The notes beneath the pieces were generated by a model, which ran no database searches, was not told the DNA's origin, and worked only from the letters and a program-made list of their open reading frames with translations. Positions 1 through 64,000 of a DNA stretch of 64,000 nucleotides are shown one piece after another. The stretch comes from Fulvimarina sp. (GTDB lineage Bacteria > Pseudomonadota > Alphaproteobacteria > Rhizobiales > Rhizobiaceae). A program made the position numbers and the translations under genes. The stretch spans positions 1 through 64,000 of the forward strand of contig PACL01000009.1 of the NCBI GenBank assembly GCA_002700095.1. Reading direction: 5' to 3'. Positions within the stretch are counted from its first letter, which is position 1. The number at the start of each line of letters is the position of its first letter.

Positions 1-91
1 CCCGATCGCGATGGAAGAGCGCCTGCGCTTCGCCATCCGTGAAGGCGGCCGCACCGTCGGCGCCGGCATCGTCGCCGCGATCGTCGAGTAG
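1..91 (+). CDS. tuf: Elongation factor Tu, C-terminal fragment
   Basis: The first 91 bases encode the last 29 residues of EF-Tu, starting mid-gene and ending at TAG (89-91). The ending REGGRTVGAG followed by IVAAIVE is the conserved beta-barrel terminus of EF-Tu. The gene begins outside the window. A factor-independent terminator follows about 60 bases downstream, so this is the end of its transcript. Identification is firm despite the short length because this tail is nearly invariant in bacteria. Confidence 0.93.
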   Translation, partial: PIAMEERLRFAIREGGRTVGAGIVAAIVE

Positions 92-147
92 TCGACATTC
101 GCGCAGGTCGGCCGTCAAAGCCGACGACACATCGATCACATCGTGCG

Positions 148-174
148 AACGGGCCCCTTGCGGGCCCGTTTTCG
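148..174 (+). terminator. Rho-independent terminator after tuf
   Basis: A nine-pair GC-rich stem (AACGGGCC.. with ..GGGCCCGTT) with a short loop is followed by TTTT. It lies downstream of the tuf stop codon in the correct orientation. Confidence 0.75.
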
Positions 175-274
175 CGTCGTGGCACCGGCCCCGCCGCGAC
201 GATCGTCCCCGCGATCGGCTGCCCCTCACGAACTGTCCCTGCCGACCTGCGTCGGCGCTGTCGGGACGCGAACA

Positions 275-307
275 AGAAAAAACAGGCCCGTCGGGGCCTG
301 TTCTCTT
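275..307 (-). terminator. Rho-independent terminator for the minus-strand binding-protein gene
   Basis: The stem AACAGGCCC / GGGGCCTGTT (about 281-302) reads on the minus strand into a run of six T residues. It lies just beyond the stop of the minus-strand gene that ends at 374, and could also stop plus-strand transcription from tuf. Confidence 0.75.
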
Positions 308-373
308 GTCGTCATCCGGAGCTGCTGGTCGGCGCGCTTTGCCGGCGGGCCCGCTGTTGTCCTGGCTAGCGCC

Positions 374-1645
374 CTACTTGTCGAGCTGGCAGGTCGTTTC
401 CGGCCGGTCGAAGCCGAGCGTGTCGAGTTCGGAGACCTGGTGCAGGAAGCCTTCCTGCGGCGAGGCGCTGACGACCGAATCCTCGGTGCCGAGCAGCACC
501 GGCTGGCGCAGCTGCCAGTCCCAGTCCCGGAACGTCAGGCGCTGGCCCTTGAAGGCGGCGACGGTGAAGTCCTTGCTGCGGATGAAGGCGTCGATCTTCT
601 CCGGATCGGTGGAATTGGTCCGCGAGGCGGCCTCGCCGATGGTGCGCACCGCGGTCCAGGCCTGCATGTCCTTCGATTCCATCCGTCGGCCGGCCGCATC
701 CTCGAAGCGGTTCTGGATCTGCGCGCCGCCCCACTGTTCGCTCGCCGGATGCCAGGAGCCGGGCACGAGGCCGGCGGTGCCGGCGACCGGGCGCGGGATC
801 CACGTCCGCCACGGAATGTAGGTGCCGAAGACCTCGCTTTCGTCGGCGACGAGCAGCACGTCGTGATCCGGCAAGTCCTGCAGGAAGACCGGGATCTGGC
901 GCTGGACGAGGGCCTGGCCGGAATCCGTCGCCCGGGCGCCGCCGCGGTCCTCGAAGACCTTCTCCGCGACGATCTTGCCGCCGAACTTCGTGGCCGAGCG
1001 CTTCAGCGCCTCGGCAAAGAGCTTGTCCTTCTCATGGGAGCCCTCGACCAGCGCCCAGTTCCGCCACTGCTTCCACATCAGATACTGCGCCAGCCCGTCG
1101 GTCAGCATCGAGCGCGACGGTGCCGTGTGCAGCATGTTGTTGCGGCAGTCGTCGTTGCGCAGGCGGTCGTCCTCGGCGCCGGCGTTGAAGATGATCGCGC
1201 CCTTCTCTGCGGCGAGATCGGCGGCCTTCAGCGTGTCGTCGGCGGAGAGGTCGGTGACGACGTAATGGGCGCCGTCGTCCAGGAGCTTCCGGAGCGGCGC
1301 GGCGATGTCGTCGCCGGGCTTCAGCGTCACCACGTCGAGCATGAAGTCCTGGCCCATGAAGGAGCCGGTGGTGTCGTTGTCGCTGATCGCCACCTTGGCG
1401 CCGGCAATGCCGATGTCCTCGGGCGGGATGTCGAGGACGGACAGGGCCAGCGTCCGCTCGTAGCTGCGCAGATAGCCGATCCGGATCGTCTGCATCTTCT
1501 TCTCGGCCGGGCTCGCGGCGGGGGCGGCCGGCTTGGCCTCCTGGCTGCTTCCCTGTGCGGCTGCCGAAAGCGTCAGCGCAACGGCCGTCAGCGGTGCGAG
1601 CGCGAGCGGCAGAAGCCCCCGTCCCAGGCGATCGAGGTTTAACAT
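374..1645 (-). CDS. Periplasmic substrate-binding protein, PQQ/alcohol-oxidation-associated ABC family
   Basis: A 423-residue protein with an N-terminal signal peptide (hydrophobic stretch about 12-32, ending near AAAQG). The body resembles branched-chain-amino-acid-type periplasmic binding proteins (type I fold), notably the subgroup found next to PQQ-dependent alcohol dehydrogenase systems in methylotrophs; the opening IRIGYLRSYERTLALSVLD is characteristic. No permease or ATPase genes are adjacent, so the ligand is unknown. The ATG at 1645 was chosen over a longer upstream reading because AGAGGA sits 8 bases upstream and the signal peptide begins there. It is transcribed divergently from the DUF3280 gene. 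Family assignment is from memory of the motif pattern; the PQQ link is family knowledge, not visible here. Confidence 0.75.
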   Translation of the reverse strand: MLNLDRLGRGLLPLALAPLTAVALTLSAAAQGSSQEAKPAAPAASPAEKKMQTIRIGYLRSYERTLALSVLDIPPEDIGIAGAKVAISDNDTTGSFMGQDFMLDVVTLKPGDDIAAPLRKLLDDGAHYVVTDLSADDTLKAADLAAEKGAIIFNAGAEDDRLRNDDCRNNMLHTAPSRSMLTDGLAQYLMWKQWRNWALVEGSHEKDKLFAEALKRSATKFGGKIVAEKVFEDRGGARATDSGQALVQRQIPVFLQDLPDHDVLLVADESEVFGTYIPWRTWIPRPVAGTAGLVPGSWHPASEQWGGAQIQNRFEDAAGRRMESKDMQAWTAVRTIGEAASRTNSTDPEKIDAFIRSKDFTVAAFKGQRLTFRDWDWQLRQPVLLGTEDSVVSASPQEGFLHQVSELDTLGFDRPETTCQLDK

Positions 1646-1774
1646 CTTGGCATTCCTCTCGCATGTCGCGCGGCGACGCCGGCTTCCTGCCGCGTCGCCG
1701 CAATCATTGCTCCTCCCGCCCGGCGCACTATCACTTGCCTCGGGCACCGCACATTGCATCCACGGAGAAGCCGA

Positions 1775-2323
1775 ATGTTTGCGTCCACGATGTGTCGCGG
1801 AGGAGGTCTCGTCAGGCAAGCGCGATTTTTTCCCGTTGTTCTCGTCGCGCTTCTGGCCACCGGGCCAGCTCTGGCCGACGACCACCAGGTCGCGGTGTTC
1901 GGCTTCGAGCTGATCGACTCCAGCCTCGAGGGCTCGATGATGGGCAAGGACGAGGCGCAGCAAGCCCGGCTGGCCCGCATGGCGCCGCAGCTGCGCGAGG
2001 CCATCGCCGACCTCGGCGGCTACGAAATCGTCGACGTCGCTCGGGTCCAGCCGAAGGCAGATGCGTCCAATCTCCAGAGCTGCGGCAATTGCGCGCTCAC
2101 CTTCGCGCGCGAGGTCGGGGCCGACATCGCCGTTGTCGGAACCGTGCAGAAGGTCTCCAACCTCATCCTCAACATCAACGCCTATGCTTTCGATGTCGAA
2201 ACCGGTAAGCCCCTCGCGCGCGGCAGCGCCGACATCCGCTCGAACACCGACGAGAGCTGGGAGCGGGGCCTGCGCTACCTGTTCAAGAACACCCTGATGA
2301 AGCAGCTGGAGGCCGCGCGTTGA
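1775..2323 (+). CDS. DUF3280/DUF2380-type exported protein
   Basis: A 182-residue protein with a signal peptide (VVLVALLATGPALA, then mature start DDHQVAVFGFEL). The mature part (VAVFGFELIDSS, a Cys pair in CGNCALTFAREVGADIAVVGTVQKVS) matches the DUF3280/DUF2380 periplasmic family, which has a TolB-amino-terminal-like fold, and is recurrent in methylotrophs near PQQ-dependent dehydrogenase genes. Its role is unknown. The start at 1775 is preferred because GGAGAAG lies five bases upstream; a longer reading begins at 1754. Its stop overlaps the TTG start of the next gene, so it is probably co-translated with the cofactor gene mfnB. Confidence 0.72.
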   Translation: MFASTMCRGGGLVRQARFFPVVLVALLATGPALADDHQVAVFGFELIDSSLEGSMMGKDEAQQARLARMAPQLREAIADLGGYEIVDVARVQPKADASNLQSCGNCALTFAREVGADIAVVGTVQKVSNLILNINAYAFDVETGKPLARGSADIRSNTDESWERGLRYLFKNTLMKQLEAAR

Positions 2324-3405
2324 CGAAACTCTTGGCGAGCGTCACCGGCCCCGGGGAGGCCGAGACGGTGCTCCTCGGCGGTGCCGACATCATCGATCTG
2401 AAGGATCCGGCAAAGGGCGCGCTCGGCGCCGTGTCGCCGGAGGTGCTTGCCGCGACGATCGCCACTGTCGCCGGCCGCCGCCCAATCTCCGCCGTGGCCG
2501 GCGACCTGCCGATGCGGCCGGACCTCGTCGTGCGGGAGGTCGAGGCGCGGCGGGCCGCGGATTTCGTCAAGATCGGCCTCTTCCCGGCGACGTCCGCCGA
2601 GCGTCTCGCGGTGATCGGCGCGCTTGCCGGGGCCGCGCGCGACATCCCGCTCGTCGCCGTGTTGTTCGCCGACGGCGACCCCGACTTCGCCCTTCTCGCC
2701 CCGCTCGCCGAGGCGGGGTTCCATGGCGCCATGATCGACACGATGGACAAGGCCGGCGGCGGCCTGTTGTCCCGGCTTTCGGTCGGCACCCTCGCCAAAT
2801 TCGTCGAAACCGCCCGCGACCTCGGCCTGATGAGCGGCCTTGCCGGTTCGCTGGAAGCCCCGGACGTTCCCCGCCTGAAAGCCCTGCGGCCGGATTACCT
2901 CGGCTTTCGCGGGGCGCTCACCGGTGGCGCGCGGGGCGACGCGGTCGAGGAGGCGCAGGTGCGCCGCATCGCCTCGCTGCTCCGCCCTGAACCAAGTGCC
3001 GTGGCCAGGCCGGGACTGACGGCGGATCATGCGCCGGAGCCGGCCGGGCTCGACCGGATCTTCGTGCGCGACCTCGTCCTCGACCTGGAAATCGGCGCCT
3101 ATGGCCACGAGCGCGGCCGCCGGCAGAAGGTGCGCTTCTCGGTCGAGGCTCTGATCGCCCGCATTACGGCGAACCGTGACGACATCGCGGAAGTCTATTC
3201 TTACGATCTGATCACCGACGCGGTCCGCGCCCTGGCTGAAACCGGCCATACCGATCTCGTCGAGACGCTCGCCCTCGACCTCGCCCGAACCGTCCTGTCG
3301 GATGGCCGCGTCTTCGAGGTGAGCGTCAGGGTCGAAAAGCTGGACCTCGGCCCGGGCGCCGTCGGCATCGAGATCCGCCGCCGCCGATCGGATTTCTCCG
3401 CCTGA
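2320..3405 (+). CDS. mfnB: (5-formylfuran-3-yl)methyl phosphate synthase fused to a dihydroneopterin aldolase-like domain
   Basis: A 361-residue two-domain protein. Residues 1 to about 225 match MfnB (DUF556), the TIM-barrel enzyme that condenses two glyceraldehyde-3-phosphate molecules into the furan phosphate of methanofuran/methylofuran. The catalytic-lysine region ADIIDLKDPAKG (Lys28) and FVKIGLF are visible. From about residue 245 (LDRIFVRDLVLDLEIGAYGHERG) to the end it resembles FolB, with the paired Lys and VGIEIRR C-terminal signature. FolB acts on dihydroneopterin in pterin synthesis, so the fusion joins furan and pterin branches of C1-cofactor synthesis. Translation probably starts at TTG 2320, overlapping the previous stop by four bases. 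Followed by an mfnE-like kinase gene after a 453-base gap. Confidence 0.85.
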   Translation: MTKLLASVTGPGEAETVLLGGADIIDLKDPAKGALGAVSPEVLAATIATVAGRRPISAVAGDLPMRPDLVVREVEARRAADFVKIGLFPATSAERLAVIGALAGAARDIPLVAVLFADGDPDFALLAPLAEAGFHGAMIDTMDKAGGGLLSRLSVGTLAKFVETARDLGLMSGLAGSLEAPDVPRLKALRPDYLGFRGALTGGARGDAVEEAQVRRIASLLRPEPSAVARPGLTADHAPEPAGLDRIFVRDLVLDLEIGAYGHERGRRQKVRFSVEALIARITANRDDIAEVYSYDLITDAVRALAETGHTDLVETLALDLARTVLSDGRVFEVSVRVEKLDLGPGAVGIEIRRRRSDFSA

Positions 3406-3858
3406 TCCGGCGGCATCCCGTCACGCCATCCCGACTTCTCCCGAGCCAACCCGCCGACCGATCGTCCGCGTCGGGGACGCCTCCGGCCGGCTCGGCGACC
3501 CACCGGGGCGCGGGCGTTGGCTTGCGCCGATGAGGCCTCTCGAGGGGCAGGAGGACCAGCGGCTCACCGGCTAAGGACGTCGCGCGGGCCGCCCCGCCGG
3601 CGCCGCTGCGTGCCGCGAGCGCGTGCCGCCCTTGCGCCCCGTCCGATCCTGGCGTTCACTGCCGACAGAGCGCCTGGTCGGCAGATCCTGCGCCCCGGTC
3701 GGTGGCGGGCGGACTCGCCACGGCGATCTGGAGAACCATTTGAATCTGCAAGTTGAAGCCGCCATCGGCCCGCAGAGGCCGAGGCGGACGGGAGACGGCA
3801 GCCGGCGTTTCAGCCCGCGCTGCCGAAAGGAAACGTTCAACGAACGGGGCAGGGCATC
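3406..3858. other. 453-base intergenic region without a recognised gene
   Basis: Lies between mfnB-folB and the mfnE-like gene. Short open frames on both strands have no start signal or recognisable protein and look like GC-rich shadows. No clear terminator hairpin with a T-tract, riboswitch or repeat was seen. It probably holds the promoter for the mfnE-like gene. Confidence 0.4.
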
Positions 3859-4509
3859 ATGGGCACATTCAAGCAGCTTCTCGTCGTCAAGCTCGGCGGT
3901 AGTTCGGCGTCCTCGCCGGATCTCCTCCGCTGGGTCCGGGCCATCGAACAGGCCACGGTTCCGCTGGTCGTCGTTCCCGGCGGCGGCCCTTTCGCCAACA
4001 CGGTGCGCCGCTACCAGCCGAAGCTCGGCTTCGACGACCGTGCCGCCCACGAAATGGCGATCCTCGGGATGGAGCAGTTCGGCCTCGCTCTGATCAGCCT
4101 GTCGTCGCGCATGGTCCGGGCGCGCGACCGGGAGGACATCGAGACGGCCATCGAGGCCGGACGCATCCCCGTCTGGCTCCCGCGCGACGTTGCTCTGACC
4201 GCGCCCGACATCGCCCAGGACTGGAGCGTGACGTCGGACTCGCTCGCCGCCTGGCTCGCCCGCAGGCTCTCCGCCCGCCATCTCTGCCTGATCAAGCAGC
4301 TCGACGTCCCCGAGGGTTCCAGCGTCGAGGCGCTGATCGGGGCGCAGATCGTCGACGAGAATTTCGGCGAGCATCTGGGCGACACCGCGACGGTGCATGT
4401 CGCGGGTCCTGGCGATCTGGCAACAGCGGGCCTCCGCCTGTCGGACGGCAAGGTGCCCGGCAACCAGCTGGCGCGTGGGTCCATGGGGATCGCCACCGCG
4501 GCGGAATGA
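3859..4509 (+). CDS. mfnE: Amino-acid-kinase-family protein, probable [5-(aminomethyl)furan-3-yl]methyl phosphate kinase
   Basis: A 216-residue protein of the aspartokinase/uridylate kinase fold. It opens LLVVKLGGSSASS, then VVVPGGGPFANTVRR, the two glycine-rich nucleotide-binding signatures of this superfamily; later it has TSDSLAAWLARRLSA and SSVEALIGAQIVDENF. In archaea MfnE of this family phosphorylates aminomethylfuran phosphate to the diphosphate, and methylotrophs keep an ortholog in the tetrahydromethanopterin/methylofuran cluster. The location between mfnB and two other cofactor genes supports this role rather than amino-acid biosynthesis. Start ATG 3859 follows a GGGGCAGGGC stretch. 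Substrate is inferred from context. Confidence 0.78.
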   Translation: MGTFKQLLVVKLGGSSASSPDLLRWVRAIEQATVPLVVVPGGGPFANTVRRYQPKLGFDDRAAHEMAILGMEQFGLALISLSSRMVRARDREDIETAIEAGRIPVWLPRDVALTAPDIAQDWSVTSDSLAAWLARRLSARHLCLIKQLDVPEGSSVEALIGAQIVDENFGEHLGDTATVHVAGPGDLATAGLRLSDGKVPGNQLARGSMGIATAAE

Positions 4510-4566
4510 GCGGCCGCTGGGGAAGTTGCGGGCAACGGCGCCGCCGGTCTTTTCATCGGCCGGCGA

Positions 4567-6033
4567 ATGTCCGACATAGCCGCAATGGCGAAACCGCACC
4601 TTCTCTTCCTGACCGGGCATCTCGCCCGCCCGCGCCTCGAGCGGATCCTGTCCGGCCTCGGGGCGACGGATTTCGACTGGTCGATCGCCGACATCGGCGT
4701 CAAGGTGGCCGCGCTGGCGACCGGCGAGATCATCGAACGGCGGCTGCAGCGCCCGGTCGAGGCGACGCAGGTCGTCCTTCCGGGCCGCTGCCGTGCCGAT
4801 CTCGACCGGCTCGCGGACGCGTTCGGCGTTCCCTTCGTGCGGGGCCCGGACGAACTCGCCGACCTGCCGGCCTTTCTCGGCCGCAAGGGCGGGCCGCCGG
4901 ATCTCTCCCGCCACGCCATGCGGATCTTCGCCGAGATCGTCGACGCGACCGCCCATCCGGTCGAGGCGATCGTCGCGAGGGCACAAAGGATGCGCGGGGA
5001 GGGTGCCGACGTCATCGATCTCGGCTGCCTGCCGGACACGCCGTTTCCGCATCTCGAGGAAACCATCGCCGCGCTCAAGGCGGCCGGCCACCGGGTCAGC
5101 GTCGATTCGGCCAATCCCGATGAACTGTCCCGCGCGACCAGGGCCGGCGCCGACTATCTCCTCAGCCTCACCGAGGAAACGCTGGCGATCGCCCGGCAGG
5201 GCGACGCGGTGCCGGTCCTCGTGCCGGCCGTGCCCCACGACATGGGCTCCCTCGACCGCGCGATAGACAGGGCGAAGGCCATGGGGATCGACTTCATCGC
5301 CGATGCAATCCTCGATCCGATCCATTTCGGCTTTTCCGCCTCGCTGGTCCGCTATCACGAGCTGCGCCGGCGGCATCCGGACATTTCCATCCTGATGGGC
5401 ACCGGCAATCTCACCGAGCTGACCGACGCCGACACCTCCGGCATCACGGCGACCCTCCTCGGCATCTGCTCTGAGCTGTCCGTCGACAACCTCCTGATCG
5501 TCCATGTCAGCCCCCACACCCGCGCCACCATCGCCGAGCACGACGCGGCGCGGCGCATGTTCTTTGCCGCCAAGGCGGACAACGCCCTGCCGCGCGGCTA
5601 TTCCAACGCGCTGCTGCAGGTCCACGACGTCGCTCCCTTCGCCGCGACGCCGGAAGAGCTGGGCGAGATGGCGGCGACGATCAAGGACCGCAACTACCGC
5701 ATCGAGACGGCAGAGGACGGCATCCACCTCTACAATCGCGACATGCACGAGGTTGCGACCGACGCCTTCGAGCTGTTTCCGCATATCGCCGTCGATGGCG
5801 ACACCGGCCACGCCTTCTATCTCGGCGCGGAACTCCAGAAGGCCGAGATCGCCTGGCGCCTCGGCAAGCGCTACGCCCAGGACGCGCCGCTCGAATTCGG
5901 CGTCGGCGCGCCAAGGGACGAAGAGGACCGCACCCGGCTGGAAGAAGCGGGCCATACGCTGAAGGCGAAGAAGAAGACGTCACAGACGACCGGCGCCGCC
6001 TCAGCGGCCGCCGAGACCGGCGAGGGGAGTTGA
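4567..6033 (+). CDS. DUF6513 dihydropteroate-synthase-like protein of C1-cofactor biosynthesis
   Basis: A 488-residue protein. The N-terminal part (about 1-150; HLLFLTGHLARPRLERIL) is the DUF6513 region. The centre (about 150-390) is a TIM barrel related to dihydropteroate synthase (GADVIDLGCLP, then ISILMGTGNLTELTDADTSG). The family is shared by methanogens and tetrahydromethanopterin-using methylotrophs and is thought to act where the pterin joins the arylamine side chain, but its reaction is not established. The last 35 residues are a low-complexity Lys/Thr/Ala tail. An alternative ATG lies six codons downstream. It sits in an operon-like run with mfnE upstream and the DUF447 gene four bases downstream. 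Confidence 0.82.
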   Translation: MSDIAAMAKPHLLFLTGHLARPRLERILSGLGATDFDWSIADIGVKVAALATGEIIERRLQRPVEATQVVLPGRCRADLDRLADAFGVPFVRGPDELADLPAFLGRKGGPPDLSRHAMRIFAEIVDATAHPVEAIVARAQRMRGEGADVIDLGCLPDTPFPHLEETIAALKAAGHRVSVDSANPDELSRATRAGADYLLSLTEETLAIARQGDAVPVLVPAVPHDMGSLDRAIDRAKAMGIDFIADAILDPIHFGFSASLVRYHELRRRHPDISILMGTGNLTELTDADTSGITATLLGICSELSVDNLLIVHVSPHTRATIAEHDAARRMFFAAKADNALPRGYSNALLQVHDVAPFAATPEELGEMAATIKDRNYRIETAEDGIHLYNRDMHEVATDAFELFPHIAVDGDTGHAFYLGAELQKAEIAWRLGKRYAQDAPLEFGVGAPRDEEDRTRLEEAGHTLKAKKKTSQTTGAASAAAETGEGS

Positions 6034-6037
6034 GGCC

Positions 6038-6613
6038 GTGGCCTATATTCGTGAGACCATCCTGACCACCATTTCCGACGCCGGCGAGGTCCACATCGCG
6101 CCGCTCGGGATCATAAAGGAGGGCGACGGCTGGGTGATCGCGCCGTTCCGGCCCTCGACGACGCTGACCAACATCGAGGCGAATGGCCTTGCGGTCGTCA
6201 ACTACACCGACGAGGCGAAGATCTTCGCCGGCTGCCTCACCGGCCGCAAGGACTGGCCTCTCACGCCGCTCGACGACTGCAAGGTGCCGCGGCTGGAGGC
6301 GGCGCTCTCCCACGAAGTCCTCAAGGTCGAGCGGGTTACGGAGGATGCGACCCGGCCACGCTTTTTCTGCAAGGTCGTCTCGTCCGGCCAGCACCGGCCC
6401 TTCCTCGGCATGAACCGCGCCAAGGCGGCGGTGCTGGAGGCGGCGATCCTGGTCAGCCGTCTGAAGATGCTGCCGGCCGAGAAGATCGAGACCGAGATCG
6501 CCTATCTGAAGATCGCCATCGACAAGACCGCCGGGCCCGACGAGGAGACGGCGTTCTACTGGCTGCTGGAAGAGGTGATCGAGCACCTGGCGGAGGTGGA
6601 GGGGGCGGCCTGA
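6038..6613 (+). CDS. DUF447-family protein, C1-cofactor cluster
   Basis: A 191-residue protein beginning MAYIRETILTTISDAGEVHIAPLGI and containing the flavin-reductase-like split-barrel core of DUF447. This family is found in methanogens and in the tetrahydromethanopterin gene cluster of methylotrophs. Its biochemical role is unknown; an FMN-type ligand is suggested by the fold. Translation starts at GTG 6038, four bases after the DUF6513 stop, with GAGGGGAG directly upstream, so the two are co-transcribed and probably coupled. Confidence 0.8.
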   Translation: MAYIRETILTTISDAGEVHIAPLGIIKEGDGWVIAPFRPSTTLTNIEANGLAVVNYTDEAKIFAGCLTGRKDWPLTPLDDCKVPRLEAALSHEVLKVERVTEDATRPRFFCKVVSSGQHRPFLGMNRAKAAVLEAAILVSRLKMLPAEKIETEIAYLKIAIDKTAGPDEETAFYWLLEEVIEHLAEVEGAA

Positions 6614-6634
6614 ACGGCGACCGGTCTCATGCCA

Positions 6635-7063
6635 TCAGGCTGCGACGACAGCGACGGACGCCCGTTTGCCGAGGGCCCGCAGCGCCAGTTCCAGCGTTCG
6701 GATCTTGGTTGGATGATCGGGGTCGAGGATCCGGCGTGCTTCGCTTTCGACCATGCCGAGCCGTTCTGCCAGTGCCGTCTTGCGCAGGCCGGAGGCCCTG
6801 AAACCCTCGATCACCGCGAGCTTGAGGGCGTCCGCTGCCGTGACTTCGATCGGCACCAGATCCGCTGCGCTGGCATTTGGCGGGGGCAGGTCGTGACCGT
6901 TTCCGAGGTAGTGCCGCAATGCAAAGCCGAGAGCTTCCGAGGCATTCGCCATTGCCTCCTCGCGACTCGCGCCCTCGGTGATCGCCTCCGGCACGTCCGG
7001 GAAGGTGACAAGCAGGCCGCCCTCGCCATTGTCTTCCAAGCGTGCGTTGTAGATGTAGTTCAT
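6635..7063 (-). CDS. hicB: HicB-family antitoxin
   Basis: A 142-residue protein. Residues 1-65 form the HicB partial RNase-H fold (YNARLEDNGEGGLLVTFPDVPEAITEG, then ALRHYL). The C-terminal half (LKLAVIEGFRASGLRKTALAERLGM) is a helix-turn-helix of the XRE type, as expected for an autoregulating antitoxin. The start at 7063 was chosen because MNYIYNARL is the canonical HicB beginning; a longer reading to 7180 has no family support. It lies 37 bases downstream of hicA on the same strand, the toxin-first order usual for hicAB. The antitoxin would neutralise HicA and repress the promoter between hicA and paoA. Confidence 0.85.
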   Translation of the reverse strand: MNYIYNARLEDNGEGGLLVTFPDVPEAITEGASREEAMANASEALGFALRHYLGNGHDLPPPNASAADLVPIEVTAADALKLAVIEGFRASGLRKTALAERLGMVESEARRILDPDHPTKIRTLELALRALGKRASVAVVAA

Positions 7064-7100
7064 GGATCCACTCCGTTGGAACCGGCAACTGCCACCGGTG

Positions 7101-7292
7101 CTAGACGCCCAACTGCTTCCTGATGGCGCGGACATAGACGTTCGAGAGTTCTCCGGATTTGATGATCGTGGCACGATCACCGAGAACGACCTTGTAATGT
7201 GAGCCTTTCCCTTCGTTCTTGATCACGGCGAAAGTCACGCCCCGGTCCTTGGCGGACTGCCGGAGTTCTCTGATCAAGGCTTCGCGCTTCAA
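7101..7292 (-). CDS. hicA: HicA-family mRNA interferase toxin
   Basis: A 63-residue double-stranded-RNA-binding-fold protein containing the catalytic-His motif GKGSHYKVVLGDR. HicA toxins cleave mRNA independently of ribosomes. The start is TTG at 7292 with AGGAGA six bases upstream; no ATG gives a family-length protein, so standard gene callers may extend it upstream to 7481 or miss it. It is encoded immediately ahead of hicB, forming a complete toxin-antitoxin pair in the accessory block that splits the cofactor genes. Confidence 0.82.
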   Translation of the reverse strand: MKREALIRELRQSAKDRGVTFAVIKNEGKGSHYKVVLGDRATIIKSGELSNVYVRAIRKQLGV

Positions 7293-7516
7293 TGCAGGTC
7301 TCCTGCCAGCTCGGATATAGATCGCGCATTTTTGCGCGCTTCTCAACCCGAGCGATTTCCATTCATGCGCTCCACCCCCTCCTGCCGCTGAACACTTCGT
7401 CACCGCACGAAACCATCCTGCCCTCCGCCCGTTGATGAACGGATTTCGAACCGTTCCAAGCTGGGCGTGGCCATGCCGCATGCCCGCAGGACGCCAATGA
7501 AGGGCAACTCAACGCG

Positions 7517-8026
7517 ATGAAGTTGAAGATCAACGGAACCGAGCACGAACTCGACGTCGACACGCGCACCTCGCTGCTCGACGCCTGCCGCGACCATCTC
7601 GGCCTCACCGGCTCCAAGAAGGGCTGCGACCACGGCCAATGCGGCGCCTGCACCATGCTGGTCAATGGCCGCCGCATCAATTCCTGCCTCACCCTCGCCG
7701 TCATGCACGAGGGCGACGAGATCACCACCATCGAGGGCCTCGGCGGCCCCGGTGACCTGCATCCGATGCAGGAGGCCTTCCTCCATCACGACGGCTTCCA
7801 GTGCGGCTACTGCACCCCGGGCCAGATTGTGTCGGCCGTCGGCATGCTCGGCGAAGTCTCCGACGGCTGGCCGAGCCATGCCTCCGCCGACGTCAAGGAC
7901 GGCGCGTCGCTGTCGCTTGACGAAATCCGTGAGCGGATGAGCGGCAATCTCTGCCGCTGCTCGGCCTATCCCAACATCGTCAATGCCATCGAGACCGCCA
8001 GCACCAAGATGAAGGAGACCGCATGA
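7517..8026 (+). CDS. paoA: Aldehyde oxidoreductase iron-sulfur subunit (PaoA/XdhC-like)
   Basis: A 169-residue subunit with two [2Fe-2S] clusters: plant-ferredoxin type at [15 protein letters not shown] with a following Cys, and the four-helix-bundle type at CGYCTPGQ and LCRCSAYP. It passes electrons from the molybdenum centre to the FAD subunit. Unlike Escherichia coli PaoA it has no twin-arginine leader: it opens directly at [14 protein letters not shown] with no start further upstream in frame, so this complex is probably cytoplasmic. Its stop overlaps the paoB start by four bases. Confidence 0.88.
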
Positions 8027-8994
8027 GACCGTTCGAATACGCCCGGGCCGGTAACGTCTCCGAGGCCGGCCAGCTCGCCGGGCGGTTCATCGCCGGCGGC
8101 ACCAACCTCCTCGACCTGATGAAACTCGAGGTCGAGACGCCCGAAAAGCTCGTCGACATCACCCGGCTGCCGCTGCGCGAGATTGAGGAAACCGTCGATG
8201 GCGGTCTTCGCATCGGCGCTCTGGTGACGAATTCCGATCTGGCGGCCGAGCCGCGCATCCGCCGCGACTACGAAGTCCTGTCGAGGGCGCTGCTCGCCGG
8301 CGCGTCCGGCCAGCTGCGCAACAAGGCGACCACTGGAGGCAATCTCCTGCAGCGCACCCGTTGCAGCTATTTCTACGAGACGTCCCAGCCCTGCAACAAG
8401 CGCGAGCCGGGCTCCGGCTGCGGCGCCATCGGCGGCTTCAACCGCATCCACGCGATCCTCGGTACGTCGGAGAAGTGCATCGCCACCCATCCGTCCGACA
8501 TGGCCGTCGCCATGCGGCTGCTCGACGCCGTCGTCGAGACGCTGAAGGCCGACGGCTCGAGCCGGGAGATCCCCGTCGGCGACTTCTACCGCCTGCCGGG
8601 CGAGACGCCGCAGGTCGAGACGGTGCTGGATGAGGGCGAGTTGATCACCGCCGTGCGCCTGCCTAAGCCGCTGTCTGGCGAACATCGCTATCGCAAGGTG
8701 CGCGACCGTGCCTCCTATGCCTTCGCCCTCGTCTCCGTTGCCGCGGTCGTTCGTATGGACGGCGGCAGGATCGCGGAGGCTCGTCTTGCCTTCGGCGGTC
8801 TCGCCCACATGCCGTGGCGCGACGCGGCGGTCGAAGATGCGCTGATCGGCGAGGCGCCATCCATGGCGCTGTTCGACAAGGCCGCGGACATCCTCCTCGC
8901 CGAGGCCAAGGGGCAGGGCGCAAACGACTTCAAGATCCCGCTCGCCCGGCGCACGCTGAAAGCGGTGCTGGCCGACGCGACGAAGGGAGCCTGA
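8023..8994 (+). CDS. paoB: Aldehyde oxidoreductase FAD-binding subunit (PaoB-like)
   Basis: A 323-residue FAD subunit of the xanthine-oxidase family with the FAD-binding signatures [13 protein letters not shown] and [13 protein letters not shown]. The insertion [16 protein letters not shown] with further Cys residues ([19 protein letters not shown]) is the extra [4Fe-4S]-binding loop that marks the PaoB/4-hydroxybenzoyl-CoA reductase-like branch. It takes electrons from PaoA. The gene is translationally coupled to paoA (ATGA overlap) and lies two bases before paoC. Confidence 0.87.
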
Positions 8995-8996
8995 TC

Positions 8997-11225
8997 ATGA
9001 ACGAACACGTGATGAACGAGCCGATCGGCGAGACCCGCCTCGATCGGAATACCCAAGGCGTGATCGGCAAGGGCGTCGATCGCTACGAAGGCAAGCTAAA
9101 GGTGTCCGGCAAGGCGCCCTATGCCTATGAGCACCTGATCGGCGAGAATGTGGCCTACGGCTTCGTCGTGCCGGGCCCCGTGGGTCGCGCGAAGGTCCGC
9201 TCGATCGACACGTCGAAGGCGACGGCCGAGCCTGGCGTCCTTGCCGTCGTCACCGGCGACGGACTGCCGCGCTCCGCCGCCCAGCCGATGTCTCCCGCCG
9301 GCCAGACCATGGACGGCGAGATCTTCCACTACAACCAGCCGATCGCGCTGGTGGTGGCGGAAAGCTTCGAGATCGCCCGCCACGCTTCGCATCTCGTTGA
9401 AGTTGACTACGAGGAAATCGAAGGCCGCTACGAGATCGAGAGCCGGCGCGGCACCGGTCGTGCCACAGAGGAAGGGCCGATGGCCGCCGACACCAATCGC
9501 GGCGACTTCGAGAAAGCCTTCGCAACATCCGAAGTGCAGTTCGACGAAACCTATCGTACCCCGTCCTACCATTCGGCCGCGATGGAGCCGCACACCTCCG
9601 TCGCCAAGTGGGACGGCGACCAGCTGACCGTCTGGTCCTCCTGCCAGCTGCTCGAGACCAACGTCCAGCAGATCGCCAGCGGTGTCGGCGTCGACGTTTC
9701 CAAGGTCCGGCTGCTCAGCCCCTATATCGGCGGCGGCTTTGGCTCGAAGCTCGGCATTGGCCCGGACGCGGTGCTTGCCGCCCTCGGCGCCCGCGAGGCG
9801 GGACGTCCGGTGAAGCTCGCGCTCACCCGCCAGAACGTCTTCCAGACGACCTCGCGGCGCGGCGAGACGATCCAGCGGGTGCGCATCGGCGCGACGAAGG
9901 AGGGCAGGATCACCTGCTTCGCCCATGAGACGGAGACGCCGAATTCGGAAGGCGAGGGCTTCTTCGAACCCTCCGGCATTTCCAGCGTCTTTCTCTATCC
10001 CGGCGCCGACCGGCTGGTGACGCACCGGGTGATCACCTCCGATGTCCTGATGTGCTCGGCCGTCCGGGCGCCCGGCGAGGCGACCGGCATGCTCGCCACC
10101 GAAAGCGCGCTCGACGAGCTGGCCGATCGCTTCGGCATCGATCCGGTCGAGTTCCGCCGGATGAACGAGCCGGAGAAGGACCCGCAAGAGGACGTGCCGT
10201 TCTCCTCGCGCAAGCTCCTCGAATGCATCGACGTCGGGGCAAAGCGCTTCGGCTGGGCCGCCCGGCCGAAGACGCCGGGCTCGCGGCGTGAGGGCGAGTG
10301 GCTGATCGGCTACGGCATGGCGTCGGCCAGTCGCGCCAACTCGCTGATGAAGTCTTCGGCCGAGATCGAGATGACGCCTGACGGGCGCGCCACAGTGAAG
10401 ACCGCGATGACCGACATCGGCACCGGCACCTACACGATCCTCCAGCAGATCGCCGCGGAAATGCTCGGCATGCAGCTGGATCAGGTCGATGTCCTTCTCG
10501 GCGACACCACGCTGCCGTCCTCGTCCGGCTCGGGCGGCTCCTGGGGTGCGAATTCGGCCGGCTCGTCGGTCTATGTCGCGGCCGAGGCGGTCATTGGCGA
10601 ATTCGCCAAGCGCCTCGGCGTCGAGGCGGAGACGCTGACCCTGAAGGACGGCCACGCCATCGCCGGCAACCGCCAGATCCCGTTCACGGAGATCCTGAAC
10701 GGCGACACGATCCGGGTGGTCGGCACGATCAAGCCCGGCGAGACGTCCGAGAAGACCAACCAGGCAAGCTACGGCGCCCATTATGCCGAAGTCGCCGTCA
10801 ACGCCACGACCGGCGAGACCCGTGTTCGGCGTCTCCTCACCGTTGGCGCCGCGGGCCGCATCCTCAACGAGAAGACCGCCACGTCCCAGTGCTATGGCGG
10901 CCAGATCTGGGGCATCGGCTATGCGCTTGAAGAGGATCTCGTCGTCGATGCGCGCAACGGCCTGATCGTCAATCACGATCTCGCCGAATATCACGTGCCG
11001 GTCCATGCGGACGTGCCGAAGCTCGACGTCGTGCTCCTGGAAGAGCGGGACCGGCACGCCAGCCCGCTCGCCGGCAAGGGCATCGGCGAACTCGCCATCG
11101 CCGGCGTCGGCGCGGCGATCAACAACGCCATCTACAACGCCACAGGCGCGCGCATCCGGAGCTATCCGGTGACGATGGACAAGTTGCTGCCGCATCTGCC
11201 GGACGATGTCGGCGAGGCGGCTTGA
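8997..11225 (+). CDS. paoC: Aldehyde oxidoreductase molybdenum-binding subunit (PaoC-like)
   Basis: A 742-residue catalytic subunit of the xanthine-oxidase superfamily that binds the molybdenum cofactor, probably as the cytosine dinucleotide. Visible family motifs are IGGGFGSKLG, VRAPGEATGMLA and the C-terminal KGIGELAIAGVGAAINNAI containing the catalytic glutamate region (GIGE). The start at ATG 8997 follows GAAGGGAGC and the paoB stop by two bases; a longer reading from 8814 would overlap paoB. Aldehyde substrates are the family norm, but the physiological substrate cannot be read from sequence. No moco chaperone (paoD) follows; instead a terminator ends the operon. Confidence 0.88.
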   Translation: MNEHVMNEPIGETRLDRNTQGVIGKGVDRYEGKLKVSGKAPYAYEHLIGENVAYGFVVPGPVGRAKVRSIDTSKATAEPGVLAVVTGDGLPRSAAQPMSPAGQTMDGEIFHYNQPIALVVAESFEIARHASHLVEVDYEEIEGRYEIESRRGTGRATEEGPMAADTNRGDFEKAFATSEVQFDETYRTPSYHSAAMEPHTSVAKWDGDQLTVWSSCQLLETNVQQIASGVGVDVSKVRLLSPYIGGGFGSKLGIGPDAVLAALGAREAGRPVKLALTRQNVFQTTSRRGETIQRVRIGATKEGRITCFAHETETPNSEGEGFFEPSGISSVFLYPGADRLVTHRVITSDVLMCSAVRAPGEATGMLATESALDELADRFGIDPVEFRRMNEPEKDPQEDVPFSSRKLLECIDVGAKRFGWAARPKTPGSRREGEWLIGYGMASASRANSLMKSSAEIEMTPDGRATVKTAMTDIGTGTYTILQQIAAEMLGMQLDQVDVLLGDTTLPSSSGSGGSWGANSAGSSVYVAAEAVIGEFAKRLGVEAETLTLKDGHAIAGNRQIPFTEILNGDTIRVVGTIKPGETSEKTNQASYGAHYAEVAVNATTGETRVRRLLTVGAAGRILNEKTATSQCYGGQIWGIGYALEEDLVVDARNGLIVNHDLAEYHVPVHADVPKLDVVLLEERDRHASPLAGKGIGELAIAGVGAAINNAIYNATGARIRSYPVTMDKLLPHLPDDVGEAA

Positions 11226-11254
11226 GCCGCGTCGATAGCTAGCTTGAATGCGGG

Positions 11255-11284
11255 AAGGGCCAGCGTAAACGCTGGCCCTTCTTA
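11255..11284 (+). terminator. Terminator after paoABC
   Basis: A perfect 11-pair stem AAGGGCCAGCG / CGCTGGCCCTT with TAAA loop (11255-11280), then CTTAATTT. It lies 30 bases after the paoC stop. Confidence 0.8.
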
Positions 11285-11309
11285 ATTTGCGGCCGTGCGT
11301 GAGGGCACT

Positions 11310-12230
11310 TCAGGCGACTGTGTATTCCCCAGCCGTCGGCCAGACGCACTGGGCGGAGAGATCCGCATAGAACAAGTCAGCGAGGCGCTTCCGCTCGGCC
11401 TCGACCAGCGGTCCATCGATCGCCACGTCCCGGCAGCGGCCGTGCTGGCCGGCGGGGACGAGGTCGGGATTGGCGAGGACGTCGTCGAGGTCATGATCGA
11501 ACCAGCCGCGCGAGCCCATGTCGAAGAAGCTCTCGGCCGGCAGGCCGTCGGCGAGCAGCACGTCATGCTGGTCGAGTTCGACATGCCAATAGGTGACGGA
11601 CCGCATCGACGTGCGCTCGATCGTCGTGCCGTTGATCAGGTTCATGATCGGCACGAGAACCTCGACGCCGTTCTGGCGCACGAGGACCGGGTGGCCCGGC
11701 GACAGGAGGACGTCGCGCTCGGGCACACCGGCGCCAAATGCATCTGCACGAACCTTGATCGGCGCCATGTGAGCGTTTTCGCCCGAGCAGTCGAGCGTCC
11801 GTTTGCCGATCCAAATGATTTCGCGTTGGGAGCCGAAGGCCGTGACGGCGGTATCACCGACAGACAGCTTTTCGATTTCAATCGGTCCGCGCGATGTCTC
11901 GATTTGAGCGCCGCTGGTGAAGCAGAGGGCGTACTGGCCCGCTGAATAGTAAATCGTGGAGTACTGAGAGTAATAAGTTTGCGTAAACAGGTATCGCGTC
12001 CCTCCAATCTCTCCGATGATCCCGTATCCATCTGACGCAACGCCGAGATAATTATAGGTGGAGCCCTGGGCCGTGAAGGTCTCCGGATTGACATCCCCTA
12101 GCTGCACCAGGGAGTCTGTTCCACCATCGCTAACGTCCTCAACGTAACGGTTAAGAATCAGGGTCTCTGTCTCATTGGAACCATTCAGCCCAAAGCGAAA
12201 CGAAAATGTCCGACCAGCCACGCTGTCCAC
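11310..12230 (-). CDS. Hint-domain (hedgehog/intein-type) protein
   Basis: A 306-residue protein. Residues 1-100 are rich in Gly, Tyr, Ser and Thr and look like an adhesin or extracellular passenger end. From residue 103 (CFTSGAQIETSRGPIEIEKLSVGD) a Hint module runs to about 250, with the nucleophilic Cys at its start and LLSPGHPVLV as the later block. Bacterial Hint modules of this kind cut or rearrange the chain at the Cys. The start codon is GTG (12230, or 12221 with GAGGA at better spacing). The 5' third is clearly richer in A+T than its neighbours, suggesting horizontal acquisition. A decayed fragment of a paralog lies 400 bases upstream. Confidence 0.75.
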   Translation of the reverse strand: MDSVAGRTFSFRFGLNGSNETETLILNRYVEDVSDGGTDSLVQLGDVNPETFTAQGSTYNYLGVASDGYGIIGEIGGTRYLFTQTYYSQYSTIYYSAGQYALCFTSGAQIETSRGPIEIEKLSVGDTAVTAFGSQREIIWIGKRTLDCSGENAHMAPIKVRADAFGAGVPERDVLLSPGHPVLVRQNGVEVLVPIMNLINGTTIERTSMRSVTYWHVELDQHDVLLADGLPAESFFDMGSRGWFDHDLDDVLANPDLVPAGQHGRCRDVAIDGPLVEAERKRLADLFYADLSAQCVWPTAGEYTVA

Positions 12231-12630
12231 TCCTCGATCAACAATATTGCAGGAAGCTCCTCCAGAAAGGCGCTTGCCGAGACACGAAACCGGTGTTGGA
12301 GCTGACGACTTCGAGGGCGCTGATCCGCATCCGCCGCCAATTGTCGGCCGTCATCGTCTCGCCAACGGCACGACGATTCTCAAGTTTCAGAAACCTTAAC
12401 CCTCTCAAATATTCACCAAATCGATTCTCTTTGCAACGATCACCGCGGGGACGATATCGCTGTTTTCCACCGACCCTGACGAACGGAGCCGGTCCATTGC
12501 ACGTTTCGGTAGGCGCTGTGTCTCTTCGGCATCCCGGCTTCCGGGTCGATTGATCCCCGGTGCGTTCCAGCGGATTGGGAGAGAATCATCCCTCCGATCC
12601 GCATGAGATGACGACCAGCTCTCGCAATTT
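12231..12630. other. 400-base region upstream of the Hint gene, no gene recognised
   Basis: A locally A+T-richer stretch, especially 12380-12440. No open frame with a credible start and family was seen. It presumably contains the Hint gene promoter and further unrecognisable remains of the duplicated DNA next to it. Confidence 0.35.
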
Positions 12631-12770
12631 GTTCGACGAACCAGCCGCGCAAACCCGTGTCGAAAAGCTCTCGGCCCGAAGGCCGCCGGCGAGCACGTCG
12701 CGCCTGGGTACACCGGCGCCGAAGGCGTTCGCGCGCGCACCAGCGGGTGCCATGCGGGCGTTCTCGCCAT
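12631..12770 (-). pseudogene. Remnant of a second Hint-domain gene
   Basis: This 140-base stretch aligns by eye with the intact Hint gene in two blocks: 12631-12698 with about 11494-11564, and the following bases with about 11710-11785. The two blocks are joined at ACGTC, which occurs at both ends of the missing 150 bases (11560 and 11710) of the intact gene, so an internal deletion between short direct repeats is likely. A one-base loss (GAAAAGC for GAAGAAGC) shifts the frame. It cannot encode a functional Hint protein. Confidence 0.72.
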
Positions 12771-12907
12771 TGCGGCGCCATCAAAGCATCAAAGCAGGCA
12801 AACCTGACGGGCCGACGCCGACCGTTTCCGGAGCGCAGCGTTAATGCCGCGTGGCGAAACCCACTCGATGTGACGGCCGGATACACGTTCCGCCACAACT
12901 ACCGCGC

Positions 12908-13064
12908 CCGCCCCGCCAGCACCGCGAGCGCCGCGGCGGGCGCTGGGCGCCAGACCGCGTCGCAGCTCGGCCGGGCAGTCGAAGAGGTCCGGGACGTCGA
13001 CGATGCCGAGGTCCAGCCTTGCGGCGAGGCGCCGCAGCACCGGACGCCCCGTGCCGGCGACGAC
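12908..13064 (-). pseudogene. Truncated copy of the mfnF 3' end
   Basis: On the minus strand this reads LRRLAARLDLGIVD and then PDLFDCPAELR, matching the C-terminus of the intact mfnF-like protein (LRRLAARLDRGIVD, PDLFDCPAELR). The nucleotide match spans roughly 160 bases (13640-13800 in the intact gene) and ends abruptly on both sides. Frame is lost toward the 3' end. With the intact copy it flanks the acetyltransferase gene as a direct repeat. Confidence 0.8.
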
Positions 13065-13092
13065 GCGCCGGCTCTCGTCATTTCATGTGCTC

Positions 13093-13632
13093 TCAGCCGA
13101 GCCGCTTTTCGAAGTGGAAACGGCGGATGCCGCCGCCGACCGTCTTGTTGCTGGCGGTTTCGGCGATCTCCTCGCGGACGAGGTCGAATCCGGCCGACGA
13201 ATAGAGCCCGAGCGCCGCCTGCTGCAGTTCGGAAGTGCTGAGGACGAGCTTTTCGTACCCCCTCGAGGCAGCCTGGCGTTCAGCATCCAGAAGCATTTGC
13301 CTTGCGAGGCCCCGTCTTTGAAAATCGGGTGCGACATACATGCGGCGCAGCTCGATATGGGCGGCATCTTGTGGCTCCAGCCCGTACATGCCGCGCAAGG
13401 CGTCGCCTGCGACAGCCAGCCGGAACAACCCGCCGGCCCTCGCATAGTAGTCGTCGATCCGGTCGATTTCTTCCTCGAGTGATCTCGCGATGTAGGCTTC
13501 GAACGTGTCGTGGCGATCAGCCGGAGCCAACGCCCGGTTGATGGCAATGAACAAAACACGGACGTCCTCGGCATATTGGGCCGAGAAGGGAACGATCGCG
13601 GTGGCTTTTCCGCCACCCACCGAGTCGCTCAT
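13093..13632 (-). CDS. GNAT-family N-acetyltransferase
   Basis: A 179-residue protein with the acetyl-CoA-binding signature of the GNAT fold (ELRRMYVAPDFQRRGLARQML, about residues 103-123) and the later ALGLYSSAGFDLV block. Substrate is unknown. ATG 13632 lies four bases downstream of the mfnF stop on the same strand, so it would be expressed with mfnF. The gene is flanked by a direct repeat of the mfnF 3' end, suggesting it arrived by insertion or duplication. Nothing links its chemistry to C1 metabolism. Confidence 0.8.
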   Translation of the reverse strand: MSDSVGGGKATAIVPFSAQYAEDVRVLFIAINRALAPADRHDTFEAYIARSLEEEIDRIDDYYARAGGLFRLAVAGDALRGMYGLEPQDAAHIELRRMYVAPDFQRRGLARQMLLDAERQAASRGYEKLVLSTSELQQAALGLYSSAGFDLVREEIAETASNKTVGGGIRRFHFEKRLG

Positions 13633-13636
13633 CGTC

Positions 13637-14665
13637 TCACCGCCCCGCCAGAACCGCCAGCGCCGCCGCGGGCGCCGCCCGGCAGACCGCGTCGCGCAGC
13701 TCGGCCGGGCAGTCGAAGAGGTCGGGGAAGTCGACGATGCCGCGGTCCAGTCTCGCCGCCAGGCGCCGAAGTACCGGCCGCCCGGTTCCGGCGACGACCA
13801 CCGGAGCGTCTTCCGATATGTCCTCGCGCGAGAGAACCAGCAGCACCGCGTCGTGGATCTTACGCAGCTGTTCCTCGGCAAAGCCGTGGGCGAGCCATTC
13901 CCAGGCGCCGTCGGTGCCGTCCTCGGCGTCGAGGCCGATCATCCGGGCGAGGCGTCGCCGCGAGGCTTCGACGCTCTTCTCCTGGCCGTCGGCGGCGGGA
14001 TAGAGATCGTCAGCTTCGTCCAAAATGCCGACGATCCGCTGGACGTCCGCCATGGTGGCGAAGAACTCGTTCATCACCGGCACGCTGCGCCCGGCGAAGG
14101 AGGCCCGGCTCGCCACCGCCATCAACGGTGTGCGGGTATAGCCCTGATAGACCAGTTCGCCGCAGGCGAGGCGGGCGTTGTCGCTGGCCCCGACCGACTT
14201 CACCATGCCGCCTGCGACGGGCAGGATGTCGGTGGTCGTCGAGCCCATGTCGATGAACACCGCCTCTTCGATGTTCGCCGCCGCGAGCGCGGCGCTCGCA
14301 TGCCAGTTGGCCGAGGCGATCTCGTTCGCATGGGAGCGCGCGTCGCCCGGCGCCAGGAACCCCGCCGCGCCGCCATAGAGCGAAACGTCCCCCGACAACT
14401 TCTCGGCAAACAGCCGCGCCAGCGTCTCGACGCCTTCGCGGCGCGAGGCGAAGACGTCGGAGAGTTCACCCGTCATGGTGACGGCGTGGCGGTCGACCGC
14501 GTCGCGATCGACGGCATCGAGGATCCGCCGCAGGCCGCTCTCCAGATGTTCGAGGCCCTGCCAGATCGGCGTCGGCTCCTGGAAGACCCGCAGGATGCGG
14601 TCGCCGTCGGCGAGCGCCGCCTTCAGATGCGCCCCGCCGACGTCCCAGCCCAATGTTCTCGTCAT
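13637..14665 (-). CDS. mfnF: Hydantoinase/oxoprolinase-family protein, probable MfnF of methylofuran synthesis
   Basis: A 342-residue protein of the ASKHA fold: DVGGAHLKAAL near the N-terminus (phosphate-1 loop), FIDMGSTTTDILPV (phosphate-2 loop) and APVVVAGTGRPVLRRLAARL toward the end. In archaea MfnF of this family joins tyramine to the furan diphosphate. Tetrahydromethanopterin-using methylotrophs carry the ortholog in the cofactor cluster. The start at 14665 (MTRTLGWDVGG) is preferred to 14683 because the nucleotide-binding fold begins there. The promoter region is shared with the divergent HisA-like gene. Reaction assigned from family and neighbourhood. Confidence 0.8.
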   Translation of the reverse strand: MTRTLGWDVGGAHLKAALADGDRILRVFQEPTPIWQGLEHLESGLRRILDAVDRDAVDRHAVTMTGELSDVFASRREGVETLARLFAEKLSGDVSLYGGAAGFLAPGDARSHANEIASANWHASAALAAANIEEAVFIDMGSTTTDILPVAGGMVKSVGASDNARLACGELVYQGYTRTPLMAVASRASFAGRSVPVMNEFFATMADVQRIVGILDEADDLYPAADGQEKSVEASRRRLARMIGLDAEDGTDGAWEWLAHGFAEEQLRKIHDAVLLVLSREDISEDAPVVVAGTGRPVLRRLAARLDRGIVDFPDLFDCPAELRDAVCRAAPAAALAVLAGR

Positions 14666-14826
14666 GCCGTCATCGTCTCGCATTCGTCGTCTTGCACGCC
14701 TGCCGCAGCGACCCGAGGGCGGCGTGCGGGTGGCCCGGGTCGGGGCATTCCCTCAGAACGCTCTTGGTTCGCCCGCCCGGCTCGGCCTATATGACCATCG
14801 AAGGCGGTCCGGTCTCAAGGTCGAAG

Positions 14827-15633
14827 ATGCAAGTCGTTCCCGTGCTCGACATCAAGAACGCGCTGGTCGTGCGCGGCGTCATGGGCGATCGGGCGAGCTA
14901 CCGGCCGATCGTCACACCGCTTTCGCCGGGCCCCGAGCCGCTCCCCGTGGCGCGCGGACTGATGGCGCTGCATCCGTTCGAGGCCCTCTATATCGCCGAT
15001 CTCGACGCGATCGAGGGCTTGGCGGGCAGCGAGGCGGGCGAGGGGGGACCGGCAGATGACCGCCCATCGTGCGGCGACGCGGCAGGCGCCCCCGCCACCC
15101 GCCGACGGCGGGGCGAGCCCGATGCGGCGCTGGTCGAGCGGCTGCTCGCCGCCCATCCCGGCGTGACCCTGTGGCTCGACGCCGGCGTCACCAATCTCGG
15201 CGAGGCGATGCGGATCGCCGCGATGCCCGGCACAAGGGTCGTCGTCGGCAGCGAATCGATCGACGCCGCGCCGAGCCTGCGCAACCTTTCCGGCAGCGCC
15301 GACTTCGCGCTCTCCCTCGACTTTCGCGGCGAGACGTTCCTCGGGCCGGCGGAAATCCTCGCCGACGACAGCCTCTGGCCGCAGACCCTGATCGTCATGA
15401 CCCTCGCCAAGGTCGGCAGCGGCGCCGGCCCCGATCTCGAGCGGCTGCAGGCGGTGAAGGCGCGGGCAGGGGACCGCCGCATCTTCGCCGCCGGCGGCGT
15501 GCGCGGTCCGGCCGACCTCGAAACCCTCGCCGCCATGGGCATCTCCGGCGCGCTGGTGGCAACGGCCCTCCCCGACGGCCGGATCACCGCCGCCGACCTC
15601 GCCGCCCTCGACACCCCCGCGATGCGCCGCTGA
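14827..15633 (+). CDS. HisA/HisF-like protein of the C1-cofactor group
   Basis: A 268-residue TIM-barrel protein opening MQVVPVLDIKNALVVRGVMGDR, the HisA-type beginning with the VVRG phosphate-loop region. Later it shows LWLDAGVTN, VVVGSESID and FAAGGVRGPADLE. This subgroup occurs in methanogens and methylotrophs alongside tetrahydromethanopterin genes and is distinct from true histidine-pathway HisA; the reaction is not established. A low-similarity, arginine- and glycine-rich loop (about residues 68-100) is longer than in HisA. The ATG at 14827 is preferred; 14791 is an alternative. Divergent from mfnF. Confidence 0.72.
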   Translation: MQVVPVLDIKNALVVRGVMGDRASYRPIVTPLSPGPEPLPVARGLMALHPFEALYIADLDAIEGLAGSEAGEGGPADDRPSCGDAAGAPATRRRRGEPDAALVERLLAAHPGVTLWLDAGVTNLGEAMRIAAMPGTRVVVGSESIDAAPSLRNLSGSADFALSLDFRGETFLGPAEILADDSLWPQTLIVMTLAKVGSGAGPDLERLQAVKARAGDRRIFAAGGVRGPADLETLAAMGISGALVATALPDGRITAADLAALDTPAMRR

Positions 15634-15752
15634 GAGGCCCGGCCACGAACCGCCACCGCCCGCGCCGATCCGCCGAGAGCCCCATTCCTGCCCCCGATCC
15701 CGATGATTTTTCGCGTGCCGCGCCGCCCGCCTTATGCTATCGCACCCCGCGG

Positions 15753-15827
15753 GCCGGCGTAGCACAGCGGTAGTGCAGCGGTTTTGTAAACCGAAGGTCG
15801 GGAGTTCGATCCTCTCCGCCGGCACCA
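15753..15827 (+). tRNA. tRNA-Thr (anticodon TGT)
   Basis: A full cloverleaf: acceptor GCCGGCG pairs with CGCCGGC, D-loop AGCGGTAG, anticodon loop TTTGTAA giving TGT, T-loop TTCGATC. The CCA end is genome-encoded (15825-15827). The minus-strand A/C-rich flanks contain no integrase or attachment repeat. Confidence 0.95.
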
Positions 15828-16009
15828 TTCGAAACAGCCACTTCGTGGCGCTTCGGCGACAGTGCCTCTTCGGCAGCTCGTGGCCCGTTCAGTGACCGTC
15901 AAGTGCACCAGGAAGAACCCTTCCGACCCATCCTTCTCCCGCCATCCGTTCATGTTAGCGGCAGCTCAGCGCGCGTTCCCGATCGGGATCGGCAATTGCG
16001 GAGGTGACG

Positions 16010-16519
16010 ATGAGCGCGACTGCGGCGAACGTACATGGCCGCGGACGGGCGCCGGTCAGCCCGATCGATCGGGGCCTGTCGCTGGCGGCGCTGGCCCTGC
16101 TCTGCGTCGTGCTCGTGGCGATCGGCCGCGGACACGCCCACTGGGCGCAGGCGCCGACGCTGGTCTGGGCACATCTGCTGACGATCGTCTGCGCGCTGGC
16201 GCTGACGGTGGTCCAGCTCTGGCGCCCGAAGGGCGGCTCCACCCACCGGGCCATCGGCCGGATATGGGTGACGCTGATGTTTGCGACGGCGCTGACCACC
16301 CTCTTCATCGTCGGCGCGGAGGATGGCGGCTACAGCATCCTGCATGTCCTGTCGGTCTGGGTGATCATCCAGGTGCCGATGATCGCGATCTCGGCGCGAA
16401 AGCGGCAGATCGACCGCCACCAGCGGTCGGCCCGGGCCATGGTGGTCGGCTCCCTTCTGATCGCCGGCTTCTTCACGTTTCCCTTCCACCGCCTGCTCGG
16501 GACGTGGCTCTTCGGCTAG
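16010..16519 (+). CDS. DUF2306-type four-helix membrane protein
   Basis: A 169-residue integral membrane protein with about four hydrophobic helices (starting near LAALALLCVVLVAIG, LLTIVCALALTVVQL, VTLMFATALTTLFIV, MVVGSLLIAGFFTF). Motifs HRAIGRIWV and the overall size match the DUF2306 family, whose role is unknown. ATG 16010 has GGAGGTG five bases upstream, better spaced than the GTG at 16004. Confidence 0.75.
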   Translation: MSATAANVHGRGRAPVSPIDRGLSLAALALLCVVLVAIGRGHAHWAQAPTLVWAHLLTIVCALALTVVQLWRPKGGSTHRAIGRIWVTLMFATALTTLFIVGAEDGGYSILHVLSVWVIIQVPMIAISARKRQIDRHQRSARAMVVGSLLIAGFFTFPFHRLLGTWLFG

Positions 16520-16615
16520 AGCCTGATCCCGAAAAGACGTCGCGGCGGCCGTGGGGACGGCTTTTTCGCGCGTGCGCCCTATATGCCGGGGACAAGCAAC
16601 GGCGAAAGAGAACCA

Positions 16616-16816
16616 ATGGCCAAGGAACACAGCTCCGTTTTCCAAGCTCGTGCGGATGACGCTGACCAGGCAATGAGGGCGGCCAGCCTCGTCTCGGTGA
16701 AAGGCCGGTTCGAGAGCGCCCGCGATGCATGGCAGGGCCTTGCCGACGGCGCCCGGGACCGCGAGGGCGAAGAGGTCAGAATGGCCACGTCGAAGGCAAA
16801 AGCCTCGAACGTTTGA
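16616..16816 (+). CDS. Small charged helical protein
   Basis: A 66-residue protein (MAKEHSSVFQARADDADQAM...). The pattern with repeated Ala, a central SVKGRFESARDAWQGLAD and charged ends resembles the short cytosolic helical-hairpin proteins common in rhizobia that carry an ARxAWxxLAD-like block; none has a known function. The start has AAAGAG upstream. Base composition is compatible with coding but the strand is not certain, so this is a moderate-confidence call. Confidence 0.5.
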   Translation: MAKEHSSVFQARADDADQAMRAASLVSVKGRFESARDAWQGLADGARDREGEEVRMATSKAKASNV

Positions 16817-17071
16817 TCGGTCCCTCGGATCGAACGGGTCACCCGATTGCCGGCCGAGGGTTCCACGTCGAAGGGGTCCGGCAGCATTTCAGGGCTCCGT
16901 GACGGCCCGGCACGCAGGCGCAGCTTTGCCTCGCAAAGACCATGCACCGTCGCCCCCGATGCGGGAAGGTCGCCGACGACCGTCGCCACTCGCGGGTTCC
17001 GGCCACCGCGCCGTTCTCGTCGGCCCGCCGAACCGGCGGCCGCCATCCGGAGACGGCGGCCGCGATGGCGC

Positions 17072-17587
17072 TCAGGCCGCCGATTGTCGGCGGGGAAGCT
17101 TCCAGTTCGGCCGCACGAAGTGGCAGGTGTAGCCGTTCGGGATGCGTTCCAGATAGTCCTGGTGCTCGGGCTCGGCCTCCCAGAAGGCGCCGGCTTCCGC
17201 CACCTCGGTGACCACCTTGCCGGGCCAGATGCCGGAGGCGTCGACGTCGGCGATGGTCTCCTCGGCGACACGCTTCTGCTCGTCGCTGGTGTAGTAGATC
17301 GCCGAGCGATAGCTGAGGCCGCGATCGTTGCCCTGGCGGTTCGGCGTCGACGGGTCGTGGATCTGGAAGAAGAATTCGAGCAGGTCGCGGAAGCTCGTCT
17401 TCTCGGGATCGTAGACGATCTCGATCGCCTCGGCATGGGTGCCGTGGTCGCGATAGGTGGCGTTCTCGACGTCGCCGCCGGAATAGCCGACCCGCGTCGC
17501 GACGACGCCCGGCATCCGCCGGATCAGTTGCTGCATGCCCCAGAAGCAGCCGCCGGCGAGGATGGCGCGTTCGGTCTTGTCAGTCAT
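17072..17587 (-). CDS. msrA: Peptide-methionine (S)-S-oxide reductase
   Basis: A 171-residue MsrA. The catalytic Cys is in [14 protein letters not shown], followed by the family blocks [19 protein letters not shown] and [15 protein letters not shown], and [24 protein letters not shown]. It repairs oxidised methionine in proteins. The second Cys of the resolving pair in the C-terminal region (YTCHF) is present. No MsrB gene lies next to it. Confidence 0.93.
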
Positions 17588-17697
17588 GGCTGAGCCTCAT
17601 GGTTGGGATGCGGCTTCATGTGTCGTCGCGGCCGCCGATCTTCAACGCCTCGGCTCACGACCCTTGCCAGATATCCGCGCCGAACGCCGCCACCCGT

Positions 17698-18429
17698 TCA
17701 GCTCTCCGGCTGCAGCTCCAGATATTCCGGATAGCGGCCGATGATGCTCGGCAGGGCGCTCAGCGTGCCCGACAGATGACGCCGGACGGCGTCTTCCGCC
17801 GCGGCCGCGTCCCCCGTCTCGATACCGGTCAGGATCGCTGCGTGGCATTGCAGGATGCCGGTCACCTTGCCGGGATCGGGAAGGTTCAGCGCCCGCAGCC
17901 GGTCGATGTGCCCTGAGCGCTCGGAGATCACGCGCCACAGCTGCGGGAACCCCGCCGCGTCGCAGAGCGAGAGGTGGAAGTGCCGGTCGAGGATGGCGAA
18001 TCGCTCGAGGTCGTCCGCCTCGAAGGCGGCGCCCTGCAGCGCCAGGATCTGCCGCGCCCGCGCCGTCGCGGACGCGTCGCCCCGGGCGACCAGCGTCTTC
18101 ATCACCTCGATCTCCAGCGCCACCCGCAGGAACTGGGTCTCCCGGGCGTGGGCGACGTCGATCTTGGCGACGAGGGTGCGCGACTGCGGGAAGATCTCGA
18201 CTAGGCCTTCGCGCTGCAGCTGGAAGAAGGCGTCGCGTACCGGCGTCTGGCTGACGCCGTATTCGGTCGCGAGCTGGGCGCGCGACAGGAGCTCCCCCGG
18301 CTTCAGCCTGAGATCGACGATGCGCCGCCGCAGCGACCCGTAGATGCCCTGGGAGGCGAGGGGCCGCCGCTCGAAGTCGTGCGGAAGGTCGAGATCGGCC
18401 ATGAGGGCCGCTTCGCCGTTCGATTGCAT
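17698..18429 (-). CDS. GntR-family (FCD/FadR-type) transcriptional regulator
   Basis: A 243-residue regulator. The N-terminal winged helix (about 20-90: IYGSLRRRIVDLRLKPGELLS then YGVSQTPVRDAFFQLQREGLV) is GntR type. The C-terminal all-helical FCD domain carries the metal/ligand site (ILDRHFHLSLCDAAG and CHAAIL). It is divergent from the TRAP transporter operon and very likely represses it in the absence of the sugar-acid ligand. ATG 18429 is used; a TTG six codons upstream and an ATG at 18402 are alternatives. The operator should lie in 18448-18551. Confidence 0.88.
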   Translation of the reverse strand: MQSNGEAALMADLDLPHDFERRPLASQGIYGSLRRRIVDLRLKPGELLSRAQLATEYGVSQTPVRDAFFQLQREGLVEIFPQSRTLVAKIDVAHARETQFLRVALEIEVMKTLVARGDASATARARQILALQGAAFEADDLERFAILDRHFHLSLCDAAGFPQLWRVISERSGHIDRLRALNLPDPGKVTGILQCHAAILTGIETGDAAAAEDAVRRHLSGTLSALPSIIGRYPEYLELQPES

Positions 18430-18551
18430 GGGCTGTCCGTCCGTCAAATCATGTCGCGCAAATGGTAACAGAGCTTGCGGGGGTGAAACAAATATATTAG
18501 TGCTTCAGCGTCCCGGTTGCGACCGGTGAAATTTTTCCAGGGAGGAAATCG

Positions 18552-19574
18552 ATGTCCATCCGAACGATCGTACTCGCCGGTCTCGCCTCGGCCGCTCTCT
18601 CGGCGCCGGCGCTTGCCGAGAGTTACACCATCCAGACCTCGTTCAACGCGGGCGATTTCTCGACGACCTACCTCACCGAGAACTGGCTGCCGAAGATCAA
18701 GGAGATGACCGAGGGCCGGGTCGAGATCAATCTGACGCCGTCCGGTTCGGTCGTTCCCTCGAAGGAGACGCCGCAGGCGGTCTCGATGGGCGTCCTCGAC
18801 GGCGACTTCACCTCCGTCAACTACTTCTCCGGCCAGGAGCCGGCTTTCGCCGTCCTCGGCGACCTCATCTCTGGCTACGACACGCCCGCCCAGATGCTCG
18901 GCTTCTGCAAGGACGGCGGGGGCGAAAAGGTCTGGCAGAAGGCGCTGGACGAGATCGCCGACGGCCAGTCCCATCTCATCGGCTGCGGCCCCTACAGCCG
19001 CGAGTCGCTGCCCGCCCGGGTGCCGATCCGGACCTTCGAGGATCTGCAGGGCAAGAAGATCCGCTCGCCCGAGGGCCTCGCCTCGGCGGTCTTTGCGGCC
19101 GCCGGCGCGAGCCCGGTGTCGATTCCCTTCTCGGAGGTCTACGGCGCTTTGGAAAAAGGCATCGTCGATGCCGCCGACGCCTCGGCTTATGTCAACAATG
19201 CCGCCACCGGCCTCAACGACGTCGCGCCCTATCCGCTCTATCCGGGCATCCACTCCATGCCGGCCATGGAGCTGACCATGAACAAGGACAAGTGGGACGC
19301 CCTGGAGCCGCAGGACCAGACGGCGCTGCGCGACTGGTTCTACATGGCGATGGAAGACCTCACCAACGTCGTCCACGAGCAGGACGAGAAGCTCGCCGCA
19401 GAAGATGCCAAGAAGGAAGGCATCGAGGTTATCGACTGGTCCCAGGACAGCCGCGACAAGATGCGCGTCGTCGCCCGCAAGGAGTGGGAGAAGTTCGCCG
19501 AGAAGAGCTCGCTCGCCAAGGAAGCCCTCGATGCGAATCTCGCATACATGAAGACCATCGGCCTGATGAACTGA
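18552..19574 (+). CDS. dctP: TRAP transporter substrate-binding protein
   Basis: A 340-residue periplasmic binding protein of the DctP family with a signal peptide (cut after ALSAPALA). Family signature IRTFEDLQGKKIRSP with the ligand-contacting Arg, and PFSEVYGALEKGIVDAAD near residues 190-215. It would deliver an organic acid to the DctQ/DctM permease encoded next. GGGAGGAAATC precedes the ATG. The downstream enzymes point to a C5 sugar acid such as L-arabinonate; that substrate is an inference. Confidence 0.92.
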   Translation: MSIRTIVLAGLASAALSAPALAESYTIQTSFNAGDFSTTYLTENWLPKIKEMTEGRVEINLTPSGSVVPSKETPQAVSMGVLDGDFTSVNYFSGQEPAFAVLGDLISGYDTPAQMLGFCKDGGGEKVWQKALDEIADGQSHLIGCGPYSRESLPARVPIRTFEDLQGKKIRSPEGLASAVFAAAGASPVSIPFSEVYGALEKGIVDAADASAYVNNAATGLNDVAPYPLYPGIHSMPAMELTMNKDKWDALEPQDQTALRDWFYMAMEDLTNVVHEQDEKLAAEDAKKEGIEVIDWSQDSRDKMRVVARKEWEKFAEKSSLAKEALDANLAYMKTIGLMN

Positions 19575-19758
19575 GCCTGGGCCGGCTCCGGCCGGCCTTG
19601 CGATCCTCCCAGCCCGGGCGCGCGTGCGGCGTCCGGGCAGGGCTTTCGCGCCTCACGAACGCAGCCCCCACGGCTGGTCCTCACGCCCCTTGCGGCCGCA
19701 GGATGCAGAGGCCGGCAGGCAGCCTTTCCCTTCGCTCCTTCGTGTCCCCGGAGACCTC

Positions 19759-20280
19759 ATGAGCAAGTTTCTGTCGCGCTATGCGGCGGCGATGGACCGC
19801 GCCAGCGTCTTCATCGGTCACGCCTGCTCGGCGCTATTCTTCGCCTGCATCGCCTTCTCGGCCCTCGAGGTCGTCATGCGCTACGGCTTCGATCATCCGA
19901 CCTCATGGTCGATCGAGGTGACGATGGCGCTCTGCGCCATGGCCTGGGTGCTCTCCGTCGGCTACGTCACCGAGCGCAACCGCCACATCTCCATCACCAT
20001 GCTGGAACTCGTCGTCGGCCCGCGGGTCTGGCGCTGGTTTCGCCTCATGCAGATCCTCGTCGCGATCGTGACGATCTCGATCTTCGCCATGGCGGTCTGG
20101 GATCCGGCGCTCCGGGTGTTCTCGCGGCCGGAATATTCCGGCACCGCGCTGAACTCGATCCAGCCGAGCCTCCTCAAGGTGATGATCCTGGTAGGCGCGA
20201 TCCTCTACGTCCTCCAGCTCCTCGCCAATCTGATCCGCTGGGTGCAGGGCACCGAGAAGGCCTCGACCCATGGGCATTGA
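19759..20280 (+). CDS. dctQ: TRAP transporter small permease
   Basis: A 173-residue membrane protein with four predicted transmembrane helices of the DctQ type. Markers are EVVMRYGFDHPTSWSIEVTMAL and the long hydrophobic C-terminal helix. It forms the small subunit of the TRAP permease. ATG 19759 follows GGAGACC. Its 3' end overlaps dctM by 11 bases. The 180 bases between it and dctP contain no gene. Confidence 0.9.
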   Translation: MSKFLSRYAAAMDRASVFIGHACSALFFACIAFSALEVVMRYGFDHPTSWSIEVTMALCAMAWVLSVGYVTERNRHISITMLELVVGPRVWRWFRLMQILVAIVTISIFAMAVWDPALRVFSRPEYSGTALNSIQPSLLKVMILVGAILYVLQLLANLIRWVQGTEKASTHGH

Positions 20281-21586
20281 GTATATCACCCTCCTGATCG
20301 TCGCCTCGCTCCTGGCGCTGATGGCGATCGGCATTCCTCTCGGCATCACCACGCTGCTGGTCTCGCTCGGCACCTCAGTTCTCTATTTCGGCGAGCGGGC
20401 AGGGTTCTTCCTCGTCTCGGCCAACGTCACCGAGGTGCTGCACAAATACGAGCTGATCGCGGTCCCGTTCTTCGTCTTTATGGCGAATGTCCTGGAGCGC
20501 TCGGGCATCGCCCACACGCTGTTCGAATCCATGGCGATCCTCGGCGGACGGTTCCGCGGCTCGGTCGCGGTGCAGACGACGATCGTCGCGGTGCTGCTCG
20601 CGGCCATGAGCGGCATCATGGGCGGCGAGATCGTCATGCTCGGCCTGATCGCCCTGCCGCAGATGCTGCGCCTCGGCTACGACCGAAAGCTCTCGATCGG
20701 CATCATCTGCGCCGCCGGCGCGCTGGCGACGCTGATCCCGCCCTCGGTGGTGCTGATCGTCTACGGCCTCGCGGCCCAGGTCTCGATCACCAAGCTGTTC
20801 GCCGCCTCCGCGGTACCCGGCCTGCTGCTCGCCGGCCTGTTCATCACCTATATCCTGATCCGGGTCCGGCTGAACCCGGCGATGGCGCCGATCTACGACA
20901 TTCCCGAGACCGGCCTGCCGTTCTTCAACCGGCTGAAGTTCCTCAAGGGCGCGGTGTTGCCGGGCGTCCTCATCGTCGTCGTTCTTGGCATGATCTATGG
21001 CGGCATCGCCACGGTGACGGAGGCCGCCGCTATCGGCGCGGTCGGCGCGGTGGTGGTGTCCGCCGTCACCGGTCAGCTGTCCTGGACGATGGTGCGCAAC
21101 GCCATGCGCCAGACGGTGCTGACGGTCGGCTCGATCATCTGGCTGGTGCTCGGCGCCGTCTCGCTGATCGGCATCTACAACCGCATCGGCGGCGGCGACT
21201 TCCTGCGCGATCTCCTCGGCTCGCTCGACATCGCGCCGATCATGGTCATCGTCGTCATGATGCTGATCGTCATGGTGCTCGGCACGTTCCTGGAATGGAT
21301 CGCGATCCTGTTCATCACCGTGCCGATCTTCGCGCCGGTGGTGGCCGATCTCGGCTACGATCCGATCTGGTTCGGCGTGCTCTTCGCCATGAATATCCAG
21401 ATCTACTACCTCTCGCCGCCCTTCGGGCCCGCCTGCTTCTTCCTGAAGTCGGTGACCAAGGACATCGAGCTGCAGGAGATCTTCGCGGCGGTGCTGCCGT
21501 TCATCGGGCTGCAGGCGATCGGCCTGTTCCTGGTGCTGTTCTTCCCGCAAATCGCCCTGTGGCTGCCGTCCATGCTCGGCAACTAG
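20270..21586 (+). CDS. dctM: TRAP transporter large permease
   Basis: A 438-residue polytopic protein with about 12 hydrophobic helices and DctM motifs (AIGIPLGITTLL, MSGIMGGEIVMLGLIALPQML, LIPPSVVLIVYGL). It is the ion-coupled membrane channel subunit of the TRAP system. It overlaps dctQ and is followed 15 bases later by the small membrane protein gene. Confidence 0.93.
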   Translation: MGIEYITLLIVASLLALMAIGIPLGITTLLVSLGTSVLYFGERAGFFLVSANVTEVLHKYELIAVPFFVFMANVLERSGIAHTLFESMAILGGRFRGSVAVQTTIVAVLLAAMSGIMGGEIVMLGLIALPQMLRLGYDRKLSIGIICAAGALATLIPPSVVLIVYGLAAQVSITKLFAASAVPGLLLAGLFITYILIRVRLNPAMAPIYDIPETGLPFFNRLKFLKGAVLPGVLIVVVLGMIYGGIATVTEAAAIGAVGAVVVSAVTGQLSWTMVRNAMRQTVLTVGSIIWLVLGAVSLIGIYNRIGGGDFLRDLLGSLDIAPIMVIVVMMLIVMVLGTFLEWIAILFITVPIFAPVVADLGYDPIWFGVLFAMNIQIYYLSPPFGPACFFLKSVTKDIELQEIFAAVLPFIGLQAIGLFLVLFFPQIALWLPSMLGN

Positions 21587-21601
21587 ACGAGGAGGCTCAC
21601 C

Positions 21602-21763
21602 ATGCAGACCGATCTTCACGACGAAAGCGAAGAGGGCATCCCGGCGGCGAGCTTCGACGCCGAGGAGAAGAGCGACGAGGCGGACTTCGGCAACTGGCCG
21701 GAGATCGTCGGCCTCGTGCTGGTCCTCCTCATCACCTACATGATCCTCGAAGTCACCGGATAG
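21602..21763 (+). CDS. 53-residue single-helix membrane protein in the TRAP operon
   Basis: An in-frame reading of 54 codons from ATG to TAG. It has an acidic N-terminal half (about 12 Asp/Glu in 30 residues), then WPEIVGLVLVLLITYMILEV, one membrane helix. GAGGAGG lies six bases before the ATG, and the stop is three bases before the next gene. Size, ribosome site and position between dctM and the dehydratase support a real gene. Not recognised as any named family; it might be a TRAP accessory subunit. Confidence 0.72.
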   Translation: MQTDLHDESEEGIPAASFDAEEKSDEADFGNWPEIVGLVLVLLITYMILEVTG

Positions 21764-21766
21764 CTC

Positions 21767-23500
21767 ATGCCCTCGAAGACCTATGCGGAGCTGCGCTCGG
21801 CGCGCTGGTTCGCCCCCGACGACCTGCGCAGCTTCGGCCACCGCTCGCGGATGATGCAGCTCGGCTATTCCGAGGACGACTTCGTCGGCAAGCCGATCAT
21901 CGGCATCCTGTCGACCTGGTCGGAGCTGAACTCCTGCCACGGTCACTTCCCCGAGCGGGTCGAGAACGTTCGCCGGGGCGTGCTGGCAGCGGGCGGCTTC
22001 GCCGTCGAGATGCCGGCTCTGTCGGTGGACGAGAGCTTCACCAAGCCGACCTCGATGCTCTATCGCAACATGCTGGCGATGGAGACCGAGGAGATGATCC
22101 GCGCCCATCCGCTCGACGGCGTCGTGCTGATGGGCGGCTGCGACAAGACAACGCCCGGCCTGATCATGGGCGCGATCACCGCCGGCGTGCCGATGATCTA
22201 CCTGCCGGCCGGTCCGATGCTCAGCGGCCACTATGCCGGCCGTGTCCTCGGCTCCGGCTCGGACGCCTGGAAATACTGGGACGAGCGCCGCGCCGGCAAC
22301 GTCACCGACGAGGAGTGGCTCGGTGTCCAGGGCGGCATCGCCCGCTCCCACGGCACCTGCATGACCATGGGCACCGCGGCGACCATGATGTCGATCGCCG
22401 ACGCCCTCGGCTTCACGCTGCCCGGCGCCTCCTCGATCCCGGCGGTCGACTCGGGCCACCAGCGCATGTCCACCGATTGCGGCCGGCGCATCGTCGACAT
22501 GGTCTGGGAAGGCATGACGCCGGACAAGGTCGCGACGACCTCCGCCTTCTTCAACGCCGCCAGGGTGGCGATGGCCACCGGCTGCTCGACCAATGCCGTC
22601 GTCCATCTCATCGCCATGGCGCGGCGCGCCGGCGTCGACCTCACCCTCGACCATCTGGACGAGCTCGGCCGCACGACGCCGCTGATCGCCAATGTCCGCC
22701 CCTCCGGCAAGGGCTACCTGATGGAGGATTTCTTCTACGCCGGCGGCCTGCGCGCCCTGATGAAGCAGATGGAGACGATGCTCGACACCTCGGTCCTGAC
22801 GGTCAACGGCAAGACGCTGGCCGAGAACATCGCCGGCGCCGAGGTCTACAACGACGACGTCATCCGGCCGCTGTCGAATCCCGTCTACAAGGAAGGCTCG
22901 CTCGCCCTTCTGCGCGGCAATCTCTGCCCCGACGGCGCGGTGATCAAGCCCGCCGCCTGCGATCCGAAGTTCCACGTCCACGAAGGCCCGGCGCTGGTCT
23001 TCGACAGCTATCCCGAGATGAAGAAAGCGGTCGACGACGAAAATCTCGACGTCACGCCGAACCACGTCATGGTCCTCAGGAACGCCGGTCCCCTCGGCGG
23101 TCCAGGTTTCCCGGAATGGGGCATGCTGCCGATTCCCAAGGCGCTCATCAGAAAGGGCCATCGCGACATGCTGCGGATCTCCGACGCCCGCATGTCCGGT
23201 ACCTCCTATGGCGCCTGCGTCCTCCACGTTGCACCGGAGAGCTTCATCGGCGGTCCCCTGGCGCTGCTTCAGACCGGCGACATCATCCGCCTCGACCTGC
23301 CGAACCGGCGGCTCGACATGCTGGTCGACGAGGCGGAGCTGGAGAAGAGAAAAGCCGAATGGACGCCGCCGGAGCCTCGATTCCAGCGCGGATGGGGCTA
23401 CATGTTCTCCCGCCACGTGACGCAGGCCGACAAGGGCTGCGATTTCGATTTCCTCGAGCGTGACTTCGGCGCCGCCGCCGGCGAGCCGGACATCTTCTGA
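21767..23500 (+). CDS. IlvD/Edd-family dehydratase, probable L-arabinonate (sugar-acid) dehydratase
   Basis: A 577-residue enzyme of the dihydroxy-acid/sugar-acid dehydratase family. Fe-S cluster Cys residues appear as LNSCHGH, MGGCDKTTPG and HGTCMTMGTA. The C-terminal half includes RISDARMSGTSYGACVLHVAPE. Its start TRSARWF/WSELNSCHGHFPERVENVRRGVL pattern is the sugar-acid branch (AraC-like L-arabinonate dehydratase) rather than branched-chain IlvD. It would convert an aldonate to a 2-keto-3-deoxy acid. Three bases separate it from the small membrane protein gene. Confidence 0.85.
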   Translation: MPSKTYAELRSARWFAPDDLRSFGHRSRMMQLGYSEDDFVGKPIIGILSTWSELNSCHGHFPERVENVRRGVLAAGGFAVEMPALSVDESFTKPTSMLYRNMLAMETEEMIRAHPLDGVVLMGGCDKTTPGLIMGAITAGVPMIYLPAGPMLSGHYAGRVLGSGSDAWKYWDERRAGNVTDEEWLGVQGGIARSHGTCMTMGTAATMMSIADALGFTLPGASSIPAVDSGHQRMSTDCGRRIVDMVWEGMTPDKVATTSAFFNAARVAMATGCSTNAVVHLIAMARRAGVDLTLDHLDELGRTTPLIANVRPSGKGYLMEDFFYAGGLRALMKQMETMLDTSVLTVNGKTLAENIAGAEVYNDDVIRPLSNPVYKEGSLALLRGNLCPDGAVIKPAACDPKFHVHEGPALVFDSYPEMKKAVDDENLDVTPNHVMVLRNAGPLGGPGFPEWGMLPIPKALIRKGHRDMLRISDARMSGTSYGACVLHVAPESFIGGPLALLQTGDIIRLDLPNRRLDMLVDEAELEKRKAEWTPPEPRFQRGWGYMFSRHVTQADKGCDFDFLERDFGAAAGEPDIF

Positions 23501-23600
23501 TCGAACGGCCGACCGCTTGGCCGGCTCCCATCGGTGAGCGTGGCGGCGCCGACGCGCCCGCGCCCGCCGATCCCCTTGAATTGACGAAAGAGGTGCAACC

Positions 23601-25115
23601 ATGGCACTCGAACTGACCGGCAAGCATCTGATCGCGGGCGAATGGAAGGCCTCCGGCCAGACATTCAAGTCCGAGCCCGCGAGCGGCGAGGCGCGCGAAT
23701 TCTCCGTCGGCACCCCCGCCCTCGTCGACGAGGCGGTGAAGGCGGCCGAAGCGGCCTTCTGGAGCTATGCCGCCACCAGCCGCGAGGCGCGTGCCGCCTT
23801 CCTCGAGACGATCGCCGAGGAGATCGACAAGCGCGGCGAGGAGATCACCCAGATCGGCACCGAGGAGACCGGCCTGCCCGCCGGACGCCTGCAGGGCGAG
23901 CGCGGCCGCACCACCGGCCAGCTGAAGCTCTTCGCTGCCCACATCCGCGACGGTGCCTATCTCGACCGGCGCCACGACGAGGCGCTGCCCGACCGCCAGC
24001 CGGCACCCCGTCCGGACATCCGCATGATGATGCGGCCGATCGGCCCCGTCGCCGTCTTCGGCGCGTCCAATTTCCCGCTCGCCTTCTCCACCGCCGGCGG
24101 CGACACCGCGGCGGCGCTCGCCGCTGGTTGCCCGGTCGTGGTCAAGGGCCATGGCGCCCATCCCGGCACCGGCGAGATCGTCGCACAGGCGATCGCCGCC
24201 GCGGTCAAGAAGCACGACCTGCATCCGGGCGTCTTCTCGCTCGTCCAGGGCGGCAAGCGCGACGTCGGCGAGGCCCTCGTCACCCACACGCTGATCAAGG
24301 CCGTCGGCTTCACCGGCTCGCTCGGCGGTGGCCGCGCGCTGTTCAACCTCTGCGCTCAGCGGCCCGAGCCGATCCCGTTCTTCGGCGAACTCGGCTCGGT
24401 CAACCCGATGTTCCTGATGCCGGAAGCGGTGAAGGCGCGGGGCGAGGCCATCGGCAAGGGCTGGGCCGGCTCGCTCACCATGGGCGCCGGCCAGTTCTGC
24501 ACCAATCCGGGCATCGCCATCGTCGTCGACGGCGAGGGCGCCGATGCCTTCACCGCCGCAGCCGTCGAGGCAGCGAAGGACGTCGCCAAGCAGGCGATGC
24601 TCACCGACGGCATCGCCGAGGCCTATCGCAAGGGCGCCGCACGCGTCGAAGGCACAACCGGCGTCAAGGCGCTGATCGGCGAAGCGAACGCCTCCCGCCA
24701 TGCCTCGCCCTACATCTTCGAGACCACGGGCGAGGTCTTCGGCAAGGACGAGACGCTGACCGAGGAAGTCTTCGGGCCGCTCGGCATCGTCGTGCGCGTC
24801 AGGGACGTCGCCGAGATGGAGACCCTCGCCAAGGGCCTCGACGGCCAGCTCACCGTCACCCTGCATATCGATGCCGGCGACGCCGAGGCGGCCGGGCGCC
24901 TGATGCCGACGCTGGAGCGCAAGGCCGGACGCATTCTTGCCAATGGCTTTCCGACCGGCGTCGAGGTCTGCGACGCAATGGTCCATGGCGGCCCGTATCC
25001 GGCATCGACCAACTTCGGCGCGACCTCGGTCGGCACGCTGTCGATCCGCCGCTTCCTGAGGCCGGTTTCCTACCAGAACCTGCCGGAAGCGATCCTTCCC
25101 ACCGACCTCAAGTGA
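23601..25115 (+). CDS. 2-oxoglutarate semialdehyde (2,5-dioxovalerate) dehydrogenase
   Basis: A 504-residue aldehyde dehydrogenase of the KGSADH type. The catalytic Cys is C300 (AGQFCTNPG); the general-base region is FFGELGSVNPMF; cofactor loop VGFTGSLGGGRAL. These, together with the preceding sugar-acid dehydratase, mark the last step of the non-phosphorylating pentose pathway, giving 2-oxoglutarate. AAAGAGG precedes the ATG. Substrate assignment rests on family subgroup and context. Confidence 0.88.
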   Translation: MALELTGKHLIAGEWKASGQTFKSEPASGEAREFSVGTPALVDEAVKAAEAAFWSYAATSREARAAFLETIAEEIDKRGEEITQIGTEETGLPAGRLQGERGRTTGQLKLFAAHIRDGAYLDRRHDEALPDRQPAPRPDIRMMMRPIGPVAVFGASNFPLAFSTAGGDTAAALAAGCPVVVKGHGAHPGTGEIVAQAIAAAVKKHDLHPGVFSLVQGGKRDVGEALVTHTLIKAVGFTGSLGGGRALFNLCAQRPEPIPFFGELGSVNPMFLMPEAVKARGEAIGKGWAGSLTMGAGQFCTNPGIAIVVDGEGADAFTAAAVEAAKDVAKQAMLTDGIAEAYRKGAARVEGTTGVKALIGEANASRHASPYIFETTGEVFGKDETLTEEVFGPLGIVVRVRDVAEMETLAKGLDGQLTVTLHIDAGDAEAAGRLMPTLERKAGRILANGFPTGVEVCDAMVHGGPYPASTNFGATSVGTLSIRRFLRPVSYQNLPEAILPTDLK

Positions 25116-25122
25116 GACTTCG

Positions 25123-25833
25123 ATGAACGAGGCAACCCGCGAAAAGCTGATGGGCGTCGCCGTGGCGACACTGGCCACGGCGCTCTACAAGCGTGGCCTG
25201 CGCAGCCAGGTGATCCAGGGCGTCCACCCGGTGAAGGCCAAGGGCCGTAACATGGTCGGTCCGGCCTTCACGCTCCGCTACATGCCGGCGCGCGAGGACC
25301 GCAACCAGCTGTCCGAGTTCCGGCGCGCCGACCATCCGCAGCGGGTCGCCATCGAGACGTGCCCGAAGGGGCACGTCCTCGTCATGGACAGCCGCAAGGA
25401 CGCCCGCGCCGCCTCGGCCGGTGACATCCTGATCACCCGGCTGATGGTGCGCGGCGGCGCCGGCATCGTCACCGATGGCGGCTTCCGCGACGCGGTGACG
25501 ATCGGCGAGCTCGACATCCCGGCCTATCATACCCGGCCGTCGAGCCCGACCAATCTCACCCTCAACGAGGCAATCGCCATCAACGAGCCGATCGGCTGCG
25601 GCGACGCCCCGGTGTTTCCGGGCGACGTCATCGTCGGCGACGACGATTGCGTCATCGTCATCCCGGCCCATCTCGCCGACGAGATCGCCGACGAGGCGGT
25701 CGAGATGTCGGCCTATGAGGACTTCGTCGTCGAGAAGGTGAAGGGCGGCGAGACCATCATCGGCCTCTACCCCCGCACCAAGGACGAGCATCTGACCGCC
25801 TTCGAGGCATGGCGCAAGGCGAACGGCCGCTGA
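25123..25833 (+). CDS. RraA-fold enzyme (aldolase/dehydratase-like) of the sugar-acid operon
   Basis: A 236-residue protein of the RraA/HMG-aldolase fold. The active-site segment GDILITRLMVRGGAGIVTDGGFRDAVTIGELDIPAYH has the conserved glycine loop and D-G-x-x-R-D. Proteins of this fold annotated as ribonuclease-activity regulators in sugar-acid operons are more probably lyases acting on 2-keto acids. No DapA- or FAH-type 2-keto-3-deoxy-acid dehydratase is present in the operon, so this protein may fill that step (inference). The gene starts seven bases after the dehydrogenase. Confidence 0.8.
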   Translation: MNEATREKLMGVAVATLATALYKRGLRSQVIQGVHPVKAKGRNMVGPAFTLRYMPAREDRNQLSEFRRADHPQRVAIETCPKGHVLVMDSRKDARAASAGDILITRLMVRGGAGIVTDGGFRDAVTIGELDIPAYHTRPSSPTNLTLNEAIAINEPIGCGDAPVFPGDVIVGDDDCVIVIPAHLADEIADEAVEMSAYEDFVVEKVKGGETIIGLYPRTKDEHLTAFEAWRKANGR

Positions 25834-25857
25834 GGCTCTCTCCCTGTCGGAAAGTTG

Positions 25858-25895
25858 CGAAGGGGCCGCGTCGCCGAAGTGGCGCGGCCCCTTCG
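25858..25895 (+). terminator. Strong hairpin at the end of the sugar-acid operon
   Basis: A perfect 13-pair inverted repeat CGAAGGGGCCGCG / CGCGGCCCCTTCG with a 12-base loop lies 25 bases after the RraA stop. A clear T-tract is lacking, so termination is probable but not certain. Confidence 0.55.
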
Positions 25896-25974
25896 CGTCG
25901 CGCCTGCGCAACGCGCATGGCGAAACCCTTTTCCGGCCATTGCCCTTTCTGCCGCCAGCGGCTATCGGTCAGCG

Positions 25975-26022
25975 ATGGAAAACACGATCGTCACGACGAT
26001 GAACTGGTGGTGGGCGCTCTAG
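25975..26022 (+). CDS. trpL: trp leader peptide
   Basis: A 15-residue peptide, MENTIVTTMNWWWAL, with three consecutive Trp codons, ending in TAG. It precedes a terminator hairpin and the trpE(G) gene. This is the classical arrangement for ribosome-mediated attenuation: stalling at the TGG run when Trp-tRNA is scarce allows trpE(G) transcription. Rhizobia have the same leader upstream of trpE(G), and there the attenuated RNA and the peptide also act in trans; whether that holds here is not visible. Confidence 0.92.
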   Translation: MENTIVTTMNWWWAL

Positions 26023-26061
26023 CGGAGCGGCCGAGCCGACATGCGTCGTGATCTCGAACGA

Positions 26062-26091
26062 AGGCCGCCTCGAAGTCCGGGCGGCCTTTTT
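26062..26091 (+). promoter_or_regulatory. trp attenuator terminator hairpin
   Basis: Stem AGGCCGCC (26062-26069) pairs with GGCGGCCT (26080-26087), followed by TTTTTG. It lies 40 bases after the trpL stop and 50 before trpE(G). An alternative pairing with the GCGGAGCGGCCGAGC stretch upstream would give the antiterminator. Confidence 0.88.
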
Positions 26092-26139
26092 GCTTGTGGC
26101 GTCCGGACCAAAGGGCACAACCCCCGGGGGGAATTTCCG

Positions 26140-28329
26140 ATGGTGAGCGAGCATCTTCAGGACGGCGCGGAGCGCTACGAGACCGCCGGCGGCGTCACCG
26201 TGACGCGCCGGCGCGAGAAGGTCGCCTATGAGGGCGCCATCGATCCCTATTTCGACCGGCTCGATGGCCGTCGCGGCGCGATCCTGTTCTCCAACTACGA
26301 ATATCCCGGCCGCTACACCCGCCAGGACGTCGCCTTCGTCGATCCGCCGCTGGCCATCGCCTCGCGCGGCCGCGAGCTCTGGATCGAGGCGCTGAACGCC
26401 CGGGGCAGGGTGCTCGCCGGCTTCCTTGCAAAGGCGCTCGAAGACTGCGCCGACGTCGCCTCCGTGACGTCGGATGGCAGCCGGATCGACGTCGCCATCG
26501 CCCAGCCGGAACGCGCGGTCACCGAGGAGGAGCGCTCGCGCATCCCGACGGTGTTCTCGGTGCTGCGGACGATCGTCTCGCTGTTCCGATCGTCCGAGGA
26601 TGCGGCCATCGGCCTCTACGGCGCCTTCGGCTACGATCTCGCCTTCCAGTTCGATCCCGTCGCCGAGGTGCAGGCCCGCGATCCGGCCCGCCGCGACCTC
26701 GTCCTCTATCTGCCGGACGAACTGCTCGAGGTCGATCACTATTCCGCCTCGGCCTATCTCACCCGCTACGACTTCGCCTTTGCCGACGCCTCCACCGAAG
26801 GCCTCGAACGGGGCGGGCCCGAGGCGCCCTTCGCCGCGTCCGACACGATCCCGGCGCGGGGCGATCACCAGCCGGGAGAATATGCCGAGCTGGTGCGCGC
26901 CGCCAAGGAACAGTTCCGCTGCGGCAACCTTTTCGAGGTCGTCCCAGGCCAGGTCTTCTACCAGCGCGCCGAGCACCGCCCGTCGGAGATCTCCCGGCGG
27001 CTGAAATCGGTGAATCCGTCGCCCTATTCCTTCTTCATCAATCTCGGCGACAACGAATTCCTGATCGGCGCGAGCCCGGAGATGTTCGTCCGGGTCAATG
27101 GCCGGCGCGTCGAGACCTGCCCGATCTCCGGCACCATCAAGCGCGGCGAGGACGCGATCTCGGACAGTGAGCAGATCCTCAAGCTGCTCAACTCGAAAAA
27201 GGACGAGTCCGAGCTGACCATGTGCTCCGACGTCGATCGCAACGACAAGAGCCGGGTCTGCGAGCCGGGCTCCGTCAAGGTGATCGGCCGCCGGCAGATC
27301 GAGATGTATTCCCGTCTGATCCACACGGTCGACCACATCGAGGGCCGGCTGCGCGACGGCATGGACGCCTTCGACGCGTTCCTATCCCACGCCTGGGCGG
27401 TCACCGTGACCGGCGCGCCGAAGCTGTGGGCGATGCGCTTCATCGAGAAGAACGAGAAGAGCCCGCGCGCCTGGTATGGCGGCGCCGTCGGCATGGTGCA
27501 TTTCAACGGCGACATGAACACCGGTCTGACGCTGCGCACGATCCGTCTCAAGGACGGCATCGCCGAGGTGCGCGCCGGCGCGACTCTGCTCTATGATTCC
27601 AACCCCGAGGAGGAAGAGGCCGAGACCGAGCTGAAGGCCTCCGCGCTTCTCGGCGCGATCCGCGACGCCGGTGCCTCGAACGCCGCGGCCGGGGCGCGCG
27701 AAGCCTCGAAGGTCGGGGAGGGGCTGAACATCCTCCTCGTCGACCATGAAGATTCCTTCGTCCACACGCTGGCGAACTATTTCCGCCAGACCGGCGCCAC
27801 CGTCTCGACGGTGCGCACTCCGGTGCCGGCCGAGGTGTTCGAGCGGATCGATCCCGACCTCGTCGTTCTGTCGCCCGGCCCCGGCATGCCGTCCGACTTC
27901 GACTGCCAGGGCACCATCGCCGCGGCGCGGGCGCGCGGCGCGGCGATCTTCGGCGTCTGCCTCGGCCTGCAGGCGCTCGCGGAAGCCTATGGCGGCGCGC
28001 TCAGGACGCTGCACGTGCCGATGCACGGCAAGCCGTCCCGGATCCGGGTCGACAAGCCGGGCATCATCTTCTCCGGCCTTCCCAAGGAGATCACCGTCGG
28101 GCGCTATCACTCGATCTTCGCCGATCCGGTGCGCCTGCCGAAGGACTTCGAGGTGACGGCGGAGACCGACGACGGCATCGTCATGGCCTTCGAACACCGC
28201 AGCGAGCCCGTCGCCGCCGTCCAGTTCCACCCCGAAAGCATCATGACGCTCGGCGGCGACGCCGGCATGCGGATGATCGAGAACGTCGTCGCCCATCTGC
28301 CGCGTCGTGCCAGGGAGAAGGCCGCCTGA
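26140..28329 (+). CDS. trpE(G): Anthranilate synthase, fused components I and II
   Basis: A 729-residue fusion typical of rhizobia. Residues 1 to about 520 are TrpE: it has [25 protein letters not shown] and the chorismate-binding block [20 protein letters not shown]. From about 530 ([18 protein letters not shown]) it is the TrpG glutamine amidotransferase with the nucleophile C607 ([15 protein letters not shown]) and the catalytic HPESI. It makes anthranilate from chorismate and glutamine for tryptophan. The ATG at 26140 was chosen because the preceding in-frame stretch from 26041 lies inside the attenuator. Expression is controlled by trpL. Confidence 0.95.
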
Positions 28330-28351
28330 GCGCGGGCGGCCAATTGTGAAA

Positions 28352-29254
28352 ATGCCTGAATCCAACGCTTCGCTCGTCAAACGCGTAGCGATCGCGACGG
28401 TCGCCGTCGCGCTCGTCGTGCTTGCGATCAAATATCTCGCCTATGTGCTGACGGGGTCGGTCGCGCTGTTCTCGGACGCGCTCGAATCGATCGTGAACGT
28501 CGTCGCAGGGCTGATCGCGCTCTGGGCGGTGACCGTCAGCTACAAGCCGGCCGACAACGACCACCCCTTCGGCCACACCAAGGCGGAGTATTTCTCCGCC
28601 GTGGTGGAAGGGGCCCTGATCGTCCTCGCCGCACTCCTCATCCTGCGCGAAGCCTGGGGCGCCTATCTGGAGCCTCGTGGCTTCGAGGCGCCGGTCGAAG
28701 GGCTGCTTTTGAGCGGTTTCGCGACCCTGATCAACGTCGGCTGGGCGACCTTCCTGATCCGCTTCGGCAAGTCCCACCGCTCGCCGGCAATCTCCGCCGA
28801 CGGGCGGCACATCATGGCCGACGTCGTCACCTCCGTCGGCGTCGTCTTCGGCCTGATCGTCGCCACGCTGACCGGCTGGACGATCCTCGACCCGCTGCTC
28901 GCCGCGCTCGTCGCACTCAACATCCTCTGGGAGGGCGCCCGCGTCGTCACCACCTCGCTCTCGGGCCTGATGGACGAGGCAATCGATTCCGACGCCGATG
29001 CCAAGGTCCGGGAGACCATCTCCTGCAACGCCGACGGCGCGATCGAAGTCCATGACCTGCGAACCCGTCTCGCCGGCCGGGCGATGTTCATCGAGTTCCA
29101 CCTGGTGGTGCCCGGCGAGATGACCGTCGCCGACTCGCACCGCATCTGCGACCGCATCGAGGACGCCCTGCAGGACCTCTTCGCCGGCGTGCGCGTGCTC
29201 ATCCACGTCGAGCCGGAGGATGAAGCCAAGCAGACCGGGGTGCCGGTCCTCTGA
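28352..29254 (+). CDS. Cation diffusion facilitator transporter
   Basis: A 300-residue metal efflux protein with six hydrophobic segments and a C-terminal cytoplasmic ferredoxin-like domain (SHRICDRIEDALQDL, IHVEPEDE). Core-region markers are LFSDALESIVNVVAGLIAL in helix 2 and ADGRHIMADVVTSVGVVFGL in helix 5, with the loop DHPFGHTKAEYFSAVVEG. It exports divalent metal such as Zn(II), Fe(II) or Mn(II) out of the cytoplasm; which one is not readable. The ATG at 28352 is used; a GTG two codons earlier is possible. Confidence 0.88.
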   Translation: MPESNASLVKRVAIATVAVALVVLAIKYLAYVLTGSVALFSDALESIVNVVAGLIALWAVTVSYKPADNDHPFGHTKAEYFSAVVEGALIVLAALLILREAWGAYLEPRGFEAPVEGLLLSGFATLINVGWATFLIRFGKSHRSPAISADGRHIMADVVTSVGVVFGLIVATLTGWTILDPLLAALVALNILWEGARVVTTSLSGLMDEAIDSDADAKVRETISCNADGAIEVHDLRTRLAGRAMFIEFHLVVPGEMTVADSHRICDRIEDALQDLFAGVRVLIHVEPEDEAKQTGVPVL

Positions 29255-29428
29255 CGGCGGAGGTGTGAGGCTTTGGAGGGGCGTTGCCCGCTGCCGTTGA
29301 TCCTCTGAGGATTGCGATCAACGCACGTGTCCAGCGCGGCTGGCCGCAAAACCGATGCCGATATGCATCGATGCCTGATGGCATGGAGTTCCAGCCAGTC
29401 TTCCCCCGCCCGTTTCAGCCCCTCTTCG

Positions 29429-31024
29429 TCACTGATTCACCAGCTCGATATTCCCGATCACCGGCTGCGCGCCCGCCTCCGGATTGGCGGCCGGGACGAC
29501 ATAGTAGCTCAGCGGATCGCTGATGACGCCGGACTGGATCTGCCGGGTGATGTCGAAGACGAACCGCACCGGCTTTGCGCCGGCATCGGAGCCGAAGGGC
29601 TGGGCGTCGAAGAACTGCAGCGAGCCGACATAGTTGGGGCTGTCGCCCGTCGAAGGCTGGCTGCCCGGCTGGCCGGCGAAGACGTTGTAGACTGTTCCCG
29701 GCTGGACGTCCGTCCGGATCCCGGAGAGGACGAGATACTGGCGCTTGTCGGAACTGCGGAGGGTCTCCGAAAAGCTCTGGATCGACGCGCCGCGCAGCAT
29801 GGGTGAGAGCGTGATCGCCGTCGGCGCCGTGCCGAGCACCAATGGCTGGCCTGTGGTCGCCATCGTCTGGGAAGGCGCCGCGGGCTGCTCGGGTGTCTCG
29901 CCTTCGCCGGGCGAGGGGGCCGCAGCCGGTGGCTGGGACCCGCCCGCCTGCGCCACCTGCGTCCCGCCGCCGCCGCCGCCGCCGAGGATATCGTTGACCG
30001 CCGCGGCGCCGCCAGTGGCCGTCGATGCCCGTCCGATCGAGGCCACCGCCGCCTGCTGGCGCGGCAGGACGTCATAGGCATAGCCGAGCGGCTCGATCGC
30101 CGTGACCTGGCCGTTGGTGACCTCCGTTCGACGTCCGGACGCGTCGGCGAAGACGTGCACCTGCCGGCTCGCCCATTGCGCCCCGGTCGGGTTGCGCCCG
30201 CCATTGGCGTTCCAGCCGGCCCAGATCCGGTCGATGTTGCAATGGTGGATCCAGAAGATCGGGTCCTGGGCCGCGAAGGGCACCGAGCCCATGTTCTGCG
30301 TGCCGCCGGTATTGACGTGGATGAAACCGTGCAGCTCGTTGTCGATGCGCTCGTTGAAGCCCTGCGGCACACCCTGCGGACCGCTGTAATACTGCCGCTC
30401 GTCCATCACGTCGAGGGACAGGAGATTGCCGGGCAGCCCGCCCCGGATACGGTTCAGCGGCGTGCCCTCGTTGATGCCGGGGTTGCGGTTCGCCTGGTAG
30501 AGCGCCGAGAACACCGGATCGTTCGGCTGGCGGAACTCGACCGGGATCGCGCCGTCCTCGGTATAGTTCCAGTAGGGCAGCGTGAAGCCGTCCTCGCTGG
30601 TCACCCGACGGATCGTGCCCTCGAAGAACAGGATCAGCGCCCGGTGCCAGGGCAGGAAGTTCGGCTCCCAGGTGTTGCTGCCATGGGCCTGGCAGGTGCT
30701 CCACACCAGATTGGCGAGGTCGCGGTCCGGGCTCGGCTGGCTGCCATAGATCCGGTTGAGCTCGGCGAGCTTGCTGCTCGAGCCGCTGACGGCGTGGGTG
30801 TACCACTGGAACACCCAGGAGGAGGGCGTTCCCGCGCCGCTCTCCTTCATGATCCGCACCGCCCTCGCATAGGTCTCGAGATTGCGCTTGCCCTCCTGGG
30901 TACGGGCGTCGTGACGCACCCGCAGCGGCTGGGCGCTGGCGATCTGCCCGAAGCTTCCCGGCAGCAGCGTCACCACCGTCAGCGATGCGACGACCTTCAG
31001 AATTGCGCGCCTCGACATCATCAT
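29429..31024 (-). CDS. Exported tyrosinase/polyphenol oxidase
   Basis: A 531-residue type-3 copper enzyme. It has a twin-arginine signal (SRRAILK then a hydrophobic stretch ending FGQIASAQP). The CuA site includes WYTHAV, TCQAHG and NFLPWHRALILFFEGTIR; the CuB site includes NELHGFIHV and DPIFWIHHCNIDRIWAGW. After the copper domain (to about 310) come a Gly/Pro/Gln-rich linker and a C-terminal region (about 385-530, QYLVLSGIRTDVQPGTVYNVF) like the plant-type polyphenol oxidase C-terminal domain. It oxidises phenols to quinones in the periplasm. No copper chaperone gene (MelC1-like) is adjacent. The start at 31024 gives the Tat motif right after the initiator; GGAGG lies 7-9 bases upstream. Confidence 0.9.
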   Translation of the reverse strand: MMMSRRAILKVVASLTVVTLLPGSFGQIASAQPLRVRHDARTQEGKRNLETYARAVRIMKESGAGTPSSWVFQWYTHAVSGSSSKLAELNRIYGSQPSPDRDLANLVWSTCQAHGSNTWEPNFLPWHRALILFFEGTIRRVTSEDGFTLPYWNYTEDGAIPVEFRQPNDPVFSALYQANRNPGINEGTPLNRIRGGLPGNLLSLDVMDERQYYSGPQGVPQGFNERIDNELHGFIHVNTGGTQNMGSVPFAAQDPIFWIHHCNIDRIWAGWNANGGRNPTGAQWASRQVHVFADASGRRTEVTNGQVTAIEPLGYAYDVLPRQQAAVASIGRASTATGGAAAVNDILGGGGGGGTQVAQAGGSQPPAAAPSPGEGETPEQPAAPSQTMATTGQPLVLGTAPTAITLSPMLRGASIQSFSETLRSSDKRQYLVLSGIRTDVQPGTVYNVFAGQPGSQPSTGDSPNYVGSLQFFDAQPFGSDAGAKPVRFVFDITRQIQSGVISDPLSYYVVPAANPEAGAQPVIGNIELVNQ

Positions 31025-31239
31025 GGGAACGACCTCCAGCGGAAGAACGAACGTTCGAGACTGCATTCATACGCCTGTTCGACTGTGGGCGCACTACATT
31101 GACGTTACGTCGCAATAATGTTTTGCCGACCGCCCCGCTCCGCGCCCGCGTCGCGCGTTTTTCCTGACTGGAGGCGGTGAGAGCTCGCGGCGCACCTGCC
31201 GTCTTGCATTTCGGACGGGATCGGCTAGTTTCGCGTCCC

Positions 31240-31353
31240 ATGAAGACGACGATGACCCCTACGGCTTTCGGCCCGCGCGATTTTCGCGCCGTCTCGTCGC
31301 GCGCCTTGCTTCCGCTTCTTGGCCTCCTTATCGGCGACCGTCGGACCCGGTGA
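31240..31353 (+). CDS. leuL: leu leader peptide
   Basis: A 37-residue reading MKTTMTPTAFGPRDF..., with codons 23-31 reading L-L-P-L-L-G-L-L-I: six Leu codons in eight positions, then IGDRR and TGA. It lies 266 bases upstream of leuA on the same strand. A Leu-codon cluster directly before the leucine-pathway gene is the mark of ribosome-mediated attenuation. Unlike trpL the terminator hairpin with T-tract is not obvious, so this is somewhat less certain. Confidence 0.78.
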   Translation: MKTTMTPTAFGPRDFRAVSSRALLPLLGLLIGDRRTR

Positions 31354-31619
31354 TCGTAAGGGGCGTCCGGCGGTCGAAGCCGGCGCGGTCCCTTCGGACC
31401 GATCCGCATCCGCCCCTCGCACACTCACCAACTCCGTTCCTCCACGGATCCGTTCGTCGATGAAGACGGCGCTGCAGCATCGCCAACACCCCCGATCGAT
31501 CGTCGACGGGCCCGATGCACAGAGCCGATGAGCCCCAGCGGCTTTCCTGCGTCCCCAAGGTCGCAGGACGCCCGCCAGCTCCCCGCGCGAACGCTCCGAG
31601 CGATCAAGGTTTGAAGCCG
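31354..31619 (+). promoter_or_regulatory. leuA leader region with weak hairpins
   Basis: Between leuL and leuA the RNA can form several GC-rich hairpins: GGTCCCTTCGGACC near 31388-31401, and AGCCG / CGGCT near 31522-31544 followed by TTTCC. None is a textbook terminator. The length suggests an antitermination region controlled by leucyl-tRNA charging. Confidence 0.45.
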
Positions 31620-33368
31620 ATGTCAGTCAGTCCCTCCAGCCCCTCCGCCGCCGCTACAGCGCATTCCGGGGAAGAGCCCGCCGCAAGCCCGCGGACCACC
31701 ATGCCGGACGCGCCGCGCAAGTACCGGCCCTATGGGCAGGTCGACCTGCCCGACCGCACCTGGCCGTCCAACGCCATCACGAAGGCGCCGGTCTGGTGCT
31801 CGGTGGATCTGAGGGACGGCAACCAGGCGCTGGTCGATCCGATGGGCCAGGACCGCAAGGCCCGCTTCTTCGCGCTGTTGCTGGCGATGAACTTCAAGGA
31901 AATCGAGATCGGTTTCCCCTCGGCCTCCCAGACCGACTTCGATTTCGCCCGCTGGTGCATCGAACAGGGCGGTGCGCCCGAGGACGTGTCGCTGCAGGTG
32001 CTGGTGCAGTGCCGGCCGGAGCTGATCCAGAAGACCTTCGAATCTCTGGAAGGCTCGATCCGGCCGATCGTCCATTTCTACAATTCCACCAGCGAGCTGC
32101 AGCGCCGCGTCGTGTTCCAGAAGGACCGCGCGGGGATCCGGCAGATCGCCGTCGACGCGGCGAAGATGATCACCGACATGGCGGCAAAGGCCGGGGGAGG
32201 CTACCGCTTCGAATATTCTCCGGAGAGCTTCACCGGGACAGAGCTGGAATTTGCCGTCGAGATCTGCAACGCGGTCGCCGAGGTCGTGAAGCCCACGCCC
32301 GAGAACAGGCTGATCTTCAATCTCCCCGCCACCGTCGAGATGTCGACGCCCAACGTCCATGCCGACCAGATCGAATGGATGTGCCGCAACCTCGACAATC
32401 GCGACAGCCTGATCGTCTCGCTGCATCCCCACAACGACCGGGGCACCGCCATCGCCGCAACCGAGCTCGGCCTGATGGCAGGCGCCGACCGCGTCGAGGG
32501 CACCCTCTTCGGCAATGGCGAGCGCACCGGCAACGTCGATCTGGTGACGCTGGCCCTCAACATGTACACGCAGGGGATCGATCCCGGCCTCGACGTCACC
32601 GACATCAACAGGATCAAGGACGTCTACGAATACTGCAACCGGCTGACGATCCCCGAGCGCCACCCCTATGTCGGCGAACTCGTCTACACCGCCTTTTCCG
32701 GCTCCCACCAGGACGCCATCAACAAGGGCATGAAAGCGAGGCGCGCCGCCAACAGCGAGGTCTGGGAGGTGCCCTACCTGCCGATCGACCCGAAGGACGT
32801 CGGCCGCAGCTACGAGGCGATCATCCGCATCAACTCGCAGTCGGGCAAGGGCGGCATCGCCTATATCCTGCAGGCCGACTACGGCCTCAACCTGCCGCGC
32901 AACCTGCAGATCGAGTTCCGCGAGGACATCCAGCGGATCACCGACGAGACCGGCGTCGAGCTGCCGGCCAGGGCGATCTACGACCGCTTCATCGAGCGCT
33001 ATGTCGAGCAGCCGGCGGGCCGGATCAAGTTCGTCGACCACTTCACCCGGCCGAACCAGACCGTGAAGGGCGAGCGCATCGTCGAGGCGACGATCCTCGA
33101 CGACGGCCGGGAAATCACCATCGAGGGCAACGGCACCGGCCCGATCGACGGCTTCATCGACGCGCTCAAGCGCCATCTCGGCATCGAATTCTCGGTCTTC
33201 GACTATTCCGAGCACTCGCTCGGCGCCGGCTCGGATGCGAGGGCGATCTGCTACATGGAGATCGCCCATCCGGGCGGGCGGCTGTTCGGCGCGGCGATCA
33301 ACAAGAACATCGTCTCGGCCTCCCTCGAGGCGATCGTCTCGGCGGTCAACCGCATCGTCGCGGCGTAA
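31620..33368 (+). CDS. leuA: 2-isopropylmalate synthase
   Basis: A 582-residue LeuA (long, type-2 form with a C-terminal regulatory domain). N-terminal catalytic barrel: WCSVDLRDGNQALVDPMGQDRK with the metal-binding R-D, VHFYNSTSE, LHPHNDRGTAIAATELGLMAGADRVEGTLFGNGERTGN. C-terminal leucine-binding region from about 450 to the end (DGREITIEGNGTGPIDGFIDAL, SLGAGSDARAICYMEI). It makes 2-isopropylmalate from 2-ketoisovalerate and acetyl-CoA. The ATG at 31620 is the first in frame after TGAAGCCG; ATG at the MPDAPRKYRPYG segment is an alternative. Confidence 0.93.
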   Translation: MSVSPSSPSAAATAHSGEEPAASPRTTMPDAPRKYRPYGQVDLPDRTWPSNAITKAPVWCSVDLRDGNQALVDPMGQDRKARFFALLLAMNFKEIEIGFPSASQTDFDFARWCIEQGGAPEDVSLQVLVQCRPELIQKTFESLEGSIRPIVHFYNSTSELQRRVVFQKDRAGIRQIAVDAAKMITDMAAKAGGGYRFEYSPESFTGTELEFAVEICNAVAEVVKPTPENRLIFNLPATVEMSTPNVHADQIEWMCRNLDNRDSLIVSLHPHNDRGTAIAATELGLMAGADRVEGTLFGNGERTGNVDLVTLALNMYTQGIDPGLDVTDINRIKDVYEYCNRLTIPERHPYVGELVYTAFSGSHQDAINKGMKARRAANSEVWEVPYLPIDPKDVGRSYEAIIRINSQSGKGGIAYILQADYGLNLPRNLQIEFREDIQRITDETGVELPARAIYDRFIERYVEQPAGRIKFVDHFTRPNQTVKGERIVEATILDDGREITIEGNGTGPIDGFIDALKRHLGIEFSVFDYSEHSLGAGSDARAICYMEIAHPGGRLFGAAINKNIVSASLEAIVSAVNRIVAA

Positions 33369-33375
33369 GCGGCCG

Positions 33376-34149
33376 GTGAGCGAGACGCCGCGCCTCCATG
33401 CGCTGGAGACGGGGGGCGGCACCAAGCCGCCTCTGGTCTTCCTGCACGGCTTCGACGGCAGGGCCGAGGCCTTCGACGCGGTCGCGGCCAGCCTGGCGGG
33501 AGAGGGGCGACGCTGCCTCGCCTTCGACCTGCCGGGCCATGGCCGCTCGGCCGACTATCCGGGCTTCGGCCCGCCCAAGACGGCCGCGCGGGCGGTCCTC
33601 GCCGAGCTGCAACGACGCGACATCGCGCGGGCCCATCTCGTCGGCCATTCCATGGGCGGCGCCGTCGGCTGCCTCGCGGCTCTGTTCGAGCCAGGCCGGG
33701 TCGCCTCGCTGACGCTCCTCGCGCCAGGTGGCTTCGGGCCCGATATCGGCCTCGACCCCATCCGCGCGGCGATGGAGGCGGCGAGCGACGACGAACTTCG
33801 CGCCGCGCTCGGCCGCATGACGGCCCCCGGCTTCGCCGTTCCGCCGGGCGCCGCAAGGGGCAACAGCTGGCCGGAGGGCCGTGCCGCCATCCGCGCGATC
33901 TTCGATCTCCTGTTCGGCTCCGGCGGCCAGGGCGTCCTGCCGCTGGCGGCAATCGCCGAAACGGGCCGGCCGATCGAGGTGCTTTGGGGCGAGGCGGACA
34001 TGGTAACCCCCGTCCGCCAGGGCGACGACCTGCCGCCACCCTTCGCCGTGACCCGGCTTCCCGGCGTTGGCCACATGCTGATGCTCGAGGCGCCCGCAGA
34101 GACCTTGGCCGCGATCCGCCGCGCCGTGGCGCGGAGCGAAGCTGACTGA
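33376..34149 (+). CDS. Alpha/beta-fold hydrolase
   Basis: A 257-residue hydrolase. Signatures: VFLHGFDGRAEAF (oxyanion loop), HLVGHSMGGAVG (nucleophile Ser), WGEADMVTP (Asp) and PGVGHMLMLE (catalytic His). Substrate unknown; it resembles the esterase/lactonase-like class with acyl-carrier-lipoyl relatives. GTG 33376 lies eight bases after the leuA stop. No other start gives a full N-terminal fold, so GTG is very likely. It may be co-transcribed with leuA but there is no obvious functional link. Confidence 0.82.
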   Translation: MSETPRLHALETGGGTKPPLVFLHGFDGRAEAFDAVAASLAGEGRRCLAFDLPGHGRSADYPGFGPPKTAARAVLAELQRRDIARAHLVGHSMGGAVGCLAALFEPGRVASLTLLAPGGFGPDIGLDPIRAAMEAASDDELRAALGRMTAPGFAVPPGAARGNSWPEGRAAIRAIFDLLFGSGGQGVLPLAAIAETGRPIEVLWGEADMVTPVRQGDDLPPPFAVTRLPGVGHMLMLEAPAETLAAIRRAVARSEAD

Positions 34150-34239
34150 GCGGCCGCGACGCGGCGTTCCGGCAGTTTCCTTCGGCGGCAAACCCCGGTA
34201 CGGTAAACATTCGGTAAAGCGGCGCGATTCGAGGCAGGA

Positions 34240-34899
34240 ATGGGCGAGACCCGGGAAAAGACCGTCCAGCTGACGGGCCAGCTGACGGGAACCAAGCGTC
34301 TGGCGGACGCGGTGCGTCAGGCCAAGATCGCCACGGCCCAGCGCTCCGACGTCGTCGTCGACATCCGCGAGGCGGACCGCGCCCGGCTCGACATCCTGGC
34401 GGAGGAACTCCAGCCGATCATCCGCGAGCTCGAGCCCGGCGATGATTATTTCGACTTCACCGTCTCCGGTGGCAGCCATCCGCGCCTGTGGATCGACGGC
34501 ACCGCCAACGTGTTGATGGCGCGCGACCGGCGAACCTATCGCTTCGTCCGCGAGACGCGGCTCGGTCGTCTGACCCTGGCCGAATCAACCGAGCCGCGGG
34601 TGATCGCCGACCACGTGACGGACTATGTCGCCGAGCGGATCGTCGAGCGCGAGAAGGCCTTCGCCGCCGACGACGTCATGCGGCTCACCGAGATCCACCA
34701 GCCGCCTCGTGCCGCCAAGCCGGCGCCCGAGGCGGACGAGCCGCTCCGCATGAAGGAGCCGGCGTCGCCGGCCCGGCCCGGCCGATCGCGGGCCAGCGAC
34801 TTCGCCATCGCGCTGATCTGGCTGATGATCGGCGCGGTCATCGGCGCCGCCATCCTGCTCGCCATCGCCTCCTATCGCGGCGTCGTCATTCCGGGCTGA
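34240..34899 (+). CDS. Membrane-anchored protein of unknown function
   Basis: A 219-residue protein. Residues 1-140 are soluble and charged (RSDVVVDIREADRARLDILAEELQPIIREL, then GSHPRLWIDGTANVLMARDRRTYRFVRETRLGRLTL). It has an Ala/Pro-rich linker (about 150-180) and one C-terminal membrane helix (DFAIALIWLMIGAVIGAAILLAI). The pattern fits a tail-anchored protein found in Hyphomicrobiales. No function is known to me. Codon usage matches its neighbours. Confidence 0.65.
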   Translation: MGETREKTVQLTGQLTGTKRLADAVRQAKIATAQRSDVVVDIREADRARLDILAEELQPIIRELEPGDDYFDFTVSGGSHPRLWIDGTANVLMARDRRTYRFVRETRLGRLTLAESTEPRVIADHVTDYVAERIVEREKAFAADDVMRLTEIHQPPRAAKPAPEADEPLRMKEPASPARPGRSRASDFAIALIWLMIGAVIGAAILLAIASYRGVVIPG

Positions 34900-35132
34900 C
34901 CGCAAGGCCGGTCCGGCCACAGATGGGCCGGCGAAACGTTCCCGGGCCGCTGTTTCGAGCCGCGCGGCGTTCGGGCGAGAAACCCCTGCCGCTGGACAAG
35001 GACCGGGGCCGCTCGGATCAGGCCCGCGCGGGACTCGAGCGGAAACCCTTCGGCGCCGGTCGAAGTCCAAAACCAGGGGAACGCCGCGCCGTTCAACGGC
35101 CGCCCGGCGTCGAACACCGGCTGCCGCTCTTG

Positions 35133-36347
35133 TCAGGGCGAGACCAGCCGGAACAGATGGGCGAGATCCTTGAAGAAGATCCGCATGTGCGCCGCCGGGT
35201 CACGGCGGCTCAGCTTCTTGTTCATGTAGGATTCCCAGGTCAGGCGCTGCACGTCCTTGTCGCGGCAGATCGACACGAAGCGCTCCCGCTGCTTGTCCGA
35301 GCGGTACCAGAAGGTCTGCATGATCCCGAGGATCCAGAACACCCTTCCATGCTCGCGCATGAAGGCCTTTCGTGCTGTCGCGAGGGCCTTGACGTTGCCG
35401 GTGCTGAGAAACGCCGTCGCGGCCTCGGCGACCATCACCGCGCTGACCATGGCATAGTAGATGCCCTCGCCTGAGGCCGGGGCGACGACCCCCGCGGCAT
35501 CGCCGGCGAGGATCACGTCGCGGCGATTGTCCCAGCGCTTCAGCGGCTTCATCGGGATCGGTGCGCCCTCCCGGCGCAGCGTCTCTGCGCCGCTGAGCCC
35601 GGCCACGGCCCGCAGACGCTCCACCGCCGGGCGCAGGCCGTAGCCCTTGATCGCGCTGCCGGTCCCGATCGAGGCGGTCTCGCCGTGGGGAAAGACCCAG
35701 CCGTAGAAGTCCGGCGAAATGCGGCCCTGATAGTAGACGTCGCAGCGCACCGGATCGTAGTCGGCGCCCTCCATGGCGGGCTTCGTCCGGACGATCTCGT
35801 GATAGGCGAAGACGCAGGGCACCTTGTCGGCGCCCTTGATCGCCTGGCGGCCCACCGCCGAGCGGGCCCCGTCGGCACCGACGACGAGGCGGGGCGCGAT
35901 CAGCCTCTCTTGCCCGCCCCCTTCATCCGCGCCGCAGGGCTGGTAGCGCACCATGGTTCGCCCGCCGTCGCGTTCGATGGCGGTGAAGCGGCCGGTGAGG
36001 CGCGTTGCTCCGGCCGTGGCCGCCCGTTCGCGCAGCCATTCGTCGAAATGCTCGCGGTCGACCATGCCGACATAGCCGTTGTCGATCGGCATCGGTACGC
36101 GCTTTTCCGACGGCGCCACCATCTGGGCGCTGGCGATGCGGGCGACGAGAAGGTCCGGCGCTATGGAGAAGTCCCGCACCAGACGCGGCGGGATCGCGCC
36201 GCCGCAAGGCTTGATCCGCCCCGCCCGGTCGATGAGCGCCACCGTGTGGCCGGCGCGCGCCAGATGTTCGGCGGCCGTCGCGCCGGTGGGGCCGCCGCCG
36301 ACCACCACCACGTCGAAGAACGCCATCTCGCTTGTCGCATCCGTCAT
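35133..36347 (-). CDS. bchP: Geranylgeranyl diphosphate/bacteriochlorophyll reductase
   Basis: A 404-residue FAD-dependent reductase. N-terminal dinucleotide fold VVVGGGPTGATAAEHLARAGHTVALIDR, then the family segment IKPCGGAIPPRL. VGADGARSAVGRQAI and VILAGDAAGVVAPASGEGIYYAM are the later FAD contacts. It reduces the geranylgeranyl tail of bacteriochlorophyll to phytyl. Its ATG overlaps the stop of the PucC-family gene (ATGA). The order bchG-PucC-like-bchP is typical of alphaproteobacterial photosynthesis clusters. Confidence 0.93.
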   Translation of the reverse strand: MTDATSEMAFFDVVVVGGGPTGATAAEHLARAGHTVALIDRAGRIKPCGGAIPPRLVRDFSIAPDLLVARIASAQMVAPSEKRVPMPIDNGYVGMVDREHFDEWLRERAATAGATRLTGRFTAIERDGGRTMVRYQPCGADEGGGQERLIAPRLVVGADGARSAVGRQAIKGADKVPCVFAYHEIVRTKPAMEGADYDPVRCDVYYQGRISPDFYGWVFPHGETASIGTGSAIKGYGLRPAVERLRAVAGLSGAETLRREGAPIPMKPLKRWDNRRDVILAGDAAGVVAPASGEGIYYAMVSAVMVAEAATAFLSTGNVKALATARKAFMREHGRVFWILGIMQTFWYRSDKQRERFVSICRDKDVQRLTWESYMNKKLSRRDPAAHMRIFFKDLAHLFRLVSP

Positions 36348-37810
36348 GCCGGCACCACGTCGCTGGAGGAGGGCCCCGGCTCTCGCCGCACTGGCGCAGG
36401 CTGCGCCGAAGGCCGGGTCACGGCGCGAAAGGCGAGCCGCGCCGAAAGGATGAAGAGCAGCGCCTCGGCGCCGAAGACGAAGGCGTAGGCGCTGCCGGCC
36501 CCGCCGAGGTTCTGGCCGAGGATCTGGCCGGTCAGGTCCACCGCCACCGTGCCGAGAAAGCCGCCGAGGCCGAAGGCGATCGCCTGCGATGCGCCCCAGA
36601 CGCCCATGCGCACGCCCTCGCGACCCTTCGCGCCCTCGCGGGCAAGGCCCATCATCCGGGCGATGGCGGCGACGGCGAAGATCCCGTTGCAGAGGCCGAG
36701 GGCAAAGACCAGCGGCGTCAGGGCGACGAGTTCCTGGATGAGTTCCGGATCGAAGCCTGAGGCCGACAGGAGGCCCAGCGCTAGGGCCGAGCCGAGACAG
36801 CCGGCGATGCAGAGTCCCGTCAGGATGCCGGGAAGGCGGCGGGCAAGCAGCGGCGCCGCGAGCGCGACCAGCACCATGCCGAGCACCGTGCCGCCATGCT
36901 GGGCGCTGGAAAGCGCGGTCGTCTCGCCCGGCGTCATGGCAAAGACCAGTCCGGCGAAAGGCTCCAGCACCAGGTCCTGGGCGCTGTAGGCCAGCATGGA
37001 CACGAAGATGAAGATGGTGAAGCGGCGCGTCTCGGCCTCGCCCCAGATTTCGGCGAGCGCCACCCGGAAGGCCGGCTTCGCTGCCGTCGCGGCCGAGTTC
37101 GCCGCGCTCGCGCTGCCGGACGTCTCGACGCCGGCGACGGCGAAGAGGCTGACCACGAAGGCGATGGTGCAGACGGTGGCGGTCACCGCGACCAGCCTCG
37201 CAGGCGAATAGGGATCGAGGAACTGCCCGGCAAGGCCCGTCGTCACGGCAAACCCGGCAATCATCATGATCCAGATCAGCGTCGCCGCCGGGCCGCGGCG
37301 ATGCGGCGCGACATGGGTGGCGACGAGGGTGAGGAGGTTGGTGCCGGCCGCCCCGACGCCGGCGCCGATGAGGACGAAGGCGAGCATTGCGGCGAGGATA
37401 CCCGCCGTCGGCGACGTCGACATCAGCGCCGTCGCTCCCGCTGCCCCGACCGCACCGAGGCCGAGCACGGCCATGCCGCCGACGATGAAGGGCGTGCGCC
37501 GCCGGCCGCCATCCGATCCGTGCCCGAAAGCCGGGCGCAGCATCTGCAGGGCGTAGTGGATGGCGACGAGGGCGCCGGGCACGATGGCGGGGAGGGCGAG
37601 TTCGACCACCATCACCCGGTTCATCGTCGAGGTGGTGAGGACGACCATGGCACCCAGCGCCGTCTGGACGAGGGCCAGCCGGACGATCTGCAGCCAGGTC
37701 AGGCCGCCGCCACCGCTCACCGGCGCCGCCTTTACCTGCAGACCTGCGCTCACGCGGACGTCCTCGGAGGCGGTTCCTTTAGACATCCGGCTGCGGGCGT
37801 GCCTGATCAT
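36344..37810 (-). CDS. PucC/BCD-family transporter
   Basis: A 488-residue protein with 12 predicted membrane helices of the major facilitator type, in the PucC (bacteriochlorophyll delivery) subfamily. Signature: LVQTALGAMVVLTTSTMNRVMVVELALPAIVPGALVAI and DLVLEPFAGLVFAMTPGETT. It sits between bchG and bchP as the equivalent of the conserved orf428-type gene in Rhodobacter and helps handle pigment or assemble light-harvesting complexes. ATG 37810 has GGAGG seven bases upstream. Distinct from the lhaA gene at 50.3 kb. Confidence 0.88.
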   Translation of the reverse strand: MIRHARSRMSKGTASEDVRVSAGLQVKAAPVSGGGGLTWLQIVRLALVQTALGAMVVLTTSTMNRVMVVELALPAIVPGALVAIHYALQMLRPAFGHGSDGGRRRTPFIVGGMAVLGLGAVGAAGATALMSTSPTAGILAAMLAFVLIGAGVGAAGTNLLTLVATHVAPHRRGPAATLIWIMMIAGFAVTTGLAGQFLDPYSPARLVAVTATVCTIAFVVSLFAVAGVETSGSASAANSAATAAKPAFRVALAEIWGEAETRRFTIFIFVSMLAYSAQDLVLEPFAGLVFAMTPGETTALSSAQHGGTVLGMVLVALAAPLLARRLPGILTGLCIAGCLGSALALGLLSASGFDPELIQELVALTPLVFALGLCNGIFAVAAIARMMGLAREGAKGREGVRMGVWGASQAIAFGLGGFLGTVAVDLTGQILGQNLGGAGSAYAFVFGAEALLFILSARLAFRAVTRPSAQPAPVRREPGPSSSDVVPA

Positions 37811-37813
37811 GCC

Positions 37814-38731
37814 TCAGCCTCCGTTGATGCCGGCGAGCGCGAAGGCTGCGACCATCATTCCGAGGACATAGAGGCTGGTCCCGGTGGCGTTGTACCAAGG
37901 CGCCTTGCCGCGCGGATCGGTCATGAACCGGCGCATCAGGACGATCTGGAAGCCGATCAGTCCGACGATCGCAAGACCGTGCCATGGCGCTCCCCAGGCC
38001 GGCAGCAGCAGCGCGACGACCGCCTGCGGCATCACCATGACGGCGCAGGCGATCAGCGCGGCGGGCCGGACCCCGTACTGGACCGGCAGGCTGCGCACGC
38101 CGAGGGCGCGGTCGCCCTCGATCGCCTTGAAGTCGTTCAGCGTCATGATGCCATGGGCGCCGATGCTGTAGAGATAGGCGACGAAGATGATGCGCGCGTC
38201 GGGGAGGCCGCCGGCGACGACCGCCGCCCCGGTGAACCAGGCCAGTCCCTCATAGGAAAAGGCGACGGCGGCGTTCCCCCACCAGCCGTTGCGCTTGAGG
38301 CGCAGCGGCGGGGCGCTGTAGGCCCAGGACAGGACGCAGCCGAGGGCGGCGGCGATGCCGACCCAGGGGCCGAGCGCGAAGCCGACGGCCAGCGACAGCG
38401 CAGTCCAGACGATGGCGAGATAGAGCGCCGAGCGGCCCGGCATGCGGCCGGACGGGATCGGCCGTCCCGGTTCGTTGATCGCGTCGACATGGCGGTCGCA
38501 CCAGTCGTTGACGACCTGGCTGGCGCCGCAGAGCAGCGGTCCGGCGAGGATCACCCCGGCGAGGACCAGCCAGAAGCCGGCCTGGTCGGCCGAGCCCGAG
38601 GAGCGTACGGAGATCGCGCCGCAGCCGAAGGCCCACATCGGCGCGAACCAGGTGATCGGCTTCAGGAGTTCGATCCCGGCCGAAGCGCTCGGACGCGCCA
38701 GTGACGCGGAATCTGCTATCAAGCGGCTCAT
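37814..38731 (-). CDS. bchG: Bacteriochlorophyll a synthase (geranylgeranyltransferase)
   Basis: A 305-residue UbiA-family prenyltransferase with multiple membrane helices. The Asp-rich motif NDWCDRHVDAINEPGRP and second motif NDFKAIEGDRALGVRSLP are both present. It attaches the geranylgeranyl chain to bacteriochlorophyllide. ATG 38731 is used; a longer reading from TTG 38767 would place the start inside the PpsR operator and is rejected. PpsR-regulated by the operator 31 bases upstream. Confidence 0.93.
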   Translation of the reverse strand: MSRLIADSASLARPSASAGIELLKPITWFAPMWAFGCGAISVRSSGSADQAGFWLVLAGVILAGPLLCGASQVVNDWCDRHVDAINEPGRPIPSGRMPGRSALYLAIVWTALSLAVGFALGPWVGIAAALGCVLSWAYSAPPLRLKRNGWWGNAAVAFSYEGLAWFTGAAVVAGGLPDARIIFVAYLYSIGAHGIMTLNDFKAIEGDRALGVRSLPVQYGVRPAALIACAVMVMPQAVVALLLPAWGAPWHGLAIVGLIGFQIVLMRRFMTDPRGKAPWYNATGTSLYVLGMMVAAFALAGINGG

Positions 38732-38761
38732 GCCCGGAAGGCTATGCGGCGCCTCTGGAAG

Positions 38762-38779
38762 TGTCAATCAGAATTGACA
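38762..38779. promoter_or_regulatory. PpsR/CrtJ operator upstream of bchG
   Basis: Exact match to TGT-N12-ACA (TGTCAATCAGAATTGACA), the palindromic site bound by PpsR in purple bacteria. It lies 31 bases ahead of the bchG start codon. A second, imperfect palindrome (ATCAA..TTGAT) follows at about 38791-38802; PpsR usually binds pairs. Confidence 0.85.
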
Positions 38780-38934
38780 CTCGGCCGTCAATCAATCTTG
38801 ATCATCATCTCTGCGATCACTCGCGTGCTGGCCGGCGCCATCACGCACGCAAACGGCGCCCACGCGGCCCCCTGCGGCTCCCGCACAGGTCTTCTCAGGC
38901 CGCCCGGCGCGTCGGACCGCCCCGATGTTGGGCG

Positions 38935-40362
38935 TCAGTGCGTCTCGTCGCTTTCGGAAAAGTTGCCCGAGATCCCGTGGCGGCGGAGCTTCGAATAGAG
39001 GCTCTGGCGGCTGAGCCCGAGCATCTCGGCGGCCGAGGCCCGGTTGTTGCGGGTGAGGTCCAGGGCGGCCTCGATGCAGAGTTGCTCGATGATGTCGGCG
39101 GTTTCGCGGACGATCTCGCGCAGGGGGACGCGGCCGACGAGGCCGGTCATGTCGTGGGCGGAGCGGAACGGCTCGGAGGGCGCCGGGCGGGGCGGGGTGC
39201 GCGTCGCCTCGCGGATGGAGAAACCGTAGAAGCGCTGGTCGTTCCTGGTGATCGCGGAGCCGCTCACCTCCACCTCGACGACGCCGCCATAGCGGCTGTT
39301 GAGATGGGTCGAGAAATTGCGCACGAAGCCCTCAGCGTCGATCGCCTTCATCAGGATGGCGAGTTCCACCCCGCGGCGGCCGAGGAAGTCGCCCAGCGGC
39401 CGGCCGACGACCTGGTTGCGGCTGGCCATCTCGGTGACGTCAAGAAAGCTCTCGTTGACATCCTGGACGAGGCCGTCCGGGCCGACGACGGCGATGCCGT
39501 CGGGCAGGCTGTTGCTCAGCTGGGCGATGAGATTGCGCTCGATCCCGTCCTTGTCTGCCGCATTTCCAGCCGCAAAGCGCAGGATGATCCGGCTGCTGCC
39601 GTGCTGGCGATAGAAGCGGGCCGCGACGGGCACCTTCTTGTCTTCGCCCGGCAGCGCGACGCTGGCCGTCTCGGATTCTCCCGAATTGCGGGCCGCCGCG
39701 ATCAGTGCGTCCAGCTCGCTCTGGTTTGCCGGCCCGAACAGCGTCGAAAGACCGGCGCCGGCGATCCGCTTGCCGTCGGTCTCGAAGCGCTGGCGCGCGG
39801 CGAGGTTGGCGTCGATGATCCGGCCGGCGCCGGCATCGACGAGGATGATCGGCTCCAGCGCCGTGTCGAACAGCACGCGGTACTGGGTCTCGGTGCTGCG
39901 CAGCCGCGCATAGTCGGTCTCGAGCGCCAGCTGGGTCTCGATGAGATTCTGCTGCAGCGAGGCCATGGTCCGCAGGTCCCGGCCGAGCGCCAGCCGCATG
40001 CCGGTCTTGGTGAGCGGCATCATCGAATAGCCGATCGGCAGGTCGGCCCCATGGGGCATCGGATGGTTGATCTCGCGCCGGGCAGGCGACTCCTGGTCGA
40101 GCTGCTCGGAGAGCATGCGCTCGACCTTCTGCCGGCTCTCGATGGTCACCACATCGACGAGCTTCTTGCCGATCCAGCCCTTCTCGACCTCGCCGAAAAG
40201 GTCCGGCTCGCGAATCGCGACGTCGGCGATCGTGCCCGCATCGTCCAGAAGCAGGGCGACGTCAGTCGCGGCCGTGACCATGGTCGCGACCATCGCTGCT
40301 TCGAGATTCGCAAAGGAACGGCTCGGATCGGAGAATTGCCGGCCAGTGCTCGGATGTTCCAT
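38935..40362 (-). CDS. ppsR: PpsR photosynthesis repressor
   Basis: A 475-residue regulator with a PAS-like N-terminal domain, a Gln-linker helix (about 125-150: SLQQNLIETQLALETDYARL), two more PAS domains (about 155-400) and a Fis-type helix-turn-helix (RASAAEMLGLSRQSLYSKLRRHGI). It represses bch/crt/puc genes under oxygen by binding TGT-N12-ACA sites. Only one Cys is present (C429, in QLCIEAALDL next to the helix-turn-helix), matching the DNA-domain Cys of Rhodobacter PpsR/CrtJ; the other redox Cys is absent. Sits upstream of ppaA with 64 bases between them. Confidence 0.93.
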   Translation of the reverse strand: MEHPSTGRQFSDPSRSFANLEAAMVATMVTAATDVALLLDDAGTIADVAIREPDLFGEVEKGWIGKKLVDVVTIESRQKVERMLSEQLDQESPARREINHPMPHGADLPIGYSMMPLTKTGMRLALGRDLRTMASLQQNLIETQLALETDYARLRSTETQYRVLFDTALEPIILVDAGAGRIIDANLAARQRFETDGKRIAGAGLSTLFGPANQSELDALIAAARNSGESETASVALPGEDKKVPVAARFYRQHGSSRIILRFAAGNAADKDGIERNLIAQLSNSLPDGIAVVGPDGLVQDVNESFLDVTEMASRNQVVGRPLGDFLGRRGVELAILMKAIDAEGFVRNFSTHLNSRYGGVVEVEVSGSAITRNDQRFYGFSIREATRTPPRPAPSEPFRSAHDMTGLVGRVPLREIVRETADIIEQLCIEAALDLTRNNRASAAEMLGLSRQSLYSKLRRHGISGNFSESDETH

Positions 40363-40426
40363 CCTCGGTGCGCCTATCTCTTGCCGCCCCCCCGGGGTTG
40401 AAATCGAACCTGCCGGTCGTGGTCGT

Positions 40427-41290
40427 CTAGCGCTCGATCAGCAGTGTCTCTGCTGATTCGACGGCGCTGCGTCCATCTATCGCGATCAGGTCGGCTCCGT
40501 AGTCCTCTATCGTTTGTCCGCTAGAGGTGAAAGCCCACCCGCCCAGAAAGATTTGGCTCTTGTGGGCGCGTGAGGCCTGCCGGAGGGCCGCCACCTGGTC
40601 GCCGACGGGCGGCAGGAAGCGCTCGCTGCCGACGCTGAGGCCGACGATGTCGAAGGGACGCTGGTCGACCAGGCTGCAGAGCGAATCGAGCGACGCATTG
40701 GCCTCCAGGGCGACGCTCCAGCCAGCCGCGAGAAACAGCTCTGCCAGGACGAACAGGCCGAAGGTGTGCTGCTCGCCGGGGGCCGTCGCCAGGAGGACGC
40801 TCGCCCGGCCGTCCTGCAGAGCGAACGAGTCCGAGCGGCCGAGCGAGCGGATCATGTGCTGCAGACGCGCCGATTTCGTCGAGACCTCGACGAAGCTCAT
40901 CCGGTCGTTAAGCCACATCTCGCCGAGCTCGCGGACGGTGGGCGCCATGATCTCCAGAAGCAGCGTCTCAAGCTCCATCCCCGCCGCGCGGAGCGCGAGA
41001 AGATGCTGCCACTGGGCCTGCGGCGCGTCCGACAGGACCAGTCCGAGAAAGCGCTCGGCCTCCACATGGCACCAACGATCGACGCTGCCCCGGCTGTTCT
41101 GATTACCGGCGGCCTCGTCGCGATGCGCCGCATAGAGCGACGGGATCACCCTCGCCATGATCGTTTCCGAGAGGCGCTTCTTCCACTCGCGTTCGTCGCA
41201 AGCGTCAAATGCTCTTGACAGGTCAGGGCCGTCCGGCGGCTCTGAGAAGTCGCGGCTGTACAACTCAGCAACGTGGGGGATGCTTGGCAT
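40427..41290 (-). CDS. ppaA: Cobalamin-binding photosynthesis regulator (PpaA/AerR)
   Basis: A 287-residue protein. C-terminal half (about 160-287) is a Rossmann-type B12-binding domain (PGEQHTFGLFVLAELFLAAG with the His that contacts cobalt in AerR; DIVGLSVGSERFLPP). N-terminal half is helical. PpaA/AerR antagonises PpsR and responds to light through cobalamin. Three in-frame starts exist: TTG 41413, ATG 41362 and ATG 41290. The last is chosen because GGGAGGGG sits eight bases upstream and the length fits the family; a longer form from 41362 is possible, as R. capsulatus makes long and short AerR isoforms. Confidence 0.88.
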   Translation of the reverse strand: MPSIPHVAELYSRDFSEPPDGPDLSRAFDACDEREWKKRLSETIMARVIPSLYAAHRDEAAGNQNSRGSVDRWCHVEAERFLGLVLSDAPQAQWQHLLALRAAGMELETLLLEIMAPTVRELGEMWLNDRMSFVEVSTKSARLQHMIRSLGRSDSFALQDGRASVLLATAPGEQHTFGLFVLAELFLAAGWSVALEANASLDSLCSLVDQRPFDIVGLSVGSERFLPPVGDQVAALRQASRAHKSQIFLGGWAFTSSGQTIEDYGADLIAIDGRSAVESAETLLIER

Positions 41291-41434
41291 GTAGAGCCCC
41301 TCCCGAAGGTCCGCCACGACTTGCCGGTGCCCCAAACCCCTGGGAATACGGCAGTCGCCCATCTTTGGCGATTGTTGTTCATTAAGCTTCCTCCAAACTG
41401 CGAGAGAATGCAATCCGACCGCTGGAGATAGAAG

Positions 41435-41468
41435 TGTAAAAAATCGGGAACGTCAATTTCACTTGACA
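41435..41468. promoter_or_regulatory. Tandem PpsR-type sites between ppaA and bchF
   Basis: Two overlapping near-matches to TGT-N12-ACA: TGT(N12)ACG at 41435-41452 and CGT(N12)ACA at 41451-41468, each with one mismatch. They share the inverted CAA/TTG half-sites seen at bchG and lie between the divergent ppaA and bchF starts. PpsR binding here would control the bchF operon and ppaA together. Confidence 0.72.
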
Positions 41469-41499
41469 CATTGGGACGGCCGGCTTCACACTTCGTCCC

Positions 41500-43340
<1,841 letters not shown>

Positions 43341-43351
43341 GGGAGGCGGCC

Positions 43352-44942
43352 ATGCAACTCACCGTCTGGACCTATGAGGGCCCCCCGCACATCGGCGCGA
43401 TGCGCGTCGCCACCGCCATGGAGGGCGTCCACTACGTCCTCCACGCGCCCCAGGGCGACACCTATGCCGACCTCCTCTTCACCATGATCGAGCGCCGGGA
43501 CAAGCGCCCGCCGGTCACCTACACCACCTTCGAAGCCCGTGACCTCGGCACCGACACCGCCGCCCTGTTCCAGCGGACGCTGAAGGACGCCTATGAGCGC
43601 TTCCGGCCGCAGGCGATGCTGGTCGGCGCCTCCTGCACCGCCGAGCTGATTCAGGACGATCCGGCGGGCCTTGCCAAGGCGTCGAACCTGCCGGTGCCGG
43701 TGATCCCGCTGGAGCTGCCCTCCTACCAGCGCAAGGAAAACTGGGGCGCGGCGGAGACGTTTTACCAGATCGTGCGGACTCTGGCGGCACCGGCCCCGGC
43801 CGATGTCGCCGGTCCTGGAAAGCCGGCTCGCGAACCGGGTCAGCGCCCGCGCTGCAACATCCTCGGCCCCACGGCGCTGGGCTTCCGCCACCGCGACGAC
43901 GTCGCCGAGATCGCCAAGCTGCTCGGCGAGACCGGCATCGACGTCGCCGTCGTTGCCCCGCTCGGTGCGTCTCCGGCCGATATCGCCCGGCTGGGCGAGG
44001 CCGACTTCAACGTCGTCCTCTATCCCGAGATCGCCGGCGTCGCGGCCAAATGGCTGAAGCGCACATACGGGCAGGAATTCACCATCACCGTGCCGATCGG
44101 CCATGGCGCGACGCGCGACTTCGTCGCCGAGGTTCGCCGTCTCGCCGGTCTGCCGGAAGGCGAGGCGGCCAGCTCCGCGCCCGCCTCAAACCTTCCCTGG
44201 TTCTCCCGCTCGGTCGATTCCAACTATCTGACCGGCAAGCGCGTCTTCGTCTTCGGCGATGCCACCCACGCCCTCGCCGCTGCCCGGGTCGCCACCGAGG
44301 AATTCGGCTTCACCCTCTGCGGCCTTGGCACCTATTCCCGCGAGTTCGCCCGCGACATCCGCGCCGCCGCGGAGACATACGGCGTCGAGCCGCTGATCTG
44401 CGACGACTATCTCGACGTCGAGCAGGCGATCGCGGCGGCCCAGCCGGAGCTCGTCCTCGGCACCCAGATGGAGCGGCACATCGCCAAGCGGCTCGGCGTC
44501 GCCTGCGCCGTCATCTCCGCTCCCGTCCACGTTCAGGACTATCCGGCGCGCTACTCGCCGCAGATGGGCTTCGAGGGCGCCAACGTCCTCTGGGACTCAT
44601 GGGTCCATCCGCTGGTGATGGGTCTGGAAGAGCATCTTCTCGGTATGTTCCGCGACGACTTCGAGTTCCACGACGCGGCGGTGCCGTCGCATCTGGGATC
44701 CGGGGCAAGGGTCGCGGCCGAGCCGGCACGTGCCGTGACGACCGCCGCCACCCCGCCGTCCGAAGCCGCCGAAACACGCGCGGCGGCCGCTCCCGACGGC
44801 CATCTGATCAGCTTCGACTGGCTTACCGAAGCCGAGGCGGAGCTGAAGAAGATCCCCTTCTTCGTGCGGGGGAAAGCCCGCCGGAACACCGAAAAATTCG
44901 CCCTCGAACGGGGTCTGTCGGAGATCACCGTGGAGACGCTCT

Positions 44943-44971
<29 letters not shown>
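43352..44971 (+). CDS. bchB: Light-independent protochlorophyllide reductase subunit B
   Basis: A 539-residue catalytic subunit. [23 protein letters not shown] opens the family; the Asp ligand of the Fe-S cluster lies in [26 protein letters not shown] and the C-terminal [28 protein letters not shown] complete it. ATG 43352 is preceded by GGGGAGGCGG. The frame remains open upstream through bchN but only from position 43352 is it BchB. Its 3' end overlaps bchH by 29 bases. Confidence 0.95.
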
Positions 44972-49603
<4,632 letters not shown>

Positions 49604-49611
49604 GACGGGTC

Positions 49612-50316
49612 ATGAGCGACGTCGTCCCCTACGAGATCCGGCGCGGCGAGATCGAGACATATTTCGATCGCACCGCCGCCGACGCCTGGAAGAAGCTCAC
49701 CTCCGACGCCCCGCTCGGCCGCATCCGGGCGAGCGTCAGGGCCGGGCGCGAGGAGATGCGGTCCTTTCTCCTGTCGCTCATGCCGGCCGATCTCACCGGC
49801 GCAAGGGTCCTCGACGCTGGTTGCGGGACCGGGGCGCTGGCGATCGCGCTCGCGGCGCGCGGTGCGACCGTCGTCGGGATCGATCTCTCGCCGACATTGA
49901 TTGCCCACGCAGCCGATCTCGCCGGGGCCGCCGGTTTTGGCCACGCCACTCGCTTCGAGGCGGGCGACATGCTGGCGTCCACCCACGGTCGCTTCGACCA
50001 TGTCGTCCTGATGGACTCGCTCATTCATTACGAGCCGGCCGATGCCGCCGCCGCTCTTGCAACGCTCGCCGCCCGGACCGACCGCTCGATCGCCTTCACC
50101 GTCGCGCCGAAGACCCCGATGCTCACCGTGATGCACCGGGCGGGCCGGCTGTTTCCGCGCGCCGATAGGGCGCCGGCGATCGTTCCGGTCGCGACCGATC
50201 GCTTCGGCGATCGCCTGGAGAGCCATCCGGGCCTGGCCGGCTGGCGCATGGAGCACGAGCGCCGTGTGACGAGCGGCTTCTACAAGAGCCACGGCATGGA
50301 GCTCGTCAGGTCATGA
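49612..50316 (+). CDS. bchM: Magnesium-protoporphyrin O-methyltransferase
   Basis: A 234-residue SAM-dependent methyltransferase. SAM-binding LDAGCGTGALAIALAARGATVVGIDLSPTL; later FDHVVLMDSLIHYEPADA. The C-terminal FYKSHGMELVRS is the BchM tail. It methylates the propionate of Mg-protoporphyrin to give the AcsF substrate. Its stop overlaps the lhaA start. Confidence 0.94.
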   Translation: MSDVVPYEIRRGEIETYFDRTAADAWKKLTSDAPLGRIRASVRAGREEMRSFLLSLMPADLTGARVLDAGCGTGALAIALAARGATVVGIDLSPTLIAHAADLAGAAGFGHATRFEAGDMLASTHGRFDHVVLMDSLIHYEPADAAAALATLAARTDRSIAFTVAPKTPMLTVMHRAGRLFPRADRAPAIVPVATDRFGDRLESHPGLAGWRMEHERRVTSGFYKSHGMELVRS

Positions 50317-51803
50317 GGCTCCTGCGGCGAAACAGGTCGGACATGGCTGTCGCGGGCAGGGCGCCGATGTCGGCGCGCGAGGCGGCGGCACGGGCGCAGA
50401 TGAGCCGCTTCATCATGTCGATCATGCCGTTCGCCGACGCTGCGTCGAGCGACCTGCCGCTCCTCCGGCTGTTCCGGCTGTCGCTGTTCCAGGTCTCGGT
50501 CGGCATCACCATGGTGCTGCTCGGCGGCACGCTCAACCGCGTGATGGCGATCGAGCTCGGCATTCCCGTGTCGATCATCGCCGTCGCCATGGCGCTGCCG
50601 CTGGTCGCAGCGCCCGCCCGCGCTCTGATCGGCCACAAGTCGGATACGCACCGCTCCTATCTCGGCTGGCGCCGGGTTCCCTACATCTGGTTCGGCGCGC
50701 TGATCCAGTTCGGCGGGCTGGCCGTGATGCCGTTTTCACTGCTGCTGATCTCGGAAGGTCAGGCCGGCAAGGTCGTCTATGGCGAGGCGGGCATGACGCT
50801 CGCCTTCCTGATGGTCGGCATCGGGCTCCACACGGTGCAGACGGCGGGCCTTGCGCTCGCCACCGACCTCGCGCCGCCGGAGAAGCGGCCGCGGGTCGTC
50901 GCCATGCTCTACACCATGCTGCTCGTCGGGATGTTCTTCGGGGCGATCGGGATCGGGCAGCTCCTGTCGGACTTCTCGACCTTCCGGCTCATCCAGGTCC
51001 TGCAGGGTTCGGCGCTTCTCACCATCACGCTCACCTGCATCGCCATCTGGAAGCAGGAGCCGCGGCGCCGGGACATCCAGCCGGGCGGGCAGCCAAGGGA
51101 GCCGTTCCGCGCGGCGCTGAAGGCGCTCCGCCAGCAGAAGGGTCTCGACCGGCTGCTCGTGGCGCTCGCCGTCGGCACCGCCGCCTTCGGCATGCAGGAC
51201 GTCCTCCTCGAGCCCTATGGCGGCTCCGTCCTGCACATGGCGGTGGGCGCGACGACGCTGCTGACGGCGCTGTTCGCCATGGGCAGCCTCGGCGGCTTCT
51301 TCCTCTCCGCCCGCCTCATGGGCCGCGGCGGCAATCCCTACGTCGTCGCCGGCATCGGGCTGATGCTCGGCCTGCCGGGCTTTGCCGCGGTGATCATGGC
51401 GGCGCCCTTTGGCTCGGTCGCCGTCTTCTCGGCCGGCACGGCAATGATCGGCTTCGGCAGCGGGCTGTTCGCCGTGTCGATGCTGATCGCCGCCATGGGA
51501 ATGGTCGGCACCGGCCGGGGCGGCCTGGCACTGGGCGCCTGGAGCGCCGTCCAGGCGGTGGCGCTGGGTCTCGCCGTCGCCGTCGGCGGCTTCCTTCGGG
51601 ACGCGGTGATGGGGCTTGCCGAGGCCGGCTGGCTCGGCGCCGCGTTCCAGAGCCCGGCCAGTGGCTATTCCGTCGTCTATCTCGTCGAAATCGTTCTCGT
51701 CTTCGGGGCGCTCGCCAGCCTCGGTCCGCTCGTCAAGCCGCGGCGCATCGAGCCGCGGGCCGAACCACCGGCACGCTTCGGCCTCGCCGATCTGCCCAAC
51801 TAG
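50313..51803 (+). CDS. lhaA: Light-harvesting complex 1 assembly factor, PucC family
   Basis: A 496-residue protein of 12 predicted membrane helices. PucC-family motifs include RLSLFQVSVGITMVLLGGTLNRVMAIELGIPVSI and MQDVLLEPYGGSVLHMAVGATTLL. Its place between bchM and puhA identifies it as LhaA, which assists LH1 assembly by delivering pigment. Coupled to bchM by an ATGA overlap; puhA starts 27 bases downstream. Confidence 0.92.
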   Translation: MRLLRRNRSDMAVAGRAPMSAREAAARAQMSRFIMSIMPFADAASSDLPLLRLFRLSLFQVSVGITMVLLGGTLNRVMAIELGIPVSIIAVAMALPLVAAPARALIGHKSDTHRSYLGWRRVPYIWFGALIQFGGLAVMPFSLLLISEGQAGKVVYGEAGMTLAFLMVGIGLHTVQTAGLALATDLAPPEKRPRVVAMLYTMLLVGMFFGAIGIGQLLSDFSTFRLIQVLQGSALLTITLTCIAIWKQEPRRRDIQPGGQPREPFRAALKALRQQKGLDRLLVALAVGTAAFGMQDVLLEPYGGSVLHMAVGATTLLTALFAMGSLGGFFLSARLMGRGGNPYVVAGIGLMLGLPGFAAVIMAAPFGSVAVFSAGTAMIGFGSGLFAVSMLIAAMGMVGTGRGGLALGAWSAVQAVALGLAVAVGGFLRDAVMGLAEAGWLGAAFQSPASGYSVVYLVEIVLVFGALASLGPLVKPRRIEPRAEPPARFGLADLPN

Positions 51804-51830
51804 TCGCCAAAGCCCAAGGGAGTGCGTGTC

Positions 51831-52616
51831 TTGCCAGGATATTCATTCACGGAGCAGCTCGATATTCCGCTGCTGCTCGTCATCCTCTTCTTCCTGTTCT
51901 TCCTCGGGCTGGTGTACTACCTGCGCGGCGAGGACAAGCGGGAAGGCTATCCCCTGGAGAGCGACCGCCCCATCGGCACCGCCGGCCGGGTGCAGGTCGT
52001 CGGCTTCCCGCCGATGCCCTCGCCGAAGGTCTTCAAGCTGATGCACGGCGGCGAGACGAGGGCACCGCGCGGCGAGATCCCCCGCGAGCTCAACGCCTAT
52101 TCGGCCTATGAATTCCCGGGCTCGCCGATCATGCCGGCCGGCGACCCGCTGGTCGACGGCATCGGGCCGGCCGCCTATGCGCTGAAGTCCGACACGCCGG
52201 ATCTGACCGTCGACGGATCGCTCAAGCTGACGCCCATGCGCAACCATCCGCAATACCGGCTGGAGGAGACCGACACCGATCCGGTCGGCATGATGGTGAT
52301 CTCCCGGGACGGCCTCGAAGTCGGCAGGATCGTCGACGTCTGGATCAACGCCCATGAGTATTTCCCGCGCTACTTCGAGATCGAGGCCAATGTCGAAAGC
52401 GGCGGACGCCGCATCCTGGCGCCCTTCGCCTTCGGCGACATGAAGCCGGCGGAGGGCATCGTCCGCTTCGCCTCGCTGACCAGGCCGCAGTTCTCCCGTG
52501 TGCCGCCACTCGCGAGCCCCGACCAGATCACCATGCGCGAGGAGGACCGCCTCAACGGCTACTTCGCCGGCGGCGCCTTCTTCGGCGGCTCGCCACTCAA
52601 GGATGCCCTGTCATGA
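51831..52616 (+). CDS. puhA: Photosynthetic reaction centre H subunit
   Basis: A 261-residue H subunit. One N-terminal membrane helix (LDIPLLLVILFFLFFLGLVYYL) followed by the diagnostic RGEDKREGYPLESD; the cytoplasmic domain has PAGDPLVDGIGPAAYA and the C-terminal EEDRLNGYFAGG. TTG 51831 is preferred because AAGGGAG lies eight bases upstream; a GTG at 51822 is in frame but touches the ribosome site. Reaction-centre L and M genes are not in the window. Confidence 0.94.
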   Translation: MPGYSFTEQLDIPLLLVILFFLFFLGLVYYLRGEDKREGYPLESDRPIGTAGRVQVVGFPPMPSPKVFKLMHGGETRAPRGEIPRELNAYSAYEFPGSPIMPAGDPLVDGIGPAAYALKSDTPDLTVDGSLKLTPMRNHPQYRLEETDTDPVGMMVISRDGLEVGRIVDVWINAHEYFPRYFEIEANVESGGRRILAPFAFGDMKPAEGIVRFASLTRPQFSRVPPLASPDQITMREEDRLNGYFAGGAFFGGSPLKDALS

Positions 52617-53293
52617 GCGCCACGATGGACGAATTCGACGACATCAAGCCGGTCGTCACGCCGGACGAACTGCCGGCCAGCGACAGGATCCTCTGGCAAG
52701 GCCGGCCGGACTGGTGGCGGCTGGCGCTCGGCGCCTATCGCCTCAAGCTCGTCGGCGTGTGGTTCCTGGTCTTCGCCCTGTGGAAGGTCGGCGCCACCCG
52801 TCACGACACCGGCTCCTGGGCGGCCGGCTTCGAGAATGCCGCGACGCTGCTGCCGGCGCTGGGAGTCGGCGCCGGCCTGATCATGCTGCTGGCTTTCCTG
52901 ACCGCCCGCGCGTCGAGCTTCACGCTCACCAATCGCCGGCTGGTCATGCGCTATGGCGTCGCCCTGCCGGCGCAACTGAACATCCCTCTCGCCGACATCG
53001 ACCAGGCGGCCCTGAAGCTCAATGCCGACGGCTCGGGGGACATCCCCCTGACGATCCGCGGCAAGGGCCGGCCCTCCTATTTCCAGCTCTGGCCCTATGC
53101 CCGGCCGTGGAAGATCGTCGCCGCCGAGCCGATGCTGCGCGCCGTGCCGGACGCAGCCGCGGCCGCCCGTGTCATCTCCGAGGCACTCGTCGCCTCCCAG
53201 GGCGGCCAGCGCGCCGCGGTGCAAAGCGGGCGGGCGAGCGAGGAGAAGCGTTCCACCTCAGGCTTCTCCGGCGCCCAGCCGGCGGCGATGTAG
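52613..53293 (+). CDS. puhB: Photosynthetic complex assembly protein PuhB
   Basis: A 226-residue protein with a membrane region (about 40-105) and a PH-like domain (LTNRRLVMRYGVALPAQLNIPLADIDQAALKLN). PuhB is needed for reaction-centre assembly. The start overlaps puhA (ATGA). Confidence 0.93.
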   Translation: MSATMDEFDDIKPVVTPDELPASDRILWQGRPDWWRLALGAYRLKLVGVWFLVFALWKVGATRHDTGSWAAGFENAATLLPALGVGAGLIMLLAFLTARASSFTLTNRRLVMRYGVALPAQLNIPLADIDQAALKLNADGSGDIPLTIRGKGRPSYFQLWPYARPWKIVAAEPMLRAVPDAAAAARVISEALVASQGGQRAAVQSGRASEEKRSTSGFSGAQPAAM

Positions 53294-53308
53294 GAAAGGA
53301 CAAGGCTC

Positions 53309-53824
53309 ATGCGCGCTCTTGCTGCCGCCATCCGCAACGGCTCGATCAAGATCAGCCCGGATCCCGAGAAACCGATCCCGCGGCCGATCCTGCTATCGGC
53401 CGGGGCGCTCGCTTTTGCCGCGCTCGCCGCCATCGCGATGGGCCGCACCACCGGCGTCGGCCTTGCCGATACGCCGGCGATCCCGACCGTCGCCCATCGC
53501 GATCTGCAGCTGGCCGAGCATGACGACGGCTCCGCCGCGGTCATCGACGCCGCAAGCCGTGAGACGCTGATCGAGGTCGGGCCGGGGAGCGGCGCCTTCG
53601 CCATCGAGGTGCTGCGCAATCTCGCCCGCGACCGGATCCGCAAGGGCGCGGCGGCGGATGCGGCACCCTACGTCCTTGCTCTGAAGGCCGACGGAAGGCT
53701 GGTGGTCGAGGACCCGCAGACCCGCCAGCAGGTGGAATTGAGGGCGTTCGGGAAACTCCAGGCGGAGGCCTTCGCCGGCCTCATGACTGCCGCCGACGCC
53801 GCAACCGAGGGAGGCGCGAAATGA
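53309..53824 (+). CDS. puhC: Photosynthetic complex assembly protein PuhC
   Basis: A 171-residue protein with one membrane anchor (about 27-46: ILLSAGALAFAALAAIAMG) and a periplasmic beta-rich domain containing LIEVGPGSGAFAIEVLRNLARDRIRKG, the PuhC signature. It affects LH1/reaction-centre organisation. AGGAAAGGA precedes the ATG. Its stop overlaps the next start by four bases. Confidence 0.9.
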   Translation: MRALAAAIRNGSIKISPDPEKPIPRPILLSAGALAFAALAAIAMGRTTGVGLADTPAIPTVAHRDLQLAEHDDGSAAVIDAASRETLIEVGPGSGAFAIEVLRNLARDRIRKGAAADAAPYVLALKADGRLVVEDPQTRQQVELRAFGKLQAEAFAGLMTAADAATEGGAK

Positions 53825-54123
53825 TCGACCGCTTGCTCAAGAAACGATCCGAAGACGTCTGTTGTACCGTCGAGGTCTCCAACACCTTCGAGAGCCTGCA
53901 CGCCCATGTGCGCTTCGATGGCGGCGTGACCGTCGAGCCGGGCGACGAGGTGCTGGTGCATGGGGCGCCCGTCGAGGTGCCCTATGGCGAAACCGCCTAT
54001 CTGCGGCGCCGCGCGACGATCCGCCGGGCCGGCTGGCTGGAGCGCCAGTGGACACGGGCGACCGGCGACTTCGAATTCATGGAACTGTGCGAATTCTCCT
54101 TTTCTGAGAGGGCAACCCTATGA
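53821..54123 (+). CDS. Conserved photosynthesis-cluster protein (about 100 residues)
   Basis: A 100-residue protein starting [23 protein letters not shown]. It occupies the place of the small conserved gene that precedes acsF in many alphaproteobacterial photosynthesis clusters. Visible features: an N-terminal paired Cys, [12 protein letters not shown], and a C-terminal [21 protein letters not shown] segment. Function is unknown; a role with AcsF or with pigment-complex assembly is suggested only by position. Overlaps both neighbours by four bases. Confidence 0.78.
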
Positions 54124-55211
54124 ACGCGCACGCGAAAATCTCGGGCGCCGCACCGGTTCGCGCCGAGGCGCCGAACGAGACCACCAAGATCGCGCAAGCT
54201 GACACGCTGCTCACGCCGCGCTTCTACACCACCGACTTCGACAAGCTCGACAAGGTCGACGTCTCCGGGGTGCGGCGCGAATGGGACGCGCTGATCGCCG
54301 AGATGAAGTCGGACCCCAACCGGGGCCATTTCCGGCGCGACGAAAACTGGGACAAGATCGAGTTGGAGGATCTGCCGGAGGGCCTTCGCAAGGAATTCGT
54401 CGACTTCCTCGTCTCCTCGCTGACGGCGGAATTCTCCGGCTGCGTCCTTTACAAGGAGATGAAGCGGCGCGGCACCAACCCCGATATCTGCGAGCTCTTC
54501 TCCTATATGAGCCGCGACGAGGCCCGCCATGCCGGCTTCATCAACGACGCGCTGAAAGAGTTCGGCATCGGCGTCAATCTCGGCTTCCTGACCAAGGAAA
54601 AGAAATACACCTTCTTCCAGCCGAAATTCATCTTCTACGCCACCTATCTCTCCGAGAAGATCGGCTACTCCCGCTACATCACCATCTTCCGGCATCTCGA
54701 GCAGCACCCCGAGCGGCGGATCCATCCGATCTTCAAGTGGTTCGAGAAATGGTGCAACGACGAGTTCCGCCATGGCGAAGCGTTTTCCCTCTTGATGCGG
54801 GCCGAGCGGCACACGCTGGAAGGCCGCAACAAGCTCTGGATCCGCTTCTTCCTGCTGGCGGTCTATGCGACGATGTACATCCGCGACCATGCCCGTCCGG
54901 AGTTCCACAAGGCTCTGGGGCTCGACCCGTCGGAATACGGGTTCAAGGTCTTCCGGATCACCAACGAGATTTCCAGGCAGGTCTTCCCGCTGATGCTCGA
55001 CATCGACAACCCGCGCTTCAAGGCGGGGCTCGAGCGGCTCCTGAAGATCAGCCGCGACATCGACGCCGCGGCGCGTGAGGGCGGCGTACTCGGCAAGCTG
55101 AAGGTCTGGAAGGGCAAGGCTGCTGCGACACTCGCCTTCGCCCGGCTCTACACCCTGCCGGTCATCCGCAACGAGATCCCGGCGGAGAGCAAGCTCGTCC
55201 CGGTGTGGTGA
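54120..55211 (+). CDS. acsF: Magnesium-protoporphyrin IX monomethyl ester oxidative cyclase, aerobic
   Basis: A 363-residue di-iron oxygenase. Iron-ligand motifs: [12 protein letters not shown] preceded by [21 protein letters not shown] and [14 protein letters not shown]. It closes the isocyclic ring of bacteriochlorophyll using oxygen, so this organism can make pigment aerobically; the anaerobic enzyme BchE is not in the window. The last residues ([15 protein letters not shown]) match AcsF. Coupled by ATGA to the upstream small gene. Confidence 0.95.
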
Positions 55212-55253
55212 GGATGGGCATGCCTGCTCCCCGGTTTCGCCGGCTTCGGCAGT

Positions 55254-55390
55254 CGCCGCAGCAACGTTGAAGGCCGGGGCAGGAACCTTTGCACGTCATC
55301 CTCGGCTTGACCCCGGTTTCGGCTCCCGCCGCAGCAACTTTGAAAGGCGGAGGCATAAACCCGAACTCGTCATCCCGGGCTTGACCCGGG
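55254..55390. repeat. Imperfect 73-base tandem repeat after acsF
   Basis: CGCCGCAGCAAC..TTGAA begins at 55254 and recurs at 55327, each copy ending in a GTCATCC..GGCTTGACCC.GG element. The copies differ at scattered positions, so the duplication is old. No gene is in this stretch. Confidence 0.65.
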
Positions 55391-55505
55391 ATCCATTCCG
55401 AACCGTGGACGCCGCTCACACGGTTCACTCGATCGAGACGCGCTTCCACATCGCACCGGCCATTCGGCGGCGGAGGAATGGATCCGGGGCAAGCCCCAGA
55501 TGACG
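55369..55505. repeat. REP-like inverted-repeat element
   Basis: Left arm 55369-55399 reads GTCATCCCGGGCTTGACC.. ending GGATCCATTCC; right arm 55475-55505 is nearly its reverse complement. The GTCATCCCGGGC..GACCCGGGATCC core recurs at 62.7 kb and is a common intergenic repeat in alphaproteobacteria. Folded as RNA it could act as a terminator or stabilise the acsF end. Confidence 0.75.
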
Positions 55506-55618
55506 ACCGCGAGGGGATCTCGTCTGCAACCCGGCTGACGGCGATCGCGACTCCCGGAACACCCGCGGCCCCTTCGACGGACCAAGGGTCGACACATGTT
55601 GAATGAAGGACCCCGGCC

Positions 55619-57763
55619 ATGACCGAATATCTCTACCCGGCGCTGTTCGCCCTCGTCGTCTGGTGGGCCTCGACGGTGGCGATCATATATCTCGACGGAC
55701 TGCCGCGCTGGACGTTCAAATATTCGATGATCGGGGCGACGGCGATCTTCGCCATCTCGCTGATCGGCCTGCAGACCTCGGCGCAGGATGCCAGCATCAC
55801 CGGCGCCTATCTCGCCTTCACCTTCGGCCTGCTTGCCTGGGGCTGGCAGGAGATGAGCTTCTACATGGGCTACGTCACCGGCCCGCGAAAACAGCCATGC
55901 CCGGAGAACTGCAAGGGTTTCGGCCACTTCGTCCACGCGGTGCAGACCAGCCTCTACCATGAGCTGGCAATCATCGCGGCGGCAGGCCTCGTCGTCTGGC
56001 TCACCTGGGGCGCGCCCAACCAGATCGGCATGTGGACCTTCATGGTGCTGTGGTGGATGCACCAGAGCGCCAAGCTCAACGTCTTCTTCGGCGTCAGGAA
56101 CCTCAACGAGGAGTTCCTGCCCGAGCATCTCGAATTCCTCAAGGGCTTCCTCAACAAGCGCTCGATGAACATGCTCTTCCCGTTCTCCGTCACCATCTCG
56201 ACGGTGATCACCGCGCTGCTCGTCGTCGCGGCGATGGCGGAGGGCGCATCGGCCTTCGAGAAGGCCGGCTACACCTTCCTTGCCGTCCTGATGGCCCTGG
56301 CGATCCTCGAACACTGGATGCTCGTCCTGCCGATGCCGACGGCGACCCTGTGGTCGCCCGGCCTGAAGTCGCGCGGCACCAGCCAACCCTTCGAGGCCGA
56401 GATCGTCGTCGGCTTCCTCGGCGCCGGCAAGACGACGACGCTGCGCCACATGCTGGCCGAGGCCGATCCGAACGTAAAGACCGTCGTCCTCGTCAACGAC
56501 TTCGGCGAGCTCGGCATCGACGGCTCGCTGCTCGAAGGGCAGGGCGCCGACGTCGTCGAACTTTCCAACGGCTGCATCTGCTGTTCGCTGCGCAAGGACC
56601 TGTCGGCGCAGCTGCGCGAGGTCGTCGCCAAGATCAGGCCGCAGCGGGTGCTGATCGAGCCCTCCGGAGTCGCCGACGTCGCCTCGCTGCTGCGGGTGCT
56701 GCACGAGCCGGAGATCGCGAGCCTCACCAGGGCGCTGCGGCTCTACACCGTCATCGACGCCGGCGCGTTCCTGAAGGACTTTGCCCGCATGCCGGAATAT
56801 TTCCGCATCCAGGCGAAGCTCGCTCCGGTCTTCATCCTCAACAAGACCGACCTCGTCTCGCCGGGCGAACTGGAAACGGTCCGCGAGACCCTCGTCGCGC
56901 TCAATCCCGCCGCGACCATTCTGACGGCCCGCTACGGCATCGTCGACGGCACGCTCGATCCGGCGCTCGCCCTGTCGCACTGGCAGAGCGAGAGCCGCGA
57001 CATGATGCATGACGAGCTGGCGCAGGAACGGGCCCACCGGGCAGAGGCGGCCAGGCCCCGCGCGCCCCATGGACAGGCGGGCCACCCCGTCGCGGCGCAT
57101 GCCGCCCACGGCGGCCAAACCAGCGCGACCGCCGCTCACGCCGGACATCACCACGACCACGACGCCCACGCCCATGGCGCCGCCGCCCATGCCCGCGCGC
57201 ATGGCGCCGCCCCCCATGCTCACGATGCCCACGAGGAGGGCGGCCACCTCGCCCATGCCCATCATGACCATGACCACCACGATCATCGGCAGGAAAGCCA
57301 CGGTAACCAGGCGCATCACCACCACCACGCCCACGCCGATCATGACGACCACGACCACCACGACGATCACGGCCACCACCACTATGACGCGCCGGGCCTT
57401 GGCCTCTCCTCCTGGAGCCGGCGGCTCTCCGGCCAGGTCGATGCCGACGCGCTCCGCGCCGTCCTCGCCGAGGTCGTCGCCGGAAAGGCCGGCGGGATCG
57501 ACAGGATGAAGGGCATCGTCGAGACCAGGAGCGGCTGGCTTCGCTTCGACGTCGCCGGCGGCCGGGCCTCGATGGCGGCGCATGTGCCCAAGCCCGGCGA
57601 GACGGCGCGGGCGCTGGCGATCGGCGCCGACCCGAGCGCCGCCTGGCTCGACCGGGCCTTCGCGATGCTGACGGGCGAAACGGTCGCTGCGACGCCGATT
57701 ACGCCGACGGAGGCTCAGGTGTCGGTGCACGGGCCCGCGGCAAACATCCTGCCGGCGGAATAG
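55619..57763 (+). CDS. puhE: PuhE fused to a COG0523 metallochaperone GTPase with a His-rich insert
   Basis: A 714-residue continuous protein. Residues 1 to about 250 are PuhE (DUF3623): seven or so membrane helices, with FYMGYVTGPRKQPCP and KLNVFFGVRNLNEEFLPEHLEFLKGFLNKR. After a short linker begins a G3E GTPase: Walker A GFLGAGKT (265-272), NDFGELGIDG, the metal-binding CICC motif (C319, C321, C322), EPSGVADV and NKTD (408-411). Residues about 484-587 are a run with about 40 His, then a CobW_C-like domain to the end. COG0523 proteins load metal into client enzymes or buffer metal. In other known photosynthesis clusters PuhE stands alone. The client (AcsF iron, Mg-chelatase, another) is not determined. 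Ribosome site GAAGGACC. Confidence 0.88.
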   Translation: MTEYLYPALFALVVWWASTVAIIYLDGLPRWTFKYSMIGATAIFAISLIGLQTSAQDASITGAYLAFTFGLLAWGWQEMSFYMGYVTGPRKQPCPENCKGFGHFVHAVQTSLYHELAIIAAAGLVVWLTWGAPNQIGMWTFMVLWWMHQSAKLNVFFGVRNLNEEFLPEHLEFLKGFLNKRSMNMLFPFSVTISTVITALLVVAAMAEGASAFEKAGYTFLAVLMALAILEHWMLVLPMPTATLWSPGLKSRGTSQPFEAEIVVGFLGAGKTTTLRHMLAEADPNVKTVVLVNDFGELGIDGSLLEGQGADVVELSNGCICCSLRKDLSAQLREVVAKIRPQRVLIEPSGVADVASLLRVLHEPEIASLTRALRLYTVIDAGAFLKDFARMPEYFRIQAKLAPVFILNKTDLVSPGELETVRETLVALNPAATILTARYGIVDGTLDPALALSHWQSESRDMMHDELAQERAHRAEAARPRAPHGQAGHPVAAHAAHGGQTSATAAHAGHHHDHDAHAHGAAAHARAHGAAPHAHDAHEEGGHLAHAHHDHDHHDHRQESHGNQAHHHHHAHADHDDHDHHDDHGHHHYDAPGLGLSSWSRRLSGQVDADALRAVLAEVVAGKAGGIDRMKGIVETRSGWLRFDVAGGRASMAAHVPKPGETARALAIGADPSAAWLDRAFAMLTGETVAATPITPTEAQVSVHGPAANILPAE

Positions 57764-57851
57764 GGCGGTTCGACGCGGACGGGTCGGGCTTGCCGAGAGC
57801 GTCGCGCACTCGCCGAAAGGGCCACGGGCTCCGAGGGTTCGGCACGGGCCT

Positions 57852-58433
57852 TCAGACGGCCGGCGGCTTTCGCGTTGCGAGCCAGCGCGAGCGCGAGATC
57901 CGGTAGAGCCGGTGGCGCAGCAGCTCGGGATGGGTGGCCGGATCGACCTTCGGGTGGTCGAAATCGGCCTCGCGCCAGAAGCCGAGGCGCAGCATCACCG
58001 CCTCGGAGGCGGCGTTGGTCTCGACGCAGAAGCTGACGATCTCGGCCAGTGGCTCCGGTTTCGCAAATGCCCGGTCGAGGCAGGCCTCGGCCGCCTCCGT
58101 GGCATAGCCCTGGCCCCAGACCTCCGGCAGCAGCCGCCAGCCGATCTCGACGCCCGGTGCAGCCGGCATGATCGGATCGAGAAGCGCCATGCCGACGATC
58201 CCGACCACCTCACCCGAAGCGCGAGCTTCGAGGGCAAGAAAGGAAAAGCCGTCGCGATCGACCCGTCGGTTGAGGTCGTCCCTCATCGCGTCCGACTGCG
58301 CCCGGTCGCGGCGAAACGGGAAGAACCGCATCACCGCCGCGTCGCTGTTGAGGCGATGGAACGCCGCGCCGTCCCGGGCCTCCCAACGGCGCAGGCGCGT
58401 GCGGGGCGTTTCGATCGGTTCGCGCATGTCCAT
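57852..58433 (-). CDS. GNAT-family N-acetyltransferase (RimJ-like)
   Basis: A 193-residue acetyltransferase with IETPRTRLRRWEARDGAAF at the N-terminus and acetyl-CoA loop EIGWRLLPEVWGQGYATEAAEACLDRAF, then NAASEAVMLRLGFWREADF. RimJ/RimL-type; the substrate may be a ribosomal protein or small molecule. ATG 58433 is used; M at 58427 is an alternative. Convergent toward puhE. Confidence 0.82.
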   Translation of the reverse strand: MDMREPIETPRTRLRRWEARDGAAFHRLNSDAAVMRFFPFRRDRAQSDAMRDDLNRRVDRDGFSFLALEARASGEVVGIVGMALLDPIMPAAPGVEIGWRLLPEVWGQGYATEAAEACLDRAFAKPEPLAEIVSFCVETNAASEAVMLRLGFWREADFDHPKVDPATHPELLRHRLYRISRSRWLATRKPPAV

Positions 58434-58582
58434 CTGGATTCCCCGGCGGTGTCGGCACGATCGCACGGCGTCCTATCACGATCGAGTGCGGCGGGAAGTC
58501 CGGCGGGTTTATCCAATGCTTCCCTTGCGGTATCGAAGTGGCGTCGCTCCCTGCACGTAGGGGATCGGAACGGAGAAGACGA

Positions 58583-59845
58583 ATGGCGCTTCGCATCGGC
58601 CGGCCGGGACGCCGGGGCCTCGTCGCCGTGGCGGCAGGCCTTCTGGCCGTATGCGCGACCATGCTCCTTGTACCTCGCCCCGCCGGCGCCTTAGACGATC
58701 CGGCCTGGTGGAACGCCGAGATTGCCAAGGCGGAGGCGGAGGCCAACCGGCTCTGGGACGACATGCGGGCGAAGGGCACCACCTCCGTGGGAACGGCGCT
58801 GAACGAGGTCGACGCCGAGATTCACGCCTGCCACATCCTGTCGATCATGCTCGGCAAGGATCATCTGACGCCGCTGCTCGTGGCGCAGCCGGACCCGCCG
58901 CAGCCCGGCGACGAACCGGGCTTTGCCGAAGGCGTCGAGGGCAATTCCCGGTCCAACTGGGCCGGTCTTGCAACCACCTACCTTGCTGAAACCGACGTCA
59001 AGCGCGTCCGCGCCTGGAACCTGAATTGCGTCGGGCAGTTCGGCATCACCGCGCAGGACGCCGTCCGGGAAGTCGTTCGCCGCGCCCTCGTCGAAGTCGA
59101 CGGCGAGCAGATCCGGGTCCTCGGCAACGTGGAAAAGGGCTTCTTTGCGGAACTGAAGACGGCAATCGACGCGAACCCCGCCGTCAGCCGCATCGCGCTC
59201 GGCTCGGCCGGCGGCAGCGTCGGCGATGCCACGAGGGCCGGCAACTACATCCGGGAGCGGGGTCTGGCGACGCAGCTTTACGACAACTGCCGCTCGGCCT
59301 GCGCTCTGGTGTTCCTCGGCGGCGTGGATCGGCGGATCTTCTCGCCCTATCCCGAGATCGGCTTCCATCGAATCTCGGCCGATGGCGCCGCGATCGCCGA
59401 CGACAGCGAGGTCTACGATCTCGTCAGGCGCTACGCCGACGATCTCGGCGTGGACGGTGCGGCCGTCGTCGCCTTCATGCATAAGGCCGGCGTGAACGAG
59501 ATGCACCATCCGGAACTGGACGAACTTTGCGCCGCCAATGTCGCGACGGCCGTGCAACGCGGCTGCGTCGGCTGGTTGCCAGCGCGCTCGGCGGCCCATG
59601 CCCGGCAAAGTCGCCCGACCAGCGATGAGCCGGCGCCAGCAACATCCGCTTCGCAGCAGCAGCCAGATCCGGGGCCAGGCGAGGGCGGCCCGGCTCCGGC
59701 CAGCCTGTGCCCGGGCATCCGGGCGCAGCGGCAGCTTATCGCCGGGTCCGATCCGAAGATCGCCGGTGCGATAGCGGCGAATGGGCCGGATCGCGCCGGC
59801 ATGCTGGCGATGTACGACGAGATGCTGCGCGACTACGGCTGCTGA
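58583..59845 (+). CDS. Exported ClpP/crotonase-fold protein
   Basis: A 420-residue protein with a signal peptide (VAVAAGLLAVCATMLLVPRPAGALDD). The centre (about 180-300) looks like a ClpP-fold serine hydrolase: GSAGGSVGDATRAGNYIRERG, the SAC motif in DNCRSACALVFLGG (candidate nucleophile Ser) and EIGFHRISADG (candidate His). The C-terminal third is Pro/Gln-rich with two Cys pairs. Such periplasmic proteins are widespread in alphaproteobacteria without known substrate. ATG 58583 has GGAGAAG upstream. Catalytic activity is an inference from the motifs. Confidence 0.65.
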   Translation: MALRIGRPGRRGLVAVAAGLLAVCATMLLVPRPAGALDDPAWWNAEIAKAEAEANRLWDDMRAKGTTSVGTALNEVDAEIHACHILSIMLGKDHLTPLLVAQPDPPQPGDEPGFAEGVEGNSRSNWAGLATTYLAETDVKRVRAWNLNCVGQFGITAQDAVREVVRRALVEVDGEQIRVLGNVEKGFFAELKTAIDANPAVSRIALGSAGGSVGDATRAGNYIRERGLATQLYDNCRSACALVFLGGVDRRIFSPYPEIGFHRISADGAAIADDSEVYDLVRRYADDLGVDGAAVVAFMHKAGVNEMHHPELDELCAANVATAVQRGCVGWLPARSAAHARQSRPTSDEPAPATSASQQQPDPGPGEGGPAPASLCPGIRAQRQLIAGSDPKIAGAIAANGPDRAGMLAMYDEMLRDYGC

Positions 59846-59864
59846 GGCAGCGGCTGCGCGCCCC

Positions 59865-60752
<888 letters not shown>

Positions 60753-60806
60753 GGGACGACTGCCGGTAAAAGAGTGGCGGTGAAAGAGGGCGATGACAGG
60801 GTGGCG

Positions 60807-61709
60807 ATGAAGGGGGAGGTCGAGGCGATCCTGATAGCCGGCCCCACCGCGAGCGGCAAGTCGCGGCTGGCGGTGGAACTGGCCGAACGCCATGGCGGCG
60901 CGGTCGTCAACGCCGATTCCCTGCAGGTCTATGACGGGCTCGAGATCCTCACGGCGCGCCCGTCGTCCGACGATCTTGGCCGCGCACCCCACCGTCTCTA
61001 CGGCCATGTCGATCCGCGCTCCGACTATTCCGCCGGCGCCTGGCTGCGCGATGCAGAGCGGGTCCTGAAAGAACTGCATGCGGACGGGCGGCTGCCGATC
61101 TTCTGCGGCGGCACCGGCCTCTATTTCAAGGCGCTGCTGGGGCTGCTCGACGCCATGCCGGCGGTGTCCGCCGAGATCCGCGCGAAGTGGCGGGAACGGC
61201 TGGCGATCGACGGACCGGCTGCGCTGCACGACGAGCTCTCCCGCCGCGATCCGGTGGCGGCGGCCCGCCTCGATCCGGCCGACGGCCAGCGCATCGCCCG
61301 GGCGCTCGAGGTCGGCGAGGCGGTCGGCACGCCGCTGTCGCAGCTCCAGACCGGCCGGGGCGAGGCGCTGATCGATCCGGACCGCGCCAAGATGCTGGTC
61401 CTGGCGCCGGATCGCGCCGTCCTGCGCCAGCGCATCGCCGAGCGATTCGACCATATGCTGGCGGCGGGAGCGCTCGACGAGGTCCGCCAGTTCGAGGCGC
61501 GGTTTTCCCAGGCGGGCGCCACTGCAGGGAAGGCGATCGGCCTTGCCGAACTGTCGGATTTCCTCAAAGGAAGAAAGACTTACCAAGAGGCGCGGGAGCG
61601 CGCGATCATCCGGAGCCGGCAATACGCCAAGCGCCAAGAAACCTGGTTCCGCCACCAATTTGACGGGCGCTGGCGCCGCATCGGGCCACAGGACGCCATT
61701 GCAACTTGA
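60807..61709 (+). CDS. miaA: tRNA dimethylallyltransferase
   Basis: A 300-residue MiaA. P-loop IAGPTASGKSRLAVELAER, VVNADSLQVYDGLEILTARPS, FCGGTGLYFKALL and the C-terminal QYAKRQETWFRHQ. It prenylates A37 of tRNAs reading UNN codons. ATG 60807 starts the fold; GTG 60801 is possible. Opposite the serB start. Confidence 0.94.
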   Translation: MKGEVEAILIAGPTASGKSRLAVELAERHGGAVVNADSLQVYDGLEILTARPSSDDLGRAPHRLYGHVDPRSDYSAGAWLRDAERVLKELHADGRLPIFCGGTGLYFKALLGLLDAMPAVSAEIRAKWRERLAIDGPAALHDELSRRDPVAAARLDPADGQRIARALEVGEAVGTPLSQLQTGRGEALIDPDRAKMLVLAPDRAVLRQRIAERFDHMLAAGALDEVRQFEARFSQAGATAGKAIGLAELSDFLKGRKTYQEARERAIIRSRQYAKRQETWFRHQFDGRWRRIGPQDAIAT

Positions 61710-61789
61710 CGGAGGGGCGGATTTAACAGCTCGGTAGAGGCTTGACGGATATACATGTCGGAATCGCTTTCGAAGGATCCTCGTGTGAC

Positions 61790-62569
61790 ATGAAGCTAGC
61801 AAGGGCGGAGCTGTCGGTCGCCTTGGTGGTCTGCGCCGTCGCCGCTGCGGCGGTGGCGATCTCGCTCGACTACGCGCTCCTGAAATCGCTCACCAACGGC
61901 GCGGACGAAGCCTTCCGCACCCGGCACGACGTCCTGATCTGGCTGAGCCTCGGCCTCCTCGCCGCAGCGGCGCTCGGCGCGATGTTCGTCATCCTGCCGC
62001 TGCTGCGCCATCACGATCGTGAGCAGGGCAAGCTCCAGTCGCTTGCCGGGCTCTTGAAGGAGCGATCGAAGAAACTGGAGACCGCAGCGCTGACCGATGC
62101 CCTCACCGGCATGCACAATCGCCGCTTCTTCGACGTCGCCCTGACGCAATACGTCGCCGAGTTCGCCCGCATTCAGAGGCCCATCGGCCTGGTGCTGATC
62201 GACCTCGACCACTTCAAGCAGATCAACGACACACACGGCCACGACGTCGGCGACGCCGTGCTGCGCGCTGTCGCCCTCTGCCTGTTCGAGTTCACCCGCT
62301 ATCACGACGTGGTGGCGCGCATCGGCGGCGAGGAATTCGCCATCATCGCGCCCAATCTCGACGAGACCGAGCTGCATCGCTTCGCCGAGAAGCTCCGCCA
62401 TCAGCTGTCCCGACTGACGATCGACGTCGAGGGCGCCACCATCGCCATCACCGCGTCCATGGGCATCGCCTCGGCGCGTCCCGGCGACGGCGCCGCAGCG
62501 ATCATGAAGCGTGCCGACGTCAATCTCTACCACGCCAAGCAATCCGGCCGGAATCGCGTCGCGGCCTGA
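61790..62569 (+). CDS. Membrane-anchored diguanylate cyclase
   Basis: A 259-residue protein with two membrane helices (about 7-30 and 48-72) and no sensor domain between, then a GGDEF domain from about 100. The active site is GGEEF and an inhibitory RYHD I-site lies exactly five residues before it, so the enzyme is likely active and product-inhibited. It makes c-di-GMP. ATG 61790 chosen; TTG 61742 is a longer alternative. Confidence 0.88.
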
Positions 62570-62616
62570 GCGGCACCACCAAGCTGCAGTTGGCGACATC
62601 TCAGGAGGGACGCTCG

Positions 62617-62688
62617 CCCTCCCGCGGTCGTCATCCCGATCCCTCCTGCAGTCGTCATCCCGGGCCCTCCTGCGGTCGTCATCCCGGG
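62617..62688. repeat. Three 24-base tandem repeats
   Basis: CCCTCC(T/C)GC(G/A)GTCGTCATCCCG(GG/AT) occurs three times without spacers (62617, 62641, 62665). Each contains the GTCATCCCGG half of the REP-like element that follows. 24 bases keeps the reading frame, but no gene is evident here. Confidence 0.8.
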
Positions 62689-62794
62689 CTCGACCCGGGA
62701 TCCATTGCAAATCGTCGGTCGGGCATGCCGCGTCGTCACAGCGGTCGGTGGCGTCGATGATTTGGATTGGATCCCGGCTCGGGGGCCGGGATGA
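62677..62794. repeat. REP-like inverted-repeat element, second copy
   Basis: Left arm GTCATCCCGGGCTCGACC..GGATCC (62677-62703) and right arm GGATCCCGGCTCGGGGGCCG.. ending ATGAC (62768-62794) are inverted. Same family as the element after acsF. Confidence 0.75.
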
Positions 62795-62919
62795 CGAAGC
62801 GGAGGTGGTTCGGCAACTTGCGGATGTCTCGGCGCCAGTGAGCGCGGAACCGGCCGCCGGCGCGCCTGGCAGCGTGACGAACCTCCCGGCCCCGAACATC
62901 CCGACTCGGACGCCGGCCC

Positions 62920-63051
62920 TCAGATGTCCGGCACGCCCGGCGCAGGGGGCATCCTGCCGGTGCGGTCGGATGCCATCACGGCGGCGACGTCCGGCGGCGG
63001 GTCGCCGTTGCCTCCGCCGCTCATGTGGCCGCTCTCGTCGATCCGGCCCAT
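62920..63051 (-). CDS. Possible small Gly/Pro-rich protein
   Basis: A 43-residue reading [32 protein letters not shown].. ending PDI. It occupies part of an otherwise empty stretch downstream of ruvX. Composition is low-complexity and there is no family. Start context is plain. A stop lies four codons upstream, so it does not extend ruvX. Low confidence. Confidence 0.3.
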
Positions 63052-63137
63052 CGGATCATTGTGCTATTCGCCCGGCATGTTCGGGTGTGGCTGTATACCG
63101 TCGGCCCCGGTCTCAGAGCGGCGCCAGGGGGTTACGC

Positions 63138-63623
63138 TCAGTCCCGCAGCTGCAGGTCCCGCATTCCCGCCAGCCGGTCGAGGGCGCCCTGCAGGATGAA
63201 GGCGGCGGCGGCCGAATCGATCCGCTCGGCGCGCTTGGCCCTCGAGACGTCCGCTGCGATCAGCGCCCGCTCCACCGCCACCGTCGACAGCCGCTCGTCC
63301 CAGAACAGCGCCGGCCTTTCGTCGAGCCCGGTATAGCCGCGCATGAAGGCGCGGGTGGATTGGGCCCGCGGACCCTCGCTGCCATCCATGTTGAGCGGCA
63401 GGCCGATGACGATGGCGGCCACATGCTCGTCGTCGAGGGCCTTTTTCAGCGCCGCGGCATCGGGGGTGAACTTCTTGCGCCGGATCACCGGCCGCGGCGT
63501 CGCGAAGCGCCAGCTGCGATCCGACAAGGCGAGGCCGATGGTCTTGGTGCCGAGATCGAGGCCGGCGAGGGGCAGGCCCGGCGAGAGAAGTGCGACAAAG
63601 GCTTCGAGGGACAGGATCGCCAT
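63138..63623 (-). CDS. ruvX: Holliday-junction resolvase-like protein RuvX (YqgF)
   Basis: A 161-residue RNase-H-fold protein. Motifs: [54 protein letters not shown] and [15 protein letters not shown] with the catalytic D. Acts in 16S rRNA 5'-end processing. Divergent from the UPF0173 gene. Confidence 0.93.
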
Positions 63624-63755
63624 CTCTCAAGCCTTGACCCGGCGGGCCCGCCGCGCACTTACCGCCGGCAACGGCTCGGCCACCGTTCGCCAGCGCGGGG
63701 CAGGGGCCGGCACCCGTCTTCCAGACAAGATTCCAGCCATCAAGAGAACCGCTCC

Positions 63756-64000
63756 ATGAAGATCACCTATCTCGGCCATTCGGCCTTTCGCATTGAAACC
63801 GGCGCCTCGGTCATTCTCATCGACCCGTTTCTCACCGGCAACCCGCATTTCGAAGGCCAGGATATCGCGGCCGCGACCGCGGGCGTCACCCATATCGCCC
63901 TGACCCACGGCCATTTCGACCATGTCGGCGACACCGTCGACATCGCGAAGAAGTCCGGCTGCAAGGTGATCGGCAATTTCGAGCTGGTCTCCTGGCTGAG
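63756..64000 (+). CDS. UPF0173 metal-dependent hydrolase, N-terminal part
   Basis: The first 81 residues of a metallo-beta-lactamase-fold protein: [14 protein letters not shown], then [11 protein letters not shown], and the metal-binding [12 protein letters not shown]. It runs off the window's right edge. Substrate unknown. Confidence 0.92.

Follow-up and report, generated by a model that had tools for sequence, protein, structure and literature searches.

The window analysed here is the whole stretch of 64,000 nucleotides taken from contig PACL01000009.1 of a Fulvimarina sp. Downstream of puhB, puhC and acsF, and upstream of a GNAT gene on the opposite strand, it contains a gene in which PuhE is fused to a COG0523 GTPase. 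The features of this region are as follows.

54120 to 55211, + strand: acsF, the upstream neighbour (NCBIfam AcsF 501.1 bits, cut-off 192.5)
55619 to 57763, + strand: puhE-COG0523 fusion gene, 714 codons plus stop in one open frame
55619 to 56353, + strand: PuhE/DUF3623 domain, residues 1-245, with seven predicted membrane helices (Pfam 355.8 bits)
55898 to 55936, + strand: candidate metal site Cys94-x3-Cys98-x4-His103-x2-His106, in a loop and the start of PuhE helix 4
56354 to 56404, + strand: junction of 17 residues, with no start codon of its own in the window
56405 to 56953, + strand: COG0523 G domain, residues 263-445 (Pfam cobW 146 bits)
56411 to 56434, + strand: Walker A motif
56573 to 56584, + strand: CICC metal motif, residues 319-322
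56657 to 56668, + strand: EPSG motif
56840 to 56851, + strand: NKTD motif
56954 to 57394, + strand: His-rich low-complexity linker, predicted to be disordered and fast-evolving
57395 to 57688, + strand: CobW_C-type C-terminal domain, residues 593-690 (about), placed by a profile of fused domains

Pfam assigns residues 1-253 of the encoded protein to DUF3623/PuhE (355.8 bits, cut-off 27) and residues 262-435 to cobW (146 bits, cut-off 20.7), and the NCBIfam equivalog for PuhE, TIGR03055, is reached with 320.1 bits (cut-off 164.05). Walker A (GFLGAGKT) begins at residue 265, CICC occupies residues 319-322 and NKTD residues 408-411, so that the single uninterrupted frame with PuhE and a motif-bearing GTPase reported in a preliminary description of this DNA is present in all its parts. 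The AlphaFold model (mean pLDDT 70.9) displays seven helices in the PuhE part (5-26, 30-54, 60-87, 101-129, 136-157, 186-205 and 212-236), the G domain and a folded C-terminal domain; residues 482-592 of the linker, which holds up to 26 His per 60 residues, are disordered (pLDDT <50). Charged loops suggest that the C-terminus, and with it the fused GTPase, is located on the cytosolic side. Pfam did not report CobW_C for the tail of the window protein at 1e-3; by profile, however, this domain behind the His-rich stretch is the same as the tail of L022, a PuhE without GTPase.

With plain PuhE (TIGR03055/DUF3623, PF12291) the window protein shares the whole domain, the seven helices, which a passage of PMC12423673 also gives for PuhE, and the place behind acsF, but it continues with a GTPase, a His-rich linker and a CobW_C-type domain. 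With the COG0523 GTPases YjiA, ZigA and CobW it has in common Walker A, CxCC, NKxD and the CobW_C-type fold, whereas its GTPase is joined to a membrane protein and stays below the NCBIfam cut-offs for CobW proper (TIGR02475, 96.9 bits versus 332.1) and for ZigA (NF038288, 99.8 bits versus 600). Both PDB sequence matches were YjiA. Two minor observations concern the surroundings. A 100-codon frame at 53821-54123, lying between puhC and acsF and sharing a few bases with each, has no Pfam or NCBIfam family match at 0.001, and inverted GGATCC-containing stretches in the gap between acsF and puhE (55370-55560) look like an intergenic repeat element.

Junction, distribution and ancestry of the fusion

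To place the window gene among its relatives, 152 PuhE frames with at least 90 bits were merged where their first 200 residues were shared, giving 120 rows: 38 fused (F), 9 with the C-terminal domain and no GTPase (C-type) and 73 plain ones (U) of 258-369 residues. The architecture of DUF3623 plus CobW, for which a search across genomes had been proposed, thus accounts for 38 of the 120 distinct PuhE; since the fusion served as query in collecting some of them, this share is not a natural frequency. Fused members occur in Jiella, Aurantimonas, Fulvimarina, Acidiphilium, Acidocella, Lichenicoccus and other Acetobacteraceae. As the junction is the same in all 38, with Walker A always at residue 263-265, the frameshift or assembly error at 56340-56420 considered in the preliminary description is excluded. 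Its other reservation, that two proteins might be made from separate starts, is not supported either: codons 240-277 of the window gene contain no in-frame ATG, GTG or TTG, from residue 243 to Walker A an in-frame start is absent in 21 of the 38 fused genes, and in the other 17 the positions of such starts are scattered. The fusion is real and conserved.

A scan of genome contigs with the fusion as query left 79 loci, among which 24 hold PuhE, 23 of them fused and one (L022) without GTPase; among the fused ones, L008 from Jiella pelagia is frameshifted and L019 and L020 run off their contigs. In the remaining 55 loci only the COG0523 part was matched and PuhE was not seen. A census by DUF3623, unseeded by the fusion, covered three sets. 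In the own family, PuhE is present in 14 of 121 genomes and fused in 5 (the call for G099 and G082 rests on their frames, 307 and 351 aa long). In the class, 29 of 385 genomes have a DUF3623 match, 27 of them over the cut-off, and 3, including the window's own genome, are fused. In the Acetobacteraceae group of G454, PuhE is present in 79 of 249 genomes and the fusion junction in 19, two of which (G559, G576) are cut by the contig end; 11 of the 79 were counted by reported frames of up to 314 aa (G717, G647, G583, G695, G689, G642, G698, G599, G530, G679 and G522). These numbers (3/27, 5/14 and 19/79) bear out the earlier statement that PuhE is usually a separate protein. Among 72,556 plasmid records, none carried the fusion in one place covering 80% of the protein. 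The window genome shares its GTDB genus with G020, and the PuhE of G020 matches the one in Jiella mangrovi (L003).

In a PuhE-domain tree made by a quick method, L022 adjoins the fusions of the Aurantimonadaceae and the eight C-types of the Acetobacteraceae are located elsewhere. A single clade of the fused rows was not rejected (p-AU 0.395), nor was one of the fused rows with L022 (p-AU 0.315). A single clade of the fused rows with all C-type rows was rejected (p-AU 0.0021), and the C-type may therefore be an older or a recombined state. The quick tree nests the Aurantimonadaceae fusions among the Acetobacteraceae with modest support; their grouping with the four unfused PuhE of the same GTDB family was not rejected (p-AU 0.401), and for this reason no lateral transfer from Acetobacteraceae to Aurantimonadaceae is claimed. 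Fused PuhE on contigs labelled Kouleothrix (L020, Chloroflexota) and Ferrovum (L015) sit among the Acetobacteraceae, and these contigs are probably mis-binned. G556 possesses two fused copies, of which L191 lies on a short contig that has no acsF.

The GTPase and the C-terminal domain

GCICC is intact in 32 of the 35 fused members longer than 450 aa. L021 and L171 have lost it together with other GTPase motifs, and L008 is out of frame there; this frameshift in the GTPase part of the complete Jiella pelagia genome (L008:6001-7443) is either a real mutation or a sequencing error. The densest His stretch of complete fused members ranges from 4 to 31 His per 60 residues. Pairwise dN/dS for nine pairs, some with a common member, was 0.03-0.17 for PuhE, 0.04-0.19 for the GTPase, 0.10-0.40 for the C-terminal domain and 0.18-0.58 for the His linker (one pair not computable); the GTPase is under purifying selection like PuhE.

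A GTPase profile was built from 12 fused domains and used at E 1e-10 on 46 genomes, 6 of them fused, with matches in 45. The four intact fused members searched, all of them rows of the profile, scored 327-346 bits, and two decayed fused members outside the profile rows still scored 213 and 196 bits. No stand-alone COG0523 among the 46 genomes exceeded 139.3 bits, and the genomes searched that have plain or C-type PuhE therefore contain no stand-alone ortholog of the fused GTPase. A stand-alone partner acting in trans for plain or C-type PuhE was rejected for these genomes on the same scores. That two unrelated proteins were joined by chance and each works alone would agree with PuhE being unfused in most genomes that have it, but we consider such neutral hitch-hiking quite improbable, for the junction is fixed in 38 distinct sequences, the GTPase forms a private subfamily and both parts are under selection.

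None of the 32 fused members checked has a Cys between Walker A and CxCC. An additional pair of conserved cysteines, C56 and C61, is present in CobW, and this pair, according to an excerpt of PMC7895991, is missing from the zinc-preferring relatives of CobW; from the numbering, we read the pair as lying between Walker A and CxCC.

Nine sequences (L155, L158, L160, L164, L167, L168, L174, L188 and L022) consist of PuhE and a CobW_C-type tail and have no GTPase. The tail of L022 reaches 36.2 bits with Pfam CobW_C (cut-off 22). This C-terminal domain is well predicted, and in the PDB its fold is matched best by three YjiA entries, with E values from 4e-4 to 8e-4 and an rmsd of 2.4-2.6 across 96-98 columns. 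For the PuhE fold there was no PDB match, only YjiA chains being found under E 0.001 with the L022 model. As L022 still has the His-rich stretch, its GTPase was most simply excised. A profile of fused tails gave 45-116 bits for the C-type tails and no more than 47 for 80 stand-alone COG0523 frames; eight of the nine C-type tails (65-116 bits) exceed all stand-alone frames and L188 (44.7 bits) does not. Similarly, a profile of C-type tails gave 62-112 bits for 34 fused tails and at most 42 for 77 stand-alone frames.

PuhE and a CobW_C-type docking arm could be the conserved functional unit, with the GTPase as an optional switch sensing GTP or metal and not a delivery machine. This agrees with the nine sequences that keep PuhE and the C-terminal domain without GTPase, with two fused members whose GTPase motifs are decayed and whose C-terminal domain is intact, and with the tail profiles in both directions. 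However, the ninth C-type tail is not above the best stand-alone frame, CxCC is intact in most fused members, the GTPase is under strong purifying selection, and one clade of the fused and all C-type rows is rejected. We regard this explanation as rather unlikely.

The candidate metal site and a second PuhE in Fulvimarina

One alignment of the 120 rows shows the complete set of Cys94, Cys98, His103 and His106 in every one of the 38 fused PuhE, in none of the 9 C-types and in 17 of the 73 plain ones. His148 is present in the 38 fused sequences, in no C-type and in 8 plain ones. These 8 fall in a 47-row clade with the fusions and keep the Cys/His set without a GTPase, so that the pattern mostly reflects ancestry. 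L022, next to the Aurantimonadaceae fusions, lacks the GTPase and also H103, H106 and H148, and is the single clear case in which absence of the GTPase accompanies absence of ligands. In the opposite direction, L021 and L171, which have lost CxCC, retain the Cys/His set, as do the 8 plain PuhE. On the tree, the correlation between GTPase and Cys/His set was not significant, there being at most 5 independent contrasts, 1 of them on starred branches. Residues E78, E115 and E231 occur in all 120 PuhE, H114 in 118 and H232 in 119, and because of this near invariance a membrane-embedded site for metal or pigment may exist in PuhE of all lineages. To our knowledge, PuhE has not been reported to be a zinc protein and is an assembly factor without a known biochemical activity.

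Fulvimarina pelagi (G022) possesses a second, divergent DUF3623/PuhE (L273:9216-9971) at the end of a zinc-uptake cluster (L273:9216-14861). It follows ZinT, a ZigA-like COG0523 (517.5 bits, below the ZigA cut-off of 600) and DUF1826 on one strand, and ZnuA (over its cut-off) and ZnuC (slightly under) adjoin. An inverted repeat whose 13-base arms are perfect precedes ZinT; its core, TGTTATNNNATAACA, was found with 0 mismatches where 0.05 matches with up to 2 mismatches are expected. A second PuhE is also present in both other genomes of the genus found, G750 and G751, with 2-mismatch boxes nearby (0.01 and 0.00 expected); the G751 copy is a remnant, and the neighbour of the G750 copy is an EitA-like siderophore-binding gene and not znu. 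Matches to the palindrome in 64 photosynthesis-cluster loci (L001-L024, L193-L212 and L276-L295; 970 kb) numbered two, in L015 and L208. The window contains 0 matches to the core at up to 2 mismatches, and a Zur-like box was not found upstream of the fusion. The boxes are called Zur-like for their resemblance and position, and we infer that they bind Zur.

Both full-length second copies lack Cys94, Cys98, His106 and His148. His103 is missing in the F. pelagi copy, and in the G750 copy a His aligns with position 103 beside a gap. Both copies also lack H114, E115 and H232, and the second PuhE may therefore do something else. Zinc-independent paralogs without zinc ligands, located in Zur-regulated clusters with COG0523 and zinc transport genes, are described in part of PMC2770081, where DUF1826 is named in a figure legend. 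Like such Zur-regulated paralogs (DksA, HemB2), the second PuhE of F. pelagi is without the Cys/His set and is grouped with ZnuA, ZnuC, ZinT, COG0523 and DUF1826, but, unlike them, it has also lost other conserved residues.

Probable client and proposed mechanism

The comparative evidence points to zinc, not iron, as the metal and to PuhE itself as the client, since fused PuhE carries the Cys/His set, a PuhE paralog without this set lies in a zinc-uptake cluster of F. pelagi and there is no Cys between Walker A and CxCC in 32 fused members. The reading that we tentatively prefer is that the fusion is a zinc metallochaperone tethered to the membrane, with the PuhE part of the same protein as its probable client. 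The gene product would be a single membrane protein in which the assembly factor PuhE is equipped with a COG0523 (G3E) metallochaperone facing the cytosol. In its GTP-bound state the GTPase would pick up zinc at the putative CICC site, the His-rich stretch would serve as a local metal buffer and the CobW_C-type domain would hold the partner; a client-binding role of the C-terminal domain is suggested for COG0523 proteins in part of PMC7689651. Hydrolysis of GTP would then pass the metal to a site made of Cys94, Cys98, His103 and His106 on the cytosolic face of helix 4, perhaps joined by the near-universal membrane residues E78, H114, E115, E231 and H232, and metallated PuhE would act in pigment and reaction-centre assembly. 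Metal binding, zinc as its identity, PuhE as client, transfer driven by GTP and the effect on assembly are what we infer from these comparisons.

The preliminary description had put forward, as a hypothesis, a role of the GTPase in bringing iron to AcsF, the di-iron cyclase encoded by the neighbouring gene. Its starting point, a metal-type GTPase covalently joined to PuhE in the photosynthesis cluster, stands, whereas iron for AcsF as its specific role is not supported. The gene directly upstream of the fusion is indeed acsF, and some COG0523 proteins (Nha3) serve iron enzymes according to a passage of PMC9164220. However, acsF adjoins puhE, fused or not, in 59 of 60 neighbourhoods (the exception being L191) and, in the second set L276-L295, in 20 of 20, so that the neighbourhood gives no reason for AcsF as client. 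In addition, in the unfused L300, outside both sets, puhE is accompanied by puhC and puhB, with no acsF within the fetched stretch, and the PuhE paralog of Fulvimarina has a zinc context. Delivery of iron to AcsF is therefore very unlikely.

A zinc metallochaperone for PuhE could be carried further. PuhE might be a hidden zinc metalloprotein and the fusion, with chaperone and client in a single chain, a self-loading zinc checkpoint that permits the assembly of pigment and reaction centre only with enough zinc and GTP; under zinc shortage Fulvimarina might replace it, through Zur, by a PuhE that works without zinc, and in Acidiphilium the fusion might supply the zinc of Zn-bacteriochlorophyll and so be the factor still missing there. 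This extension is speculative, and we hold it to be unlikely as a whole.

No description of a PuhE-COG0523 fusion was found in the open-access papers searched, and a word search of PMC2770081 did not find 'fused', 'fusion' or 'photosynth'; the fusion is apparently undescribed so far, a variation on COG0523 proteins with the chaperone covalently attached to a membrane protein that is probably its client. Many COG0523 proteins are without known clients, as stated in part of PMC9164220, and the fusion directly names a candidate client for one of them. A metallochaperone together with a candidate metal site makes the role of PuhE a testable question of metal loading. Also, the fused group includes Acidiphilium, for which an excerpt of PMC7242693 presents the entry of zinc into bacteriochlorophyll as an open question.

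Supply of metal to the reaction centre or pigment, in Acidiphilium of zinc into Zn-bacteriochlorophyll, is a further possible role for the GTPase. In the Acidiphilium genus group all 3 genomes with a PuhE match are fused (the PuhE of Acidiphilium rubrum, L009, is the same as that of G598), and the route of zinc into Zn-bacteriochlorophyll is left unexplained in passages of two reviews (PMC7242693, PMC12654162). PufL and PufM were searched in 23 fused genomes and PufL was read in 19, with G002, G578 and G556 outside and no match in G219. Glu at the PufL position numbered L168 is associated with Zn-bacteriochlorophyll. It is present there in 4 of the 19 genomes (three Acidiphilium and G527) and His in 15; the window's own genome has His. 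The fusion is thus not a marker of Zn-bacteriochlorophyll, and its use as such was rejected, as the residue at L168 does not track it. Since the fusion is far wider than Zn-bacteriochlorophyll, a role in pigment or reaction-centre metal supply seems hardly likely. In the same searches G546 gave four PF00124 matches and probably possesses two pufLM sets.
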